Shown: positions 1 to 64,000 of the stretch, one piece after another
Layout of the letters: every line of letters starts with the position of its first letter
Position numbering within the stretch: position 1 is the stretch's first letter
NCBI RefSeq assembly: GCF_000337515.1
Contig: NZ_AOIQ01000006.1
Span: 68,265-132,264, forward strand
DNA from: Halovivax asiaticus JCM 14624
Lineage (GTDB): Archaea > Halobacteriota > Halobacteria > Halobacteriales > Natrialbaceae
Direction of reading: 5' to 3'
Length of the DNA: 64,000 nt
Program-made: the position numbers and the translations under genes
Notes under the pieces: generated by a model
Told to the model about the DNA's origin: nothing
The model's database searches: none
Seen by the model: only the letters and a program-made list of their open reading frames with translations

Positions 1-534
1 CATGGCCACCACGTACGCGGTCAGAAGGAGTATTTCGGTATCCATCGGGACACCGTAGTAGACGCCGACGCCGAGGGGAATCCCACCCCAGGCGATGCCG
101 ACGAGCAGGTTCTTTACGAGGAAGATTCGCTTTAGGCCCAGCACGGAGTAGAGCGTGATGACGGCGATCGGTGCGAGTAATAGTTCGGCGCGGGGAAGGT
201 CGAACGCGAGTGCGAACCCGACCGCGCCGAGATAGGCGAGTGTGCCGATGATCAGGAGGAATCGTCCGTACCGTTTCGTAAACGCCGCTCGACCGGGGAC
301 GTTGTACTCGTCCTCGTCGATGTCGGTGAATCGGTTGAGGCTGTAGACGAACAGTGTCACGGCAAAGACGATGAACGGCGGAAGCGGTTCGAGTGGGAGT
401 TCCGCGAGGACGGCGGTAGTCACGACCCAGCTCGTCGCCGCGAGTGCGATGAAGACGTTACTGTGGACGAGGGTGAGCGCACCATCGACGACGTTGGGTC
501 GTCCGTGTGACGCGTCCAGCACGGAATCGCTCAT
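1..534 (-). CDS. UbiA-family prenyltransferase (N-terminal 178 residues, cut by window edge)
   Basis: The reading frame starts at an ATG (534-532) and stays open to base 1, so the C-terminus lies outside the window. The product is hydrophobic with several membrane helices. It carries the family's first aspartate-rich motif in the form N67-x3-D71-x3-D75 (NRFTDIDED), which binds the Mg-prenyl diphosphate in UbiA enzymes. The second motif would lie beyond the edge. These enzymes attach polyprenyl chains to aromatic or lipid acceptors in the membrane; the acceptor cannot be told here (quinone, ether lipid and carotenoid pathways all use this family). It is transcribed divergently from sucC, and the 176 bases between them hold both promoters. 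Confidence 0.85.
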   Translation of the reverse strand, partial: MSDSVLDASHGRPNVVDGALTLVHSNVFIALAATSWVVTTAVLAELPLEPLPPFIVFAVTLFVYSLNRFTDIDEDEYNVPGRAAFTKRYGRFLLIIGTLAYLGAVGFALAFDLPRAELLLAPIAVITLYSVLGLKRIFLVKNLLVGIAWGGIPLGVGVYYGVPMDTEILLLTAYVVAM

Positions 535-710
535 CTGCCGGTGGTTCGTACACGGTCGATCCGTTTGAACGCTCGGAACTGGGAGGATAGACAGGTACCA
601 CTGGCACGGGCCACCATCAGCCGATACGCCCACCGATTACCGGCCTGGGCGAGTCGTGAGCTTTCGACAGGTCTAACTCGGGGTTGGCCGAAGTTTCTGA
701 CGAGTTTACA

Positions 711-1859
711 ATGAAGCTGCACGAGTATCAGGCGAAGCAGGTGTTCGCCGATGCGGGGATTCCGACGCCGGATTCGGCGCTGGCATCGGACGTCGACGGC
801 GTCCTCGAGGCCGCCGCCGATATCGGCTACCCGGTGGCGATCAAGGCGCAGGTACAGGTAGGCGGCCGCGGCAAGGCCGGCGGGATTGAACTCGTCGAAT
901 CCGACGAGGAGGCCCGCGAGGCAGCCGAACGCATCATCGGGATGGACCTCAAGGGTATCCACGTCGAGCGCGTGCTCGTCGAGGAAGCCGTCGACTTCAC
1001 GAACGAACTGTACGTCGGTGTGACCATGGACCGCGGCGAGGGCAAACCCGTCGCGATGGTCTCGACGAAAGGCGGCGTCAACATCGAGGAAGTCGCCGAG
1101 GAGGATCCCGACGCGATCGCCCGTGAACACATCGATCCGTCCTTCGGCATGCAGCCGTACCAGGCCCGGAAAGTCGTCTTCGACGCCGGCGTCGACCGCG
1201 CCGTCGCGACCGACGTTGCGGGCGTCCTGTCGACGCTGTACGATCTCTGGACGAGCAAGGACGGCTCCGACGCCGAGATCAATCCGCTGATGGTCACGGC
1301 CGACGACGAGGTCATCGCGGCCGACGCCGTCATGAACATCGACGAGGACGCCTTGTTCCGCCAGCCCGAGATCGCCGAGATGGGCGAGGAAGCCGCAGGC
1401 GGGGACGAACTCGAGCAGAAAGCCGACGAGTACGGCTTCGACTACGTCCGTCTCGACGGCTCTGTGGGCATCATCGGGAACGGCGCCGGACTCGTGATGA
1501 CCACGCTCGACCTGGTGGATTACTACGGCGGGTCACCCGCGAACTTCCTCGACGTGGGTGGCGGCGCGAAGGCCGAACGGATCACCAACGCGCTCGATAT
1601 GGTCTTCTCCGACGACAACGTCGACAGCGTCGTCTTCAACATCTTCGGCGGCATCACCCGTGGCGACGAGGTCGCCAAGGGGATCAACGAAGCACTCGAG
1701 GCGTTCGACGAGATTCCCAAACCGGTCGTCGTCCGACTCGCGGGAACGAACTGGGAGGAAGGCATGGAGATTCTGAACGAGGACCTCGTGACCGTCGAAC
1801 AGACGCTCGAGGACGCGGTCCAACGCTCGGTCGAATACGCCGAGGAGGGAGAAGCATGA
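711..1859 (+). CDS. sucC: Succinyl-CoA synthetase beta subunit (ADP-forming)
   Basis: The 382-residue product begins [10 protein letters not shown], the conserved start of the ATP-grasp beta subunit, so I choose ATG 711 over an in-frame TTG at 684. The glycine-rich segment with GNGAGLVM and DVGGGA (about residues 257-285) belongs to the C-terminal CoA-ligase domain. With SucD it converts succinyl-CoA, ADP and phosphate to succinate, CoA and ATP in the citric acid cycle. The stop overlaps the sucD start by 4 bases (ATGA), so the two are translationally coupled. Length and motif order are normal for the family. Confidence 0.97.
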
Positions 1860-2725
1860 GTGTACTCGTCGACGAAGACACGCGCGTCGTCGTACAGGGC
1901 ATCACCGGCGGGGAAGGCAAGTTCCACGCCGGTCAGATGATGGAATACGGGACGAACGTCGTCGCCGGCGCCGTCCCCGGCAAGGGTGGCCAGGAGGTCG
2001 ACGGTGTCCCCGTCTACGACACGGTCGACCAGGCCGTACGCGAAGAGGACGCGGACGCCTCCGTCATCTTCGTCCCGCCGGCGTTCGCCGGTGACGCGAT
2101 CTTCGAGGCACTCGACACCGACCTCGATCTCGCCGTCGCGATCACCGAAGGAATCCCGACGCAGGACATGGCTCGCGTGAACAAGCGACTCACCGAAACC
2201 GACACGCGACTGCTCGGCCCCAACTGTCCGGGCATCATCACGCCAGGCGAGTCGAAACTCGGTATCCTTCCCGGCAACATCTTCGCGCCGGGTGACGTCG
2301 GGCTCGTCTCGCGCTCGGGCACGCTCACCTACCAGGTCGTCGACAGCCTCACGAACCGGGGCATCGGCCAGACGACGGCCATCGGCATCGGTGGCGACCC
2401 GATCATCGGCACGGACTTCGTCGACGCCCTCGCGGCGTTCGAAGACGATCCGGACACCGAAGCGATCGTGATGTGCGGCGAGATCGGCGGCGAGGACGAA
2501 GAGGAAGCCGCCCAGTACATCGCCGACCACGTCGACACACCCGTCGTCGGCTTCATTGCCGGTCGCACGGCCCCGCCGGGCAAGCGGATGGGCCACGCCG
2601 GCGCGATCGTCTCCGGATCGGGCACCGGCACCGCAGAGAGCAAGATCGACGCCCTCAACGACGCCGGCGTCCCGGTCGGTGACACGCCCGAAGAGGTTGC
2701 CGATTCGGTCGAATCGATCCTCTAG
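1856..2725 (+). CDS. sucD: Succinyl-CoA synthetase alpha subunit
   Basis: The 289-residue alpha subunit has an N-terminal CoA-binding Rossmann domain with [10 protein letters not shown] (residues 15-24), the conserved GPNCPGI segment (121-127), and the phosphorylated active-site histidine at about H247 in GHAGAIVSG. It forms the CoA-binding and phosphohistidine half of the enzyme. It overlaps sucC by 4 bases. The next gene is convergent and ends about 110 bases downstream, so this is a two-gene operon. Confidence 0.97.
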
Positions 2726-2833
2726 CGGGCCGTCTCGATTGGACGGACTACCGGCTCACGCACACATCGTTACACCGTTTTCCCCGATTTACGCGATCAG
2801 CGCTAGGTCGGACAACTGTCCTTCCACACCGCA

Positions 2834-3652
2834 TTACAGACCCGGGACGAGCGATCGTAGGCTGGCGAGGACCGACCGAATACGTGACGAGGACTCGGTC
2901 GACGACCCCTCGGTGTCTGTCGGGTCCGACGACGAATCGTCGGAATCGACCTGAGATGCTTCGGAATCGAATTGAGACGCTTCGGCCGACGGTTCGTCCG
3001 GAGTTGGTTCGTTCGAGCTGGAGTCGTCCAGTTTTTCCGTCGGCGAATCGGTCCGAGGCGGTACTCGTCCACCACCGCCATCACCTACTTCCGCAGCACC
3101 GGCGAAGATCGATCCCAGATCGATCTCTTCGTACCCGGTATCCCTGTCGTCGAATGCACTCCCAGGTTGGTCCTGCACCGAGGCTGGTTCTTCGGAGACA
3201 GTGGTAGTCCGTGGAGCCTCGTCGGCGTCCGATCCAGCCGATCGGTCGGTCCCATCGTCAGTCGGTTGATCCCACGCCGGCTCGGTCGTGGGCGTCGAAT
3301 TCGGCGTTTCGATCCAGAGAAACTCGTCACCTTCCCGTCGGTCGGGTAACAGTAAATCGTCGAAGGCCGCCTCGTCGAACAGATCAGCCGGGGCCTGAAT
3401 TTCCGGATCGGGCGTTGCCGACCCGTCGATCAGGTCTGTCGGCGAGGTGTCTCCGAGAATCGCGTCGGTATCGACCGGTTCGTCGTCTGCGGCGAGATCC
3501 GCGAAGACCGACGACGCCGTGCGATCTGAGACGCCACCGTCCGTCCGACAGTGGTTCGTCGGATCGGCCTCACGGGTCGAAGTCGAGCCCGAATCCGCCG
3601 TCGAACCGGCGGACAACCGATTCTGATCGGACGGTGTCGAATGAGATCCCAT
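2834..3652 (-). CDS. Acidic, low-complexity haloarchaeal protein of unknown function
   Basis: The product is about 272 residues, rich in Asp, Ser, Thr, Pro and Glu, with no membrane segment and no catalytic motif I recognise. Hydrophobic islands (FADLAADDE, LFDEAAFDDLLLP, EIDLGSIFAGA) sit in otherwise disordered sequence, and the C-terminus ends in a short hydrophobic stretch (SVLASLRSLVPGL) that could be an amphipathic helix or interaction tail. I choose ATG 3652 over an in-frame ATG at 3679, because a TATA-like TTAATTA lies about 30 bases upstream of it, as expected for a leaderless start. The islands could be short docking motifs, but that is a guess. Convergent with sucD. Confidence 0.6.
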   Translation of the reverse strand: MGSHSTPSDQNRLSAGSTADSGSTSTREADPTNHCRTDGGVSDRTASSVFADLAADDEPVDTDAILGDTSPTDLIDGSATPDPEIQAPADLFDEAAFDDLLLPDRREGDEFLWIETPNSTPTTEPAWDQPTDDGTDRSAGSDADEAPRTTTVSEEPASVQDQPGSAFDDRDTGYEEIDLGSIFAGAAEVGDGGGGRVPPRTDSPTEKLDDSSSNEPTPDEPSAEASQFDSEASQVDSDDSSSDPTDTEGSSTESSSRIRSVLASLRSLVPGL

Positions 3653-3802
3653 CAGTCGTTCGCCTGAGTATCCTCGCACACGTAATTAAGTGTTCTGTTC
3701 GGGATGGAAGATCGTTGAGACAGGAATGCAGCAGCGAAACAAACATCGGTTATCGATGTCATCTACGGCGAGAACGGCCGAGGCTCTCGTACCGAAACGT
3801 GA

Positions 3803-4597
3803 TTACGTCGGCTCGGCCGGGACGATATCGGGGAGCCTCGTCGCGGTGTAGCCGAAGACGTCTTCGTATCCGTTCGCCGAGAGCAAGACCGGGTAGAACG
3901 GATCCGACGCGACGTGGGGGTCACCATCCGCAGCGGCGAACTGGTCGCCGGATTCGACGCGCTCGAAATTGTCGACGAAGACCTCGTACCGGTCAGCAGC
4001 GTCTTTCGATATCGTATCGGTGAGGCGAAAGTGCGCGAGTTGGTGGGCGACTGTGTCACCCGGCAGGGCCCCGGTCGCGGTCAGGAACTCCCGGACGAGG
4101 CGGACGGCGTTCTCCGCGGCTCGCTGTGTCCCCTGGAGGCCACACTCCACTTCGATCGTCTCCGCTCCGGTCCGCAGTCGCCCGTCGGCGAACGCACCCG
4201 TTTCGACGAGCGTGCCGATCGACAGCTGTGACACGACGCGGCGACTCGTCTCGGTCACACGATCGACGACCGCGAACGGGTCGGCATGGCTCCGCGTCGA
4301 GTGTAGCGACATGACAAGCGTGCCCGCGAGTTCGTCAGTCAGTCTGGCCGCGAGACGGCCTTCGTGGGACGTCGCCGTTTCGTCTCCGGGGAACGCCCGG
4401 TTCAGATCCTCGTCGACGTACCGGCGTCCCGATTCGATCGCCCGTTCGTTGGCCACGACGAGTTTGACCGGTTCCGAGACGGCCGGCCGCTCCGAAATGA
4501 GCCGCTCGATGGCATGAACACCGCAGGGTTCGTCGCCGTGAATGCCGCCCACGATCGCGATAGACGGCGTCCCGGTTCCGAGCTGCTCGACTCGCAT
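3803..4597 (-). CDS. Succinylglutamate desuccinylase / aspartoacylase-family zinc hydrolase
   Basis: The 264-residue protein has the AstE/AspA signature. GGIHGDEP (about residues 17-24) supplies the zinc-binding His and Glu, a DLNRAFPG segment follows, and SLHSTRS (about 98-104) supplies the next zinc histidine. The family removes acyl groups from N-acyl amino acids using one zinc, on an M14 carboxypeptidase fold. The true substrate is unknown; no arginine-succinyltransferase genes are nearby, so an AstE role is not supported. A TATA-like CATAAGTTT about 27 bases upstream of ATG 4597 points to a leaderless transcript. Confidence 0.8.
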   Translation of the reverse strand: MRVEQLGTGTPSIAIVGGIHGDEPCGVHAIERLISERPAVSEPVKLVVANERAIESGRRYVDEDLNRAFPGDETATSHEGRLAARLTDELAGTLVMSLHSTRSHADPFAVVDRVTETSRRVVSQLSIGTLVETGAFADGRLRTGAETIEVECGLQGTQRAAENAVRLVREFLTATGALPGDTVAHQLAHFRLTDTISKDAADRYEVFVDNFERVESGDQFAAADGDPHVASDPFYPVLLSANGYEDVFGYTATRLPDIVPAEPT

Positions 4598-4678
4598 GTA
4601 TCACTGCTTGGGGTCTTGCGAAACTTATGCGGTTCGGACCGAGGCAGGAGACACCCTGTGTCGAGTGCAGGCTCAGCG

Positions 4679-5128
4679 TCACTCGGATGAGAGAGTGTTG
4701 CCATCAAGCTGGAGGTTCCAGCCGTCGACGACCGGGGGATCGGTTAGCGCACGCGTCGCGACCGTCCTGACCGAGTGGACGTTCACCCCGTAGTAATCTG
4801 ACGGCACGTCCTGGAGATACTGACACGCAGTTTCGAAGAGGTTGCGTAATCCGTCGTCGTTCTCGAAATCGACTCGCTTGTAGACGCCGGCGGCGATCTG
4901 GACCATCCCGTGGAGAAACGCGCTTTCCGTGGAGCCGCTAGCGTAGTTGTACCACTCATCCTCGAACTCGTCGTGAGCGGCGTGGTAGTCACCAGCGTTG
5001 AACGCCTGTATGCCATCGACGCAGGCACGCCTGAGGGTGGGATGTTCCCAGCGTTCGAGCTGGGCGTCCCACCCTGTCGGATTGCCAGCTGGTGGCTCGA
5101 CGCTCGGATCCTGCGTGTGTTCGTCCAT
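4679..5128 (-). CDS. DUF309 domain protein
   Basis: The open frame extends upstream, but the likely start is ATG 5128 (149 residues). It is preceded by a weak TATA-like element at the right distance, and the extension is low-complexity. The core matches DUF309: an AFNAGDYHAAHDEFEDEWY segment followed by LHGMVQIAAGVYKR, an all-helical fold with a conserved His-Glu pattern (HDEFE). The biochemical role of DUF309 is not established. It is divergent from the small zinc-finger gene at 5283, sharing a 154-base promoter region. Confidence 0.75.
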   Translation of the reverse strand: MDEHTQDPSVEPPAGNPTGWDAQLERWEHPTLRRACVDGIQAFNAGDYHAAHDEFEDEWYNYASGSTESAFLHGMVQIAAGVYKRVDFENDDGLRNLFETACQYLQDVPSDYYGVNVHSVRTVATRALTDPPVVDGWNLQLDGNTLSSE

Positions 5129-5282
5129 ACGGTATCGTTTGCTCCCCGCGGGAAAAACTTCACCGCCACCACCTCCACACTCACCATACTCACCACAATT
5201 ACCAGCAGCCGGCGTCCTGCCGGCCCACACCCTGCGAGTACGTGCCCCCTGATTTACCCGTACGGCCTCCGTACCATCCACG

Positions 5283-5414
5283 ATGGAGTATCCACGCGGC
5301 CGGTGTGACCGCTGTGGGGAGCGCATGTACACGCAACGGACGGGCGGGTATCGCTGTTACAACTGCGGCCGCGAGGAGCGACGCCGGACGAGCGATCGGT
5401 ACCGGGTTCGGTGA
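5283..5414 (+). CDS. Very small zinc-finger protein (43 residues)
   Basis: A short frame (ATG 5283, TGA 5412) encodes 43 residues with two zinc knuckles, CDRCGER at residues 8-14 and CYNCGRE at 25-31, then an Arg-rich tail. Four cysteines in CxxC pairs fit a single zinc ribbon. A TATA-like GATTTACC about 28 bases upstream of the ATG fits leaderless expression and supports this as a gene. Haloarchaea encode many such one-domain zinc-finger proteins, mostly uncharacterised; nucleic-acid or protein binding is the usual guess. Confidence 0.7.
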   Translation: MEYPRGRCDRCGERMYTQRTGGYRCYNCGREERRRTSDRYRVR

Positions 5415-5516
5415 CGGGGGTGCGGTGACGGACACGGACGGACGGTCAGGAAGTCGCGATTCGAGACGACGGAACCGTAGCGTATTCAAACGACCCCGTC
5501 GAAGCGACAGGTGCGT

Positions 5517-5599
5517 GCGAGGGTAGCCAAGCGGCCAACGGCGGCGGACTCAAGATCCGCTCGTGTAGACGTTCGTGGGTTCGATCCCCTCCCCTCGCA
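5517..5599 (+). tRNA. tRNA-Leu, anticodon CAA
   Basis: The gene has a 7-bp acceptor stem (GCGAGGG/CCCTCGC) with discriminator A at 5599, a D arm (GCC/GGC), an anticodon stem GCGGA/TCCGC around loop CTCAAGA (anticodon CAA, reading UUG), a long variable arm typical of tRNA-Leu (CGT/ACG stem) and a T loop TTCGATC. CCA is not encoded. One T-stem position pairs T with T, a mismatch. It is followed at once by strong hairpins. Confidence 0.95.
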
Positions 5600-5662
5600 T
5601 CGCAGCGCGCCGCACTGCTGCGGCGAGACGCGATGCGGAAGATCGACACGGAGCGATCTTCC
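5596..5662. terminator. Two perfect hairpins directly after tRNA-Leu; possible terminator or processing element
   Basis: Hairpin 1 pairs CGCATCGC (5596-5603) with GCGATGCG (5630-5637), and inside it CGCCGCA with TGCGGCG around a CTGC loop. Hairpin 2 pairs GGAAGATCG (5637-5645) with CGATCTTCC (5654-5662). Hairpin 1 uses the last bases of the tRNA, so it competes with the acceptor stem. The block also lies in the 3' region of the minus-strand peptidase gene that ends at 5705, so it could serve both strands. There is no long T tract. The tRNA 3' end CCCTCGCA recurs at 5661-5668. Confidence 0.5.
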
Positions 5663-5704
5663 CTCGCAACACTTCTCTGGATCCACTCGGTTCGAGAGTC
5701 CTAC

Positions 5705-8515
5705 TTACCGAATGTCACCCCACGTCCCGACGAGTTCGCCGTCGACGTAGCGTCGCTGCTGGAATCCAAGAGCGTTACACAGCAGCGTGTGACCCATGAA
5801 CGAGAGGGTATAGTCGGCCAGTCCGAAGGGGTGCAGCTCGTGCTGGTTGGCCGGTGGGAGCACCGACCCGAGGACGGTTATTCGACCGTCTCCGACGGTC
5901 AGCTCTCCAGCGCCGACATTTCCCGAACTGCCGAGTGAGCCCGCGACGGACCCACCCGCGCCGGAGAAGGCATCCGCATCGACAGTCCGGACTGGCGAGT
6001 CCTCGCCAGTCGTATATCCCAGCTGTGAGACCTTCCAGATCTCCTGCTGGATTGGACGGACGTCCATCAGGAGTGGATGATCGAAGTCACGATCGGCGAG
6101 ATTGGGAAAGCGGACGGTCTCGGTAGAGATATGGTCCGGGTCGATAGCACTCGCTTCACCCAGGTCGATCTCGCCAAGGAGGGCGACTCCCGCGTCGGTG
6201 AGAACCAGATTACCGCCAGTCGCGACGAACAACTCGAGGACGGCCAGATACCACGGATTGTCGATGCCGTCGTCCGTCGAGATGACGACAGTATCGTACC
6301 AGAATTTGCCCGAGTTGCCTCGCATCAGCCGGCCGTTTCTGACGTCGTGGACGCGGAGTTCGTCGATGGACCCGTCCTCGAGGTAGGGTTCGAGATCCGC
6401 GAAGTACTGCATCGGGTTGACGACATACTCGCGCTGGCTGTATCCCAGCACCGCCTCTGGATCTGGATACTCGGTATCGCTGTCAAGCTGGACGAACTCC
6501 ACTGCGAGGGCATCGCCGCCGTCGTGTTCGATCGACCACTCGCCGGTGCCGGGCTGTGGAACGTAGAACGCTCCGTCGTCTCGACCCTCGATATCCCCGA
6601 AGTCTGCCTTCCGAACCGTCTTCCCCTCGGGATCGACCAGTCGAACGGTTCCCGTGTCGAGATCCGGGGCATCGACCTGGACGGCGAGCGAACGCGTCGA
6701 TCCGCTGGCGGTAACGGTCGACCGACCCGCCGGGCCGGGCTGGACGGTATCGTGGCGCCGATGAACGCTGGTGCTGGGCCGTCCGTCTGATCCCTTCCCC
6801 TTGCCGGGATGATCGTCCGTGAACGGGAGATCCGCCGATCGACGGGTCAGCGAATCGGAACTGACGTACGCAACGTCCTTCCCGCCGGTGGCTACCGTCG
6901 CGTCGGTGGAGGCGGCCGTCAGCTCGGCGTACTCGCGCATCGAGAGCCGGTAGGCCGTCGCGAGGTGGCGTTCGATGAAGGGTTTGAAGTCGTAGGCATC
7001 CCGCAAGATGAGTTCGGGAGCCACGGTGACGGCGCCGAGCCCGCCGAACTCCTCGGGTTGGCCGGCCCAACCGAGCAGTGCGCCGGTAACCTGGTAGGAA
7101 AGCGTATCGTAGATCGTCCCGTAATCCAGCAATCGATCGGGGACGTATCCGGGATAGTCCCAGATCGCTTCGGCGGCCCGACTCGTCTCGTCGGGGATCG
7201 CGTCCGGGCTTCCCCAGTGATCGGTCATCGCATCGTCGATCCGGCGGTTGACCTCGTCCAGATCGTGTGTACCGGCGTGATCGTAGGGCGCGTTCGATTC
7301 CAGGTTCAACACCATCGATGCCGAGAGATCCATCATGTGGTAATCGCACAGGTACTCGACGTTGTCGTACCCCCGCAGATGCTCGACGACCGATAGCGCG
7401 TCCGGGACCACGTCTTCGTACCCGCGACCCGCTGGGTCGTCGGGTCGGACGTCGGGCGCGTCCTCCGGTTCGGCGGGCCAGTAGCTCGGATTGATCCATC
7501 CCATCGTCGGATACTGGCGGTTCGTGTCGCCGATGGCCGCGTTCCCGCGGTGATACCGGACCCGCTCGGTCCCGCTCCACGACTCGAATTCGTACTGGGG
7601 CTTGCGAGCGACCCAGCCGTCCGGATTGGTGAAGATGAAGACGATCGCGATATCCTCGATCAGTTCCTCGAAGCCGTCCGCTTCGCCCTTCGTGATCTCC
7701 TCGATGAGCCGCGTTCCCGCGACCCGACCGGCCGGTTCGTCGCCGTGGATGGCGAGGGAGAAGACGGCCTTCTCCTTGGCCTGGAACGACGCGTCGTCCC
7801 GGACGTTCTTCGTCACTTCGGCGACGTAGACGTCCTTCGGGTCGCGTTCGGCGCCGGTGAACAGGTTCTCCCACCCGGGGCTTTCCCCGATGGGGTGAAC
7901 GCGGACCCGATCAGGGTGGGTCGACTCCAGGTGCGAGAGTCCCTGCGCGAGTTCGCCGTGGGAAACGTAATCGCGTGCGTTTTCGACCGCCGGAAAGACC
8001 CGGTCGTCGTACGCGTCGCCGAGTTTCCAGAACGGATTCGCGCCCGGGGAGAAGTCGACGGATTCGATGCCGTCGATCTCCGCGAGGGCCGTCGAAACTT
8101 CGTCGGCGGTGAGATACGCGTGAGCGGCCGGCGATGGCTCCGCCCGCGTCGCTACCTTCGGTGGGAGATCGTCCTCGTCGATGTCCCAGTCGGGTTCACC
8201 GTACAGATCGTAAAACGCATCGAGCGCATCGACGCTCTCGAATTCGATGACGAGCGTCGTCTGGTGATCATCGGAGGTTGCATCGACGGCGAACGAGGCC
8301 AACTCCGTGAGCGAATCGTCCTCGACCGTCGCCGAGACCGCACCTGGCAGAGTCAGTGCAGCTCCCGTCGCTGCGGCGACGTGCATGAACGTGCGTCGAT
8401 CGATCGGAGACCCGTCGAACGATCCCTCGTCGAGTGCGGCCGCTTCTTTGTGCGTATAGCGATCCGATTCAGACGCCGATACCGACTCGCCCGATGTGTG
8501 ATTAGTTTTACTCAT
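5705..8515 (-). CDS. TAT-exported M14-family zinc carboxypeptidase, 936 residues
   Basis: From ATG 8515 the protein has a long N-region, then the twin-arginine signal DRRTFMHVA (RR at residues 40-41) and a hydrophobic, alanine-rich h-region ending near residue 61. Haloarchaea use the TAT route for folded exports. The catalytic domain follows: HGDE at 257-260 gives the zinc-binding H-x-x-E of family M14, and NPDGW, NRQYP and CDYHMMDLS segments fit the substrate-binding and third-ligand regions. It is about twice the length of a simple carboxypeptidase. The C-terminal third (from about residue 640) looks beta-rich and may be accessory cell-surface domains. It is probably an extracellular peptidase or peptidoglycan-like amidase of unknown substrate. 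An upstream in-frame start at 8587 is unlikely because the extension lacks signal features. Confidence 0.85.
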   Translation of the reverse strand: MSKTNHTSGESVSASESDRYTHKEAAALDEGSFDGSPIDRRTFMHVAAATGAALTLPGAVSATVEDDSLTELASFAVDATSDDHQTTLVIEFESVDALDAFYDLYGEPDWDIDEDDLPPKVATRAEPSPAAHAYLTADEVSTALAEIDGIESVDFSPGANPFWKLGDAYDDRVFPAVENARDYVSHGELAQGLSHLESTHPDRVRVHPIGESPGWENLFTGAERDPKDVYVAEVTKNVRDDASFQAKEKAVFSLAIHGDEPAGRVAGTRLIEEITKGEADGFEELIEDIAIVFIFTNPDGWVARKPQYEFESWSGTERVRYHRGNAAIGDTNRQYPTMGWINPSYWPAEPEDAPDVRPDDPAGRGYEDVVPDALSVVEHLRGYDNVEYLCDYHMMDLSASMVLNLESNAPYDHAGTHDLDEVNRRIDDAMTDHWGSPDAIPDETSRAAEAIWDYPGYVPDRLLDYGTIYDTLSYQVTGALLGWAGQPEEFGGLGAVTVAPELILRDAYDFKPFIERHLATAYRLSMREYAELTAASTDATVATGGKDVAYVSSDSLTRRSADLPFTDDHPGKGKGSDGRPSTSVHRRHDTVQPGPAGRSTVTASGSTRSLAVQVDAPDLDTGTVRLVDPEGKTVRKADFGDIEGRDDGAFYVPQPGTGEWSIEHDGGDALAVEFVQLDSDTEYPDPEAVLGYSQREYVVNPMQYFADLEPYLEDGSIDELRVHDVRNGRLMRGNSGKFWYDTVVISTDDGIDNPWYLAVLELFVATGGNLVLTDAGVALLGEIDLGEASAIDPDHISTETVRFPNLADRDFDHPLLMDVRPIQQEIWKVSQLGYTTGEDSPVRTVDADAFSGAGGSVAGSLGSSGNVGAGELTVGDGRITVLGSVLPPANQHELHPFGLADYTLSFMGHTLLCNALGFQQRRYVDGELVGTWGDIR

Positions 8516-8766
8516 GGTCTTTGGTGTGGCATTCCACCACACGACACCAGTGTGTGACACTCGTAAACAAATTCCCCAAGTTCTCACGAAAACTAAACCA
8601 TCATAAGTTATTACTGGTCATAGATGGTGCTATTGCGCGGTCGGTTCCCCCTCGTTTCCTTCGAAACCAGCAACTACAACCGCGACAGCCGAAGTGTGGG
8701 CCACGTATTCGACTCCCACAGAATTCGACCGCAGTGGCTTTGGCGATACGGGAACCGAGTACGACC

Positions 8767-9585
8767 ATGAAAGCTAGCGGCAATCCGGACGCACGGATCG
8801 ACGTTGCCGTCGATGCTGCGTCCGCCGGCGCGGCTGTTGCACAGAACGCGTTCCGGTCCGACCTCGACGTCCAGACGAAATCCTCGAAGACGGACGTCGT
8901 GACGCAGGCCGATCGCGACGCCCAGCGCGCGGTGATCGAACGGATCGAAACTGCGTACCCAAACGAACGGATCGTCGGCGAGGAAGACGAGCAGTCGGGT
9001 ACGATCCCGGACGACGGACGCGCCTGGATCGTCGATCCGATCGACGGCACCGCGAACTTCGTCGCCGGGATTCCGACGTTCTGCACGGCGGTCGCAGCCG
9101 TCGACGACGGGGAGGCGATCGCCGCGGCACTCGATTTTCCCGTTACCGGTGATCAGTACGTGTTCGATGGAACCGACGCGTGGCTGAACGACGACGAACT
9201 CGCCGTCAGCGATCGATCGGATCCGCACGTGTGTACAGTGAGTCCGACGCTGTGGTGGGGCAGAGATCGACGGAACGAGTACGCTAGAGCCTGTTCCGAA
9301 ATCGTGCATCGCTTTGCCGACTTGCGCCGGGTACGGTGTGCGCAGGCCGAACTCGCGATGGTCGCAAGCGGCGCCCAGGATGGCACGTTTGCGAACGTAT
9401 CTGCTCACCCGTGGGACACGGTCGCCGGCGTCTCGCTCGTCAGAGCGGCCGGTGGGACGGTGACCGATCTAGACGGGAACCGGTGGCGACACGACAGCGA
9501 CGGGCTCGTGGCGTCGAACGGAGAGATCCACGACGAACTACTCAAGGCAGCCAGCGCCGTCGACGACGTCGCCGAGTCCACGTAA
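8767..9585 (+). CDS. Inositol monophosphatase-family protein (IMPase/FBPase superfamily)
   Basis: The 272-residue product starts at ATG 8767 (MKASGNPDARID); a longer open frame upstream is promoter DNA shared with the peptidase gene. Metal-binding motifs are complete: GEED (about residues 77-80), DPIDGTANF (about 93-101) and HPWDTVAGV (about 213-221). The family hydrolyses inositol phosphates, fructose-1,6-bisphosphate or 3'-phosphoadenosine phosphates with Mg ions; archaeal members often act on more than one. The motifs do not separate these substrates. Confidence 0.88.
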   Translation: MKASGNPDARIDVAVDAASAGAAVAQNAFRSDLDVQTKSSKTDVVTQADRDAQRAVIERIETAYPNERIVGEEDEQSGTIPDDGRAWIVDPIDGTANFVAGIPTFCTAVAAVDDGEAIAAALDFPVTGDQYVFDGTDAWLNDDELAVSDRSDPHVCTVSPTLWWGRDRRNEYARACSEIVHRFADLRRVRCAQAELAMVASGAQDGTFANVSAHPWDTVAGVSLVRAAGGTVTDLDGNRWRHDSDGLVASNGEIHDELLKAASAVDDVAEST

Positions 9586-9669
9586 CTGGACAGAACACCG
9601 ATATTCAGGAGGGGCCTCGCCACGCCCCGAACCGGAACCGATAACCGACCGCACGATAGGCCTCCGAGT

Positions 9670-10794
9670 ATGCAGCAGTACATCGACCGCTTCGGGGCCG
9701 AGCGGATCTGGGCGGCGACGGTCGTCGTCGTGTTCGGCGGACTTGCCCTCCTCGCAGCACTGTTTCCACAGCAGGTGTACGTCGAGTTCATCTGGGAGTA
9801 CTTCTGGGGGCCGGTGGTCGCCGACGCGAACGGCTGGAACTGTGTCGCCTGGGCCGGTGGCGAGGTGCAATCGTGTGATGTCGCCGGATCGGGTGCGGGC
9901 CCGACGGCCAGCCCGGGGTACACCGTTACCTCCTACGCCGGCTACATTCCGACGTTGCTCCTGTTGTTGACGGGATTCATCTTCGTCATCGACCGACTCG
10001 ACATCGAACGCTACCGAGCCGGCTTCTGGGGCCTCTTTCCGTTCATGCTCTTCGGCGGGGCGCTTCGCGCCGTCGAAGACGCCAACGTGAAAGTCGCGGA
10101 GGCTACCGGTGATGCCGCACTGTCACTTCCCTGGCAGGCGTTGCTCATCAGTCCGTTTACCTACGTCGTCGTCGCGGTCATCGCCCTCGTTTCGCTCGTT
10201 ATTGCCGTCTGGCTAGAGCGAACGGGAGTGATTCCTGGCTACGAATATGGACTCGCCGGGATCGGAACATCCCTGCTCGCCGTCACGCTCGTGATTCTCT
10301 GGCAGTGGGCAGCGATCGGCGGCGTCGGATTCTTCCCGTTGATCACGGTGACGACGCTCGTCGTTGCGAGTACCCTCACGGCACTCGTGTGGTTCACAAT
10401 CCAGCGGTTCGCACCGGAGCTGAACGAGGGCACCCGATACATGGGCGTCCTCATTATCTGGGCCCACGCGATCGACGGCGTTGCAAACGTCATCGGGCTC
10501 GACTGGGCACAGGCATTCGGCCTCCCTTGGGATCTAACTCCGAAACACCCCGTCAACGCCGCGGTGCAGCGGTACACCGGGCAGCTACTTCCGGAATCTA
10601 TCACGGGTGTCATCGGCGATGTCTGGCCGTTCCTTCTCCTGAAAGTGGCTGCCGCCGTCTTCATCATCTGGGTGTTCAACGAGGAAGTGTTCGAGGAGAG
10701 TCCACGCTTTACGATCATGCTCATGTTGACCGTCGTCGCCGTCGGCCTCGGGCCAGGGACCAGAGACATGCTCAGGGCCACGTTCGGCGTCTGA
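9670..10794 (+). CDS. DUF63 family membrane protein
   Basis: The 374-residue protein has about eight to ten hydrophobic helices and the family hallmark segments FMLFGGALRAVEDAN (about residues 121-135) and GVLIIWAHAIDGVANV (about 258-273). DUF63 proteins are archaeal polytopic membrane proteins of unknown function. A TATA-like CGATAACC about 27 bases before ATG 9670 supports a leaderless start. The same-strand neighbours do not suggest a pathway. Confidence 0.85.
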   Translation: MQQYIDRFGAERIWAATVVVVFGGLALLAALFPQQVYVEFIWEYFWGPVVADANGWNCVAWAGGEVQSCDVAGSGAGPTASPGYTVTSYAGYIPTLLLLLTGFIFVIDRLDIERYRAGFWGLFPFMLFGGALRAVEDANVKVAEATGDAALSLPWQALLISPFTYVVVAVIALVSLVIAVWLERTGVIPGYEYGLAGIGTSLLAVTLVILWQWAAIGGVGFFPLITVTTLVVASTLTALVWFTIQRFAPELNEGTRYMGVLIIWAHAIDGVANVIGLDWAQAFGLPWDLTPKHPVNAAVQRYTGQLLPESITGVIGDVWPFLLLKVAAAVFIIWVFNEEVFEESPRFTIMLMLTVVAVGLGPGTRDMLRATFGV

Positions 10795-10958
10795 GCGGCA
10801 CCAAAATCGGAGCGGTCGATTTGTATGCTTCTTGCGTTCCCAATCGAACGGGTGCGTGACTACGTGACTCGACACGCTACATGATCGAACGTCTACATCC
10901 AGGCGTATCGACTGTCCAATCGCGAACGTCTTTAGGAACGGGCCGACCACGTAGCGGT

Positions 10959-11825
10959 ATGAGCGATCGCACAGGGGCCTGGTTCGAGGACGTCACGCGC
11001 CACGAGACGGCAGCGAGTGCGACCGCGATTCGATCGGGGTCACACGCAGAACCGGCCCCCTGGCCGGAGCTGGCCGTCGAATCGGGGGCGGCTTCGGACG
11101 AGGACGACTACTACGACTGGCTCCACGACGCGACCGTGGTAGCCACGGCAGACGCCGCCCAGGAACTCGAACGGGCCGACGATCGGCAACTCGTTCACGC
11201 CGTCCGTGCGATGGACGACTGTCGTCGAACGGCGAACGAACTCGCCGAACGACTCGCCGAGTGGGCCGGGACTGTCGACGACGATCCGGGGACAGGTGTC
11301 GCGTACGCTCGTCGTATCGTGGCCGACGAAACGGCGATCGAGGACGAGACGATCACGTCACTAGCCGAACGCGTCGTCGATCTCGAGGACGAAGCACTCG
11401 CGCTCGAAGAGCGCCTCGACAGAGTGGCTCCGACGGTGGCGCCGAACCTCGTCGCCCTCGCCGATCCGATCCTCGCCGCGCGATTGATCTCGCTTGCTGG
11501 CAGTCTGGAGGCGCTCGCGAAACAGCCGAGCGGGACGATCCAGGTCCTCGGCGCGGAGGACGCCCTCTTCGCGCACCTTCGCGGCCACGCGCCGTCGCCG
11601 AAGCACGGCGTCATCTACACGCACGAGGCCGTCCGCGGCACGGCGCCGGCGAACCGGGGCTCCGCGGCACGGGCCGTCGCCGGAAAGCTGGCGATCGCCG
11701 CCAGGGTAGATCACTACGCAGGAGACAGACGTCCCGAACTCGAACGCGAACTGGCCGCGCGGATCGAGACGATACAGGCTCGCGACGGTGCAACCGAGTC
11801 CACGGAGGCGGGCACCGATGACTGA
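10959..11825 (+). CDS. Nop5/Nop56-like box C/D RNP core protein
   Basis: The product (288 residues from ATG 10959) has a helical N-terminal half with a coiled-coil region (about 75-175), then the NOP domain with GTIQVLGAEDALFAHLRG and the SPKHGVIYTHEAVRG segment that contacts the guide RNA and L7Ae. With fibrillarin and L7Ae it forms the complex that 2'-O-methylates rRNA and tRNA under box C/D guide RNAs. The TATA-like CTTTAGGAA lies about 27 bases upstream of the chosen start. It overlaps flpA by 8 bases, the standard archaeal operon. Confidence 0.93.
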   Translation: MSDRTGAWFEDVTRHETAASATAIRSGSHAEPAPWPELAVESGAASDEDDYYDWLHDATVVATADAAQELERADDRQLVHAVRAMDDCRRTANELAERLAEWAGTVDDDPGTGVAYARRIVADETAIEDETITSLAERVVDLEDEALALEERLDRVAPTVAPNLVALADPILAARLISLAGSLEALAKQPSGTIQVLGAEDALFAHLRGHAPSPKHGVIYTHEAVRGTAPANRGSAARAVAGKLAIAARVDHYAGDRRPELERELAARIETIQARDGATESTEAGTDD

Positions 11826-12456
11826 TCTCCCGAACGGCGTTGAACGACGCGAATTCGACGGTCGCGAACGGCTCGCGACGGAAGGTGAACCCGTCTACGG
11901 CGAACCGACCGACGGGACGTGGCGCGCCTGGGACCCCAACCGGTCCAAACTCGGCGCGATGTTCGAACTCGGATTCGAAACGGTATTCGACGGCGGGCCG
12001 GACGAACGCGTGCTCTACCTCGGGGCGGCGAGCGGGACGACCGTCGGCCACGTCGCCGACTTTTCGGGGCCGACGTACGCCGTCGAGTTCGCGCCGCGAC
12101 CGGCCCGCGACCTCGTGTCGGTTGCCGAAAGCCGATCCAGACTCTTTCCCCTCCTCGCCGACGCGCGACTGCCAGAACAGTACGCCCACGTCGTCGAAGC
12201 GGACATCGACGTGATCGTCCAGGACGTCGCGACCCGCGGACAGGCGCGCGTCGCGATCGAAAACCGTCGGTTCCTCGCCGACGACGGGCGACTCGTGCTC
12301 GCCGTGAAGGCACGAAGTGAAGACGTCACCGCAGCGCCGACTGACGTCTTCGACCGCGTCCGTGACCAGCTGAGCGAGACGTACGAGATTCTCGAGGCTC
12401 GTCGGCTGGACGAGTTCCATACAGACCACCTCGGAATCGTCGCACGTCCTCGATAG
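11818..12456 (+). CDS. flpA: Fibrillarin-like rRNA/tRNA 2'-O-methyltransferase
   Basis: The 212-residue protein has the fibrillarin Rossmann methyltransferase fold: the SAM-binding loop VLYLGAASGTTVGH (about residues 63-76), YAVEFAPRPARDL (about 86-98), ADIDVIVQDVA (about 126-136), and LVLAVKARSED with the catalytic lysine. It uses S-adenosylmethionine for box C/D-guided 2'-O-methylation. ATG 11818 is chosen inside the end of nop5. Length is normal for archaeal fibrillarin. Confidence 0.95.
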   Translation: MTDLPNGVERREFDGRERLATEGEPVYGEPTDGTWRAWDPNRSKLGAMFELGFETVFDGGPDERVLYLGAASGTTVGHVADFSGPTYAVEFAPRPARDLVSVAESRSRLFPLLADARLPEQYAHVVEADIDVIVQDVATRGQARVAIENRRFLADDGRLVLAVKARSEDVTAAPTDVFDRVRDQLSETYEILEARRLDEFHTDHLGIVARPR

Positions 12457-12603
12457 CGTCATCTCCCAGTCAGTCACCGAACAGAGCCACGGGTCGATCT
12501 CCGTACCCCGAGCATCTTGTGAACGTTGACTGGGTTCACGCGGACGCTGGCTCTTCTGCTGGTTCCAAACCCTATTTACCGTCCCGTCAGTAAGATGTGT
12601 CCG

Positions 12604-13707
12604 ATGGACCGCGGGTCGCCTTCGACGTTCGACACGATGGGGACGCTCGGCGTCGAGGAGGAGTGTTACGTCGTCGACGCGCAGGGACGGCCGACGAATG
12701 GGACGGACGAACTCGTGTACGAATCCGACCCGCCGGACGTACTAGAGGGACGACTCGATCACGAACTGTTCAAGTGTGTCATCGAAACGCAGACGCCGAC
12801 GTTCGACGACCCCGACCGGACGGCAGACGTGCTCGAATCGATACGATCGGCACTGTGCGAACACGCGAACGACCACGGGTTCGCCATCGCCGCGGCCGGA
12901 TTGCATCCGCTCGCGAAGTGGCGTGAACTCGAACACGCCGAGAAACCACGATACCAGGCCCAGCTCGATCGCATCCAGTATCCCCAGCACCGCAATACCA
13001 CGGCCGGCGTCCACGTCCACGTCGGCGTCGACGATCCGGACAAGGCGATTTGGATCGCGAACGAGTTGCGCTGGTACGTCCCGATCATCCTCGCGCTGTC
13101 GGCGAATTCGCCGATCTGGAACGGATTCGATACCGGTCTCGCGTCGGCCCGGGCGAAGATTTTCGAGGCGCTCCCGAACACCGGCATGCCGACATTCTTC
13201 GAGGACTACGAGGCGTTCGATCGCTTCGAGCGGCGGATGGTCGAACGAGGTGCGATCGACGACCGCGGTGAACTCTGGTACGACGTCCGTCCCCACACTG
13301 GCCACGGCACCGTCGAGATCAGAACGCCGGACGGGCAGGCCGACCCAACCGTCATCAGCGCGTTCGTCGAGTACTGTCACGCACTCGTCTGCGAGCTCGC
13401 GGACGCGTACGACGATGGTGAGCGTGGCTACGCACACGTGCAGCGACGCGAACTGTTAGACGAGAACAAGTGGCGAGCCATGCGCCACGGCCACGAGGCG
13501 ACGCTCATGACGCGCGATATGAACAACGAAATCGGCCTCGGTGAACTCGTGGACCGGGAGTGCGAACGCCTCGACGTCGACGGCCTCCGACGCGTCTACG
13601 AGGCCGATAGCGGCGCGGAACGACAGCGACAGATCCTCGCAAACGAGGACGTCGATGCCCTGTGTGCGTCGTTATTGCTCGACGAAAACGACCTGAGTGC
13701 CGTCTGA
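12604..13707 (+). CDS. gshA: Glutamate-cysteine ligase (gamma-glutamylcysteine synthetase)
   Basis: The 367-residue enzyme contains [13 protein letters not shown] near its N-terminus, TAGVHVHVG (about residues 137-145), and [15 protein letters not shown] (about 235-249). This is the GCS2/YbdK-type ligase that haloarchaea use to make gamma-glutamylcysteine, their main low-molecular-weight thiol. I start at ATG 12604 because the TATA-like CTATTTAC at 12572-12579 places the transcript start at about 12602, and homologues I recall begin similarly. The frame is open upstream to 12526. The ggt gene at 19370 may act on the same metabolite. Confidence 0.92.
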
Positions 13708-13959
13708 GCGAATCGATCTACAACAGCGTATCGAGCAAGCACGTGTAAAACGGTTATCTGACCGGTCCCACGACACAACACGTTCTTCGAGCCTGCCACC
13801 GTTCGACACGGTGGACGGCACCCATTCGAGCAGTCCCAGTCCGTGGTCGAATCGTCGTGAAGCGTCCACTCATCGTGGGGCTCGACTGGGGACCGTTCGG
13901 TCCATTCCTGTGCGCTGGGACCGACTCGGACGATTGAAATAGCCGTCGTCCCAATCCAC

Positions 13960-14823
13960 GTGCGAAAGACCGTGGTCTCGAATACACGCACCGGCGGAAC
14001 CGGAGGTACCGATCGATTCGGCCGATTCGGGGTGCCGGAGCTGGTGGTGACGACCCTCGCACTCGTGAGTGCGACGATTCTCCTTGGGATTGCGACGAAA
14101 GCCGCGGGCGCCGGGCTGGCCTGTGACGCGAACTGGCCGCTCTGTGACGGCGGGGTCCTGAACCTGTTTCCGGCGACGTTCCCGAGTTTCTTCGAGTGGA
14201 TTCACCGGGTCGTCGCCGGTATCGCCGGCCTCTTCATCCTCGGGTCGGCGATCGTCGCCTGGCGAACGGACACCGATCGGGCCGTCGCGATCGCGCTGAC
14301 GATTGGACTGGTCCTGACCCCCGTGCAGGTGGCACTCGGGGCCGGGACGGTCATCCTCTACGAGATCCCGATACTCAACTTGCACTTCTGGACGGCGATT
14401 GCCATCTTCTGTAGCTTCGGTATCGGCGCAATCCTGGTCTGGGAACACCGTATCCCGACGAAAGCGGTTCCGCAGGCCCTCGGACTGGCGACCGTGCTCG
14501 TTCCCCTGCAGGCCCTCCTCAGTCCGCTCGTTATTTCGTCGTACACGCAGGTGCTGCAGACCGCGCTGTACGCAGTGACACTCGTGTTCATTGGTTCGCT
14601 CCTCCTCGTTGCCATCGTCGGCCGCCGCCGGTTCGATGGATGGCTTTCAACCGTCCTCACAGCCACGCCAATACTCGGACTGCTCGTCGCGTACTTCGGG
14701 CGTGAATCCGTCATGGGATTCGACCCGGTCGTCGTGCTTGCCTACACGGTCATCACGATCCTCGCCGTACTGGTCTATGGGTGGCTGGGACTTCGAACGC
14801 GTTCGATCGGTGCTGCGAACTGA
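13960..14823 (+). CDS. ctaA: Heme A synthase, COX15/CtaA family
   Basis: The protein (up to 287 residues, GTG start at 13960) has about eight membrane helices in the CtaA duplicated four-helix arrangement. Family marks are the extracellular cysteine pair in GLACDANWPLCDGG, the heme-ligating histidine in FFEWIHRVVAG, and the second histidine in LNLHFWTAIAIF. CtaA oxidises the heme O methyl group to make heme A for terminal oxidases. The start is uncertain by a few codons; another GTG lies at 13972 and a TATA-like ATTGAAATAG sits at 13933-13942. It is followed by an Lrp-TRASH regulator, which may tie it to copper or oxidase assembly. Confidence 0.88.
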   Translation: MRKTVVSNTRTGGTGGTDRFGRFGVPELVVTTLALVSATILLGIATKAAGAGLACDANWPLCDGGVLNLFPATFPSFFEWIHRVVAGIAGLFILGSAIVAWRTDTDRAVAIALTIGLVLTPVQVALGAGTVILYEIPILNLHFWTAIAIFCSFGIGAILVWEHRIPTKAVPQALGLATVLVPLQALLSPLVISSYTQVLQTALYAVTLVFIGSLLLVAIVGRRRFDGWLSTVLTATPILGLLVAYFGRESVMGFDPVVVLAYTVITILAVLVYGWLGLRTRSIGAAN

Positions 14824-14921
14824 GTTCTGACCCACCTGGTTCGCTACAACTATTGGACCAGACCATCTGGTGTATCTGACGGAAATACTGACGTAGAACC
14901 ACCGGAGAGGAGCTGTGTGTG

Positions 14922-14949
14922 TTTTACGCGGTAGAATACAATCGTAAAA
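14922..14949 (+). promoter_or_regulatory. Perfect inverted repeat over the promoter of the Lrp-TRASH gene
   Basis: TTTTACG (14922-14928) and CGTAAAA (14943-14949) are separated by 14 bases. The right arm falls about 30 bases before the ATG at 14980, where the TATA box should be, so a protein bound here would block TBP. The two half-site centres are 21 bases apart, about two helical turns, as dimeric Lrp-type regulators prefer. Autoregulation by the downstream gene product is the simplest reading but is inferred. Confidence 0.5.
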
Positions 14950-14979
14950 TGTAAAGTGTGGGATGTCGAAGATTCAGTC

Positions 14980-15570
14980 ATGCGAACCCTGGACGAAACA
15001 GACCTCCAAATCGTCGCCCTCCTGCTCGAAGATGCCCGACGCCCGTACAACGACATCGCCGATCGGGTCGACGTCTCCGCCCCCACCGTCTCGGATCGAA
15101 TCGATCGCCTCCAGCAACTCGGCGTGATCCAGGGGTTCACCGTCGACATCGACCGATCGTCGTTCGTCGACGGCATCGAGCTCCTGATCGACGTTCAGCT
15201 GTGTGCCGTACAGAATGGCTGTGTCACGGCCGATCTCGCCAGTGTCGACGGCATCGAACACGTGTTCATGACCTCAGACGCCCGACTGCTCGCCATCGGC
15301 ACACTCGCGAGCGAACAGGTCGGGCCCTGTCTCCTCTCGGCACTCGAAGCCGACCAGATCGAATCCTACCGTGTCCACCTCGTCCAGGAACGAGACTGGA
15401 ACCCCTCTCTCACCGAGGACTCGATCAGTCTAACCTGTCACACCTGCGGCGATACCGTGACCGAAAACGGACTCTCGCTTCGGTTCGATGGGAGCCTGTT
15501 CCACTTCTGTGGCCGAGAGTGCCGGACGGCGTTCGAAGACGAGCGGACACCGATAGCCGAGACGGCCTGA
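14980..15570 (+). CDS. Lrp/AsnC-type transcription regulator with C-terminal TRASH metal-binding domain
   Basis: The product has 196 residues from ATG 14980. Residues 1-55 form an AsnC-type winged helix (LDETDLQIVALLLEDAR, then a recognition helix in VSAPTVSDRIDRL). A middle region (about 60-140) is ligand-domain-like. A TRASH domain covers about 150-185, with C153-x2-C156 and H175-x-C177-x3-C181. TRASH domains bind copper or other soft metals in archaeal sensors such as those that control copper export. No copper ATPase gene is adjacent; the upstream neighbour is ctaA. An inverted repeat in its promoter suggests autoregulation. Confidence 0.85.
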   Translation: MRTLDETDLQIVALLLEDARRPYNDIADRVDVSAPTVSDRIDRLQQLGVIQGFTVDIDRSSFVDGIELLIDVQLCAVQNGCVTADLASVDGIEHVFMTSDARLLAIGTLASEQVGPCLLSALEADQIESYRVHLVQERDWNPSLTEDSISLTCHTCGDTVTENGLSLRFDGSLFHFCGRECRTAFEDERTPIAETA

Positions 15571-15695
15571 ACGACGGCTCCCTCTGTCGACCCCGAAGCG
15601 TGCGATGGCCCCTTCCCCCAGGTAGCGACGCCGTGTCCGAAGCGTGACCGATCGATACCACGATCGTTTTCCGGACAGCCATCCTCCGCACGGCC

Positions 15696-16328
15696 GTGAA
15701 ACACCTGAGCGACCGTCAGTCGAATCCGTTCGGCCTCAGGCCGCCGTTCGATCGAAGCGACGCCGACGCCAAGCCCGCCGTTCCCGGCTACGGCGATCCG
15801 AACGCCGATTTTCACGTCATCGGCGATCACCCGGGCCGCCACGGTGGGACCGCATCGGGCGTTCCGTTCGACACCGGTGACGACGAGTCGGGCGTCCGGT
15901 CACTCCTGCGAACACTCGGATTTCTCACCGGCGACCGACCGGATCCGGAACTCGACAACTGCTTTCTCAGCTACGTCCACATGTGCACCCTTCCGGACGA
16001 CCGACCGCCGACACCCGAGGAGTACGCCCGCCTCGAGCGCTTCTTCGACGCGGAGTTACGGGCGATCAATGCCCACATCCTCGTATCCGTCGGCGAACAG
16101 GCGACCGCACAAGTCCTCGAAGCGTACACGACACAGCGATCGCGGGTCGACCTCGAGATGGCAACGCTCCACGCGACCGAACTTCGTGGCCGTGGGTTTC
16201 TCGTCGTTCCACTCGCCGATCCGCGCCACTGGGACGAGTCGCTGTTCGACGCTGCGCGCGACCGGCTGACGTCTATTCACGAATCGGATTATCGGCAGAC
16301 GAAAGGTGTGGCGACGCTCGTCGGGTGA
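15696..16328 (+). CDS. Uracil-DNA glycosylase-superfamily-like protein (haloarchaeal type)
   Basis: The 210-residue protein starts at GTG 15696. FHVIGDHPGRHGG (about residues 39-51) sits where family 4/5 glycosylases have the GEAPG water-activating loop. NCFLSYVHMC (about 87-96) and ILVSVGEQATAQVL (about 127-140) fit the central strands, and VPLADPRHW (about 172-180) could be the HPS-like DNA-intercalation loop with its serine and proline replaced. No iron-sulphur cysteines are evident. Assignment rests on motif order, so catalytic activity is uncertain. Confidence 0.6.
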   Translation: MKHLSDRQSNPFGLRPPFDRSDADAKPAVPGYGDPNADFHVIGDHPGRHGGTASGVPFDTGDDESGVRSLLRTLGFLTGDRPDPELDNCFLSYVHMCTLPDDRPPTPEEYARLERFFDAELRAINAHILVSVGEQATAQVLEAYTTQRSRVDLEMATLHATELRGRGFLVVPLADPRHWDESLFDAARDRLTSIHESDYRQTKGVATLVG

Positions 16329-16340
16329 CAACTGGTCCGT

Positions 16341-17501
16341 TCAGACGCCGAGTCGGCGACGGACGGCGAACCTGATCGGGAGGCCCATCGCACCGACGAG
16401 GGGTATCACGACGAAGACGAGCAACTCGATCGGGAGTGTGGTCAGTTCGAGCCAACCGGCCAGTAATCCCCACACGGGGGCAGCGACGGCGAGCAGGTAC
16501 GCGTACGACGGCGACCAGCCGGGAAGGCGTCGCGAGTGATAGATAACGACGCCGTAGAGAAGGGGCAGGAGCAGCGCACTGGCCAGGAGCACACCACCGT
16601 AGAGGGCACTCACCGTCCCGAGGGCGACGGCGAGGACGATGGTCTCGTCGATGGTGATCGGTCCCAGGAGTTCACCGCGTGTCCGGTAGCGCCAGCCGAC
16701 GAGAAGCCCGCAGATCGCCACGAACGTCCCGGAAAGCATCGCGAGCCACAGTCCACCGGCGACTGGCGGGGTGACGAGTTCCACGTGCTGCATGTACGTG
16801 AGTACTCGATCCAGTCCGTGGGTATCGCTCGTGAGTGCTCCCGAGATGGCGTCGATGTCCGTCCCGGCTGTCCGGACCGCATGCCAGAGGGACTCGATTG
16901 CGGCGGCGTTTTCGCGTCCGTACTGGGCGAGGCCGAAGACGTACAGTGCAGTACCGATCCAAAGCAGCGGACCGGCGAGATTCAACGAGTGCCACCACCG
17001 GAGGAAGCGTCTGACGGTGCCGCTCGAGGGAGCGCCGGACCCCCTGGCAGTGCCGTCGTCCGGCCCCCAGGTCGTTCCTGTCTCGGTTCGGGCGTGGCCA
17101 CCGTCCGTCGTGCTCTTCGACGTGGCCCCCGACGCTGCACTTGTCGTCTTCCCCTGGGCACTCCACGAACCCGTTTCACTCGTGACGGTCGAGCCATCGT
17201 CGGCCTCCGACTCGTCGGCCGACGCGTCATCGGAGGGGGCGGACCACTTGTCGGGCGACGGCAACCCGGACGTGCGTTTGGCGACGTAATCGAGGTGGCC
17301 GAGTCGATCGTATGCGCGCCGCTCGACCGGATCGCCGAGCACGTCGTACGCCGTCTTGAGGGCAGTGAACTGCGCCCGAGCGCGCTCGTCGTCGTTCAGA
17401 TCGGGGTGATAGATTCGTACCTGCTCTCGAAACGCAGCTTTGATCTCGTCCTGCGAGGCGTCGGGCGGAACGTCGAGAAGATCGTAGAAGTCTTCGGTCA
17501 T
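16341..17501 (-). CDS. Membrane-anchored J-domain (DnaJ-like) protein
   Basis: Residues 3-68 form a canonical J domain with the Hsp70-stimulating HPD at residues 32-34 and DRLGHLDYV closing it. There is no Gly/Phe region, zinc domain or DnaJ C-terminal domain, so this is not DnaJ itself. A Ser/Thr/Asp-rich linker (about 75-165) leads to several hydrophobic helices in the C-terminal half. It is likely a co-chaperone that recruits DnaK to the membrane; the client is unknown. The gene ends just after the convergent glycosylase-like gene. Confidence 0.82.
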   Translation of the reverse strand: MTEDFYDLLDVPPDASQDEIKAAFREQVRIYHPDLNDDERARAQFTALKTAYDVLGDPVERRAYDRLGHLDYVAKRTSGLPSPDKWSAPSDDASADESEADDGSTVTSETGSWSAQGKTTSAASGATSKSTTDGGHARTETGTTWGPDDGTARGSGAPSSGTVRRFLRWWHSLNLAGPLLWIGTALYVFGLAQYGRENAAAIESLWHAVRTAGTDIDAISGALTSDTHGLDRVLTYMQHVELVTPPVAGGLWLAMLSGTFVAICGLLVGWRYRTRGELLGPITIDETIVLAVALGTVSALYGGVLLASALLLPLLYGVVIYHSRRLPGWSPSYAYLLAVAAPVWGLLAGWLELTTLPIELLVFVVIPLVGAMGLPIRFAVRRRLGV

Positions 17502-17638
17502 GGCGTCACTCGACTGGTCGGTAGTAAGACATTCATATCCTCTCCGTATAATTCTGCTGTTCGGTCGTCGTCTGCCGATTCTCCTCGGCCCACCCGGTTT
17601 AGCGTTACGGCCGATTGATCAGACACAACCGATACTGA

Positions 17639-19228
17639 TTATGGGGGATTCTCGTCGAGAAAGTCCCACATCGTCGTCTGTGCCGGATCTACCCGCTCCA
17701 TAGGTGGACGGACAGGGCTCTTCCGATGTGCCCACCCCTCATCGGGTGTGACGCGCTCCGCGTCTGCCGACGAACCGAAGTCAGTCAGGGTGAGGAGAGT
17801 GGCATCGTCTGTAGTGGTCGACGAGCTCGTGTCTCCGGCCGTGCCGGGTGCGGCGACATCGTCGTCGGTCGTCTCGTCACTGGACGATCGGGAGGCACGC
17901 CCACCAGAGCCAGCAGGTAACGTGTCGAGTTCGTCCAGCGTCCGTTGCCCGGCAGCGTGCTCCCCAACCGGCTCTTCACTCGAGACCGACCCGGCAGTCG
18001 CATCGGACGGTGTCGAAGCGCGGTCATCAGGGGGTGACAAGGCTGGAGAATCAGGTGGTGAACCGGTTGCATCTTCCCACCCGTCGAGTTTTGCCTGGTC
18101 GGCGGCGCCGAACTCGAGATTCGCCACCTTGACACCGAGTTTGCGGACGCGATCGTCGGCGAACTCGGTGAAGAGGTCACGGGCGATGTCGACGACGAGG
18201 TCGACGTCGTCGATTGGACCGGAGAGTGACCGTTCGCGCGTGTTGACGTCGTACGGTGGCAAGACGGCTTTGACACCGACGGTGCGATAAAGGGCGCCTT
18301 CACGCGTGGCCCGATCGGCGACGGCCGCGGCGAGCGTCTCCAGCGTCTCTCGTTTCCGTTCCCAGTCTGTGACGGGAGAGGCGAACGCCGACTCTCGCGA
18401 GAAACTCTTCGGGAGCCCGCGCGGCGTGACCGGCCGGTCGTCTTCGCCCCGCGCGTACTCGACGAGTTCGCGGCCCCGTTCGCCGAACTGATCTTCGAGT
18501 TCCGTGGGATCCGTGTCGGCGACGTCACCTGCAGTTTCGAGCCCCATCGACCGCAGCTCTCGGGCGGTCACCGGGCCGACGCCGTGCAGTTCGGCGACGT
18601 CGAGCGGGGCGAGAAAGTCGCTGACGTCGCCGGGCTCGACGACGGTGAGACCGTCCGGTTTGTCGTGATCGCTCGCAATCTTGGCGGCGCTCATCGACGG
18701 CGCGACGCCGATACTGACGACGACGCCAACCTCGCGTTGGATCCGTTCTTTGACGTGCCTGGCGAAGCCCTCGGCGACCGCCCACTCGGTTCGGTCGGTG
18801 ACGTCGAGATAGGCTTCGTCGATGCTCACCTCCCGCACGACGTCGGCGCTCTCGTGGAGGATTGCCTGGACGTCCTCGCTCACCGACTCGTAGTACTCGA
18901 TGTCGACCGGCCGATAGAAACCCGTCTCCGACCGTTCGAGGGCGTCGTCTGAGTCGGCCTTGGCTCGTCTGGGCAAGCGCTCGACAGCCTGGCTGATCGC
19001 CATCGCACTCTCGACGCCGAACTCCCGGGCTTCGTAACTTGCCGTCGCGACGGCACCGATGGATTCACCAGGCTCGTAGCCCATCCCCACGACGACCGGT
19101 TCACCGCAAAGGGCCGGTTCACGGAGGCGTTCACAGGCGGCGTAGAAACAGTCCGCGTCGACGTGGAGAACGATCGACTTCTCTCCCCTCCCCGTCTCGA
19201 CGCCCGGTAATCGAGCCTCGTCCGCCAT
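17639..19228 (-). CDS. dinB: DNA polymerase IV (Y-family translesion polymerase) with PCNA-binding tail
   Basis: The 529-residue protein has the Y-family catalytic motifs DADCFYAACE (about residues 24-33) and SIDEAYLDV, the helix-hairpin-helix region (ELHGVGPVTARELRSMG) and a little-finger domain. An unusually long disordered Ser/Asp-rich extension starts near residue 385. The C-terminus contains QTTMWDFL (517-524), a PCNA-interacting peptide, and a weaker QRTLDEL at 428-434. It performs error-prone synthesis across damaged bases. I choose ATG 19228; an in-frame GTG lies at 19237. Divergent from ggt. Confidence 0.93.
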   Translation of the reverse strand: MADEARLPGVETGRGEKSIVLHVDADCFYAACERLREPALCGEPVVVGMGYEPGESIGAVATASYEAREFGVESAMAISQAVERLPRRAKADSDDALERSETGFYRPVDIEYYESVSEDVQAILHESADVVREVSIDEAYLDVTDRTEWAVAEGFARHVKERIQREVGVVVSIGVAPSMSAAKIASDHDKPDGLTVVEPGDVSDFLAPLDVAELHGVGPVTARELRSMGLETAGDVADTDPTELEDQFGERGRELVEYARGEDDRPVTPRGLPKSFSRESAFASPVTDWERKRETLETLAAAVADRATREGALYRTVGVKAVLPPYDVNTRERSLSGPIDDVDLVVDIARDLFTEFADDRVRKLGVKVANLEFGAADQAKLDGWEDATGSPPDSPALSPPDDRASTPSDATAGSVSSEEPVGEHAAGQRTLDELDTLPAGSGGRASRSSSDETTDDDVAAPGTAGDTSSSTTTDDATLLTLTDFGSSADAERVTPDEGWAHRKSPVRPPMERVDPAQTTMWDFLDENPP

Positions 19229-19369
19229 TGGCGACACTCAGGAGTGAACAACCGTCAACGTTGCGACGGGGAATGGACGATTGACCGTTCGACCAGCCCG
19301 TGTCTCTGGTACCCTCCCTCGGCTGCCGGGAAAGGGCGTTTTTTGCCCCGCCGAGTGGCACGTTGTAGC

Positions 19370-21037
19370 ATGGACTACGATCTGGATCGATTCACCTCTC
19401 GGCAATCGACGGTCCGCGCGAATCGGGGACTCGTCGCGACGAGTCAACCGCTCGCTGCACAGGCGGGGATCGATCTCCTCAAGAAGGGGGGAAATGCATT
19501 CGACGCCGCCGTTGCGACCGCCGCGGCGCTCAACGTCGTCGAACCGACCTCGACGGGACTCGGCGGTGACATCTTCGCTCTCTACCGAACCGCCGACGGC
19601 GACGTCGGGGCGATACGCTCTTGCGGTGGCGCACCCGCTGACGCGACGATCGATACCGTTCGGACGGCCGTCTCGGAGGCTGATCCGGACCAACGGTCGT
19701 CGTTTTACCCGGACGCTCGCGGGTACGCCGTCGACGATGTCTCCGATCCCGACGACGTCGAGATGCCGTTTCTCGGCCCACACGCCGTCACCGTCCCCGG
19801 AACGGCGCGCGGCTGGGAGGCGACGATCGACGCGTTCGGCGACAAATCCCTGGCCGACGCACTGCAACCAGCCATCCACTACGCGACGGCGGGGTATCCG
19901 GTCTCGGAAGTCATCTCCTACTACTGGCAGGGCGCCGAAGACCTCTTCACCGACGAGCATGCCCGCGAGGCCTACCTGTTCGACGGTGACGCGCCCGAGC
20001 CGGGTCAGACGGTCACTCTGCCTCGACTCGGCGACACCATGCAACGAATCGCCGACGAGGGGGCAGACGTCCTCTACGAGGGCGAGATCGCAGAGTCGAT
20101 CGCGAGCGAGGTCCAGGACGCTGGCGGCTTCCTGACCGTCGACGATCTGGCCTCGTTCGAACCCGAATTCGTCGACCCCATCAGTACGACCTACAACGGG
20201 GCTGAGATCTTCGAACTTCCCCCGAACAATCAGGGCCTCATCGCCCTGGAAGCGCTCAACATCGCCGACGAAATCGGCGCCGGCGATCACCCCTACGAGT
20301 CGGCCGATCGTGTCCACGCGTTCGCCGAGGCGATGAAACTCGCGTTCGTGGACGGACACCACTACATCACCGATCCCGAGTACGAATCGATCCCGCCGCT
20401 CGGTTCGAAATCGTATGCCCGGACGCGCGCCGAAGCGATCGGCCAGGCTCCCATCGCGGATCCGGACATCGGCGTCCCGAACGCGAACGCCGAGGACGCC
20501 GACACCGTCCTCCTCACCGTCGGCGACGAGGCCGGTAACCTCGTCTCGTTCATCAATTCCCGGTTTGCCGGCTTCGGCTCCGGCCTCGTCGCGGGCGACA
20601 CGGGAATCGCGCTCCAGAACCGGGGCGCGTCGTTCTCGCTCGATCCCGACCATCCGAACAGCCTGGAACCGGGCAAACGGCCGTTCCACACGCTCGTTCC
20701 AGCGCTCGCGAAGTTCGACGAAGACGACTGGGCCGCGTTCGGCGTCATGGGTGGCTACATGCAACCGCAGGGCCACGTACAGGTCGTTTCGAACGTGGTC
20801 GACTACGACATGGGCTTGCAGGAAGCGCTCGACGCACCACGCTGGCGCGTCCGCGAGGATGGCACGCTCGGCGTCGAAGAACGCCTGCCGAAGGCTGCGG
20901 CACTCGCCAGACGTGGCCACGACGTTCGCGTCCTGCCACCAGTTCAGTTCGGTGGCGCACAACTTGTTCGTCACCGTAATGGCAGCCTCGCCGGCGCCAG
21001 CGAGCCCAGAAAAGACGGACAGGCGATCGGCTTCTGA
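19370..21037 (+). CDS. ggt: Gamma-glutamyltransferase family protein (Ntn hydrolase)
   Basis: The 555-residue protein begins at ATG 19370. It shows GGNAFDAAVATAAALNVVEP and GLGGDIF in the N-terminal part, as in the family. The self-cleavage nucleophile is probably T379 in the DADTVLL segment, followed by VSFINSRFAGFGSG and LQNRGASFSLDP. This arrangement matches the archaeal and bacterial GGT/cephalosporin-acylase-like subgroup. No signal peptide is visible, so it should act in the cytoplasm, where gamma-glutamylcysteine is an available substrate. A TctA-like or peptide transporter is not adjacent. Confidence 0.88.
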   Translation: MDYDLDRFTSRQSTVRANRGLVATSQPLAAQAGIDLLKKGGNAFDAAVATAAALNVVEPTSTGLGGDIFALYRTADGDVGAIRSCGGAPADATIDTVRTAVSEADPDQRSSFYPDARGYAVDDVSDPDDVEMPFLGPHAVTVPGTARGWEATIDAFGDKSLADALQPAIHYATAGYPVSEVISYYWQGAEDLFTDEHAREAYLFDGDAPEPGQTVTLPRLGDTMQRIADEGADVLYEGEIAESIASEVQDAGGFLTVDDLASFEPEFVDPISTTYNGAEIFELPPNNQGLIALEALNIADEIGAGDHPYESADRVHAFAEAMKLAFVDGHHYITDPEYESIPPLGSKSYARTRAEAIGQAPIADPDIGVPNANAEDADTVLLTVGDEAGNLVSFINSRFAGFGSGLVAGDTGIALQNRGASFSLDPDHPNSLEPGKRPFHTLVPALAKFDEDDWAAFGVMGGYMQPQGHVQVVSNVVDYDMGLQEALDAPRWRVREDGTLGVEERLPKAAALARRGHDVRVLPPVQFGGAQLVRHRNGSLAGASEPRKDGQAIGF

Positions 21038-21076
21038 CCGACGCGAACAGTCTCGATCCGGGCGCCGACACGGCCC

Positions 21077-21733
21077 TCAGGGCGCGTACTCGTCTTCGGT
21101 CAGTCGAACGACGACCGTCTCGGAGACGTCACGGAGATCGTACTCGGGAATCTCGCCGTCCGTTCGGCTGACGTACAGCGGTTCGACGAGACGGCCTCGA
21201 TCTGCCGGTTCGTCCGGGCGGTCGGTCGCGCCGTCCGGGCCGGATGCCCCGCCGGCCGGCTCGTGGACGGTCTCCTCATCCGGCTGGTCGGTCGTCGTAC
21301 CCACTAGATCGCCTCCAGTCAGTCCGTCCACCAGGTCCGGGTCGACGCCAGCCGGTGGCCCCTCGGCTCGCTCGCGTTCCCGTCGATCCTCGGGGAACTC
21401 GACGCCGTAGACCTTCAGGTACTCGCCCGTCTCGGTCGACGCAATCTCGTCGTTGCGCAGCGCACGAGCGAGCGGGCGCGAGAGCCACTCCGTCTCGCTG
21501 ACGCTCGGATCCTGGACGAGGACCGTGTCGACGAACCGTACGACGTACCACTGTAGATCGTTGCACAGCGAGATCGCCGCACCGAGACTCACCGTATCGA
21601 CGGCGATCGAATTCTCGAACGGCCGGTGAAGATCGTACGTCGACAGGGCGTCTCGAGACGTTTCTCGTGAGAGGAGCTCGTACCGCAACGTCACGTCCTC
21701 GTCGCCGACGAAACAGACCCGGGTCACGTTCAC
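21077..21733 (-). CDS. DUF5804 family protein (haloarchaeal, function unknown)
   Basis: The 218-residue product has a conserved N-terminal half (TRVCFVGDEDVTLRYELLS, then RPFENSIAVDTVSLG and WYVVRFVDTV) that I recognise as the haloarchaeal DUF5804 family. An acidic Pro/Gly-rich insert at about residues 115-180 looks disordered, and the C-terminal strand region (PEYDLRDVSETVVVRL) folds back as a short domain. No catalytic motif is seen. It ends next to ggt (convergent) and starts about 100 bases from the end of thiI on the same strand. Confidence 0.6.
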   Translation of the reverse strand: MNVTRVCFVGDEDVTLRYELLSRETSRDALSTYDLHRPFENSIAVDTVSLGAAISLCNDLQWYVVRFVDTVLVQDPSVSETEWLSRPLARALRNDEIASTETGEYLKVYGVEFPEDRRERERAEGPPAGVDPDLVDGLTGGDLVGTTTDQPDEETVHEPAGGASGPDGATDRPDEPADRGRLVEPLYVSRTDGEIPEYDLRDVSETVVVRLTEDEYAP

Positions 21734-21835
21734 AGCGTACGGGGGAGCAGTATTGGTGGTTTCGGCTTGGCGCTCACTTCTCGCCTGGCGCTGTTACGAT
21801 CAGACTCATCGCCCATGGTCGCGGCGATCGAGTAT

Positions 21836-23020
21836 CTACTCGCGGAGTGAAACGAGCGTCGCGTCGGCCGCGGCCGCGTCGGCGCGCTCGAACAGATCGG
21901 TGGGTTCGACTGCCAGAAGCGGATCGATTCGACCGTTGGTCTCTACGCGGTCGGGCGCAATTCGATTGCACCCGGCCGGGATCGTCGAGTCGTGATAGGT
22001 ACCGATCTCGCGGGCGCGTTCGACGATCTCCTGTTTGTCCATCGTGAGCAGCGGCCGGTGGATGGGGAGGTCGGTCGCCCGGCTGGTAACCGCCAGATTC
22101 TGGGCAGTCTGGCTCGACTTCTGGCCCAGGGCCTCGCCCGTGACGATCCCCTGTGCGCCGGTGTCCGCGGCAATCGTTTCGGCGATACGATAGAAAAAGC
22201 GACGGAGCGACAGCATGCGTCCCTGTTCCATGGTCTCGGCGAGGTGGGAGACGGTCTCGCCACCGGGGACACGGTAGACCGAGAGGTCGTGGTCGGGAGC
22301 GAACGACGCCAGCGTGCGAACGGTCTCGACGGCGCGCGCTTCGTGATCCGGCCCGCCGTACTCGCCCAGATCGACGTAGACCGGAATCACGGGACTGCCA
22401 CGTCGCATCAGTTCGTAGGCCGCGACCGGCGAATCGATCCCGCCGCTCACCAGCGCGACCATAGGCGCCTGTGAGCCAAGCGGAAGGCCGCCGGGGCCGG
22501 CGACGGAGTCAGTGTAGATGTAAGCCGTCTCGCTGCGGACCTCGACACCGAACGTGTGGTCCGGATCGTCGAGATCGACGGTTGGTTCGAACGACGATTC
22601 GACCGCCTCCCAGATCGCCGTCCCGCCAGCCTCCGCGACGGCCTGACTGGTGAACGGAAGGTTCTTGTCCGCGCGTCGCGCGTCGACGGCGAAACTCCCA
22701 CCGTCGTAGACCGCCGGTGCGATGTTCGCGAGCGTGTCCGTGATCACCGAAAGCTCCGGCTCCACCGTCAGACACGGACTCGCAGAGACGACACCGAACG
22801 CGTCGGTCGCAGCGTCAACCGCCGCGTCGATGGTCGCTTCGGTCGTCTCGATCCGTGGCCGGTTCCACACGCGGACCACGGTACCCGGAACCGATCGATC
22901 CGCCACGAGCGCCTCCAGGTGCTCGACGAGCAGCCCCTCCATGTAGCGCTTGACGGACGTGCTCTTGGTATTGAGATCGCCATGACGGACGAGCACGGTG
23001 TCGGCTCCCGGCGGATGCAT
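21836..23020 (-). CDS. thiI: tRNA 4-thiouridine synthetase / sulfurtransferase ThiI
   Basis: The 394-residue protein has a THUMP domain in its first half and an adenylating PP-loop SGGIDSP (about residues 192-198), then GEALGQKSSQTAQNL. It lacks the C-terminal rhodanese domain, as is usual in archaea. It makes 4-thiouridine at position 8 of tRNAs, and may also serve thiamine thiazole synthesis. I place the start at 23020 (MHPPGADTVL), not the in-frame ATG at 23044, because that ATG sits inside the TATA element CCTTATATGG and could not be on the mRNA. Confidence 0.93.
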   Translation of the reverse strand: MHPPGADTVLVRHGDLNTKSTSVKRYMEGLLVEHLEALVADRSVPGTVVRVWNRPRIETTEATIDAAVDAATDAFGVVSASPCLTVEPELSVITDTLANIAPAVYDGGSFAVDARRADKNLPFTSQAVAEAGGTAIWEAVESSFEPTVDLDDPDHTFGVEVRSETAYIYTDSVAGPGGLPLGSQAPMVALVSGGIDSPVAAYELMRRGSPVIPVYVDLGEYGGPDHEARAVETVRTLASFAPDHDLSVYRVPGGETVSHLAETMEQGRMLSLRRFFYRIAETIAADTGAQGIVTGEALGQKSSQTAQNLAVTSRATDLPIHRPLLTMDKQEIVERAREIGTYHDSTIPAGCNRIAPDRVETNGRIDPLLAVEPTDLFERADAAAADATLVSLRE

Positions 23021-23042
23021 GGCTCCCGATAGCTGCTCGGCC

Positions 23043-23050
23043 ATATAAGG
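23043..23050 (-). promoter_or_regulatory. TATA box of thiI
   Basis: On the minus strand the element reads CCTTATAT. Its centre is about 26 bases before the ATG at 23020, predicting a leaderless mRNA. It decides the thiI start. Confidence 0.6.
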
Positions 23051-23188
23051 GGGTTGTTATCGCGACCGGGACCCGAGCCACGGCGAAAGAGCGCCAACCG
23101 ACGGGTCCGTGACGGCAGCGAGCGAACAGACTGAGAATGCGCTATCAGACTTGGAACGTGCTACCTGATCGAGAACGTTCGATCCGCC

Positions 23189-24394
23189 TTAGAACGTGGT
23201 CAGTTCGCCCTCGATCACGCGGCGCGTGAGATCGGTGACGGCGCCCAGCTCGCGGTCGACGATCGCGGTGACCTCGTCTTCGACAGCCTCGATCGATACG
23301 CCGTCCTCGGTGACGACGTGGACGTCGGCGACGTGAGGGTGATCGATCGGCCGGCCGATCTGGCTCAGTAGACGGACACGGAGGTCGCGGACGCCGTCGA
23401 CCTCGGCGACCGTCGCCTGTGCGATCTGCGTCGAGAGCAGGTTGTAGATCTTCCCGATGTGATTGACGGGGTTCTTCCCGCTCGTCGCCTCCATCGACAT
23501 CGATCGGTTCGGGGTGATGAGGCCGTTCGCCCGGTTCCCTCGACCGACGGACCCGTCGTCACCCTGCTCCGCGGAGGTGCCTGTCACCGTCAGGTAGATC
23601 GAGCCGGCGTCGTAGTCGTCGGCCGTGTTGACGTGAACGCGAACCGTTCGATCGGTGTGTTCGGCGGCCACGTCGGCGACGAACGCCCGGACATCCTCGA
23701 CGGCGTCGCGGTAGGCGTCCATGTCCTGGATGTGCTCGTCGATCATCGCGGCGGCGACCGTCACGTCGATCTCGTCGCCCTCGCGCTTGCCCATGATCTT
23801 CACGTCGGTGCCAAGTTCCGGATGGTCGGCGGAGTACGGACCGTTGAGTCGGCGCTCGGCCTCACGAACGATCTCTTCGGTCTCCGAGAGCGGCGCGTGG
23901 CCGACACCGTAGCTCGTGTCGTTGGCCATCGGGACGCTGACGTCGTCCTCACCGAAGACAGACTGCAGATCACCACTCCCCTCGCCGAGTTTGACGTCGA
24001 CGACGATGTCCTCGCCGAACGTGAGTTCAGGGATCGTTTCGGCCAGATACTCGCGCGCTGCTCGCAGGGCGATCGCTTCAGTCGGGATCGTCTGGCCGTC
24101 ATAGTGTTTCGTGGCCCGACCGACGATCAGCAAGTAGATCGGGTCGACGACTTCCCCGCCGCCGAAGGCAGGCGCCGCCTCGCCAGCGACGAGCTGTGTC
24201 TCGTCCGTGTTGAAGTGAAGCACCGTTCCGACACGGTCGAGATACGTCTGCGCGAGCGCCTGCGAGACGTGTTCGGCGATGCCGTCACAGATCGAGTCCG
24301 GATGGCCGATGCCCTTTCGTTCGACGATTTCGATCTCCTGATCGTTTACCGCTCGTCGCTCGAACGGTTCGACGCGGATGTTCCGATCGGTCAT
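23189..24394 (-). CDS. mat: Archaeal-type S-adenosylmethionine synthetase
   Basis: The 401-residue enzyme belongs to the archaeal MAT family, distinct from bacterial Met[21 protein letters not shown] (about residues 25-44), [13 protein letters not shown] and the later [14 protein letters not shown] segment are family blocks. It makes S-adenosylmethionine from methionine and ATP, feeding the methyltransferases here (fibrillarin, KsgA, HemK2-like, TrmJ-like). The TATA element AGTTATAGG about 30 bases upstream fits a near-leaderless transcript. It follows the CYTH gene on the same strand. Confidence 0.97.
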
Positions 24395-24577
24395 TGAGGT
24401 CGAATTACGCCGGCCCGGTCCTATAACTTGCGAAAATGAATACCGCTCCCCGCATTACTCCGAGTGGGTTCGATCGAACGGCGTCACGATGGTTTAGTGA
24501 CCATTATCACGAGATTCAATCGAGCAACGTCGCGGCGGGTCAGTCGATCCACCCCAGGTCGGTTTAGCCGATCCACG

Positions 24578-25129
24578 TCACGCGGAGTCGTTCGACTTGT
24601 CCAGAAGGAGACCGAGATAGGACGTCCGGACCTGATCGTCAGGATCGAGACCGAGGTGCTCTACTACCTCGAATGCCCCGCGACGGACGGCGTCGACGTC
24701 CCCCTCACTCGTCTCCTGTTCCACTTCCACGTACTGGCCCACACCCTCGACGTCGTCGAGTGTCACGGTGTAGCCGTCAAGCGCGTACATACGTCGGTCC
24801 TTCCGGACGGTGGCGGCTTCGGTAAACCCGAGGCGGTCGAGAATCCCCTCGATCGCCGACTCGTCCCCGACTGACGTCTCGAACTCCTCTCTCGTCTTCG
24901 AATCCTCGTCGACGAGTGGCCCCTTATAGGTCACCTTCACCTGCTCGTCGCCCCCGTCCCGTTCGCGCCGAATGCGAAGCGCCTCGTCCGTTTCGGCGAA
25001 CGTCCGATGGGGCGCGTCGTAGTACACGTCAACTTGGGTCACCGATCGACGCAGGTTGGCCTCCACCCGCTCGAGACGCTCTCGAACACGCTCGTGATCG
25101 GCAGGTACCTTCACCTCGACCTCGTACAT
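24578..25129 (-). CDS. CYTH-domain protein (class IV adenylate cyclase / thiamine triphosphatase fold)
   Basis: The 183-residue product starts MYEVEVKV, which contains the ExExK signature of the CYTH triphosphate tunnel (E3, E5, K7). Charged residues that line the tunnel follow in EALRIRRERDG and KVTYKGPLV, with RKDRRMYAL and YVEVEQET in the second half. Archaeal CyaB-like proteins may hydrolyse inorganic or nucleoside triphosphates; cyclase activity is not assured. An upstream open extension to 25378 runs through the slyD promoter and is rejected. Confidence 0.88.
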   Translation of the reverse strand: MYEVEVKVPADHERVRERLERVEANLRRSVTQVDVYYDAPHRTFAETDEALRIRRERDGGDEQVKVTYKGPLVDEDSKTREEFETSVGDESAIEGILDRLGFTEAATVRKDRRMYALDGYTVTLDDVEGVGQYVEVEQETSEGDVDAVRRGAFEVVEHLGLDPDDQVRTSYLGLLLDKSNDSA

Positions 25130-25310
25130 ACGTACCCGCACGACTGTCGACGGGAAGAATCGGTCGTTTCGTCCTCGACACCGACCGAGCCGAGGCCAAT
25201 GTCCGTCCCAACGTTCCGGTCCCGAATCGATCGCCTCCCGAGGCGTGCCCAGGCGGTCGACCCCGCGACAAAACGTCGTCCTTAAATGTGGACGGGGAAA
25301 CGTACAACGT

Positions 25311-26291
25311 ATGACCGATGAAGCTGAGTCCGAGGCTGAGACCCCGGTAGATGACGCAGACACGGAAACGGCCGACACAGACGAGTCTACGCCCGAGAGT
25401 GGGTTACAGGACGGCGACTTTATCGAGATCGCCTACACCGCCCGCACGGTCGAGGACGACCAGCTCGTCGACACGACCGACCAGGAGGTCGCCGAAGAAG
25501 AAGGCGTCGCGGATCAGGGTCGAGAGTTCAATCCGCGGACGATCGTCGTCGGCGAGGGACACATCTTCGAGAGCGTCGAGGACGCGATTCGCGGCAGCGA
25601 AGTCGGCGACAGCGGAACCGTGACCGTCCCCGCCGAAGAGGCCTTCGGCGAGTACGACCCGGACGACGTCGAGACCGTCAGTGCCGAGAAGATCGGCGAA
25701 GACGACCGCTATCCCGGCGCACAAATCGAACTCGACGGTCGCCAGGGCTTCCTCGAGACGATCGTCGGCGGCCGCGCCCGCGTCGACTTCAACCACCCGC
25801 TCGCGGGTGAGGATGTCGAGTACGATTACGAGGTGCTCGACGAAGTCGAGGATCGCCTCCAGCAGGCGGCTGGCCTCTTCGAGATGTACATCGACGTCGA
25901 GCCCGAGGTCCACATCGAGACCGACGAAGTCGAAGAGGAGGTTCTCGTCGAGCCCGACGAAGACGAGGAAGACGAAGATGCCGAACCCGAGTACGAGACC
26001 GAAGTCGTCGAGAAGGAGACGCTGTACGTCGAGTCCACGCCACAGCTGACGATGAACCAGCAGTGGATGTTCTCCAAACAGCAGATCGCCCAGGACGTCA
26101 TCGACAAGGTCGGCGTCGACCGCGTCATCGTGCAGGACATCATCGACGGCAGCGGCGGCATGGGCATGCCGGGCATGATGGGCGGCATGGGTGGCATGGG
26201 CGGCGGTGAAGATGGCCTCGAAGACGCGCTCGAAGACGCTGACGTCGACGCAGACGAACTCGTCGAAGAACTCGAAGCCGACGACGAGTAA
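25311..26291 (+). CDS. slyD: FKBP-type peptidyl-prolyl isomerase, SlyD-like, with Gly/Met-rich tail
   Basis: The 326-residue protein has a short acidic N-terminal region, then an FKBP domain with an inserted IF chaperone domain (GDFIEIAYTAR to about residue 170, with FNHPLAGEDVEYDYEV). A haloarchaeal extension is very acidic. Near the C-terminus a Gly/Met-rich run (residues about 283-302, with GMPGMMGG) resembles metal- or chaperone-tail sequences in place of the His-rich tail of bacterial SlyD. It catalyses proline isomerisation and aids folding. A TATA element CCTTAAATG about 30 bases upstream of ATG 25311 marks a leaderless gene. Confidence 0.9.
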   Translation: MTDEAESEAETPVDDADTETADTDESTPESGLQDGDFIEIAYTARTVEDDQLVDTTDQEVAEEEGVADQGREFNPRTIVVGEGHIFESVEDAIRGSEVGDSGTVTVPAEEAFGEYDPDDVETVSAEKIGEDDRYPGAQIELDGRQGFLETIVGGRARVDFNHPLAGEDVEYDYEVLDEVEDRLQQAAGLFEMYIDVEPEVHIETDEVEEEVLVEPDEDEEDEDAEPEYETEVVEKETLYVESTPQLTMNQQWMFSKQQIAQDVIDKVGVDRVIVQDIIDGSGGMGMPGMMGGMGGMGGGEDGLEDALEDADVDADELVEELEADDE

Positions 26292-26413
26292 GAGCGTCCG
26301 TTCAATTCTCCCGCTCTCTCAGTAGTCCGTAGCGGCGGAAACAGTGTCGATAATCCGGCGAAATAGCGACCGACTCACAGCGTGCCGATTCGATCGAACC
26401 GATACACCGCTCT

Positions 26414-27040
26414 TCAGGCGATGTCGCGGCTCGTGTCGATCGCCATCTGTTCGGCCATCTCCAGTTTGATCCGTTCGGTTGGCGCGCCGCCGGCTCTGAA
26501 CTTCGGGATCGTGAGGAAGTTCTCTAGCTCCGCCGCCCCGATATTCGTCTCCAGATCGAAGACGGCGTCAGCCATGTGGAGCGTCGCCGACCGGTTGGTC
26601 GGGATCGTCTCGCGTTTCAGGCAGTGGAGGACGGCGATACTTCCCGTTTCGAGCATCTGGCTCTTGAGTTCGTTCAGGAAGACGCGATAATCGTCGATTC
26701 CCGTCTCTTCCAGGACGTCCATCGTATCGATGATCAGATTCGCGCCGTCCGGGAGCGCACCGACGAGCCGACGGGCATCGGTGATCGGATCGTCGCCAGT
26801 GATCTGTCTGATCGTCGGACTCCCGACGCGTGCCTGTGAGGCGTCGAGGCAGTGACGAATCGCGTCGTCGGATCGCTCCGTCGAAATGTATAGCGTGCCA
26901 CGAGCGGCCGTCAGTTCGTAGAGGAGCAGTTCCGATTGGCTGGCTGGCGAAGCCGTGTAGGCGACGATACACCCCGGTGGTAACCCACCATCGAGCTTCC
27001 TGTCGAGAACGTCGATACCGGTTTCTAACCGCCCAGCCAT
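26414..27040 (-). CDS. KaiC/RecA-like protein with degenerate Walker A
   Basis: The 208-residue protein has the outline of a single KaiC/Rad55-type domain: the N-terminal TGIDVLDRKLDGGLPPG (residues 7-23) precedes the place of the P-loop. That place reads YTASPASQSE, with no GxxxxGK[ST] lysine, so ATP binding is doubtful. A Walker B-like strand LIIDTMDVLE is retained near residue 100. Haloarchaea have several such proteins, often described as signal- or motility-related RecA-like proteins. A TATA element GAGTTATCA lies about 28 bases upstream. Divergent from pyrB. Confidence 0.78.
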   Translation of the reverse strand: MAGRLETGIDVLDRKLDGGLPPGCIVAYTASPASQSELLLYELTAARGTLYISTERSDDAIRHCLDASQARVGSPTIRQITGDDPITDARRLVGALPDGANLIIDTMDVLEETGIDDYRVFLNELKSQMLETGSIAVLHCLKRETIPTNRSATLHMADAVFDLETNIGAAELENFLTIPKFRAGGAPTERIKLEMAEQMAIDTSRDIA

Positions 27041-27228
27041 GTACCTGTGGAGAATTGCGCTACAGCGGTGATAACTCTTTGCCTTCTCCCGGTATCCGTC
27101 CTGATTCGCGACGGAACGGGTACGAGGCGGTCGACCGCTCGACAGAACCGGTTGGTTCCTGTGACTGTCGGCCAGCGCCGCGTCTCGGATGGGGAGATTG
27201 AAGGGGACCCCCCACGCAGATGGGGTAG

Positions 27229-28146
27229 ATGCGACACGGCAATATTCTCACGAGTAAACAACTATCCCGCGAGGATATCGAAACCGTCCTCGACCGTGCA
27301 AGCGAACTGGATGGGGACGGATCGGCACTCGCAGGGGAGTACAGCGACACGCTGCTCGGCCTGCTGTTCTTCGAACCGAGTACGCGGACGAAGATGAGTT
27401 TCGAGACGGCGATGAAGCGTCTCGGTGGCGACGTCGTCGATATGGGTGCCGTCGACTCCTCCAGTATCACGAAGGGAGAAAGCCTGGCCGATACCGTTCG
27501 CGTCATCGAAGGCTACACCGACGCCATCGTGTTGCGCCACCCGAGACAGGGTGCGGCAAAACTGGCGAGTGAGTACGTCGACGTTCCGGTCATCAACGCC
27601 GGAGACGGCGCGGGCCACCACCCGACACAGACGCTCCTCGATCTGTACACGATCAGGGAAACGGCGGGGCTGGACGACCTGACTATCGGGATCATGGGCG
27701 ACCTGAAGTACGGACGGACCGTCCACTCACTCGCATACGCCCTCTCGAACTTCGGTACTCGACAGCACTTCATCAGTCCCGAGAGTCTACAACTCCCACG
27801 AGAGGTCGTCTTCGACCTCCACCAGGAAGGCGCGTCCCTGAAAGAACACGAGTCGCTCGATCCGGTGTTGGCCGAACTGGACGTCCTCTACGTCACCAGG
27901 ATTCAGCGAGAACGCTTCCCCGACGAGAACGAGTACCAGAAGGTCGCAGGCGAGTACTGCATCACCGCCGAGACGCTCGACGCTGCCAGCGACGATCTGA
28001 CCGTGATGCACCCGCTCCCGCGAGTCGACGAAATCGCGCCGGACGTCGACGCGACGGAGCACGCGACGTACTTCGAACAGGCCCACAACGGCGTCCCGGT
28101 TCGTATGGCGCTGTTAGACCTCCTGCTGGGTGAGGACGATGAGTGA
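27229..28146 (+). CDS. pyrB: Aspartate carbamoyltransferase catalytic subunit
   Basis: The 305-residue enzyme carries the carbamoyl phosphate motif FEPSTRT (about residues 48-54), the [12 protein letters not shown] block and the aspartate-loop HPLPRVDEI near residue 260. It commits carbamoyl phosphate and aspartate to pyrimidine synthesis. It overlaps pyrI by 8 bases, so the catalytic and regulatory subunits are made from one mRNA. Confidence 0.97.
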
Positions 28147-28600
28147 GAACCACAAGCTCCGCGTGAGCAAGATCCGAAACGGTACCGTCATCGACCACGT
28201 CCACGCCGGACAGGCGTTGAACGTCCTGGCAATTCTCGGAATCGACGGTTCCGACGGCGAGGAAGTATCCGTCGGGATGAACGTCCCGTCGGATCGACTC
28301 GCGACGAAGGACATCGTGAAAGTTGAAGGGCGCGAATTGAGCCAGGACGAAGTCGATGTCCTCTCGCTGATCGCACCCGAGGCGACGATCAACATCGTTC
28401 GCGAGTACGACGTCGTCGAGAAACACCGGGTCGAACGACCGGACACCGTCGAGGGGATCCTCTCGTGCCCCAACGCCGGGTGTATCACTGCAGCGGACGA
28501 ACCGGTCACCTCACGCTTCGACGTGCTCGCCGACGGGGTCCGATGCGTCTACTGTGAACGGATCGTTCGCGACGAGATCGCGTCACTTATCGAACCCTAA
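28139..28600 (+). CDS. pyrI: Aspartate carbamoyltransferase regulatory subunit
   Basis: The 153-residue subunit has the N-terminal allosteric nucleotide-binding domain ([13 protein letters not shown]) and a C-terminal zinc domain with the four cysteines of CPNAGC and CVYC (last 50 residues), which contacts PyrB. It confers feedback control by nucleotides. ATG 28139 overlaps the end of pyrB; an in-frame ATG at 28130 would give three more residues. Confidence 0.97.
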
Positions 28601-28660
28601 TTTCTCATCGAATATATTTCTCCAAAAGAGTTAATAAGGAGCGCAACCTAGCTATCGTGT

Positions 28661-28783
28661 ATGTCTCGAACGATGAAGTTCGCGCTCGCGCTGGTCGCTA
28701 TCGTCGTCGTCTGGAAGCTCTACAGCAGTGTCACCCCCGACACCGTCGAGTACGAACCAGACCCGCAGGCGGAAACGGCCTGA
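28661..28783 (+). CDS. Single-span membrane micropeptide (40 residues)
   Basis: ATG 28661 to TGA 28783 encodes 40 residues: a short basic N-terminus (MSRTMK), one hydrophobic helix (FALALVAIVVVWKLY) and an acidic, Pro-rich tail. The AT-rich TTAATAAGG at 28631-28639 is a good TATA element about 27 bases upstream, so the gene would be leaderless. The sequence downstream of pyrI is otherwise AT-rich. The function is unknown; such one-helix peptides may be subunits of membrane complexes. Confidence 0.6.
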   Translation: MSRTMKFALALVAIVVVWKLYSSVTPDTVEYEPDPQAETA

Positions 28784-28872
28784 TTCGGCACAGTCAATCG
28801 AAAACGACCGGTTTCCCCACTTACCGGACCGGTGAACGAACGCCTTAACACGCAGCGGACGAAGGGCGACGC

Positions 28873-29706
28873 ATGGTCGGCGTCGTCACTCGAAACGAAT
28901 CTGAGGTCGCGTGGAACGAGTTCGATCGCGCATTTTACGAGGTTAAGGACGTAACCGGCCGGTCAGCCGAGCCGCTCGCGAGTGCCGTGAACATGGTGTC
29001 CTGTTTCGGTGACAACGCCGCCGCCGACGCCGAGCCGTCGCTCGTCGCAGTCGACGACGAGGGGAATCGGGCGACTCGCGAGCAACCGTACTTCGACTGG
29101 GCCGCTATTTGCCCGTCGCGAACCGAGTACAGGGACGGACTGCTGGAGATCATCGACGACTGCGTCGACGCGAACGAGGACGTCCGACTCGACGACGTGG
29201 GGTTCCCACGCGGTGAATACTGTCACTGCTCAGTCTGTCGAGAACGGTTCCAGGAGAGCGACATCGACGACTGGGGTGCGTGGCGATCGGACGTCATCAC
29301 GTCGTTCGTCGCCGAGGCGACGGCGCGAATCCCCGGTCGGGTGTACCTCACGCTCTACCCTGACCCCTATCCGGGCCACCTCTACGAGCGCTCCGGGCTG
29401 GATCTGGAAGCGATCGAACCGGACGTCGACGAGTTCGTCGTCCCGCTGTACGATACGGCCTACGAAACCACGTACTGGCTCGAGTCACTCGCGAAAGGGT
29501 TCGATAGTGCCCTCGAAACGCCGTTCAGCATCGAACTCTACGCAGTCGACGTCGATATCGACGCACTCGCCCGCGCAGCGTCGGTCGCCGAGGCGTACGC
29601 GAACGACGTCTACTTCGGGTACGACGCGAGCAACGGACGCGCCACCGTCCGACGAATGCGAGCGGACGACCGGGAGGGCGAAACGTTCGGGGCGCCGGAC
29701 TCCTGA
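28873..29706 (+). CDS. TIM-barrel-like haloarchaeal protein with CxCxxC, possibly glycoside-hydrolase-like
   Basis: The 277-residue product has the pattern WAAICPSRTEYRDGLLEII, VRLDDVGFPRGEYCHCSVC and RVYLTLYPDPY in strand-helix order. This resembles glycoside-hydrolase-like TIM barrels in which an Asp pair follows a beta strand (R105-L-D107-D108). C117, C119 and C122 form a compact metal-type CxCxxC. No signal peptide is seen. I do not know a characterised homologue, so catalytic function is a hypothesis. A TATA element CCTTAACA about 28 bases upstream supports a leaderless start. Confidence 0.6.
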   Translation: MVGVVTRNESEVAWNEFDRAFYEVKDVTGRSAEPLASAVNMVSCFGDNAAADAEPSLVAVDDEGNRATREQPYFDWAAICPSRTEYRDGLLEIIDDCVDANEDVRLDDVGFPRGEYCHCSVCRERFQESDIDDWGAWRSDVITSFVAEATARIPGRVYLTLYPDPYPGHLYERSGLDLEAIEPDVDEFVVPLYDTAYETTYWLESLAKGFDSALETPFSIELYAVDVDIDALARAASVAEAYANDVYFGYDASNGRATVRRMRADDREGETFGAPDS

Positions 29707-29751
29707 GTATCGAGAGTTACTGGGCCAACGCGACAGTTCTCTTGCCCGAAA

Positions 29752-30612
29752 TCAGTCCTGATCAGTGTCCGTATCCGAATCTCGATCGCGGAGTTCGCGA
29801 TCCGTGTCGGAGTCCGAATCGCTATCGGAATTCCCCTGATCAGAATCGCTGTCGAGATCGGCCAGCCCCGCGTCCATATCACTGTCCTGGTCGCCCCGAC
29901 CGGTGTCCCGGTCTCGGTCGTGAATATCCCGGTCGGCATCGGTTAGTTCGTCGTCTGTCCCACCGGTTCGATCCCCGTCGCCGACGGCAGGGTCCATCGC
30001 TTCGCCTTCGTCCCGGCTGCGCTCAGGTGACGAACTACGACCCCGCCCCGCTCGGTCGGGCTCTGAAAATTCCGGCCCGGCGCCCGCTGAGTCGTCCATC
30101 GACCGGTCGGCTGGTTCGTCCAGCCCATCGGACTCGCCAACGCGACCGGTGGCGTCACGGTCAGGGATGGTGCTCTCGTCGTCACCGGCAGCCCCCGTCC
30201 CACTCAGCCCTGTAGCCTCGTCGTCGTGCCCTTGCGTATCACTCCGACCCGCGCTGCCGTCCCGTCGGTCGGCTGGTGTGTCCGTCGATCCCATCTCTGT
30301 ACTCGACACGCCCCTGTCGTGTCCAGCCTCACGACCAGTGTCCATCGCACCACCGGATACTGTCTCGTCGTGTAGGTCGCCGCTGAGTCGTATCTCGTCG
30401 CCAGTGACACGTTCGACCGATTCCTCCTGCAATGGATACGCGTTTTCGCCGGTCCCTTCCCACCCGAGTGCAGCCTTGATGCTGTCTGTAACTCCCGGAT
30501 CGGGTGTGACGTGGGCCGTCCCGTGCTCGACGGCCGTCACCATCCCGATCTCCTCACCACTCGCGTTCACGACGGACTTTCCGACGTCGTCCTCTCCGAA
30601 TGCTGTGCACAT
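29752..30612 (-). CDS. PRC-barrel domain protein with Asp/Ser/Arg low-complexity tail
   Basis: The 286-residue protein starts at ATG 30612 (MCTAFGEDDVGK). Residues 5-75 form a PRC-barrel-type domain (GKSVVNASGEEIGMVTAVEH, then VERVTGDEIRL). The remaining 200 residues are low-complexity, with Gly/Asp/Ser/Arg and a C-terminal run of DSD and DTD repeats. The tail has no predicted fold and is strongly charged. PRC barrels bind other proteins or RNA, or anchor complexes. It is distinct from the compact CdpB1-like PRC protein at 34382. The repetitive DNA of the tail explains several spurious antisense frames. Confidence 0.7.
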   Translation of the reverse strand: MCTAFGEDDVGKSVVNASGEEIGMVTAVEHGTAHVTPDPGVTDSIKAALGWEGTGENAYPLQEESVERVTGDEIRLSGDLHDETVSGGAMDTGREAGHDRGVSSTEMGSTDTPADRRDGSAGRSDTQGHDDEATGLSGTGAAGDDESTIPDRDATGRVGESDGLDEPADRSMDDSAGAGPEFSEPDRAGRGRSSSPERSRDEGEAMDPAVGDGDRTGGTDDELTDADRDIHDRDRDTGRGDQDSDMDAGLADLDSDSDQGNSDSDSDSDTDRELRDRDSDTDTDQD

Positions 30613-30748
30613 GACAGCACCACGCACGCCAGCCGCCGGGTAGCCGGTGGTGCTTGCACATCACGGCCATCACCGGTCGGACTCCTCATACGAACGACTG
30701 TGGGTCTCGCCGCTACGGGTGGTGTTCACCACTCAGGTTAGTCGCAGG

Positions 30749-30765
30749 AAAACGAGCCGGGCGCG
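30749..30765. repeat. Imperfect copy of the tRNA-Lys 3'-end repeat
   Basis: AAAACGAGCCGGGCGCG matches the start of the 27-base repeat at 32456 and 32571 at 16 of 17 positions. Three small regulator genes lie between this copy and 32456. It could be a worn attachment site, or chance similarity in GC-rich DNA. Confidence 0.35.
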
Positions 30766-30853
30766 GCCGGTAGGAAGGATTGCAAGTTGACCGATGCCCT
30801 CGTCCAATCGAGCATGGACCCACTACCGGTGTCAGAGATTTGGCTGTCGGTAG

Positions 30854-31126
30854 TTACGTAACCTGGACGAACTCCGCGGCGCCACTCTGCTCGACGGTAA
30901 TGCGGTAGCCGCTGTACGTGAATTCGACAGTTATCTGTGCCGCTGGTGATGGCGGATTCGAATACAGCTTCGATATCACCCCGTCGATACAGTTGTAGGT
31001 CGGTGTCAATTCGTCCGGTTGTTTCCCCTCGAGCTCAGCGACAACTTCCGCAATCGCAACAGCCGGCTCCGCTCTGTCTGTGTTCAATTCTCGGTGGACG
31101 ATTTCGTCGTCGTGGGCTTGTGTCAT
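30854..31126 (-). CDS. HalOD1 (halobacterial output domain 1) protein
   Basis: The 90-residue protein is a lone HalOD1 domain: AVAIAEVVAELEGKQPDELTP in its helical half, then a strand pair (AQITVEFTYSGYRITVE). In signalling proteins HalOD1 is an output domain; stand-alone copies are common in haloarchaea and their partners are unknown. It is followed on the minus strand by a stretch without genes and preceded by an HTH gene, all in AT-richer DNA. A second lone HalOD1 lies at 59812. Confidence 0.82.
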   Translation of the reverse strand: MTQAHDDEIVHRELNTDRAEPAVAIAEVVAELEGKQPDELTPTYNCIDGVISKLYSNPPSPAAQITVEFTYSGYRITVEQSGAAEFVQVT

Positions 31127-31181
31127 AGTATCTCGCTAGTTTGGCGTCGTGGACAGAACAGGTGTGGCCGAGTTTCTGTGC

Positions 31182-31538
31182 TCAATCGCCCGCGGCGGGC
31201 GGAGCATGGCCGTCGATACGTGCCGCCTGGTCGATGAACTGGCTGAGACCATTTATGCCGTCGAACTCGATCGATTGACCATCCTGACCGAACGTGATGA
31301 GGCCAGCATCAGCGAGTTTCGGGAGGTGCATATGACGGAGTTGCACCTCGATGGTCGTACTACTGATGTTTCTACTCTCCTCAGATTGACCAGCGTCCCA
31401 GTTGGCGAGTGAAGCAGTCAGCGTGTCGAAGTCCACGGTCTCGGACTCCCGGGTCAGGTGATACAAGACGTAGCGCCGGTACGGATGCCTCAACAGGGAA
31501 AAGATCTCGTTCATCTCTGATTTTGTTCGTGCTTCCAT
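31182..31538 (-). CDS. DUF7344-type winged-helix HTH protein
   Basis: The 118-residue product from ATG 31538 has the haloarchaeal winged-helix pattern EMNEIFSLLRHPYRRYVLYHL then EVQLRHMHLPKLADAGLI, found in DUF7344-type regulators. The open frame extends to 31607 but runs through TATA elements (minus strand GGTTAAGGGT near 31566 and TATAAACTTATC near 31588), so the short start is preferred. Its target is unknown. The neighbours are HalOD1 and an Lrp/AsnC gene. Confidence 0.75.
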   Translation of the reverse strand: MEARTKSEMNEIFSLLRHPYRRYVLYHLTRESETVDFDTLTASLANWDAGQSEESRNISSTTIEVQLRHMHLPKLADAGLITFGQDGQSIEFDGINGLSQFIDQAARIDGHAPPAAGD

Positions 31539-31714
31539 CACCCCATAGTCTGGGCCGAACACCCTTAACCTCTTTTTAGTGATAAGTTTATATATTTGAT
31601 AATACAAACCAGGAGAGGCATTTACTTGACTTTCCCAAGCACAATGGAGGGGACAGTCATGCCAAATTCAGTACGAGTCGGGACTCCGACAATTACGATC
31701 CCTCCCGACCGTGA

Positions 31715-32230
31715 CTACTCCTCGGACGAACCGATTTCCTCGGCCGCATCAGAATCCTCACCGGCAAACTTCTGATGGAAGTGATTCCATGGCTGGATGT
31801 GTTCTTCCGCCAGAATGTTGCTACTCACGATTCGGAGGCCGAGCGCGTCTAACTGGTCGGTACTCTCCTCAACCTCAGAGGTCGATTCGGCGACGACCTC
31901 CACGTGGAGGTTTTCCTCGCCGGACAGCATTTCGCGGACGTTGACGACACCCCTAACTTCGAGGGCTTCCTCGGCCATCTCCGACCGGCGAGAGAGGTCC
32001 GTCGAGCAGATGAACAACACTTGCATCGGATACCCCGCCTGCTCGTAGTCGAGTTCCGGATTGTAGCCGGTGATAATACCCTGCTCCTCCAGTTGCGTGA
32101 TTCGGTTGTGGATGGTCGTTCCGGTAACGTCCGTTTCATCAGCGATGTCCGTATCGGAGGCCCCGCGGGCGTCCAACTGTAACAGGTGCAGGATGCGCCT
32201 GTCGAGATTGTCGAGTGGGTCGTTTTCCAT
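31715..32230 (-). CDS. Lrp/AsnC family transcription regulator
   Basis: The 171-residue protein has an N-terminal winged helix (LDNLDRRILHLLQLDARG, recognition helix in VTGTTIHNRITQLEEQG) and a ligand-binding RAM-like domain (VLFICSTDLSRR, then VNVREMLSGEENLHVEVVA). This is standard Lrp/AsnC order. It lacks the metal domain seen in the regulator at 14980. The C-terminal 25 residues are acidic. It lies beside tRNA-Lys and its repeat copies, in a part of the window that looks accessory. Confidence 0.88.
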   Translation of the reverse strand: MENDPLDNLDRRILHLLQLDARGASDTDIADETDVTGTTIHNRITQLEEQGIITGYNPELDYEQAGYPMQVLFICSTDLSRRSEMAEEALEVRGVVNVREMLSGEENLHVEVVAESTSEVEESTDQLDALGLRIVSSNILAEEHIQPWNHFHQKFAGEDSDAAEEIGSSEE

Positions 32231-32574
32231 ATCGTCAGGTACGCCGGCGAACCAATTGATTCATTCGTCACTACTGGACCCAGCCGTCTCTGAAAGCAAA
32301 GGCGGTCGGTGGTTCCTTTCTCCCCTTTTCACACGTTGTTACGGTGCACTTTACCTCGTATTCTGCATCCGAATCCCTCGAATCGTCTACTGGCCCTAAT
32401 TGGTAGATACAGGCAGTTCAGCCGCCACCGATCTGACCTGTAATCCGTCGTTCAGAAAACGGGCCGGGCGCGATTTGAACACACGGTCGGACGTGCTCAC
32501 TCCGTTGCGCCCGACCTCCCTGCATTCAAATCGCTGGTGGCCGCTTTGCTCGTCACGTCCGTTCCTCGCAAAAA
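32231..32574. other. Gene-free stretch between Lrp gene and tRNA-Lys
   Basis: I see no gene here. It holds the Lrp promoter region, an extra copy of the tRNA-Lys 3' end (32456-32482), and an inverted copy of its T-loop sequence (TTCAAATCGC at 32525-32534). A plus-strand frame at 32400 is a translation of tRNA remnants, not a protein. Confidence 0.6.
32456..32482. repeat. Direct repeat of the tRNA-Lys 3' end (27 bases), possible attachment site
   Basis: Bases 32456-32482 are identical to 32571-32597, the 3' end of tRNA-Lys plus four flanking bases. The two copies start 115 bases apart. A copied tRNA 3' end is the classic trace of integrase-mediated insertion or excision. No integrase gene is present in the window. 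Confidence 0.6.
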
Positions 32575-32648
32575 CGGGCCGGGCGCGATTTGAACACGCG
32601 ACCGTCTGATTAAGAGTCAGACGCTCTGCCTAACTGAGCTACCGGCCC
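32575..32648 (-). tRNA. tRNA-Lys, anticodon CTT
   Basis: On the minus strand there is a 7-bp acceptor stem (GGGCCGG/CCGGCCC) with discriminator G, a D arm with TAGCTCAGTTAGGCAGAGC, an anticodon stem TCTGA/TCAGA around loop CTCTTAA (anticodon CTT), and a T arm with TTCAAAT. It is 74 bases long, has no intron and encodes no CCA. A copy of its last 23 bases with flank occurs just downstream of its 3' end. Confidence 0.96.
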
Positions 32649-32923
32649 TACGCCAACGACTTTCCGCCGGGTATTGAAATACATTTCCCTTGGGCGGTCG
32701 CGTGTGAAGGATCACCAGACTGGCCCAGGTCGAGCCAACGAAACGATGATGAAAGAGAGTAGGGAATGGGAAATCTCGACAGCCAGTCGAACTGACACAG
32801 GATCTCGACACTCACTGATTTCGAAAGATCGATTCTACGACCACAATCGGCCGAATGCGGTGCTGACGGGCGGTGTCGGACGCTCCGGGAGGGTTAAGTG
32901 TAGCGACCCCGACCACACGCCCA

Positions 32924-34372
32924 ATGAACTCGGGGGCATCCATCTCCTCGACGTCGAGTTACGCCATACTCGGCTGTGGGAGCGTGGGGTATGCGGTCGC
33001 GGAGGAACTCGTCGAGCAGGGGAAAGACGTCCGGATCATCGACCAGGACGAGAGCCGGGTCGAATCGCTCAGAGACCAGGATCTGGACGCACGAGTCGCC
33101 GACATCAGCGAGCCGGAGATCGTCGAACTGATCGAGGACCGCGACGTCGTCCTGATCCTCGCCTCCGACGTGGAGTCGAACGAGGCTGCCGTCGAGCACG
33201 TCCGAAGCACCGACACCGAACAGTTCGTCATCGCCCGTGCGAGCGACCCCGTTTCCGGTGACGAACTCGCCGAGCTCGGCGCCGACGTCGTGATCAACCC
33301 CTCCGCAGTGATCGCGGATTCGGCCCTTCGTGCCCTCGAATCAGGCGAACTCGAACACAACGCCCAGACGCTCGCCTCGATCATCGACGAGACGACGGAT
33401 CGGCTCGCCATCGTCACGAAGAACAATCCGGATCCGGACTCGATCGCGAGCGCTGCCGCGTTGCAGGCTATCGCCGAGAACCGGGACGTCGACTCCGACA
33501 TCATCTACTTCGGAGACCTGGGCCACCAGGAGAATCGAGCGTTCGTGAATCTGCTCGGAATCGAGTTACACCTCTGGGAAGACGTCGCCGACGAGACGCC
33601 GTACGATACCGTCGCCCTCGTCGATCACACCGGCCAGCCCGGCATCGACCGCCCGATCGACATCGTGATCGACCACCACGACGCCGACACGGAAGCCGAC
33701 CCGACGTTCGCCGACGTCAGACCGAGCATGACCTCGACGTCGACGATCATGACGAAGTACATCCAGGAGTTCGACCTGAACGTCTCCGAGGAGGTCGCCA
33801 CGGCACTCCTGTACGGTATCAGGGCCGAGACGCTCGACTTCAAACGCGACACGACTCCGGCCGACCTCACCGCCGCCGCGTACCTCTATCCGTTCGCGAA
33901 TCACGACACCCTGGAGCAGGTGGAATCACCGTCCATGTCGCCCGAGACGCTGGACGTGCTCGCGGAGGCGATCGCGAATCGTGACGTCCAAGGGAGTCAT
34001 CTGGTCTCGAACGCCGGGTTCGTCCGCGACAGAGAAGCGCTGTCACAGGCGGCGAACCACCTCCTCAATCTCGAGGGTGTGACCACGACGGCCGTGTTCG
34101 GTGTCGCCGAAGAGACGATCTTCCTCTCGGCTCGATCGAAAGATATCCGGATCAACATCGGGAAAGTCCTCACCGATGCCTACGGTGAAATCGGCGAGGT
34201 CGCCGGCCACTCCACGCAGTCGAGTGCCGAGATTCCACTCGGTATCTTTACCGGGATCGAAATCACCGACGGGACCAGAGAGACACTCCTCGAACTGACA
34301 GAAGAGGCCGTCAAACAGACGCTCTTCGACGCGATGGGCGTCGAGGGATCCGAAGGATCGAACGGAAACTAG
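32924..34372 (+). CDS. TrkA-N (RCK) domain fused to DHH-DHHA1 phosphoesterase
   Basis: The 482-residue protein starts at ATG 32924, with a TATA-like GGTTAAGTG about 27 bases upstream. Residues 11-130 form a nucleotide-binding RCK_N domain (LGCGSVG at 16-22, acidic end of strand two at about D40). Residues 160-325 form the DHH domain: N168-x-D170-x-D172, VDHTG at 233-237 and IDHHDAD at 249-255. The rest is DHHA1. The DHH domain should hydrolyse a phosphodiester such as a cyclic dinucleotide or short oligonucleotide with Mn. RCK_N domains bind NAD or ATP-like ligands and gate potassium transport. This suggests a nucleotide-sensing phosphodiesterase. It converges with the cdpB1-like gene. Confidence 0.88.
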   Translation: MNSGASISSTSSYAILGCGSVGYAVAEELVEQGKDVRIIDQDESRVESLRDQDLDARVADISEPEIVELIEDRDVVLILASDVESNEAAVEHVRSTDTEQFVIARASDPVSGDELAELGADVVINPSAVIADSALRALESGELEHNAQTLASIIDETTDRLAIVTKNNPDPDSIASAAALQAIAENRDVDSDIIYFGDLGHQENRAFVNLLGIELHLWEDVADETPYDTVALVDHTGQPGIDRPIDIVIDHHDADTEADPTFADVRPSMTSTSTIMTKYIQEFDLNVSEEVATALLYGIRAETLDFKRDTTPADLTAAAYLYPFANHDTLEQVESPSMSPETLDVLAEAIANRDVQGSHLVSNAGFVRDREALSQAANHLLNLEGVTTTAVFGVAEETIFLSARSKDIRINIGKVLTDAYGEIGEVAGHSTQSSAEIPLGIFTGIEITDGTRETLLELTEEAVKQTLFDAMGVEGSEGSNGN

Positions 34373-34381
34373 AGCCCGACC

Positions 34382-34672
34382 TCAGGCGACGATCTCTTCT
34401 TCGTCGTCCGGGTCGCGGACGCGTTCGACGACGTCCGCGACGAGGATGACGTCGCCGACGGCGCGAACCCAGCGATAGGGAACGACGACGCCCTGGCCCT
34501 GACGCGCCTCGTGTTCGAACAGTTCCGTATTGAGACTGCCGACGGCGAGGCCGGTTACCGATCGGACGTCGAGGTTGAGTTTGAGATCTTCGACCTCACC
34601 GACGAAAACGCCGTTTTTCGTGTACACTTCGCGGCCGACGAGTGACGTAATTTCCTGGGGTCGTTCGTCCAT
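34382..34672 (-). CDS. cdpB1: PRC-barrel protein, CdpB1-like cell-division factor
   Basis: The 96-residue protein is one PRC-barrel domain (ITSLVGREVYTKNGVFVGEV, then SVTGLAVG and VVVPYRWVRAVGDVILV) with an acidic tail. In haloarchaea, PRC-barrel proteins of this size (CdpB1, CdpB2) bind SepF and shape the FtsZ division ring. I recall that the H. volcanii cdpB1 gene lies beside a DHH phosphoesterase gene, and the same neighbour is here. That supports CdpB1 over CdpB2, but it is inference. A TATA element AATTAAGAG lies about 28 bases upstream. Confidence 0.62.
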   Translation of the reverse strand: MDERPQEITSLVGREVYTKNGVFVGEVEDLKLNLDVRSVTGLAVGSLNTELFEHEARQGQGVVVPYRWVRAVGDVILVADVVERVRDPDDEEEIVA

Positions 34673-34734
34673 GTCCGGGCAAAAGTGGGGTGGACTCTTA
34701 ATTGTTGGTCAGACGCCGGACCGGTCAGTTCGGC

Positions 34735-37539
34735 CTAGCGAGTAACGAACATCCCCACCAGGCCGACGAGGCCAAGGGCGATCGCCCCGAGACCGATTTC
34801 GACGGCGCCGGTCGCGGCGAGGGCTGCTCCGGACACGACGCCTGCGCTCGCACCACCGGCGACGAACGCCCCCACACCGACCCCACTGGCTGCGACTCGC
34901 CGGTCGGGAGCGGAGTCCCCCTCTGTCGTTTCCGACGGTTGCGATTCGATCGACCGTTCGAGGTCCGCAACCGCCTGGTCGAGTTCGTCGATTCGGTCTC
35001 GTGGATCGTCGTCGGATTGCTCGTCGGCGAGTTCCTCGACCCTCGATTCGAGCCCGTCGACGCGTTCGTCGAGCGACTCCGGATCGGACGATTCGACCGC
35101 ATCGAGACGCGCCGCAAACGTGCTCACTCGCTCCGCTAGCTCTTCGACGTCGTCGATTGTCGCTCGATCAGCCGCATCAGGCGTCGTCGCATCGAGTTCG
35201 GACACGGACTGGTCGATCGAATCGAGCCTGTCTTCGACCCCGTCGACGTCCCGCCGGAGCGTCTCGATCGACTCGTCAGTAGCATTGCTGGCGGCCTCGA
35301 GCGTCTCGAGACGGTCGCCATTGACTTCGATAGTCGACGTCGCTTCGTCGAGCCTCGATTCGATCGTGGAAATCTTATCGGTGTGTTCTGCAATCGCGGT
35401 CTCGTTCGTCGCCACAGTGGATTCGAGCGATTCGACGTCAGATGCCAGCGAGTCCACGGTCGTCTCTGCAGCGGAGACCGACGACTCGATCGCTTCGAGT
35501 TCGCCGTCGTATCTCGACTCCAGCGACGACACCCGATCGTCGACGGAGCCGACGTCCGATTCCAGCCCTTCGACAGCAGATTCCAGGGACTCAACCGCCT
35601 CGTTCAGCGACTCGACGAACGATTGCAGTGACTCGACATCGGAACCGATCGAATCGATGGTCGAGTCGGTGTCGTCGAGTACCGATTCTACTGCCTCGAA
35701 TTCAGACTCCAGCGCATCTACGGCATCGTCGAGAGAATCGACGTGCTCCTGGGTCGTCACGAACGTCGATTCGAGCTCGTCGATCTGGTTGGTCACCCGT
35801 TCCTCGGACGCGGTCTGGGCCGATTCGAGCTCGTCGAACGAGTCGTCGATACTGGTGGACAGCTCGTCGTCGAGAGCCGAGAGCGTCTCGTCGACGCCGG
35901 AAATCCGTGTTTCGAGTTGTGCGACGGCGTCCTCACGCGCTTGTTCGATTTCGTCGACCCGCTCTGCCATAGCGGCGCGTTCGTCGGCGAGAGTCGAGTC
36001 GAGTTCGTCGACGCGTGTGGACAGTTCCGATTCGAGTTCGTCGACGCGCGCCCGTAGTTCCGCGTCGAGGTCCGCCACGTCTGTCGTCAGTTCCGACTGG
36101 AGTCCATCGAGGTCGCGTCGGTACTCGTCACGGAGCGAGTCCAGTTGGTCGGACAGCGTATCGGTTTCCGTCGACAGTTCGGTCACCGTCTCCGCGATGG
36201 TTTCGAGTCGATCGGCGTCCGCACACGTTTCGATCGCGTCGTCGACAGCCGCGAGGGTCGTCTCCACCTCGTCGAGACGATCACTGGCGGCATCGACAGT
36301 ATCGGTCCGCGCTGTCTCGGCGTCGAGCGAGTGAAGATCGTCTCGGACGGTTTCCAGTTCGTCCTTGAGCGCTGTCGTCGTTTCCTGCAGCGCCGCGATA
36401 TCGTCGTCTCTCGTCCCGAGACGGTCGAAGAGCCGTTCGATCGCGTCGTTCGCAACGTCGTCAGAGGAGGTATCCGAGTCGACCGATTCCTGGGTATCCT
36501 CGGCGTCGACGAAGTCGGTGAGCTGCCTGTCGTCCCGATCGGAGTTGCCTTCACCCGAGTCGTGCGTCGACCACGTAACTTCGGTATAGTCGTCGACATC
36601 GTCTTGAGCGGCGATCAGCGCGCCGCGGGCAGCGCTCGCCGCTGGTTCGTCGGCCAGTCGCACCCCGCGAATCGAAAACGGCAATTCGGCCGCATCGAAT
36701 CGGCCGCCGAAGAGGTATTCGACGCCGTCGACGGCGCCCGATCCCGCGAGCACGACTGGGACGGAAACACCCGGTTCGACGTCGGCAGCGGCCGCTTCGG
36801 TCCGGATCGCGGAGACGACAGATCCACAGAGGTCGTCGTACGCCTGTGCGAGTGCGCGGTCGATATCACCGCTCGCGTCCGGATCGAGTGAGAATTCTTC
36901 GAGCCGGGCAGCGATCTGCGATCGGTTGTGGCCAGTTTCGCCCGCAGCGTGGCCGACGAGCCAGTCGCGGCCCCTCGGAAGGGCAAACGCGAGCACCGGA
37001 ACCCCGTAATACACCAGCGCGACGCTGGTGAGTTTCGCCCCGATATCGATACCCACTCCCGTGAACGTCTCGTGGGCGAGTTGATCGGCGACGACTGCGT
37101 ACCCCGTGCTAATGGGGGTCGCGTCGACGTCCAGTGTGCGGAATACCTCGTCGATCGCATCTCGGTGCCGGGCTGTCGGTGTGTCGGCGTCGACGATGGT
37201 CCCGGGGACGGTATACGAGAGGCGAGTCTCCGGTTCGTCCGAAAGCGCGTCCGTGATGAGTGCCTCGATAGCCGGGTTCGCGTACGGTTCCGTCGAGAGC
37301 AGTCCACGTTCGAAAATGGCGAGTGGCTCGGCATCGGCTGCCGTCGATCGATCTCGTGCAGGGGCGCCGACGACGTAGGTCGCTCCCGATGTCTCGACCG
37401 TCAGTTCCCCCGTCTCCGACGCATCGTCGTCCTCGTCGAGTGGGTAGGCGATTGCCGGAATCGTGTCGACGACCGGCCCGTCCGACCCGTCACGCGCGAT
37501 CCGGAGTTCCTCAGTAGAAAGGGCGATACCAGTTGCCAT
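34735..37539 (-). CDS. Actin-fold domain plus long coiled coil plus C-terminal membrane hairpin; undescribed architecture
   Basis: The protein has 934 residues. Residues 1-315 read as an actin/Hsp70-like ATPase domain: N-terminal GIALSTEELRIA in the phosphate-1 position (Asp lost), YTVPGTIVD and ISTGYAVVADQL, phosphate-2 loop GIDIGAKLTSVALVYYG (163-179), adenosine motif VVLAGSGAVDGVEYLF (262-277) and EPAASAARGALIAA. Residues 320-365 are an acidic linker. About 365-865 are heptad-like Leu/Val/Ile-Asp-Glu-Ser repeats, a very long coiled coil. Residues 885-934 hold two Gly/Ala-rich hydrophobic helices ending in Arg. It should be membrane-anchored with a cytoplasmic coil and head, which could build a cortical filament or span the envelope. 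The next gene upstream on the strand is the cdpB1-like gene. Confidence 0.75.
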   Translation of the reverse strand: MATGIALSTEELRIARDGSDGPVVDTIPAIAYPLDEDDDASETGELTVETSGATYVVGAPARDRSTAADAEPLAIFERGLLSTEPYANPAIEALITDALSDEPETRLSYTVPGTIVDADTPTARHRDAIDEVFRTLDVDATPISTGYAVVADQLAHETFTGVGIDIGAKLTSVALVYYGVPVLAFALPRGRDWLVGHAAGETGHNRSQIAARLEEFSLDPDASGDIDRALAQAYDDLCGSVVSAIRTEAAAADVEPGVSVPVVLAGSGAVDGVEYLFGGRFDAAELPFSIRGVRLADEPAASAARGALIAAQDDVDDYTEVTWSTHDSGEGNSDRDDRQLTDFVDAEDTQESVDSDTSSDDVANDAIERLFDRLGTRDDDIAALQETTTALKDELETVRDDLHSLDAETARTDTVDAASDRLDEVETTLAAVDDAIETCADADRLETIAETVTELSTETDTLSDQLDSLRDEYRRDLDGLQSELTTDVADLDAELRARVDELESELSTRVDELDSTLADERAAMAERVDEIEQAREDAVAQLETRISGVDETLSALDDELSTSIDDSFDELESAQTASEERVTNQIDELESTFVTTQEHVDSLDDAVDALESEFEAVESVLDDTDSTIDSIGSDVESLQSFVESLNEAVESLESAVEGLESDVGSVDDRVSSLESRYDGELEAIESSVSAAETTVDSLASDVESLESTVATNETAIAEHTDKISTIESRLDEATSTIEVNGDRLETLEAASNATDESIETLRRDVDGVEDRLDSIDQSVSELDATTPDAADRATIDDVEELAERVSTFAARLDAVESSDPESLDERVDGLESRVEELADEQSDDDPRDRIDELDQAVADLERSIESQPSETTEGDSAPDRRVAASGVGVGAFVAGGASAGVVSGAALAATGAVEIGLGAIALGLVGLVGMFVTR

Positions 37540-37700
37540 GTCGGCGACAGTATCCGACCGATAATGGTAGTTCGGCTCCGAATACCAGATGTGAAAATCA
37601 GACCGCCGTTCGTGCCAGTAGCGATGCGATCGAACGTCGAAACCGAGCGGTGGCGAAAATCACGGTAGTGACCCACACATCGAGACGGGAACCTCTAGCG

Positions 37701-37708
37701 TTATAATA
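37701..37708 (+). promoter_or_regulatory. TATA box of pckA
   Basis: TTATAATA is centred about 27 bases before the ATG at 37732, so the transcript should begin at the start codon. Confidence 0.6.
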
Positions 37709-37731
37709 GGGGAACGAGAGTACTAGCGTAC

Positions 37732-39243
37732 ATGTCCGAAACCGGGACAGAACCGCCGACGTACGCGACCCGGCTCCCCGACCCGGAACGTGCGTCGAAT
37801 ATTCGGTACAATCCGACACTCACCGAACTCCGCTCGCTCGCGCGCGACGACGAGCGAACGACGGAGTACGGCTCCCCTGCGTACGTCAGCGAGTATCGCT
37901 CCCGCAGCGCAGATCGAACGAAGAACGCGATCGACGACGAACTAACCGAGGCGGATCACTCACTCGTTCTCGACGCCATCACCTCTCTCTCGGATCGTGA
38001 TCTCCTCTGCGTCGACCGGCTCGTCGGGCGCCACCCCGACGCGACGTACTGCTGTCGGCTGTTCGTTCCGACGGCGTACGCCCGAATTGCCCTCACCTGG
38101 GCGAAACTCTTCGAACCGACCGACGGCCGCGATCCTGATTTTCAAACCGTTCAACTTCCCGACGCCGAGGAGACGGCGATCCGTGTCTTCCCGGACGAGG
38201 GGACGACCGCCGTCCTCGGCTCCGACTACACCGGCGAAGCCAAGAAATCGTTCCTCCGACTCTTCATGTATCGGGCCAAAGAGAACGGTGGCCTCGGCCT
38301 CCACGCCGGAAGCAAGCGGGTAACGGTGACCGACGACGAATCGACGGAACGGACGGTCGGCCAACTGTTCCTCGGACTCTCCGCGACGGGTAAATCGACG
38401 CTTACGTCCCACGGGTGCTGGCTCGACGAGCCCGAACACGCCGCGATGCTGCAGGACGACGTCTGTGCACTGTTGCCGGATGGATCCGTCGCCGGCAGCG
38501 AGGGCCAAGGGCTGTACATCAAGACACACGGGTTGACCGAGAGCGAACAACCCGCCCTCTACGACGCGGCGACAGCAGCGTCGGCCGTCTTCGAAAACGT
38601 CGCCGTCGACGAAGACGGGGCCGTCGACTTCGAGGACGACCAGTACACGGCGAACGCGCGGGCGGTCGTCCAGCGCGACGAACTCGAGAGTGCCGCCGAG
38701 GAAATCGACCTCGACGGCGTCGACCAGATCTTCTTCATCACCCGAAACCCCCTCATGCCGCCCGTCACCAAACTCGACGATCAACAGGCGGCAGTCGCCT
38801 TCATGCTCGGTGAGTCCATCGAGACGAGCGCCGGTGATCCGTCACGTGCGGGCGAATCGATTCGCGTCGTCGGGACGAATCCGTTCATCATCGGACCGGA
38901 GGGCGCGGAGGGGAACATCTTCAGAGAGCTCGTCCGCACGCTCGACGTCGACTGTTACGTCATGAACACGGGCTACATCGGCCAGCAGACGGTCGATATC
39001 GGCGTCACGGAGTCGGTGACGCTTCTGACGGAGATCGCACGAGGAACTGTCGAGTGGCGAACGGACGACCGAATGGGGCTGACGATCCCCGAATCCGTTC
39101 CCGGCATCGACATCGAACAATTCTACGTCCCGGATCACGTCGACGACTACGAGGACGCACGAGCCGCACTGCGGGAAGAACGAGCGGTGTATCTCGACTC
39201 GTTCCCACAACTCGACGACGAGATCGCCGACGCCGTCTACTGA
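37732..39243 (+). CDS. pckA: Phosphoenolpyruvate carboxykinase (ATP)
   Basis: The 503-residue enzyme has the PEP-carboxykinase P-loop LFLGLSATGKSTLTS (about residues 218-232), the metal- and oxaloacetate-binding LQDDVCALLPDG, and ITRNPLMPPVTKL. It converts oxaloacetate and ATP to phosphoenolpyruvate, CO2 and ADP, the entry to gluconeogenesis. It is an archaeal version of the ATP-dependent family and slightly shorter than bacterial PckA. It is divergent from the actin-coiled-coil gene and sits next to a small zinc-finger gene. Confidence 0.9.
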   Translation: MSETGTEPPTYATRLPDPERASNIRYNPTLTELRSLARDDERTTEYGSPAYVSEYRSRSADRTKNAIDDELTEADHSLVLDAITSLSDRDLLCVDRLVGRHPDATYCCRLFVPTAYARIALTWAKLFEPTDGRDPDFQTVQLPDAEETAIRVFPDEGTTAVLGSDYTGEAKKSFLRLFMYRAKENGGLGLHAGSKRVTVTDDESTERTVGQLFLGLSATGKSTLTSHGCWLDEPEHAAMLQDDVCALLPDGSVAGSEGQGLYIKTHGLTESEQPALYDAATAASAVFENVAVDEDGAVDFEDDQYTANARAVVQRDELESAAEEIDLDGVDQIFFITRNPLMPPVTKLDDQQAAVAFMLGESIETSAGDPSRAGESIRVVGTNPFIIGPEGAEGNIFRELVRTLDVDCYVMNTGYIGQQTVDIGVTESVTLLTEIARGTVEWRTDDRMGLTIPESVPGIDIEQFYVPDHVDDYEDARAALREERAVYLDSFPQLDDEIADAVY

Positions 39244-39357
39244 TCGCCGGATTCGGTTGCGGCGCCGAGTCGACCACGTTCAGGCCAATTTACCTACTCT
39301 GGGCAAATTCCGCCGGTTACCCGTGCGTGTATCCGTTTCCAGTGCTGCAATGACTGC

Positions 39358-39561
39358 ATGGCGACCGACGGTCAGGACCGATCCATTCGCGCGCCGGACC
39401 GGCGTCGATGTGAACAGTGTGGACGCGTCGAAACCTGGGATCCACTTCGACAACAGTGGGCGATCGCCGACGCGACCCGCAGGGATCGAACACGTCGGTG
39501 GTGCATCCACGAGTGGGACATTACTGGCACCTTCTGTCCCGTCGAGTCGGCCGATCGATAG
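39358..39561 (+). CDS. Small zinc-finger protein with HEWD motif (67 residues)
   Basis: The 67-residue product carries CEQCGRVETWDP (residues 18-29) and WCIHEWDITGTFCP (about 48-61), giving C-x2-C and C-x-H...C ligands for one zinc. I recall the HEWDI-GTF phrase as a conserved short-protein signature in haloarchaea. The function is unknown. A TATA-like ATTTACC near 39288 lies about 70 bases upstream, so a short leader is possible. Confidence 0.65.
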   Translation: MATDGQDRSIRAPDRRRCEQCGRVETWDPLRQQWAIADATRRDRTRRWCIHEWDITGTFCPVESADR

Positions 39562-39796
39562 AGTTGAGCGAGCACGAACAGATCGATCGCAGCCACGTCG
39601 GTGGCCGAGAACCGACGTGTCCGGACGAAGTACAGCCTATGCTAAGTTGCCGATGGGGGTCGGCTCACCGGTTGACCGATCGGTCGCAAAGCGGACCCCG
39701 TGTCGAACCCACACGCACCGGCCGAGCTGGTTTTCGGCCTGCAGACGCTCGCGTCGAAAAGCAACCCTTAAAACTCGCGCAGTGATTTGATCGCGT

Positions 39797-40285
39797 ATGG
39801 CTGGAACCATCGAAGTCCTCGTTCCGGGCGGAGCGGCCAATCCAGGGCCGCCGCTCGGACCGGAGCTCGGACCGACGCCCGTCGACGTGCAGGCGGTCGT
39901 CCAGGAGATCAACGATCAGACAGCTGCGTTCGACGGAACGGAAGTCCCCGTCACCGTCGACTACGAAGACGATGGCTCGTTCACCATCGACGTCGGTGTC
40001 CCGCCGACGGCTGCACTCGTCAAGGACGAGGCCGGGTTCGAAACCGGGAGCGGTGAACCGCAAGAAGAGTTCGTCGCCGACCTCTCGGTCGACCAGGTCA
40101 AAACGATCGCCGAACAGAAACTGCCAGACCTCCTCGCGTACGATCTGAAGAACGCGACCAAAGAGGTCGTCGGCACGTGCACCTCACTGGGCGTGACGAT
40201 CGAAGGAGAGAATCCGCGAGAGTTCAAAGCGAAGATCGACGACGGCGAGTACGACGACGTCTTCGCCGACGAAGCGGCGGCGTAA
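39797..40285 (+). CDS. rpl11: Ribosomal protein L11 (uL11)
   Basis: The 162-residue protein begins with AGTIEVLVPGGAANPGPPLG, the conserved uL11 start that contacts translation factors, followed by the rRNA-binding C-terminal domain (KNATKEVVGTCTSLGV). It forms the base of the L12 stalk. A TATA element CTTAAAAC about 27 bases upstream marks a leaderless gene. The L1-L10-L12 operon follows after an opposite-strand membrane gene. Confidence 0.97.
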   Translation: MAGTIEVLVPGGAANPGPPLGPELGPTPVDVQAVVQEINDQTAAFDGTEVPVTVDYEDDGSFTIDVGVPPTAALVKDEAGFETGSGEPQEEFVADLSVDQVKTIAEQKLPDLLAYDLKNATKEVVGTCTSLGVTIEGENPREFKAKIDDGEYDDVFADEAAA

Positions 40286-40412
40286 TTCGCTGAGACCGTC
40301 CGGTCCCGTTTTCACCGTCGGTTGTGACGCTCAGTTCCCATACCAGCAACTGCAGTCAAGTTCGTCCAGGTTGTCGGACAGTGTGGAACCGACCGAACGA
40401 ATCGCCCGTCGG

Positions 40413-41015
40413 TTAAATCTTGTTCGCGGGTGGGACAGACCGATCGGCAGGATCCGATGCTGCACCGCCGGAGACGAATACCCGAGCGCCGGCGCCAGCT
40501 CCATAGCAGATAACGAACCCAGTAACGGCGATGAGTGTCACGGTGTGGACTGCCGACACGCCGACCACGAGCGCGCCGACCACGAGCCCCACCCCGACGC
40601 TATCGCGAAGGAAGGGACCCGAAAGTCCGTTTCCAGTGGAGACGATCGCGATGAGCGCCCACGTTGGCAACAGTGCCAGACAGACGGTCACGAGCGGAAT
40701 CGCGAAGAAAACGCCGATGTCCGAGTGACTGAGCAAGAGACCGATGTAGGCGAGCGCACCGAACACGAGGGCCGTTGGAATGCCGATCAAGATCGAGATG
40801 ACGGGGCTGCGTCGTGCCGTCACGATAGTCCGTCTGCTGTAATCGGGGAGCAACCCAAGGACGGTGATCCCAACGACGAGTATCGCTGCCACCACGAGCG
40901 CGATACGGACGACGGGAGAGACACCCATATAGAAGTCGACGACTGCCTGCTGGTCGGACAGTGGTGTCGCCGGTCGCTCAGCGAGCCCACCCACCCGACG
41001 GCCGCTGAGGAGCAT
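40413..41015 (-). CDS. Haloarchaeal polytopic membrane protein, unknown function
   Basis: The 200-residue protein has about five hydrophobic helices; VSPVVRIALVVAAILVVGI and VISILIGIPTALVFGALAYIG are the clearest. A conserved-looking DYSRRTIVTARRSPV loop separates the first two. There is no signal peptide or active-site motif. It is inserted between L11 and the L1 operon on the other strand. Several small haloarchaeal membrane families have this shape, and I cannot name one with confidence. Confidence 0.65.
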   Translation of the reverse strand: MLLSGRRVGGLAERPATPLSDQQAVVDFYMGVSPVVRIALVVAAILVVGITVLGLLPDYSRRTIVTARRSPVISILIGIPTALVFGALAYIGLLLSHSDIGVFFAIPLVTVCLALLPTWALIAIVSTGNGLSGPFLRDSVGVGLVVGALVVGVSAVHTVTLIAVTGFVICYGAGAGARVFVSGGAASDPADRSVPPANKI

Positions 41016-41331
41016 GGTTCATCACAGGACGATGGGGCACAAAGAAGATTTCGATGAACGTGAGGACACATCGAACCATTCCGGCAGTTGACACCGACTG
41101 GAAGATGGCTCATCTACTCTGACGTATCCGCTCGACGAGGATGCGGTACCGGGCCGTCGAAGAAGCGTCCTGAATTGCCTGTGAAACCGAATCAAGTACT
41201 GGGCGCAAACGGTCCACTCTGACTGGTCCAGAAATGAACTGCCGGAAAATCCCATTTGCCGACTCCAGCGACGCGTCACGGGTCACTTGCAGCGGGCTTC
41301 GACGGGTTTAAGTCCGTAATCCGTCTGAGTC
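41016..41331. other. Gene-free divergent region before the L1 operon
   Basis: I see no coding frame I trust. The plus-strand TATA element GGTTTAAGT at 41305-41313 predicts an L1-operon transcript start near 41335, at the L1-type hairpin. The rest holds the promoter of the divergent membrane gene. Confidence 0.6.
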
Positions 41332-41368
41332 ACGGGTGAGACAGGCTTTGCCTGTTTCACTGACCCGT
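41332..41368 (+). promoter_or_regulatory. Putative ribosomal protein L1 binding site in the rpl1-rpl10-rpl12 leader
   Basis: ACGGGT (41332-41337) pairs with ACCCGT (41363-41368). Inside, GAGACAGGC (41338-41346) pairs with GCCTGTTTC (41350-41358) around a TTT loop. The inner strands leave an ACTG bulge on the 3' side (41359-41362). Two helices separated by an asymmetric loop are the hallmark of L1 sites. The leader of the halobacterial L1-L10-L12 mRNA is known to carry a structure of this kind, near 74 bases long. ATG 41402 has a strong Shine-Dalgarno GGAGGTGA (41391-41398), so this gene is leadered, unlike most here. Confidence 0.65.
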
Positions 41369-41401
41369 AGGAGCACACCCTGCGTACTACGGAGGTGAAC
41401 G

Positions 41402-42040
41402 ATGGCAGATTCGGATATCGAAACAGCAGTCACGCGCGCACTCGACGAGTCGCCGGATCGGAACTTTACCGAGACGGTCGATCTCGCGATCAACCTGCGT
41501 GACCTAGATCTTGACGAACCGTCGAATCGCGTCGACGAGTCCGTCGTCCTCCCGGCCGGCACCGGCCAGGAGACGACGATCGTCGTCTTCGCCGAAGGAG
41601 AGACGGCGCTCAGAGCTGAGGACGTCGCAGACGACGTTCTCGATGGCGACGAGCTCGCCGACCTCGGTGACGACGACGATGCGGCCAAAGAGCTGGCCGA
41701 CGACACCGACTTCTTCATCGCCGAAGAGGCGATGATGCAGAACATCGGACGGTACCTCGGTACTGTCCTCGGTCCGCGCGGGAAGATGCCGACGCCGCTC
41801 TCGCCGGACGACGACGTGGTGGAGACAGTAAACAGAATGAAAAACACCGTGCAACTGCGTTCCGGTGACCGACGCACGTTCCATACGCGCGTGGGCGCCG
41901 AGGACATGGGCGCGGAGGACATTTCGGACAACATCGACGTGATCCTCCGCCGACTGCACGCGGATCTGGAGAAGGGTCCACAGAACATCGGCTCCGTCTT
42001 CGTGAAGACGACGATGGGCCCGTCCGTGGAGGTGGCCTGA
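41402..42040 (+). CDS. rpl1: Ribosomal protein L1 (uL1)
   Basis: The 212-residue protein has the archaeal L1 core ([16 protein letters not shown], then [10 protein letters not shown] and the C-terminal [13 protein letters not shown]). It binds 23S rRNA near the E site and, in archaea, represses its own mRNA; the leader structure at 41332-41368 fits. It starts with a good Shine-Dalgarno and is followed by rpl10 after one base. Confidence 0.97.
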
Positions 42041-42041
42041 G

Positions 42042-43085
42042 ATGAGCGCGGAGGCCACCCGCCAGACCGAAAACCTTCCGGAGTGGAAGCGCGAGGAAAC
42101 CGACGAGATCGAGGCTCTCATCGAGAACCACGAGAACGTCGGTGTGGTCGGGATCGCCGGCATCCCCTCGAAACAGCTGCAAGACATGCGGCGCGAACTG
42201 CACGGGACAGCCGTGCTTCGTGTCAGCCGTAACACGCTGCAGCGTCGTGCGCTCGAAGCCACCGGGAGCGACGACCTCACCGAGTTCGTCGAGGGCCAGG
42301 TCGGGCTCGTCCTCAGTGACGAGAACCCGTTCAGCCTCTATCGCGAACTCGAGGCCTCGAAGACGCCGGCACCGATCGGCGCCGGCGAGGTCGCCCCCAA
42401 CGACATCGTGATTCCGGAAGGCGACACCGGCGTCGATCCCGGACCGTTCGTCGGAGAACTCCAGCAGATCGGTGCGAACGCCCGGATCGAGGACGGCTCG
42501 ATCCAGGTGATGGAGGACTCGACAGTTCTCGAAGCCGGCGAGGAGGTTACGGCAGATATCGAGAACGTCCTCAACGAACTCGGTATCGAGGCCAAGGAGG
42601 TCGGTCTCGACCTGCGAGCGGCGTACGCCGATGGCGTCGTCTTCGATCCCGAAGACCTCGACATCGACGTCGACGCCTACGAGCAGGACGTTGCGACCGC
42701 TGCAGCCCAGGCCCGGAACCTGTCGGTCAACGCCGTCTACCCGACGAGCCAGACCGCACCGACACTTGTCGCCAAAGCCACGGGCGAAGCCAAGAGCCTC
42801 GGACTGCAGGCAGCCATCGAGGACGAAGAGCTCATGCCCGACCTCGTGAGCAAGGCCGACGCCCAGTTGCGTGCTCTCGCAGCCCAGATCGACGACACCG
42901 AAGCGCTTCCTGAAGCGCTCCAGGACGTCGAGGCGCCGGCTCCCTCGACCGAGGACACCGCCGAAAGCGACGACGAATCGAGCGACGACCAAGACGACGC
43001 CGACGACACCGAGGCGGAACCCGACGACGATGACGACGATGATGACGGGTCCGGTGCGGAAGGTCTCGGCGCAATGTTCGGCTAA
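42042..43085 (+). CDS. rpl10: Ribosomal protein L10 (uL10, P0-type)
   Basis: The 347-residue archaeal P0-type protein has an N-terminal rRNA-binding domain ([20 protein letters not shown]), helical L12-binding spine segments in the second half ([12 protein letters not shown] and [10 protein letters not shown]), and a long acidic tail ending [10 protein letters not shown]. The last residues match the end of L12 (GLGELFG), the shared peptide that recruits GTPase factors. It is in one operon with rpl1 and rpl12. Confidence 0.97.
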
Positions 43086-43106
43086 TCCCAACGGAGACTA
43101 CAGACA

Positions 43107-43445
43107 ATGGAATACGTATACGCTGCACTCATCCTGAACGAATCGGGCGAAGAGATCAACGAAGACAACCTGACCGACGTGCTCGACGCCGCCGGCGTCG
43201 ACGTCGAAGAGTCCCGCGTGAAGGCGCTCGTCGCCGCACTCGAGGACGTCGACATCGACGAAGCCGTCGCCGACGCCGCGGCCGTTCCGGCCGCCGGTGG
43301 CGCAGCAGGCGGTGGCGCTGCCGAAGAAGCCGGTGACGACGAGGACGACGAGGTCGAAGAGACCAGCGACGTCCCGGACACGACGGACGACGATGACGAG
43401 GACGACGAGGCCAGCGGCGAGGGCCTCGGCGAACTCTTCGGCTAA
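43107..43445 (+). CDS. rpl12: Ribosomal protein L12 (P1-type)
   Basis: The 112-residue protein has the archaeal P1 layout: helical dimerisation domain ([21 protein letters not shown]), Ala/Gly-rich hinge, and an acidic tail ending GEGLGELFG. Several dimers sit on L10 to form the ribosomal stalk. It starts 22 bases after the rpl10 stop. Confidence 0.97.
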
Positions 43446-43601
43446 ATCGGTCACCACACGATTTCTCAGTTCTTTTTGCCGGAAAGCGCCAGCAGTATCC
43501 CTGACACACTCGTGTTCAGGACAGACGTTTCTGACCTACCTACAACTGTCAACCGCCCGCACTTTTATAAGCAATGGCGCGGCCAGCGTGCCCCAGGAAG
43601 G

Positions 43602-44849
43602 ATGTTCGAGCTCGCCGTCGATCCAGCGACGACGATTCGGGTCTGTAGCTGGGCGAGCGCCGGTATCGTACTCGGCACCGTTAGCGGAGCCGTTCCCGGC
43701 CTCCACGCGAACAATTTCGCGTTCGTCCTCGCAGGGGTCGCTCCGGCCGTTCCCGGTCCGCCGGTGCTCGTCGGTGTCGCGATGCTCGCGGCAGGCGTCG
43801 TCCATACCTTCGTGAACGCCGTGCCGGCGATGGCGATCGGCGTCCCCGACGGGGAGATGGCGATGACGACGTTACCCGGACACCGACTCGTCCTCGCTGG
43901 GCGTGGTCACGAGGCAATGGTGCTGTCAGCGATCGGCAGCCTCCTGGCGGTCGTCGTCGCCGTCCCGCTCGCCGTGCCGATCACCTGGCTCGTCGTCAGG
44001 CTATACCCGGTCGTGATCGACCATCTCGCGCTCGTCCTCGGAGGCGTCGTCATCGCACTTATCGTGAGTGAGCGGGCGCCCGCGCGCATGCTGGGTGGGA
44101 TGGTCACGTTCTGCCTGGCTGCCGGACTCGGGCTGGTCACCCTCGATATCGATCCGGCCGCACCCCTCGACGCCGGCGGAGTGCTCGCGCCGATTTTCGC
44201 CGGGTTGTTCGGGGCGCCAGTGCTGTTAGATGCCGTCCACGCTGGCGGCCTTCCCCCACAGGACGACGCGAGGCTCCGTGTCTCTCGGCGGACCGTCGCC
44301 TCGACCGCGCTGGCCGGGACCATCGCTGGGGCGATCGTTGGCTTCCTCCCGGGGATTTCGGCGGCGATCGCCGCAGTCGCCGTGCTCGTCGTCGTGCCGG
44401 GAGACGAGGGCCTCGGGTCAGCCGGCGACCGGAGCTACATCGTGGCCACGAGCGGTGTCGACACGGCGAACACCGTCTTCGCGCTCGTCGCGTTGCTCGT
44501 CATCGGGAGCCCCCGGACCGGCGTGATGGTCGCGTTCGACGGGACGGACGCACCGCTCGCGTTTCCCATCCTCATAGCCACCGTGTTACTCGCAGGGATC
44601 GTGGGATTCGTGATCGTGCTCTTCGGAGGCCGGTACTACCTCGACGTCGTCAGTCGAGCGAACTACACCGTTCTCTCTATCGTCATCCTCACGTTGCTCG
44701 TGGGCCTCTCCGCCCTCTTTGCCGGACCGATGGGAGTCGGGATATTCGTCGTCGCCAGCCTGATCGGCCTCGTCCCCATTCGACTCGGCGTGCGGCGCGT
44801 CCACCTGATGGGCGTCCTGCTCGGTCCGCTCGTCGTCGGCTCAGTGTAA
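43602..44849 (+). CDS. TctA-family (tripartite tricarboxylate transporter) membrane protein
   Basis: The 415-residue protein starts at ATG 43602, with TATA element TTTATAAG at 43564-43571. It has about eleven helices and the glycine- and proline-rich TctA/DUF112 motifs GTVSGAVPGLHANNFA near the start and IVGFLPGISAAIAAVA in the second half. Bacterial TctA works with a binding protein and TctB. Neither is next to it, so archaeal TctA-like proteins may transport alone or in another complex. The substrate is unknown. Confidence 0.82.
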   Translation: MFELAVDPATTIRVCSWASAGIVLGTVSGAVPGLHANNFAFVLAGVAPAVPGPPVLVGVAMLAAGVVHTFVNAVPAMAIGVPDGEMAMTTLPGHRLVLAGRGHEAMVLSAIGSLLAVVVAVPLAVPITWLVVRLYPVVIDHLALVLGGVVIALIVSERAPARMLGGMVTFCLAAGLGLVTLDIDPAAPLDAGGVLAPIFAGLFGAPVLLDAVHAGGLPPQDDARLRVSRRTVASTALAGTIAGAIVGFLPGISAAIAAVAVLVVVPGDEGLGSAGDRSYIVATSGVDTANTVFALVALLVIGSPRTGVMVAFDGTDAPLAFPILIATVLLAGIVGFVIVLFGGRYYLDVVSRANYTVLSIVILTLLVGLSALFAGPMGVGIFVVASLIGLVPIRLGVRRVHLMGVLLGPLVVGSV

Positions 44850-44867
44850 TGTCCGACCCAAATCGTC

Positions 44868-45080
44868 ATGCCGGTCACGATCCAAGACCACCCCATGGCA
44901 ACGCTGTCGACGACAGCACTCGTCCGTATCGTGAGTGGGTCGGGAGCGCTCGTGCTGGCTGCTATCGTGACGGGGACGAGTTCGGTGTGGCTTGGCTGGG
45001 CAATCGTGACGGTCATGGTCTCAGGATGGGCCCTCCTGCACGAGAACTGGGGGCGGGAGCCACCATCCGATAGCCCCTGA
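44868..45080 (+). CDS. Small two-helix membrane protein (70 residues or 61 from a later ATG)
   Basis: The frame from ATG 44868 encodes a 70-residue protein with two hydrophobic segments ([20 protein letters not shown] and [16 protein letters not shown]) and a short charged end. It starts 19 bases after the TctA gene stops, on the same strand, so it may be a small partner of the permease (compare the small TctB subunit). ATG 44895 is an alternative start. The overlapping 44849-45073 frame lacks this pattern and is rejected. Confidence 0.6.
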
Positions 45081-45225
45081 GGAAGGAGAGTGCCACCAGT
45101 GGCGGCCCCATGCCTTGGTTGTCTGCGTCGAACGAAAAGTACACCAACGGGCTCGCCGTGTGAGCGCATCGCTCGAGGCAAGCGGAAAGACAATCGTTAA
45201 AAGCACCGGACGGGAACTCAGGGGT

Positions 45226-45405
45226 ATGAGTACGACGGACGACCGCGGACAGCGCGCGTGCGTGTCCTGCGGAATCAACGTTTCCGGGACGAACGCCGCG
45301 CGATTCAAGTGCCCGGACTGTGGTACCACGATCAACCGCTGTGCCACCTGCCGCAAGCAAAGCAACCTCTACGAGTGTCCCGACTGCGGATTCACCGGTC
45401 CCTGA
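45226..45405 (+). CDS. HVO_2753-like zinc-finger protein (59 residues)
   Basis: The 59-residue protein has two zinc knuckle pairs: CVSCG (residues 11-15) with CPDCG (27-31), and CATCR (35-39) with CPDCGFTG (48-55). This is the haloarchaeal CPxCG protein family; HVO_2753 of H. volcanii is a member and has been linked to swarming and biofilm. It has a TATA element GTTAAAAGC about 27 bases upstream and directly precedes EF-1 beta (5-base gap), the arrangement I recall for that gene. Zinc binding is expected; the target is unknown. Confidence 0.8.
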
Positions 45406-45410
45406 CAACA

Positions 45411-45677
45411 ATGGGTAAAGTAGCCGCTGCGATCAAGGTCATGCCGAACAGCCCCGAAATCGACCTGGACGATCTTCAGGAACGGCTCGAAGCCAGCCTC
45501 CCCGAGGGAGCGAAGATCAACGGCGTCGAGCGCGAAGACGTCGCGTTCGGGCTCATCGCACTCATCCCGACAGTGATCGTTCCCGACGGCTCGGGCGGGA
45601 CCGAAGCCGTCGAAGACTCGTTCGCTGACGTCGACGGCGTCGAGAGCGTCGACGTCGAGAACGTCGGCCGAATCTAA
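45411..45677 (+). CDS. Translation elongation factor 1 beta (aEF-1B)
   Basis: The 88-residue protein matches archaeal aEF-1 beta in full: [20 protein letters not shown], then [15 protein letters not shown] and the C-terminal [12 protein letters not shown]. It is the nucleotide-exchange factor for EF-1A (equivalent of eukaryotic eEF1B). It shares an operon with the small zinc-finger gene. Confidence 0.93.
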
Positions 45678-45873
45678 CGCCGACACCGAACGCCGATTTT
45701 TCCGCGTGTGCCAGATTCGGGAGCTGCAGCGTTCTCCTTCATCGCCATTACTCGACTGACTCCTGATCACTGGCGAAGTTCGTGAGACAGTAATCGAGCC
45801 GCACAACGCAGAGAGACAGTCGGAGACAGCGGCGAACGATAAGCGAACGAGCGGCTGTTTCGATCGTGGCGAC

Positions 45874-46308
45874 TCAGGCGTCGTCCGGTGCGCCCCAGGT
45901 CGCCGGTTTCGACGCAAGGAGTTCGGAGCCCGCCTCGGAGAGTTCGACGGAGACGTCCCGGTCGAGTCCCGTGCTGATCTCGTCGATGTTCTTCGCGAGG
46001 ACGGTCAGAATGTCCGGCGGGTTCGGATAGACGAGCATGGTTCCGTCGTCGCCCTCGGTCGCGAGCTGGGTGTCGTTGATCATCACCTGATCGTCGACGA
46101 TGGAGGCCGTGACGACAGGGAGTGCCTCGGGTTTGCCCGTTTCGTCCTCCCTGACTTTTCGAATGTGGACGGCATCGAGGTCGAGGACATCCTTGTGTTC
46201 CTGGATCCGCTCTGCACAGCGAACCATATCCTGGACGATCGCCTGGCGTTCCGCTTCGCCGTGTTCACCGGTGTAACAGTGTTCACAGACGCGCAACTCG
46301 AGTCGCAT
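45874..46308 (-). CDS. Conserved haloarchaeal protein of unknown function with CxxC
   Basis: The 144-residue product begins MRLELRVCEHCYTG, giving one C-x2-C. LVRCAERIQEHKDV-like helical and beta segments follow (HIRKVREDETGK, then LPVVTASIVDDQVMINDTQ). No known domain is evident to me. The start at 46308 is the first ATG with a good N-terminus; an open extension to 46350 is rejected. It ends in AT-poor gene-free DNA after EF-1 beta, and starts next to the metallo-hydrolase gene. Confidence 0.55.
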   Translation of the reverse strand: MRLELRVCEHCYTGEHGEAERQAIVQDMVRCAERIQEHKDVLDLDAVHIRKVREDETGKPEALPVVTASIVDDQVMINDTQLATEGDDGTMLVYPNPPDILTVLAKNIDEISTGLDRDVSVELSEAGSELLASKPATWGAPDDA

Positions 46309-46346
46309 ATCGAGCCGTAGCCGGTCTGGACGGATGAGAATTCCGT

Positions 46347-47033
46347 TCAATCGCCGTCCTGGAGCGACGCTGCGATGGCATGAATGCGGTCACTCCCACA
46401 CGGAGCGTAGCCGCCGTGGTGACAGATCACGTGTTCGACGTCGAGTTCGGCAAGCGATGCTACGGAGTTGGCTGCGCGATCCTCGTCGACCGTGTAGGCC
46501 GGTTTCGGTCCGGAAAGCGATTCGGCCTCGTCGGCGACGAGGGCATCGCCCGCCAAGAGGAGTCGTTCGTCGGGGAGAGACAGCGAGATATGACCAGCCG
46601 TGTGGCCCGGGGTCTCCACGACCCGAAGCGGGCCGGCACGGGTCGAGAATTCCTCGCCGTCCGTCAATTCCTCGTCGACCGGGACTGGCGGGTAGCGATC
46701 GTCGTCTGGCCCTTTCACAGGCATCTCGTCGCCAGTCAGGTGCGGAATCTCCGCGGGGTGGGCGCCGATCGTGACGTCCGTGTGGTCACGCAGCGCCGCA
46801 AGCCCGCCCGCGTGATCGGCGTCGTGGTGGGTGAGGATGACCCGTTCGACGTCGTCGAAGCCGAATCCGACGTCGGCAAGCGCAGTTTCCAGCCGATCCG
46901 TCGCCGGTTCGGGGCCCGCGTCGACGAGGATGAGGCCGTCGTCAGTTTCCACCGCTGTAGGGGTGATCGAGACCGTCCGACCACCGAACTCGATCGGGAT
47001 CGTGAGTGCGTGCACGTACGTATCGTCGGTCAT
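46347..47033 (-). CDS. Metallo-beta-lactamase-fold hydrolase
   Basis: The 228-residue protein has the MBL signature THHDADHAGG (zinc ligands H, H, D, H at about residues 69-74) after LVDAGPEP, then a later TPGHTAGHISL (third-site His) and VICHHGGY. It is a two-metal hydrolase; family members act on thioesters (glyoxalase II), lactones, or phosphodiesters. The substrate is not known. It precedes the cystathionine gene on the same strand. Confidence 0.87.
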   Translation of the reverse strand: MTDDTYVHALTIPIEFGGRTVSITPTAVETDDGLILVDAGPEPATDRLETALADVGFGFDDVERVILTHHDADHAGGLAALRDHTDVTIGAHPAEIPHLTGDEMPVKGPDDDRYPPVPVDEELTDGEEFSTRAGPLRVVETPGHTAGHISLSLPDERLLLAGDALVADEAESLSGPKPAYTVDEDRAANSVASLAELDVEHVICHHGGYAPCGSDRIHAIAASLQDGD

Positions 47034-47096
47034 CGGTCGATAGTTCGCGTGCGTCACCGAAAACATTCCGACGGGACCGCCGCTATCGCGTATTCA

Positions 47097-48257
47097 TCAA
47101 TCGAGGGCGGTTTCGATCGCCTGCTCGAGATCGGTGAGCTGATCGTCGACGTGTTCGATACCGACACTGACGCGAATCAGTCCATCGGTCAACCCGGCCG
47201 CGATACGCTCGTCGCGGGGGACCGCGGCGTGGGTCATCGGTGCCGGCTGTTCGATGAGGCTCTCGACGCCGCCGAGACTCTCCGCGAGCGTGAACACCTC
47301 GGTGTTCGAGACGACGGCACCCGCCTCGTCCATCGTGGCATCGAGTTCGAAGCTCAACATCCCGCCGAAGTCGTCCATCTGTTTTGTTGCGAGCTCGTGT
47401 CCTGGATGGGACTCGAGGCCGGGATAGTGGACGCGCTTGACGTCCGCGTGGTCGTCGAGCCAGGACGCGATCCGACGGGCGTTCTCGCAGTGGCGATCCA
47501 TCCTGACCGGGAGCGTCTTCGTTCCGCGGAGCACGAGGAAGCTCTCGAACGGACCGGGCGTGGCCCCGACGGCATTCTGATAGAAGCCGAAGCGCTCGTC
47601 CAGATCGGGATCGTTCGTCAACAGCGCGCCGCCGACGACGTCCGAGTGGCCGCCGAGGTACTTGGTGAGCGAGTGCGAAACGACATCGGCGCCCAGATCG
47701 AGCGGTCGCTGCAGGTACGGGGTCGCAAACGTATTGTCGATCGCACAGATGGCGTCGTGGTCGTGTGCGATCGCCGAGGCGCCCTCGATGTCGACGATGG
47801 ACATGAGCGGGTTCGTCGGGGTCTCGAGCCAGAGCAGTTCCGTGTTCTCCCGGAAGCCGGCTTCGATGGCCTCGAGGTCGGTCATATCGACGAAGGTGAA
47901 CTCGATATCGTACTCCTCGTAGACCTGCGTGAAGATCCGGTGGGTCCCGCCGTAGACGTCGTTGCCGGTGACGACGTGATCTCCCGCCGAGAGGGTGTTC
48001 AGGACGGTGTTGATCGCCCCCATCCCGCTCGCAAAACAGCGCCCGTAGTCGGCGTTCTCGAGGCTGGCGAGATTGGCTTCGAGATCGCTGCGAGTCGGGT
48101 TCCCCGTCCGCGAGTACTCGTAGCCGCGATGGTCGCCCGGCGCGTCCTGCTCGTACGTCGAGTTGGCATGAATCGGCGTCATCAACGCCCCTGTCTCTGC
48201 ATCTGGTTCCTGTCCGGCGTGGATCGATCGGGTCTCGAACCGGTACTGGTCGTCCAT
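47097..48257 (-). CDS. metB: Cystathionine gamma-synthase / beta-lyase family enzyme
   Basis: The 386-residue PLP enzyme has the Cys/Met metabolism signature: YSRTGNPTRSDLEANLASLE near the N-terminus, FASGMGAINTVL, DNTFATPYLQRP and the PLP lysine in SHSLTKYLGGHSDVVGG. It moves sulphur between cysteine and homocysteine. Sequence alone does not separate gamma-synthase, gamma-lyase and beta-lyase activities. It fits the methionine genes here (metE pair, mat). Divergent from moeA. Confidence 0.85.
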   Translation of the reverse strand: MDDQYRFETRSIHAGQEPDAETGALMTPIHANSTYEQDAPGDHRGYEYSRTGNPTRSDLEANLASLENADYGRCFASGMGAINTVLNTLSAGDHVVTGNDVYGGTHRIFTQVYEEYDIEFTFVDMTDLEAIEAGFRENTELLWLETPTNPLMSIVDIEGASAIAHDHDAICAIDNTFATPYLQRPLDLGADVVSHSLTKYLGGHSDVVGGALLTNDPDLDERFGFYQNAVGATPGPFESFLVLRGTKTLPVRMDRHCENARRIASWLDDHADVKRVHYPGLESHPGHELATKQMDDFGGMLSFELDATMDEAGAVVSNTEVFTLAESLGGVESLIEQPAPMTHAAVPRDERIAAGLTDGLIRVSVGIEHVDDQLTDLEQAIETALD

Positions 48258-48398
48258 GTCAGGGTCGACGTGTTCGATACCCCTTACTGTTACCGTCTGC
48301 GGAACGACCGTCAGGCGTCGGACTGTTCGGATACGGTTGTACCAGCAGTTTGAACCGGTATGGAACTACATATCAGCCGTTTTCGTATCGGTATCCTG

Positions 48399-48416
48399 AA
48401 TAGTTTCAGAACTATT
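48399..48416. promoter_or_regulatory. Perfect inverted repeat AATAGTT-TCAG-AACTATT between metB and moeA
   Basis: Seven-base arms around TCAG lie in the divergent region, about 140 bases from each start. The flanks are AT-rich, unlike the rest. It may be a regulator site or a small transcript hairpin. Confidence 0.35.
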
Positions 48417-48545
48417 GGGTTCTAGTGTCGATTCCCAAAAAGGACCCCGGATCTCTACGCTGAACAACACCACTCCGTCGAGCGCTACTCGGAACAGGGC
48501 CGATGTGATGGCCACACTCATTTGGATCGGTGGGCAAGTTCGAGT

Positions 48546-50450
48546 ATGACCCGCCACGAGTTTCGCGAGCTCGCGTCACCCGACACCGCCAGGGAGATAC
48601 TCGCAGAACTGGACGTCGACACAGACATCGAGGAAGTGTCACTCGGACAGGCCAGTGGTCGTCGACTGGCCACTCGTATCGATGCGGACATCGACGTCCC
48701 CGGGTTCGACCGGGCAGCGATGGACGGATACGCCGTTCGGGCGGCGGACACCTTCGGTGCATCGGAGGCGAAGCCGACGCGACTTGCAGTCGTCGACAGC
48801 ATGGCTGCGGGTGAGTCGCCGACTATCGAGATCGACCGGGAGGCAGCCGTACAGGTCGCGACAGGTGCGACGCTCCCACCCGGGACGAACGCGGTCGTAC
48901 CGGTCGAACGAACCACGTCCCTTGACGGCGAGGTGGCGATCGCCACGCCGGTCGCTCCTGGCGATCACGTGCAGTATCGAGGCGCCGACATCGCTGCGGG
49001 CGACCGAGCGTTGAGTCCCGGCACGCGCCTCGGCGCCAGACACGTTGCCCTGCTCTCGGCGATCGGTCGCGAGTTCGTTCCCGTTCGGGGCCGACCCAGG
49101 GTAGCCGTGCTGTCGACCGGGGGTGAGCTAGTCGACCCGGGCGAACCGCTCGACCCAGCGGCCGGCGAGATCTACGACGTAAACGGCGTCGCGATCTCGG
49201 CGGCCATCGAGGCGGCCGGCGGGGTACCGAAACGATTGCACACGGCACCCGACGACCCCGCCGAACTTCGGGAGACGCTGTCGGCGGCCGCGGCATCTGC
49301 GGACTTGCTCGTGACGTCGGGATCGACGAGCGCCGGGTCCGTCGACGTCTTGCCGGACGTAATCGAGGAACACGGCGAGCTGTTACTCCACGGCGTCGCG
49401 ATGAAACCGGGTCGACCCCTACTGGTCGGTCGTGCATTCGATACTCCGCTCGTCGGCTTACCGGGCTATCCAGTCTCTGCCATGGCGGTCTTCAGGACGT
49501 TCGTGGCCCCGATCATTCGAAAAACCGCCCACGTCGACGAACCCGACCGTGCAACCGTCTCGGCCAGGCTTGGTTCCCGGATCCGGTACGACGGCGGCCG
49601 CATGCGGCTGGTCCCGGTCGGCCTCGTCGAGGATGGTAACGGGTCCGACGTCGCCTACCCGCTCTCGCGCGGGAGTGGGGCAACGACGAGCCTGGCCGAA
49701 ACGGACGGGGTCGTTCGGATGTCGCCAGGGACCAACACCCTGTCGAGGGGACGAGACGTGACCGTCGAGCGGTTCGACGCCTCGGCACCGATCCCGTCGC
49801 CACTCGTCGTCGGGGACCCTGACCCGCTCCTGTCCGGACTCCTCGACGACGTCGAAGAACCTCGCTTCCTGCGAGTTCCGGTACGGGACATCGACCGATG
49901 GGTCGAGAATGGCGTTCCCGATGTCGTCGTGGCCCCCCGTGGCCTCTCGGGGGTATCGACCGTCGCCCCCGATCCCGAGGACACTGCTTCGTGGGAGACC
50001 CTCGCAAGATTTACGCGTGAGTGGGGGCTCGTCGGCGAAGCATCGACGATGGAGGGCGGACGATCTGGCGTCGATATTCTCGACTCCGTCGAACACCTCG
50101 CATCACTAGCCGGCTCGCTCGGTCTCCGCCACGCGTTCGACGACTGGGTGGCAGCCACCATGCAAGACGGGAACGACGCGATTACCCAGGATGGACTTCC
50201 CGGCCTCGAATCGGCTGCCCGTGCGGTGCACGAGGGACGAACTCGCGTCGGCCTCGCGTTGTCCACGACGGCGGACCGACTTTCCCTCGACTACCTGCCC
50301 CTCGGGTCACAGGAACTGGTCGTCGCCGTCGACTCCGCTCGACGGGAGAAACCCGGCGTTAGAGACTTCGAGTCGATACTTGCGGACAGACTCGGACGGC
50401 GACTCGCAGACCTTCCCGGGTACGCCGAAGTCGAGAGCGAAGAACCGTAA
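48546..50450 (+). CDS. moeA: Molybdopterin molybdenumtransferase MoeA fused to a PBP-like (molybdate-binding-type) domain
   Basis: The 634-residue protein has about 400 residues of MoeA: PGFDRAAMDGYAVRAADTF, then ATGATLPPGTNAVVPVE and the C-terminal LVTSGSTSAGSVDVLPDVI and VGLPGYPVSAMAVF. Residues 420-630 read as a periplasmic-binding-protein-like domain (LVVGDPDPLLSGLL, GLRHAFDDWVAATMQDG, YLPLGSQELVVAVDS), as in MoeA-LysR-substrate-domain fusions. It inserts molybdenum or tungsten into molybdopterin; the extra domain may bind the oxyanion. No signal peptide is seen. A second MoeA gene without this domain lies at 51717. Confidence 0.9.
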   Translation: MTRHEFRELASPDTAREILAELDVDTDIEEVSLGQASGRRLATRIDADIDVPGFDRAAMDGYAVRAADTFGASEAKPTRLAVVDSMAAGESPTIEIDREAAVQVATGATLPPGTNAVVPVERTTSLDGEVAIATPVAPGDHVQYRGADIAAGDRALSPGTRLGARHVALLSAIGREFVPVRGRPRVAVLSTGGELVDPGEPLDPAAGEIYDVNGVAISAAIEAAGGVPKRLHTAPDDPAELRETLSAAAASADLLVTSGSTSAGSVDVLPDVIEEHGELLLHGVAMKPGRPLLVGRAFDTPLVGLPGYPVSAMAVFRTFVAPIIRKTAHVDEPDRATVSARLGSRIRYDGGRMRLVPVGLVEDGNGSDVAYPLSRGSGATTSLAETDGVVRMSPGTNTLSRGRDVTVERFDASAPIPSPLVVGDPDPLLSGLLDDVEEPRFLRVPVRDIDRWVENGVPDVVVAPRGLSGVSTVAPDPEDTASWETLARFTREWGLVGEASTMEGGRSGVDILDSVEHLASLAGSLGLRHAFDDWVAATMQDGNDAITQDGLPGLESAARAVHEGRTRVGLALSTTADRLSLDYLPLGSQELVVAVDSARREKPGVRDFESILADRLGRRLADLPGYAEVESEEP

Positions 50451-50578
50451 CGCTCGGTCTCCGGGCCCTACCGACGAGTACGGCCCGTCAGTGGTCGTCA
50501 GCCAGGTGGTCGATCTCCGGTCCAGTGGTTGGGCGGCGTCGCGCGACGCGTGAGCACTGTTCCGTCCCGTTGGCGCCA

Positions 50579-51589
50579 TTAGCTGTCGGCTTCCGGTGGG
50601 TTGATCGGTGAGTCGTACTCGTCGTTCATGACCCACTCGCCGTCGCGCTCGATCAGGTACTCCCCGTAGTAGGGGACGCGGGTCGCGACGACCGCTCTGA
50701 AGGCTCGGCGAATCTCGGACCGACTGAGATCGCCCATCGAGTGGGCGTCCGCACGGTTCAGACAGCCCTTGAACCGACCGTCGTGGGTGACCCGGATCCG
50801 CCCACAGTTGGCACAGAAGCTTGGATTCCCCACGGGGTCGACTATCTCGACCATGCCGGTGGAATCGGATTCGCCCGTGGCGCTGACGTGGTAGCGCCGA
50901 CGGTCGTGCATGTCGCGGCGTTCGATGCGGTCAGCACGGGTCTCGAGCCACTCGTGAACGCGATCGACGTCGATCGCCCATTCGGGATGCCCCGCAATCT
51001 CCGGCATGTACTCGATTAGCTGGAGTTGGAGTCCGTCGGACTCGGCCACGTGGTCGACCATCTCGGGGACGTGTTCGGCCGTCGCCTCGAAGACGACGAC
51101 GTTCAGCTTGAGGGGTGTCAGTCCCGCCTCGAGAGCGGCGTCGACACCCTCCAGAACCCGTTCGTAGGCACCGCTCTTCGTCAGGTTGGCGAAGGTCTCG
51201 GGGTCCATCGCGTCCTGCGAGATGTTGACGCGCTCGAGGCCGGCTGCCGCCAGATCGGCCGCGCGGCCGGGGAGGAAACTTCCGTTCGTCGTTAGCGACG
51301 GCGTCATCCCTTCGGGGACGCCGGCAACGATCTCCTCGAGATCCGTCCGAAGCATCGGCTCGCCACCGGTGAACTTCACGCGTTCGACGTCGAACTCCGA
51401 GAGTACCTCGAGGATCCGGATCACCTCGTCTGCGGCGAGCTCGTCGTCTGCCGGCGCTCGCGGGCCGCGGGTGTCGCCGAGCCCCTCGTTGTGGCAGTAC
51501 ACACAGTCGAAGTTACATCGGTCGGTCAGGGACACCCGTACGCCCGAGACCGTCCGGCCAAACTCGTCCTCGAGTGACACACGGATCAT
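50579..51589 (-). CDS. moaA: GTP 3',8-cyclase MoaA (radical SAM)
   Basis: The 336-residue protein has the radical SAM cluster motif C25-x3-C29-x2-C32 (CNFDCVYC), FTGGEPMLR, and a C-terminal second cluster ([20 protein letters not shown]). It starts molybdopterin synthesis by converting GTP to the cyclic dehydro intermediate. ATG 51589 is annotated; a GTG at 51580 (MSLEDEFGR) fits the TATA box (51604-51611) better and would shorten the protein by three residues. It is flanked by two moeA genes. Confidence 0.95.
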
Positions 51590-51603
51590 TTGGCTCCGGC
51601 GCT

Positions 51604-51611
51604 ATTATAAT
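51604..51611 (-). promoter_or_regulatory. TATA box of moaA
   Basis: Minus-strand ATTATAAT is centred about 27 bases before 51580. That position is the GTG alternative start of moaA, three codons inside the ATG at 51589. Confidence 0.55.
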
Positions 51612-51716
51612 CCTCCGCCGAACCCGCAACCGAGACGCTCGCGAGTCTCGGGTTCGGCCGGACGGTCGAGGGCTCCGGACCACGACGCTTAGGGGCGGGG
51701 GGCGCGTTTGTCAGGT

Positions 51717-52964
51717 ATGAATAATCCGGAGGCTGGGCTTCACTCCGTTACCTCCTTCGAGGACGGATACAAGCAGTTACGATCGATCTGTCACTCGCAC
51801 GAGCGGCGGGAGCGACGGCCGGTCACGGACGCAAACGGTGCCGTACTCGCAAGTGCGGTCCGTGCTGCCCGGGCCGTTCCACACTACGACCGCGCGGCGA
51901 TGGACGGGTTCGCGGTCCGTGCACGGGACACCTTCGACGCGAGCGGCCGGTCTCCAGCCCGCCTTACCGTCGATACAGGACACGTCGCCACCGGCACCGC
52001 GAGTGCCGTCCACACCGGAAGCGCCGTGCCCGAAGGGGCAGACGCCGTGGTGCCGGTCGAAGCCACCGAACGCCGAGAGGGAACACTGCTCGTGACCGAC
52101 GCAGTGACCGTCGGCGAGAACGTCGCGGACGCGGGCGAGGACGTCGCCGCCGACGAGTCCCTGTTCGACGGCGGGCATCGACTCCGGCCGGCGGACCTCG
52201 CGCTGCTTCGAGCCGCCGGCGTAAATCACGTCGAGGTCGTCCCTTCACCGACGGTCAGCGTCGTCCCAACGGGCGAGGAACTTGTCGATCCCGACGTCGA
52301 TCCGAAACCGGGCCAGGTCGTCGAGACGAACGGGCTGATGGTGTCGAGTCTCCTCGAACAATGGGGTTCGGTACCGACCTATAGAGACCCAGTGACCGAC
52401 GACAATGACCGGTTACAGACCGCGATCGAACGTGATCTCGACCACGATATCGTGGTCACGCTCGGCGGTTCGTCCGTGGGCGAGCGTGACCTCGTCCCCG
52501 ACGTTGTCGACGAGATCGGTGAGGGACGCGTTCACGGGCTGTCCATCAAGCCGGGCCATCCGATGGGCTTTGGAACCGTAGAAGAGACACCGGTCCTGTT
52601 CCTCCCGGGGTACCCAGTCTCCTGTCTGGTCACTGCCACCCAGTTCCTGCGGCCTGCCGTGGCGTGGAGCATCGGCCGGGAACCTGCCGATTTGCCCGCG
52701 GTCCGTGCGAAACTTGGGGCGAAACTTCCGAGTGAACCGGGAGAGCGGACGTTCGCCCGGGTTAAATGGACGGACGCACCGCCGACAGCGGACGGGCTCC
52801 CGCGTGTCCACCCGGTTCGAACGGGTGGTGCGGGCGTCCTCTCCAGTGTCACGCGAGCCGACGGCTGGGTCATAGTCCCGGAATCGCTCGAAGGAATCCC
52901 CGCTGGCGAACCGGTCGACGTCGAACTGTGGGAACGTCCGGATTCGATCCCGATTACGACATAA
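51717..52964 (+). CDS. moeA: Molybdopterin molybdenumtransferase MoeA (second copy)
   Basis: The 415-residue protein has the MoeA motifs HYDRAAMDGFAVRARDTF, GSAVPEGADAVVPVE, TLGGSSVGERDLVPDVVDE and LFLPGYPVSCLVTATQF, but no C-terminal binding domain. Two MoeA paralogues in haloarchaea may separate molybdenum from tungsten or act at different steps. It is divergent from moaA; promoters share 127 bases. It starts at ATG 51717; an in-frame ATG lies at 51708. Confidence 0.93.
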   Translation: MNNPEAGLHSVTSFEDGYKQLRSICHSHERRERRPVTDANGAVLASAVRAARAVPHYDRAAMDGFAVRARDTFDASGRSPARLTVDTGHVATGTASAVHTGSAVPEGADAVVPVEATERREGTLLVTDAVTVGENVADAGEDVAADESLFDGGHRLRPADLALLRAAGVNHVEVVPSPTVSVVPTGEELVDPDVDPKPGQVVETNGLMVSSLLEQWGSVPTYRDPVTDDNDRLQTAIERDLDHDIVVTLGGSSVGERDLVPDVVDEIGEGRVHGLSIKPGHPMGFGTVEETPVLFLPGYPVSCLVTATQFLRPAVAWSIGREPADLPAVRAKLGAKLPSEPGERTFARVKWTDAPPTADGLPRVHPVRTGGAGVLSSVTRADGWVIVPESLEGIPAGEPVDVELWERPDSIPITT

Positions 52965-53134
52965 TTCCGATCGTGCCCGACTGGGACGGTGCGCTCATCG
53001 ATCAACGCAGGACCGAAATTTGATCCGGCGTGACGAGTTCCACCACCTCGTTCTTTCGAACGCTGGTCTGAACAACGTCACGCCTGCGGAACGTGCCTTT
53101 TATAACTATGACGGGGCAACAGGTCCGTACGACT

Positions 53135-53428
53135 ATGCCCAAATCGAACGGACCTCGGCAGGGAACGCGGAACAAACTCCGTAACAAACCCCGGGAACGA
53201 GGCACGTCGCCGCCGCAGCGAGCGATTCAGGACTACGACGAGGGCCAGAAGGTCCACCTGAAGATCGATCCGAGCGTGACGAAGGGACGCTTCCACCCGC
53301 GATTCGACGGCCGAACCGGTGAGGTCGTCGGGACGCAGGGCGACGCGTTCAAAGTACGCGTCTCCGACGGTGGCTCGTCGAAGACGCTCATCGTCACGGC
53401 CGCCCACCTGCGCGCACAGAACGAATGA
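53135..53428 (+). CDS. rpl21e: Ribosomal protein L21e (eL21)
   Basis: The 97-residue archaeal protein starts [20 protein letters not shown] and has the [19 protein letters not shown] fold segment. It begins at ATG 53135, with TATA element TTTATAAC at 53099-53106; an upstream in-frame ATG is rejected. Its stop overlaps rpoF by 4 bases in a conserved archaeal gene set. Confidence 0.96.
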
Positions 53429-53781
53429 CGATCTTCAAAGAGATCGTCGACGAGGAGTATCTCACGATCTCTGAGACCAAAGAACTCCTCGCCGACATCG
53501 AGACCGAACGGGCTCTCGACGAGGACCGCGAGCTCCGCTACGAACTCGCCCGTGCGATCGAGCACGCCAACCGGTTCGCCGTTCTCGAACCCGAGGAGTC
53601 GCTCGAACTCGTCGACGAACTCACCGAGCTCGAGAAGATCGACGAACCGACGGCGTACAAGATCACGAACTTGCTGCCCAGAGATCGCAGCGAACTCAGA
53701 GCCGTCTTCGCGCAGGAGCGCTACTCGCTCTCTGGCGACGAACTCGACGAGATCCTCGACATCATCGCGAAGTACGCCTGA
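53425..53781 (+). CDS. rpoF: RNA polymerase subunit F (Rpb4-like)
   Basis: The 118-residue helical protein ([17 protein letters not shown] at the start, [17 protein letters not shown] later) matches archaeal RpoF, which with RpoE forms the stalk of RNA polymerase. It overlaps rpl21e by 4 bases and is followed by the DUF655 gene in the usual archaeal order. Confidence 0.92.
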
Positions 53782-53946
53782 TCGATCGGGCAGTCGATTC
53801 CGTCAAACCACGGACTCGTTCGAGCCGAGCGCCACTCACTCGTTCGAGCAGGCAAAATCCGGCCACGCGCACGTCCTTCTGGACCGACCCCAGTGGACGA
53901 GAGGTGGCCGATTGTTTAAGTGTCCGCTAGGCGTATCCCCCTGGTG

Positions 53947-54540
53947 ATGAGTGAATCCGATCGTGATGAGTCGACGGAGCGGCGCGCGGTGGTGCTGGAC
54001 TATCTGGCCCACGGGCACTCCACCGGCGGGCGGCGACAGTACGACCGCTCACCAACCGGATACGCCCTCGACGTGGACGATTTTGGACTCTACGAGGTCG
54101 CTTTCGACGAAGACGAGCGTCTGACTATCGGAACGCGGGTGGTCATCGAGCCGCCGGAAGCACGGACGGTCGTCGAAGACGCCTGGCCAGTCGAGTACGA
54201 CGCGCTCTCCTCCGGAGCACACTCCGAACTCGAGTACGTGATTCAGGACCTGATCGACGAGAACGAGGAGCGATTCGTCGACTTCTACAACGACGCACAG
54301 CCGATCACTCTCAGACTGCACCAGCTCAATCTGCTGCCGGGGATCGGGAAGAAACTCAGAAACGCCATCCTCGAAGAACGAAAGCGCAAGCCCTTCGAGA
54401 GCTTCGACGAGCTATCGGAGCGCGTCTCCGGATTGCACGATCCCGACGAGATCCTCGTCGAGCGAATCCTGGAGGAGCTCCGAGACGACGATCTGAAGTA
54501 TCGAACGTTCGTTGGGCGGGAAGCCGAATCCAAAAACTGA
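53947..54540 (+). CDS. DUF655 family RNA-binding-type protein
   Basis: The 197-residue archaeal protein has a DUF655 core: an N-terminal strand region (VLDYLAHGHSTGGR, then GTRVVIEPP) and a helix-hairpin-helix segment (LLPGIGKKLRNAILEER, about 129-145). DUF655 is almost always next to rpoF and ksgA, suggesting a role in RNA handling. Leaderless start at ATG 53947 is supported by TATA element GTTTAAGTG at 53915-53923. Confidence 0.9.
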   Translation: MSESDRDESTERRAVVLDYLAHGHSTGGRRQYDRSPTGYALDVDDFGLYEVAFDEDERLTIGTRVVIEPPEARTVVEDAWPVEYDALSSGAHSELEYVIQDLIDENEERFVDFYNDAQPITLRLHQLNLLPGIGKKLRNAILEERKRKPFESFDELSERVSGLHDPDEILVERILEELRDDDLKYRTFVGREAESKN

Positions 54541-54628
54541 GGATTTTTCGCGGGTAGCTCTCTCGATCCGGTGTCGTCCCCCGACCGGAACGGTGCGTTT
54601 ACCCACGTCCCCCGAGTACCGACGGTCG

Positions 54629-55498
54629 ATGAGAGATCCGGACGACTTGCTGGCCAGAGCCGGGGTCCGTGGTAATCCCGATCGTGACCAGCACTTCCTC
54701 GTCGACGACCGCGTCCTCGACCGACTACCGACGTATCTCGACGCGGTCGATTCGATCGATGGTGACGACGATCCGCCCGAACGGGGCCCGCTCGCCGATG
54801 CCCACCTCCTCGAAATCGGACCGGGGACGGGCGCGCTGACGGACCGATTGTTGGCGACCGGCGCGACCGTCACCGCGATCGAGCGCGATCGCAAACTCGC
54901 CGGCTTTCTACGCCGGGAGTTCGACGAGGCGATCGACGCGGGACGGCTGACGGTGATCGAAGACGACGCGCTCGACGTGGCGCTCCCCGACGTGACCGCG
55001 TCCGTCTCGAATCTTCCCTATAGCGCGTCGAGCGACCTCACCTTTCGCCTCTTGCCGCGGGGGATCGAGCTGGTATTGATGTTCCAGCGGGAGTTTGCAG
55101 AGCGCATGGTCGCCGAGCCGGGGACGTCAGACTATGGGCGACTCTCCGTCTCTACTCAGCACTACGCCGCTGTCGAAATCGTCGAGACGGTGCCCCCCGA
55201 GGCGTTCTCGCCACCGCCGGCCGTCGACAGCGCGATCGTTCGAACGGAGCCGCGGGCGCCGTCGTACGAGGTTGCCGACGAGACGTTCTTCCTCAGGTTC
55301 GTGAAGGCACTGTTCACCCAGCGGCGCAAGACCGTCCGAAACGGCATTCGAAACACCGCCCACATCTCCGAGCTGGACGATCCAGCAGCCGTCGTCGACG
55401 CAACACCGGAGGACCTGCTGGCGAAACGGCCGGACGCCGTGACGCCGACGGAATTCGCCGAATTGGCAACGATCGCCGAGTCAGTAGCCGACGACTGA
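54629..55498 (+). CDS. ksgA: 16S rRNA dimethyladenosine transferase (Dim1/KsgA)
   Basis: The 289-residue protein starts at ATG 54629 (MRDPDDLLARAGVRGNPDRD). It has SAM-binding LEIGPGTGALT, and the catalytic NLPYSAS (about 130-136) followed by FQREFAERM. It dimethylates two adjacent adenosines near the 3' end of 16S rRNA during small-subunit maturation. The frame is open upstream through DUF655's end but that part is not conserved-looking. Confidence 0.96.
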   Translation: MRDPDDLLARAGVRGNPDRDQHFLVDDRVLDRLPTYLDAVDSIDGDDDPPERGPLADAHLLEIGPGTGALTDRLLATGATVTAIERDRKLAGFLRREFDEAIDAGRLTVIEDDALDVALPDVTASVSNLPYSASSDLTFRLLPRGIELVLMFQREFAERMVAEPGTSDYGRLSVSTQHYAAVEIVETVPPEAFSPPPAVDSAIVRTEPRAPSYEVADETFFLRFVKALFTQRRKTVRNGIRNTAHISELDDPAAVVDATPEDLLAKRPDAVTPTEFAELATIAESVADD

Positions 55499-55582
55499 CA
55501 TCGCTGGCGTCGGTCCCTGCTCACCGCTCGGTCGACTACCGACGACTTATCAGGGGGTACCTGCATACATCACTCGAACACG

Positions 55583-56782
55583 ATGGAGGCTTCGATCACC
55601 ACGTTCGATCAGCTGGGGACGATCTTCGAGACGACGCCACAGCGGCTGGTGGTGACCCTCGTCGTCTCGCTGATCTTTGCGTACGGAATGCGTGTCGGCA
55701 GGCGGGCACTCACCCGGCTGGACGACTACGTCCGCCCGGTGTACCGCGACCTCGTCGGCACGGTGGTCTTCTTGCTCGGTGCTGGTCTGGCAGCGGGCAT
55801 TCTGATCGGTACCTGGCAATCGACCCAGCAATTCGTGACGCTCGTAAAAGGCTTCGACATGGGTACCGAGACCATCGCGCAGTTGATCGTATCGGTGATC
55901 CTCCTCATGACGGCCGTGATCGGAACTCGATTTCTCAGACGGCTTATTCGTAACATCCTCGGGTCGGCCTCCTCGGTTTCGGAACACCAGAAAGAAGTCA
56001 CCTACCGACTGACCCAGGTGATCATCTACTCGCTGGCCGGCGTTACCGTCCTCGGAATCTGGGTCGAAGACCTCGGCGCGATTCTTGTCGGGGCGGGCTT
56101 CCTGGGCATCGTACTTGGCATGGCCGCCCAGCAAACCCTGGGAGCGCTCCTCGCAGGCTTCGTGCTGATGTTCTCCCGTCCCTTCGAAATCGGCGACTGG
56201 GTGGTAGTCGACGAGCGACACGACGGGGTCGTCACCGACATCTCGATCTTCGACACCCGTCTCAGAACCGTCGACGGCGAGTACATCGTCCTCCCCAACG
56301 ACGTCGTCGGCTCGGCCGCGGTCACGAATCGGTCTCACGCCGGCCGCCTTCGGCTCGAAGTGGAAGTCGGTGTCGATTACGGTTCTGACGTCGAACGAGC
56401 AGCCGAACTGGCACGTGAGATCACCGAATCGGTCGACATCGTTCTCGACGCCCCCAGACCGCGCGTCGCGACCAAGGAACTGGGCGATTCCTCGGTCGTC
56501 CTCGGCGTCCGGTTCTGGATCGACAGACCGCGCGCCCGGCGGGCGATGGAGGCCCAGACGGGCGTGACGAACGCGATCAAGGCCGGGTTCGACGACGCCG
56601 GCATCAAGATTCCGTTCCCGCAGCGCGAACTCTCCGGCGCGGTCGACCCACCGGCCGGTGGCGGTGCGGTCGACGACGAAGCGATGGTCGGGTACGACGA
56701 GCCGGCGGGTGAAGCCGACCAGCAGTCCACAACTTCGGAGGAGGCTGATCCAGCCACGAGCGACGACGCCGGTGACCGCTGA
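55583..56782 (+). CDS. mscS: MscS-type mechanosensitive channel
   Basis: The 399-residue protein has about four or five helices; the Gly/Ala-rich pore helix AILVGAGFLGIVLGMAAQQTLGALLAGF (in pieces, about residues 170-197) is the MscS TM3 type, followed by the soluble beta domain (FEIGDWVVVDERHDGVVTDISI). The C-terminal 50 residues are acidic and unstructured. It opens under membrane tension in osmotic downshock. Its stop overlaps the next gene by one base. Confidence 0.92.
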   Translation: MEASITTFDQLGTIFETTPQRLVVTLVVSLIFAYGMRVGRRALTRLDDYVRPVYRDLVGTVVFLLGAGLAAGILIGTWQSTQQFVTLVKGFDMGTETIAQLIVSVILLMTAVIGTRFLRRLIRNILGSASSVSEHQKEVTYRLTQVIIYSLAGVTVLGIWVEDLGAILVGAGFLGIVLGMAAQQTLGALLAGFVLMFSRPFEIGDWVVVDERHDGVVTDISIFDTRLRTVDGEYIVLPNDVVGSAAVTNRSHAGRLRLEVEVGVDYGSDVERAAELAREITESVDIVLDAPRPRVATKELGDSSVVLGVRFWIDRPRARRAMEAQTGVTNAIKAGFDDAGIKIPFPQRELSGAVDPPAGGGAVDDEAMVGYDEPAGEADQQSTTSEEADPATSDDAGDR

Positions 56783-57360
56783 TGGACCTGGCCGAACGAC
56801 GAGGAATGGAGACCGACGTCTATCAACCAGCCGCGGACTCCCGTCTCCTCGCCGAGGCCGCCATCGATCGACTCTCGGATCGATCGTCCGGCCGCATGCT
56901 GGAGGTCGGGACGGGCTCCGGGTACGTCGCAGCGCAATTACGAGCGGCGCTACAGTGGGACGTGGTCGCCTCCGATCTGAACCCAAACGCCTGTCGGGAA
57001 GCTCACGACCGTGGTATCGACGTCGTGCGCGGAGACCTCGTCGAGCCGTTCGGCGCCGAGACGTTCGACGCCGTCCTGTTCAACCCGCCGTATCTGCCGA
57101 CGGATCCGTCGGTCGAACGCGACGACTGGATGGAGGTAGCCCTCTCCGGCGGTCCCTCCGGACGGGCGGTCGTCGAGCCGTTCCTCGAGACGGTCCGCCG
57201 CGTGCTGAGGCCGGACGGTGTCGTGTTACTCCTCGTCAGCAGTCTCACGGGAATGTCGGACGTCACGGAGCTGGCAGGCGACGCCGGATTCAGTGCGATC
57301 GCCGTCACCACCGAGTCGTTCCCCTACGAATCACTGACCGTCCTCGAACTCGTCCAGTGA
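56782..57360 (+). CDS. HemK2/MTQ2-type protein methyltransferase
   Basis: The 192-residue enzyme has the SAM motif MLEVGTGSGYVA and catalytic NPPYLPT (about 107-113), characteristic of N5-glutamine and related methyltransferases. In archaea and eukaryotes MTQ2-type enzymes methylate the Gln of the GGQ loop in the release factor aRF1; that is the likely substrate here by family. The start (ATG 56782) overlaps the mscS stop by one base. The place after ksgA is common in haloarchaea. Confidence 0.87.
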   Translation: MDLAERRGMETDVYQPAADSRLLAEAAIDRLSDRSSGRMLEVGTGSGYVAAQLRAALQWDVVASDLNPNACREAHDRGIDVVRGDLVEPFGAETFDAVLFNPPYLPTDPSVERDDWMEVALSGGPSGRAVVEPFLETVRRVLRPDGVVLLLVSSLTGMSDVTELAGDAGFSAIAVTTESFPYESLTVLELVQ

Positions 57361-57663
57361 GGAGGGTGTCCGTCGTTGCGCTCATCCCCACGGGCGACAG
57401 GGGCGTCGATTTACGAAATAGGCCCAACTAATACAGTTCTGTGCTCGAACCGACGTCACGATCGTTCAAGACCGTGTGAGTGCCAGTTAAGGCTGAAATT
57501 CAGGCAATAGCAGCCAGAGAACAGCGTTCCAGCACGAAAAGACGGATAAGCCCAAAGCCGTCAGGGCGCTCCCACGACTGGCTGGCACGAGGTATTGATT
57601 ACTGCAGAGCATGGATTCATATGGTAAATATTAAACAGCGGCATAGCGTAGTGCCCGATACAC
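57361..57663. other. Gene-free stretch before the methionine synthase pair
   Basis: I see no coding frame I trust. The DNA is less GC-rich than its neighbours. TATA element ATATTAAA at 57626-57633 is about 33 bases before ATG 57664. A small leader RNA is possible, but I saw no convincing known riboswitch fold. Confidence 0.5.
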
Positions 57664-58668
57664 ATGACAGACTACGTCTCGACCGTGACCGGTCTCGCCC
57701 CGTTGCCCGACTGGGCGAAAGACGAACTCTCTGAACTGAAGGGGCACCAGAAGCACGACCTGATCGATGGGACAGAGGGTCAGGAGATACGAAGCCGGTA
57801 CGACGAGGCCCGTGCCGCGGTGATCGACCACCAGCAGTCGGTCGGACTCGACCGGATCGTGGAGGGCCAGCTCCGATGGGACGACATGCTCGCCCACCCG
57901 CTTTCCTTGGCCGACGGGGTCGAGACGAGGGGCATCGTTCGCTACTTCGACAACAACAACTTCTACCGGGAGCCGGTGATCACGGACGCGCTCGAAGCAT
58001 CCGATGACCTCGCGACCGAGTTCGAACCGTTCGCCGACACGGTCGACGCCGAACGGCGACAGGTCGTCCTCCCCGGTCCGCACACGCTCGCAGAACTCGC
58101 GACGGACGAGTACTACGGGGACAACGCGTCACTGCTCGCCGGCGTCACCGACCTGCTCGTCGACGAGCTCGACTCGCTCGACGCGTTCGAAACGCTCCTC
58201 CTGCTCGATCCCGCGCTGGCCACGGACCCACCGGCGGACGGCCATGACGAACGCGTGAGCCAGGCGACCGATCGGCTCGCCGGCGCGACCGACGCGGACG
58301 TCATCGTCCACAGCTACTGGGGCCCACTGGAGGAGAAGACTTACGCGCACCTGCTCGATGCCGATATCGACGCGGTGGGCTTCGACTTCGTCACCGAACA
58401 GGACCAAAACCTCTACAACTTGCAGGAGTACGGCTGTACCGACGACATCTTCCTGGGGCTGGTCGACAGCCAGAACACGCTCGTCGAGGAACCGGAGGCC
58501 ATTCGCGAACGAGTCGACTGGGTGTTCGATCGGCTCCCCGTCGCCGACTTCGAGACTGCGTACCTCGCACCGAACACGGAGACGTTCTACCTGCCCTACA
58601 GTACGTGCGAGGCGAAACTCGAGACACTCGCCGAAGCGGCGACCCTCGCGGAGGTGCGTGCCGCATGA
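57664..58668 (+). CDS. MetE N-terminal-domain-like protein (first gene of a two-gene methionine synthase)
   Basis: The 334-residue protein resembles the N-terminal (folate- or partner-facing) half of cobalamin-independent methionine synthase: VRYFDNNNFYREPVI near residue 95, VLPGPHTLAELA, and VIVHSYWGPLEEKTYAHLL. It lacks the zinc-binding residues of the catalytic half, which is encoded by the next gene; the two overlap by 4 bases (ATGA). The two chains probably work together or as alternatives to one another. Confidence 0.8.
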   Translation: MTDYVSTVTGLAPLPDWAKDELSELKGHQKHDLIDGTEGQEIRSRYDEARAAVIDHQQSVGLDRIVEGQLRWDDMLAHPLSLADGVETRGIVRYFDNNNFYREPVITDALEASDDLATEFEPFADTVDAERRQVVLPGPHTLAELATDEYYGDNASLLAGVTDLLVDELDSLDAFETLLLLDPALATDPPADGHDERVSQATDRLAGATDADVIVHSYWGPLEEKTYAHLLDADIDAVGFDFVTEQDQNLYNLQEYGCTDDIFLGLVDSQNTLVEEPEAIRERVDWVFDRLPVADFETAYLAPNTETFYLPYSTCEAKLETLAEAATLAEVRAA

Positions 58669-59735
58669 GCGACACCAAAGCCCAGTTCCGACCCGACGAC
58701 CACGACGCCGAGCACTTCATCATGACGACCGTCGTCGGGAGCTATCCCAAACCGAAGTGGCTCAACCGGGCCAGGGAACTCGCCGCGGACGACGAGGCCG
58801 CCTTCGACGACGGCGACCTGCAGGAAGCGAGCGACGACGCCGCTCGCCTGATCACCCGAGAACACGAACGGGCCGGCCTCGACGTCGTCGTCGACGGGGA
58901 GATGCGGCGCAACGAGATGGTCGAGTACTTCGCACACCGAATCGAGGGCTACGAGTTCAACGGGCCCGTCAAGGTCTGGGGCCACAACTACTTCGACAAG
59001 CCCTCGGTCGTCGACGAGGTCGAGTACGACGAACAGTGGCTCGTCGAGGAGTACGAGTTCACCGCGTCGATCGCCGAGCGACCGGTCAAAGTGCCGATCA
59101 CCGGTCCGTACACGCTCGCGAACTGGTCGTTCAACGAGGCTTACCAAGACGACGAAGCATTGACCTACGATCTCGCGGACCTCGTCAACGAGGAAATCGA
59201 GAAGCTCGTCGACGCCGGCGCGCGCTACATCCAGATAGACGAACCCGCGCTGGCGACCACCCCCGACGATCACGCGATCGTCGGCCAGGCACTCGAACGA
59301 ATCGTCGCAGACGTCCCTGACGACGTCCGTATCGGCCTCCACGTCTGCTACGGCGACTACTCGCGCATCTACCCCGAAATACTCGAGTTCCCCGTCGACG
59401 AGTTCGACCTCGAACTCGCCAACGGCGACTACGATCAGCTCGACGTGTTCAAAGATCCGGCATTTACTGCGGACCTCGCCCTCGGCGTGACCGACGCACA
59501 CGTCGCGGATGTCGAATCCGTCGCACAGATCGAACGCAACATCGAGAAAGGACTCGAGGTCGTCCTGCCCGAACAGCTCGTCGTCTCGCCAGACTGCGGC
59601 GTGAAGTTGCTCCCTCGAGACGTCGCGTACGGAAAACTCGAGAACATGGTGACCGCAGCCAGGAACGTCGAGCGGAAACTCGACGCCGGCGAACTCGACG
59701 CTGTGGTCCAGCAGGCATCACCAGCGGACGACTAA
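58665..59735 (+). CDS. metE: Core MetE-type methionine synthase, catalytic subunit
   Basis: The 356-residue protein matches the C-terminal, catalytic half of MetE: VVVDGEMRRNEMVEYFAH, PITGPYTLANWSF, ARYIQIDEPAL. The zinc ligands are in GLHVCYGDY (His and Cys) and SPDCGVKLLPR (Cys), with a Glu between. It transfers a methyl group to homocysteine. Core-MetE enzymes lacking the fused N-terminal half can use methyl donors other than methyl-tetrahydrofolate; the donor is not known here. With the upstream gene it forms an operon. Confidence 0.88.
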   Translation: MSDTKAQFRPDDHDAEHFIMTTVVGSYPKPKWLNRARELAADDEAAFDDGDLQEASDDAARLITREHERAGLDVVVDGEMRRNEMVEYFAHRIEGYEFNGPVKVWGHNYFDKPSVVDEVEYDEQWLVEEYEFTASIAERPVKVPITGPYTLANWSFNEAYQDDEALTYDLADLVNEEIEKLVDAGARYIQIDEPALATTPDDHAIVGQALERIVADVPDDVRIGLHVCYGDYSRIYPEILEFPVDEFDLELANGDYDQLDVFKDPAFTADLALGVTDAHVADVESVAQIERNIEKGLEVVLPEQLVVSPDCGVKLLPRDVAYGKLENMVTAARNVERKLDAGELDAVVQQASPADD

Positions 59736-59811
59736 GGCGGCCACTCCGTTCTCGATCGCTCACGTAGGACTGGCAAACGTGCAAAGAGTTACCACTCGGA
59801 GGAAAAACCGA

Positions 59812-60081
59812 TTACTCGAGGTCGACGGTTCCGTCGCTGTCGACGGTAACAGTGTACCCTTCGTACTCGAACGTCACCGAGCCGGACGTTCGTCGCTTCC
59901 CGTCGTGTGTGGGGGCGAAGACCGCATCGAGGGCGTCGGGGTCGACGACGGTGTATAGCGGTTCGAACGCTGGCGGTTCGAGCTCCGTTACATCGACACC
60001 TTCGCGATCGGCGACGGCTTCGACGACGGCGTGGCTCAACGAACCGTCGGATGCGTCCGAACGACGCTGGGAAAGTCCCAT
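59812..60081 (-). CDS. HalOD1 domain protein (second copy)
   Basis: The 89-residue protein from ATG 60081 (MGLSQRRSD) is a lone HalOD1 domain: LSHAVVEAVADREGVDVTEL in the helix half, then a strand pair (SGSVTFEYEGYTVTVDSDG). TATA element AACTTATG about 27 bases upstream favours this start over the open-frame start at 60162. It is divergent from the TIGR04024 oxidoreductase gene. Confidence 0.8.
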   Translation of the reverse strand: MGLSQRRSDASDGSLSHAVVEAVADREGVDVTELEPPAFEPLYTVVDPDALDAVFAPTHDGKRRTSGSVTFEYEGYTVTVDSDGTVDLE

Positions 60082-60279
60082 ACCAGAATCCATTCCAGAC
60101 GATTGCATAAGTTTGGTGGCCCGAATAGTCACTGAATCTAACAAATAGCGCGAGACTTCCACGCCTACCCGATGCTCCGCCTATCACACAATTTTAAGAG
60201 AGTTGAAAGTGTCTTCCCGACAGCGACCGGCTGTGGACGGCGCAGGTACTTCCACCGGCACAGACGGCCACCACAACAC

Positions 60280-61284
60280 ATGACGACGAGAACGTTACAC
60301 CTCCCGGTCTCGGCACCGGATCGCGTCGAATCGTTCGTCGAGTACGCGACCCTCGGAGAGTCGGTCGACTACGAACACGTGTGGCTCCCCGAAACCTGGG
60401 GTCGCGATGCCGTCTCCGTCCTCACACGGATCGCGACCGAGACCAGCGACATTGGGTTCGGGCCGAGCGTCCTCAACGTCTATTCGCGCTCACCCGCGCT
60501 GGTCGGCCAGACGGCGGCGAGTCTCCAGGAACTCTCGGACGGCCGACTGCGCGTCGCGGTCGGCCCGAGCGGCCAGGCGGTGATCGAAGGCTGGCACGGC
60601 GAGTCGTTCGATCGACCGCTCCGGCGAACCCGGGAGTTCATGGACGTCGTCAGGGCGGTGCTCTCGGGCGATGTCGTCAATTACGACGGCGATATCTTCT
60701 CACTCGGCGGCTTTCGACTCCGCTGTGACCCACCCGAGACGAGCGTCCCGATCGAAGCGGCCGGAATGGGACCGAAATCTGTCGAACTCGCGGGCCGGTT
60801 CGCCGATGGCTGGCACGCAACCGTGTTCACCCCGCACGGATTTCGCGACCGGCTCGAGGATCTCGAACGTGGGATCGACCTCGGTGACCGGTCACGCGAC
60901 GACGTGACGGCGACGCTCTCGCTCACGGCGGCCGTCCACGACGACGGCGACCTCGCCCGGCGACGTTGCCGGAATCACCTGGCGTTCTACGTCGGCGCGA
61001 TGGGAACGTACTACCGCGAGTCTCTCGCGCGACAGGGATATGAAGACGAGGCGATGGAGATCGCCGCCGCAGTCGCAAACGACGAACACGAACGGGTCCA
61101 CGAAATCGTCGACGACGAGATGCTCGCCGACCTCGCAATTGCAGGAACCCCCGAAGAGGCGCGCGAACAACTGGCAACGTGGGAAGCGATCGATGGCCTC
61201 GACGAACTCGCGATCAGTTTCCCGCGTGGGGCGACCCACGAGGAAGTGCTCACGACGATCGACGCACTCGGTCCCGACGCCTGA
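60280..61284 (+). CDS. TIGR04024-type F420-dependent (LLM class) oxidoreductase
   Basis: The 334-residue luciferase-like TIM barrel has GFGPSVLNVYSRSP (about 67-80), ELSDGRLRVAVGPSG (about 91-105), IEAAGMGPKSVELAG and a C-terminal AGTPEEAREQL. The class uses coenzyme F420 and includes mer (methylenetetrahydromethanopterin reductase); the haloarchaeal subgroup TIGR04024 has no proved substrate. An AT-rich TATA-like element at about 60189-60199 gives a leader near 60 bases. Confidence 0.85.
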   Translation: MTTRTLHLPVSAPDRVESFVEYATLGESVDYEHVWLPETWGRDAVSVLTRIATETSDIGFGPSVLNVYSRSPALVGQTAASLQELSDGRLRVAVGPSGQAVIEGWHGESFDRPLRRTREFMDVVRAVLSGDVVNYDGDIFSLGGFRLRCDPPETSVPIEAAGMGPKSVELAGRFADGWHATVFTPHGFRDRLEDLERGIDLGDRSRDDVTATLSLTAAVHDDGDLARRRCRNHLAFYVGAMGTYYRESLARQGYEDEAMEIAAAVANDEHERVHEIVDDEMLADLAIAGTPEEAREQLATWEAIDGLDELAISFPRGATHEEVLTTIDALGPDA

Positions 61285-61346
61285 GTTTCTAGCAATACGA
61301 TTCTGCCAGTCCCGTGACTGCTGAACAGCGGGTACCGACAATGTGA

Positions 61347-61781
61347 TCAGGACGACCGGCGGCCGGCGACGGCGTCGACGACCGTCCTGAATCCCGGGCT
61401 CGTTCGATACCAGCGCCACGAGCCGACGAGAACTGAGACGAGCCCGATCCCGAGAAAGACGACGAGCCCGATGGTGTACGCGGTCGCGCCATCACCACTC
61501 GCGGCGGCGACCGACGCGGGATCGTCGCCGAGTACGAAGACAGCCCCTGCATACCAGAGCGTCGCGATCACGGCGACGACGTACAGCGCTGCCCCGAACC
61601 CGTCGTTGCGTACCCAGAGCAACACCAGTCCGAGGAGCGGTCCACCGACGCCGACTCCGGCAAGAAAGGCGGTCTGATCGGTCGAAACGGAGACGTCCCC
61701 GGCGTACGCGCCGACCGCAACGAGGCCGCCGGCGACGAGGTACGCGACGAACGAGGCCGTGACGACGAGTCGATTGTCCAC
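61347..61781 (-). CDS. Four-helix membrane protein, unknown function
   Basis: The 144-residue product has a GTG start at 61781 and four hydrophobic helices (LVVTASFVAYLVAGGLVAVG, LAGVGVGGPLLGLVLLWV, ALYVVAVIATLWYAGAVFVL, TIGLVVFLGIGLVSVLVGS). The TATA element CAGTTAAGAC is about 27 bases upstream of that GTG, so the transcript is leaderless. There is no catalytic or transport motif. Its neighbours do not suggest a role. Confidence 0.65.
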   Translation of the reverse strand: MDNRLVVTASFVAYLVAGGLVAVGAYAGDVSVSTDQTAFLAGVGVGGPLLGLVLLWVRNDGFGAALYVVAVIATLWYAGAVFVLGDDPASVAAASGDGATAYTIGLVVFLGIGLVSVLVGSWRWYRTSPGFRTVVDAVAGRRSS

Positions 61782-61950
61782 GATGATCGTCTCTGCTTTT
61801 CCGTCTTAACTGTTGCTGCCAAATTCACGAGGGAGGGACCGGGGACAGGGAGTTGTGACGCGACGGAACTGATCACTGTAGGCTATGCCGGTTGAGCGGA
61901 CCCTACCAGCGAGCGAACGGAGAGTGAAAACCGGTGCGAGGAAAGACCCG

Positions 61951-62655
61951 TCACTCGATGGGAATTACGTCGGTGTCGATCGTCTCGCGGCGGCCGTCGA
62001 GGACGTCGAATCGGTCGCCCCGTCGCCGCTCGAGCCAGTACAGGAGCCGCTCGGCCCACGCGAGTTTCCTGGCTTTCGCCGAACCGACGCTCGGATCGTC
62101 GAACGCCCAGCCGACGAAGACGAGTTCGTCGGCACCGAACGAATCCGCCAAAAACGCCGCACGGTCCCCATCGGTGAAGCCGCCCACGTTGACGACGTGG
62201 CCACGAGGACGGACCTGTGTCGTCGGGAGGATCGATCCTGGCGGACACTCGGGCACGACGTCGTCGATCGCGTCGACGTTGTCGCCATGTGCGTGGACGG
62301 CGACCGGCGTCGAGCGGGCGGCGAGCTCGACTACGGTGTCCGGATTCTTATCGAGATCCGTCACCATCCAGTCGACGGTGACACCGTTTTCCTCAAGCAC
62401 GTCGACGGCCGTCGATGCGGCGACGACCGCGTCAGCCCCCTTCGCGCGCTCGATAGCCCGCTCCGTTTCCAGGGAGGGGGCAGCACCCGCGACCGCCACC
62501 GTCGCGCCAGGATCGACGTCGTTGCGTCGATCGTCGAACGGGCTCGATCGATCGAGGAGTCGATCACGTGCCCGTTCGTCGGCCGTGCGGTCGTACCCGA
62601 AGTCGGTCCGAATGGCCTCGTAGATCGGTTCCCACTCGTCGAATTCGACTGTCAT
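61951..62655 (-). CDS. mptE: 6-hydroxymethylpterin diphosphokinase MptE-like protein (DUF115)
   Basis: The 234-residue protein has the DUF115 layout: VAVAGAAPSLETERAIE (about 50-66), VDWMVTDLDKNPD (about 94-106), VHAHGDNVDAID (about 118-129) and VNVGGFTDGDRA. Archaeal MptE diphosphorylates 6-hydroxymethyl-pterin, the step before dihydropteroate synthesis. The folP gene is upstream on the same strand, so the two steps are linked. ATG 62655 follows a Shine-Dalgarno-like GGTGAG and a structured leader (62699-62744). Confidence 0.9.
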   Translation of the reverse strand: MTVEFDEWEPIYEAIRTDFGYDRTADERARDRLLDRSSPFDDRRNDVDPGATVAVAGAAPSLETERAIERAKGADAVVAASTAVDVLEENGVTVDWMVTDLDKNPDTVVELAARSTPVAVHAHGDNVDAIDDVVPECPPGSILPTTQVRPRGHVVNVGGFTDGDRAAFLADSFGADELVFVGWAFDDPSVGSAKARKLAWAERLLYWLERRRGDRFDVLDGRRETIDTDVIPIE

Positions 62656-62698
62656 GGCGGGCGCTCACCAGGTAGCTGTGCAATAAATGAACGCATTG

Positions 62699-62744
62699 AG
62701 CCGGGTACGCCTCCAAGTACCCCTACCCGAGAGGGTTCCCGGCT
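62699..62744 (-). promoter_or_regulatory. Structured leader (three-stem element) upstream of mptE
   Basis: The ends AGCCGG (62699-62704) and CCGGCT (62739-62744) pair. Inside, GGGTAC (62703-62708) pairs GTACCC (62717-62722), and ACCC (62725-62728) pairs GGGT (62733-62736) around a GAGA-complement loop. The outer stem shares its inner two pairs with the GGGTAC stem. A minus-strand TATA element CTTATA at 62772-62777 predicts a start near 62748, so this structure would be the first 45 bases of a 90-base leader. Its GGAGG sits in a loop on the minus strand. It may control translation; the family is unknown to me. Confidence 0.45.
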
Positions 62745-62869
62745 TCCATCCGGTCTTTCAAATGCCTCCGGTATAAGCTTTCTCTTACCTACGACAGTCA
62801 TGTGTGCGAAACACACGCACAGCAGATGGCCGACATAGTAGCGACTCGAACGGCGCCAGCGAACGCCCC

Positions 62870-63739
62870 TCATCGGCGATCGCGACCGAATCGGTCGCCG
62901 ATCAACGCCGCGTCCCGTGTGGCGGCGACATCGTGCGTGCGGATGACGTCCGCACCACGATCGACAGCGAGCGCCGTCGCGCCGAGGCTCACGGGTAATC
63001 GCTCGTCGGTCTCCCGGTCGACGACATCGCCGAGGAAATTCTTGCGGTTGATCGAGACGAGAACGGGCTGGCCGAGCGAGCGAAATTCGGCGAGCTGATC
63101 GAACGTCGCCTGGTCGTCGGCGATCGTCTTTTCCTCGCTCCAGCCGCCGAACGCGGGATCGACGATGGTCTTGTCCGTGAGGGGCGTCGTTTCGAGGGCG
63201 GCCAGGAGTTTGTCGACATAGGTCGCCTCGGCGGCCCACTCGGGTGACTTCCTGTCGGCCCAGTCGATCGCCGACACGGCGCCCGGTCGTTCCAGATCCG
63301 GCGGGCTCGCCATCTTGACGACCGCCGCGTCCCGGGCTGCGCAGACCGAATACATGCCTTCGTCGGCGAATCCACAGATGTCGTTGACCATGTCGAATCC
63401 ACGATCGAGTGCCTCCGCTGCGACTGCCCCGTACCGGGTCTCGATCGAGAAGACGGCGTCGCCGGAGACGCGTTCGATCGTCTCGATCGCGACGTCTAAG
63501 CGTTCGAGTTCCTCCTCGGCGGTGAGGACATCGAAGCGTTTGTTCGCCGATTCGAGACCGATGTCGACGATGTCTGCCCCCTCGCCGATCAATTCCTCGT
63601 CGACGTACCTGGCGGCCTCGGCCGGGTCGTCGTAGACGCTCGGGTCGTACGGCGACTCTTCGCTGACGTTCAACACGCCCATGATCCGAGGCGGGTACCC
63701 GTCGCCGATTCCGAGGCCCGCCGCATCCACGCTGTGCAT
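62870..63739 (-). CDS. folP: Dihydropteroate synthase
   Basis: The 289-residue protein has NVSEESPYDPSVY (pterin site, about 24-36), DIGLESANKRFD, NDICGFADEG, VSINRKNFLGD and RTHDVAATRDA, the order of the TIM-barrel DHPS family. It joins hydroxymethylpterin diphosphate to p-aminobenzoate for folate. Start is ATG 63739; an in-frame ATG at 63754 is open. A TATA-like CCCTAACTG lies about 27 bases upstream. Same strand as mptE, with the structured leader between them. Confidence 0.9.
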   Translation of the reverse strand: MHSVDAAGLGIGDGYPPRIMGVLNVSEESPYDPSVYDDPAEAARYVDEELIGEGADIVDIGLESANKRFDVLTAEEELERLDVAIETIERVSGDAVFSIETRYGAVAAEALDRGFDMVNDICGFADEGMYSVCAARDAAVVKMASPPDLERPGAVSAIDWADRKSPEWAAEATYVDKLLAALETTPLTDKTIVDPAFGGWSEEKTIADDQATFDQLAEFRSLGQPVLVSINRKNFLGDVVDRETDERLPVSLGATALAVDRGADVIRTHDVAATRDAALIGDRFGRDRR

Positions 63740-63892
63740 ACCTGTCCTGTGCAAGCGAGCCAGTTAGGGGTCGCGGTTTCGGCGATTTACCCGGAAACGG
63801 GGCGCAGACGCGTCACTTTTGCCACCGTGGCCGTTTTCATCCGGTATGACCCTGTATCACGGAATCGAACGAGCGACCTTCCCCGAACGACG

Positions 63893-64000
63893 ATGACCAC
63901 GGAAACGCCCGCTCACACCGACCCGACCGGTCCACCAGCCGTCGCCGTCGTCGACGCACAGACGCCCGGAAACGTCGGGACGATCGCCCGCGGCATGAAG
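63893..64000 (+). CDS. TrmJ/SpoU-type RNA 2'-O-methyltransferase (N-terminal 36 residues, cut by window edge)
   Basis: The frame starts at ATG 63893 and is open to the window end. The visible part has a short disordered lead (TTETPAHTDPTGPP) and VAVVDAQTPGNVGTIARGMK, the SPOUT-fold start of TrmJ-type RNA methyltransferases. TrmJ methylates position 32 of tRNAs in archaea and bacteria. The substrate cannot be confirmed from so little sequence. Confidence 0.75.
   Translation, partial: MTTETPAHTDPTGPPAVAVVDAQTPGNVGTIARGMK

Follow-up and report, generated by a model that had tools for sequence, protein, structure and literature searches.

The window, the whole stretch of 64,000 nucleotides from Halovivax asiaticus JCM 14624 that was analysed, carries a long paralogue of the haloarchaeal actin-fold protein volactin, positioned between a PRC-barrel gene and a divergently transcribed phosphoenolpyruvate carboxykinase gene (Table 1). 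The stop-to-stop frame of the long gene measures 974 aa and the protein 934 aa from the ATG, consisting of an N-terminal head (residues ~1-312), a flexible linker, a coiled coil of ~505 residues and a C-terminal hydrophobic hairpin. An earlier note on this DNA had claimed that a single gene encodes head, coil and membrane hairpin, which was borne out, as all three parts lie in one frame in 44 distinct complete long proteins; a join of two genes by a sequencing error is thereby excluded. In the 47 loci extracted, the complete long ORFs are between 505 and 1313 aa long, the median being 1037, with linker and rod together contributing ~190 to 930 residues; the coil is variable in length between species while head and hairpin are constant. 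The fused long form is a real, new and conserved variant whose head belongs to a known family.

Table 1. Position and strand of the features in the window, with the basis of each assignment.
Feature	Position	Strand	Basis
Long volactin paralogue, 934 aa, single ORF	34735..37539	-	ATG start; PF25216 1e-98; plan repeated in 44 distinct complete proteins
Actin-fold (volactin-family) head, residues 1-312	36604..37539	-	AF2 model (pLDDT 92.4); MreB, MamK and actin as Foldseek/VIA hits
Degenerate phosphate-1 loop GIALSTEELRIA, residues 4-15, Asp to Ala	37495..37530	-	Asp in 38/40 long and 14/14 short heads
TPISTG, residues 141-146; Thr145 replaces the Glu aligned with the second Glu of MreB 'IEEP'	37102..37119	-	E. 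coli MreB alignment; Glu in 14/14 short, 0/40 long
Phosphate-2 stretch GIDIGAKLTSVALVYYG, residues 163-179	37003..37053	-	Motif comparison, heads and MreB
Adenosine-motif stretch VVLAGSGAVDGVEYLF, residues 262-277	36709..36756	-	Motif comparison of heads
Acidic low-confidence linker, residues 313-359	36463..36603	-	pLDDT ~31-39 over 321-360
Predicted coiled coil, residues 360-865, ~75 nm if straight	34945..36462	-	Heptad power, a/d composition; mostly helical in model
Conserved coil start NDAIERLFDRLGTRDDDI, residues 364-381	36397..36450	-	A366, L370, F371, R373, L374, R377, D378 near-invariant in 27 full-length rows
Predicted C-terminal Gly/Ala-rich hydrophobic hairpin, residues 890-933	34741..34872	-	Hydropathy, model; profile strong in long genes alone
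Conserved element TTTTCANNTCTGGTAYT...AA, beginning 58 nt before the ATG	37571..37597	-	46/51 long loci
PRC-barrel (CdpB1-like) gene, downstream neighbour	34382..34672	-	PF05239 1.4e-10
ATP-type phosphoenolpyruvate carboxykinase gene (pckA), divergent neighbour	37732..39243	+	NF006821 8.6e-190; in 29/51 long loci

Rod and hydrophobic hairpin

A model of the full 934-aa protein (mean pLDDT 66.6, confidence being low beyond the head) contains a low-pLDDT linker spanning residues 319-361 and, at low confidence, helix over most of 360-865 with few short gaps. Neither the C-terminal 154 residues nor the linker by itself matched a Pfam family. The long heptad coil previously described at residues ~365-865 was upheld by the hydrophobic periodicity of residues 361-868, which peaked at 3.55 and had a power at period 3.5 of 1.11 compared with 0.18 ± 0.04 (maximum 0.29) in 300 shuffles. 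Similarly, the heptad path score was 58.5, with 10 phase shifts, versus -37.6 ± 6.1 in 60 shuffles. Position a is occupied by V, L and I in 33, 25 and 18%, respectively, and position d by L in 47%. Heptads with beta-branched residues at a and Leu at d are the pattern of parallel dimers, and by its heptad composition the rod likely fits a dimeric parallel coiled coil; the length given in Table 1 corresponds to 506 residues of 0.1485 nm each. Its near-invariant positions sit just past the linker. The profile matches obtained for the rod are generic, and a kinship to SMC, Rad50 or ASRP proteins was rejected, the matches remaining below the curated cut-offs (best ASRP, 81 bits vs 300).

The last 45-50 residues of the long proteins are Gly/Ala-rich and contain two hydrophobic stretches. 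The two C-terminal hydrophobic helices proposed earlier were found again, as the stretches occur in the 47 complete long ORFs, with Kyte-Doolittle values of 2.2-3.0 for the stronger and 1.3-2.1 for the weaker one, and the low-confidence full-length model places helices at 890-909 and 913-933. By a loose rule, 44/44 distinct long proteins have 12 or more consecutive residues free of polar or charged letters near their end; of these proteins, 3 have K/R and 23 have D/E in the hairpin interior, and 35 carry K/R within the last 8 residues; in the window protein, Arg-Arg precedes the hairpin and Arg follows it. A hairpin profile made from 22 ends was searched in 116 genomes of the class and gave 17 matches with E 3.9e-9 or better, all of them in long frames and accounting for 17/17 long-carrying genomes in this set; as for free-standing hairpin copies, just six weak matches (E 8e-5 and above) were obtained in the same 116 genomes. 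A re-entrant or single-pass anchor may be an alternative to the hairpin, since the weaker stretch is only mildly hydrophobic. The membrane-tethered scaffold envisaged before appears likely.

Actin fold and nucleotide pocket of the head

The Pfam family Volactin (PF25216) matched residues 1-311 over the complete model (positions 1-321 of 321; E 1e-98) with 331 bits against a cut-off of 35. An AlphaFold2 model of residues 1-320, built on 54 aligned heads, reached a mean pLDDT of 92.4 and a pTM of 0.91, and among solved structures Foldseek returned MreB and MamK as best matches (E ~1e-12), with actin also matched. In VIA alignments the head scored Z 26.7 to MamK (5ljv; 287 residues, 3.3 A), 25.0 to MreB (2wus) and ~24 to actins, the identity to the MreB/MamK folds being 16-19%. 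The actin fold that had been read from motifs in the N-terminal 315 residues is thus supported by structure prediction. At the profile level, hhalign gave a weak match of residues 4-196 to MreB (E 8e-4, probability 24.5%) and the FtsA profile a weak match at positions 242-319 alone (E 0.014), and no FtsA model occurred among the best 25 of 130 Pfam matches to the long protein.

By its profile match and fold the long protein is a member of the PF25216 family; the separate short copy in the genome and the clade split described below set it apart from volactin itself. Volactin of Haloferax volcanii (HVO_2015; PF25216) has the same family and fold, the long head being 32-36% identical to short volactins, whereas the long form has ~600 extra residues (linker, rod and hairpin), has lost the catalytic Glu and several pocket glycines, is fast-evolving and occurs in Natrialbaceae alone in the genomes searched. 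MreB and MamK, the nearest solved folds to the long head, have an active ATP pocket and are without coiled-coil rod or C-terminal hairpin. Salactin (Halobacterium salinarum, VNG0153C) is likewise a haloarchaeal actin-fold protein; it is described as having the canonical fold of actins, preceded by an N-terminal tail that is charged and disordered, and as belonging to a different lineage, nearest to MamK, and the accessible text of that paper mentions no coiled coil (PMC10746226). The earlier statement that no described protein has such an architecture holds in so far as no description of the long form was found in the literature searched by title and abstract, with subscription papers and preprints mostly outside its coverage; it does not hold for the head, which is of the described volactin family.

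The phosphate-2 and adenosine motifs both lie where they had been placed before (Table 1). At position 145, Glu is present in 14/14 short heads and in 0/40 long heads, in which the residue is K (16), T (11), R (8), S (3), Q (1) or A (1). This position equals the second Glu of IEEP in one E. coli MreB alignment, which fits the strand-helix border of the model, the hhalign alignment being shifted by ~2 residues there. Actin's catalytic Gln sits where MreB has this second Glu. Because the Glu aligned to the MreB catalytic Glu is missing from 40/40 long heads and kept in 14/14 short ones, ATP hydrolysis has probably been lost in the long clade and the head is probably a pseudo-ATPase. The suggestion of the earlier note that hydrolysis may be weak or absent is therefore probably correct, and its proposal of a cytomotive protein is weakened. 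The pocket glycines differ as well, with Gly169 of phosphate-2 in 14/14 short vs 3/40 long heads and Gly265 of the adenosine motif in 14/14 vs 10/40; Gly266 is retained in 40/40 long heads. The phosphate-2 Asp position is Ser in 14/14 short heads and varied in the long ones, with Cys in 26/40 and Asp in the window protein alone. The phosphate-1 Asp, the loss of which had been emphasized before, is indeed absent from the window protein, but this is peculiar to 2/40 long heads (the window protein and its congener G043), and it is the loss of the catalytic Glu that is common to all. As Asp6 is retained in 38/40 and Gly266 in every long head, most of them may still bind nucleotide or retain some activity.

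Distribution, selection and genomic setting

The genome also encodes a short canonical volactin, located on the same contig ~50 kb off and outside the window, which is 34% identical to the window head. In a phylogenetic tree, which does not include HVO_2015 itself, 40 long and 14 short rows were parted by a 100/100 branch, with end branches of at most 0.08 among short and up to 0.85 among long heads. Short-type open frames, counted stop to stop among the matches listed, are mostly ~342-432 aa, with a small number reaching 538 and a single frame 702, vs 974 aa here. A volactin-family match was present in 124/125 Natrialbaceae genomes (none in G411) and the long form in 88/125, the copy of G413 being a fragment ended by the contig end. 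The same 88 genomes have at least two matches, and 36 have one, with a best E of ~1e-38 to 5e-48 as for short volactin, some of these assemblies being incomplete. The co-occurrence of the two forms was set aside as uninformative because short volactin is nearly universal in Natrialbaceae.

A profile of 17 long heads was run on 391 genomes of the class, with five candidates scored per genome and rows to 1e-60. At least 75 rows scored 288 bits or more, all from Natrialbaceae with open frames of 649-1564 aa, and the next row among the matches listed (272 bits, 357 aa) came from another family. Among the matches listed for these 391 genomes the long form was found in Natrialbaceae alone, named loci including Natrinema, Natronorubrum, Natrialba, Haloterrigena and others. 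The other haloarchaeal families have short volactin without the long form in the genomes searched, a set that does not include H. volcanii itself for the long form. Weak PF25216 matches outside Natrialbaceae (20 genomes) were rejected as long forms, being mostly 354-547-aa frames that match the domain end alone, and are probably other actins, apart from a fragment in G060 and a copy with a broken frame in G105.

dN/dS values (Nei-Gojobori) relative to G100, whose head is 93% identical, were 0.20 for the head, 0.24 for the linker, 0.59 for the rod and 0.43 for the hairpin; relative to G043, a pair near synonymous saturation, they were 0.26, 0.26, 0.46 and 0.10, respectively. As judged from these ratios, the head is under purifying selection and the rod tolerant of change. 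Among 100 columns conserved in both clades, 65 have the same residue, several of them in the last strand-helix block, and the long heads keep blocks of their own, GGRFDAA and RGVRLA. By sequence, the long form is a conserved Natrialbaceae paralogue separate from short volactin.

Upstream of the ATG, the block TTTTCAnnTCTGGTAnT..g...AAnnnC occurs in 46/51 long loci, some of which are one genome counted twice, at a distance of 59 nt in 32 and 58 nt in 14; L130-L134 fail the pattern, L133 showing a variant by eye. Six genomes have one copy of the element each, and G100 has a second site with 2 mismatches. Exact TTTTCANNTCTGGTAYT was found at 35 sites in 34/242 genomes of the class (reversed-pattern control, 0), 34 of the sites preceding a long head on its own strand and the odd one lying in G062; the 58/59 spacing could be read at 32 of the 34, the others (G046, G062) having a partial head match. 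Of the 61 Natrialbaceae in this set, 42 carry the long form, 8 of them without exact TTTTCANNTCTGGTAYT, which had 0 occurrences in the other 200 of the 242 genomes. An upstream element common to long and short genes was not seen, the short gene having its own TATA-type block (by eye), and the two genes have different neighbourhoods.

L11 and L1 genes lie near many of the 51 long loci. The PRC-barrel neighbour is CdpB1-like by domain, CdpB1 and CdpB2 being reported as PRC-barrel division proteins (PMC12186497). It adjoins the long gene in 5/5 Halovivax genomes (the window, G100, G043, G361 and G207); no such adjacency was observed in the remaining 47 loci, several of them breaking off near the long gene, and in three other genera an orthologue (73-75% identical) lies ~23-40 kb past the long-gene end on the same contig. 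The CdpB1-like gene next door is therefore a feature of the genus Halovivax, a conserved division-gene neighbourhood was rejected, and the division role that this neighbour had hinted at is weakened. Frames of one cluster lie downstream in 38/47 loci, many of them shadows of true ones, and none of the downstream frames read by eye in six loci was conspicuous as a gene for division or shape, an observation of little weight.

A candidate membrane tether for volactin

Fold, kinship, domain plan, conservation and loss of the catalytic Glu can be regarded as established at the level of sequence and structural model. For the function of the long form we favor, with a probability of roughly 0.4, a tether specific to Natrialbaceae, namely a dimeric actin-related protein that is anchored in the membrane and docks on volactin filaments. 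Two chains would pair in parallel via the Val/Leu/Ile and Leu positions of the rod, so that the two heads and the two hairpins would lie at opposite ends, ~75 nm apart here. The hairpins would be inserted into the cytoplasmic membrane from the inner side, where both of their ends would remain, the heads reaching into the cytoplasm; parallel pairing and this topology are likely from the residue patterns. The non-hydrolysing heads would then attach to dynamic volactin filaments, or assemble together with them, as anchor or cap, by which filaments or their tips would be held at the membrane for cell-shape control. A more specific reading, in which the catalytically dead paralogue anchors or caps the tips of volactin filaments and the rod length sets the membrane-filament distance by species, is rather unlikely.

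Given a head that is related to volactin and has a decayed pocket, volactin itself is the most economical partner, and a shared assembly surface of long and short heads is possible since 65/100 columns conserved in both clades keep the same residue. Docking on the filaments is our hypothesis, which would fit the published position of filament tips: volactin filaments are reported to be dynamic, with tips contacting the membrane, and volactin to be needed for timely disk formation (PMC10869688). Several observations count against such a tether. Volactin does not need the long form in general, as the other haloarchaeal families have the short form alone in our searches; the fast divergence of long heads vs the near-static short heads fits a loosened assembly constraint; and long and short genes differ in upstream element and neighbourhood. 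Against an anchor count the hydropathy of the weaker stretch (about 1.3-2.1) and the acidic residue in 23/44 hairpins.

Membrane-tethered actin-like adaptors are a known kind of protein: FtsA and PilM have a membrane-associated actin fold without a long rod and make contact via an amphipathic helix or a partner protein. The long form might accordingly be read as a division or envelope adaptor, in which the actin fold would be a docking module for another membrane machine, with division ring, pili and envelope synthesis as candidates, and the coil a spacer. The adjoining CdpB1-like gene in Halovivax speaks for this, but the missing adjacency in the other 47 loci (several of them cut short), the distance of ~23-40 kb in three genera, the volactin kinship of the head and the weak FtsA match make it rather unlikely. 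The complete actin fold and the conserved blocks of the long heads would also suit an independent scaffold, in which the heads would self-polymerise with no need of hydrolysis and form a static sheet or brush, linked to the membrane and independent of volactin, rod and anchor yielding a cortex-like layer; however, the ATP pocket, the normal switch of actin assembly, has decayed and the head evolves fast, so that we consider this unlikely.

Crescentin, EzrA and golgin-type rods are long coiled coils, some of them membrane-anchored, without an actin-fold head. A comparable tether in the manner of golgins or intermediate-filament-like proteins, where the rod does the work and the head binds DNA, nucleotide or protein, would accommodate the widely differing rod length between species with head and hairpin in place, but is improbable given the stronger constraint on the head than on the rod in both genome pairs. 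Finally, the decayed pocket motifs and the 37/125 Natrialbaceae genomes in which the long form was unseen, some of them incomplete assemblies, could point to an assembly-error join or a volactin duplicate being lost. This is hardly credible and is refuted by 44 distinct complete proteins of the same plan, by purifying selection on the head and by the strictly spaced upstream element.

Eukaryotic Arps are divergent actin paralogues with altered ATP sites and adaptor roles, without a membrane anchor; they resemble the long form in outline but are not close kin. The long form seems to be an actin paralogue that in archaea has independently given up hydrolysis and become an adaptor, as Arps did. 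For the membrane attachment of archaeal actin filaments, the accessible text of the volactin paper names no anchor (PMC10869688). The long form is a concrete, testable candidate anchor in Natrialbaceae and, if the proposed tether proves true, would be the first protein of its kind, an archaeal actin-related protein anchored in the membrane.

Neighbouring genes and additional volactin copies

The small gene flanked by the genes for ribosomal proteins L11 and L1 is oriented opposite to both, an arrangement present in many of the compared loci, and the identity of its product across these loci was 33–57%, except for the congener G100, the closest relative (92%). The acidic-tailed protein continues from its PRC-barrel-like N-terminal part into a very long Asp/Ser/Gly-rich tail, and its gene was present, among the compared loci, only in the genus of the window. 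In G105, a genome outside the Natrialbaceae, two short volactins with equal scores were found together with a third copy broken across two frames.

Coordinates of the features (C, contig of G105)
Feature	Position	Strand	Remark
Small protein gene	40413-41015	-	between ribosomal L11 and L1 genes; product hydrophobic-looking
Acidic-tailed protein gene	29752-30627	-	PRC-barrel-like start judged by eye only
Upstream element	37571-37597	-	also 5' of long genes in other genomes
G105 volactin copies	C3:353944-354906, C5:9952-10914, C4:12424-13352		profile matches

Upstream elements of the short and long volactin genes

The short volactin sequence is nearly invariant between genera and also between families, and its genes carry their own TATA-type upstream block, common to most of the 31 Natrialbaceae loci inspected (L002-L032). 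The element upstream of the long volactin genes is long, near-exclusive to that gene and strictly spaced, 58 or 59 nt from the start codon in the window and in most long loci of other genomes, and no TATA box was evident there upon inspection by eye; these sequence features suggest that the long gene has a dedicated regulator.
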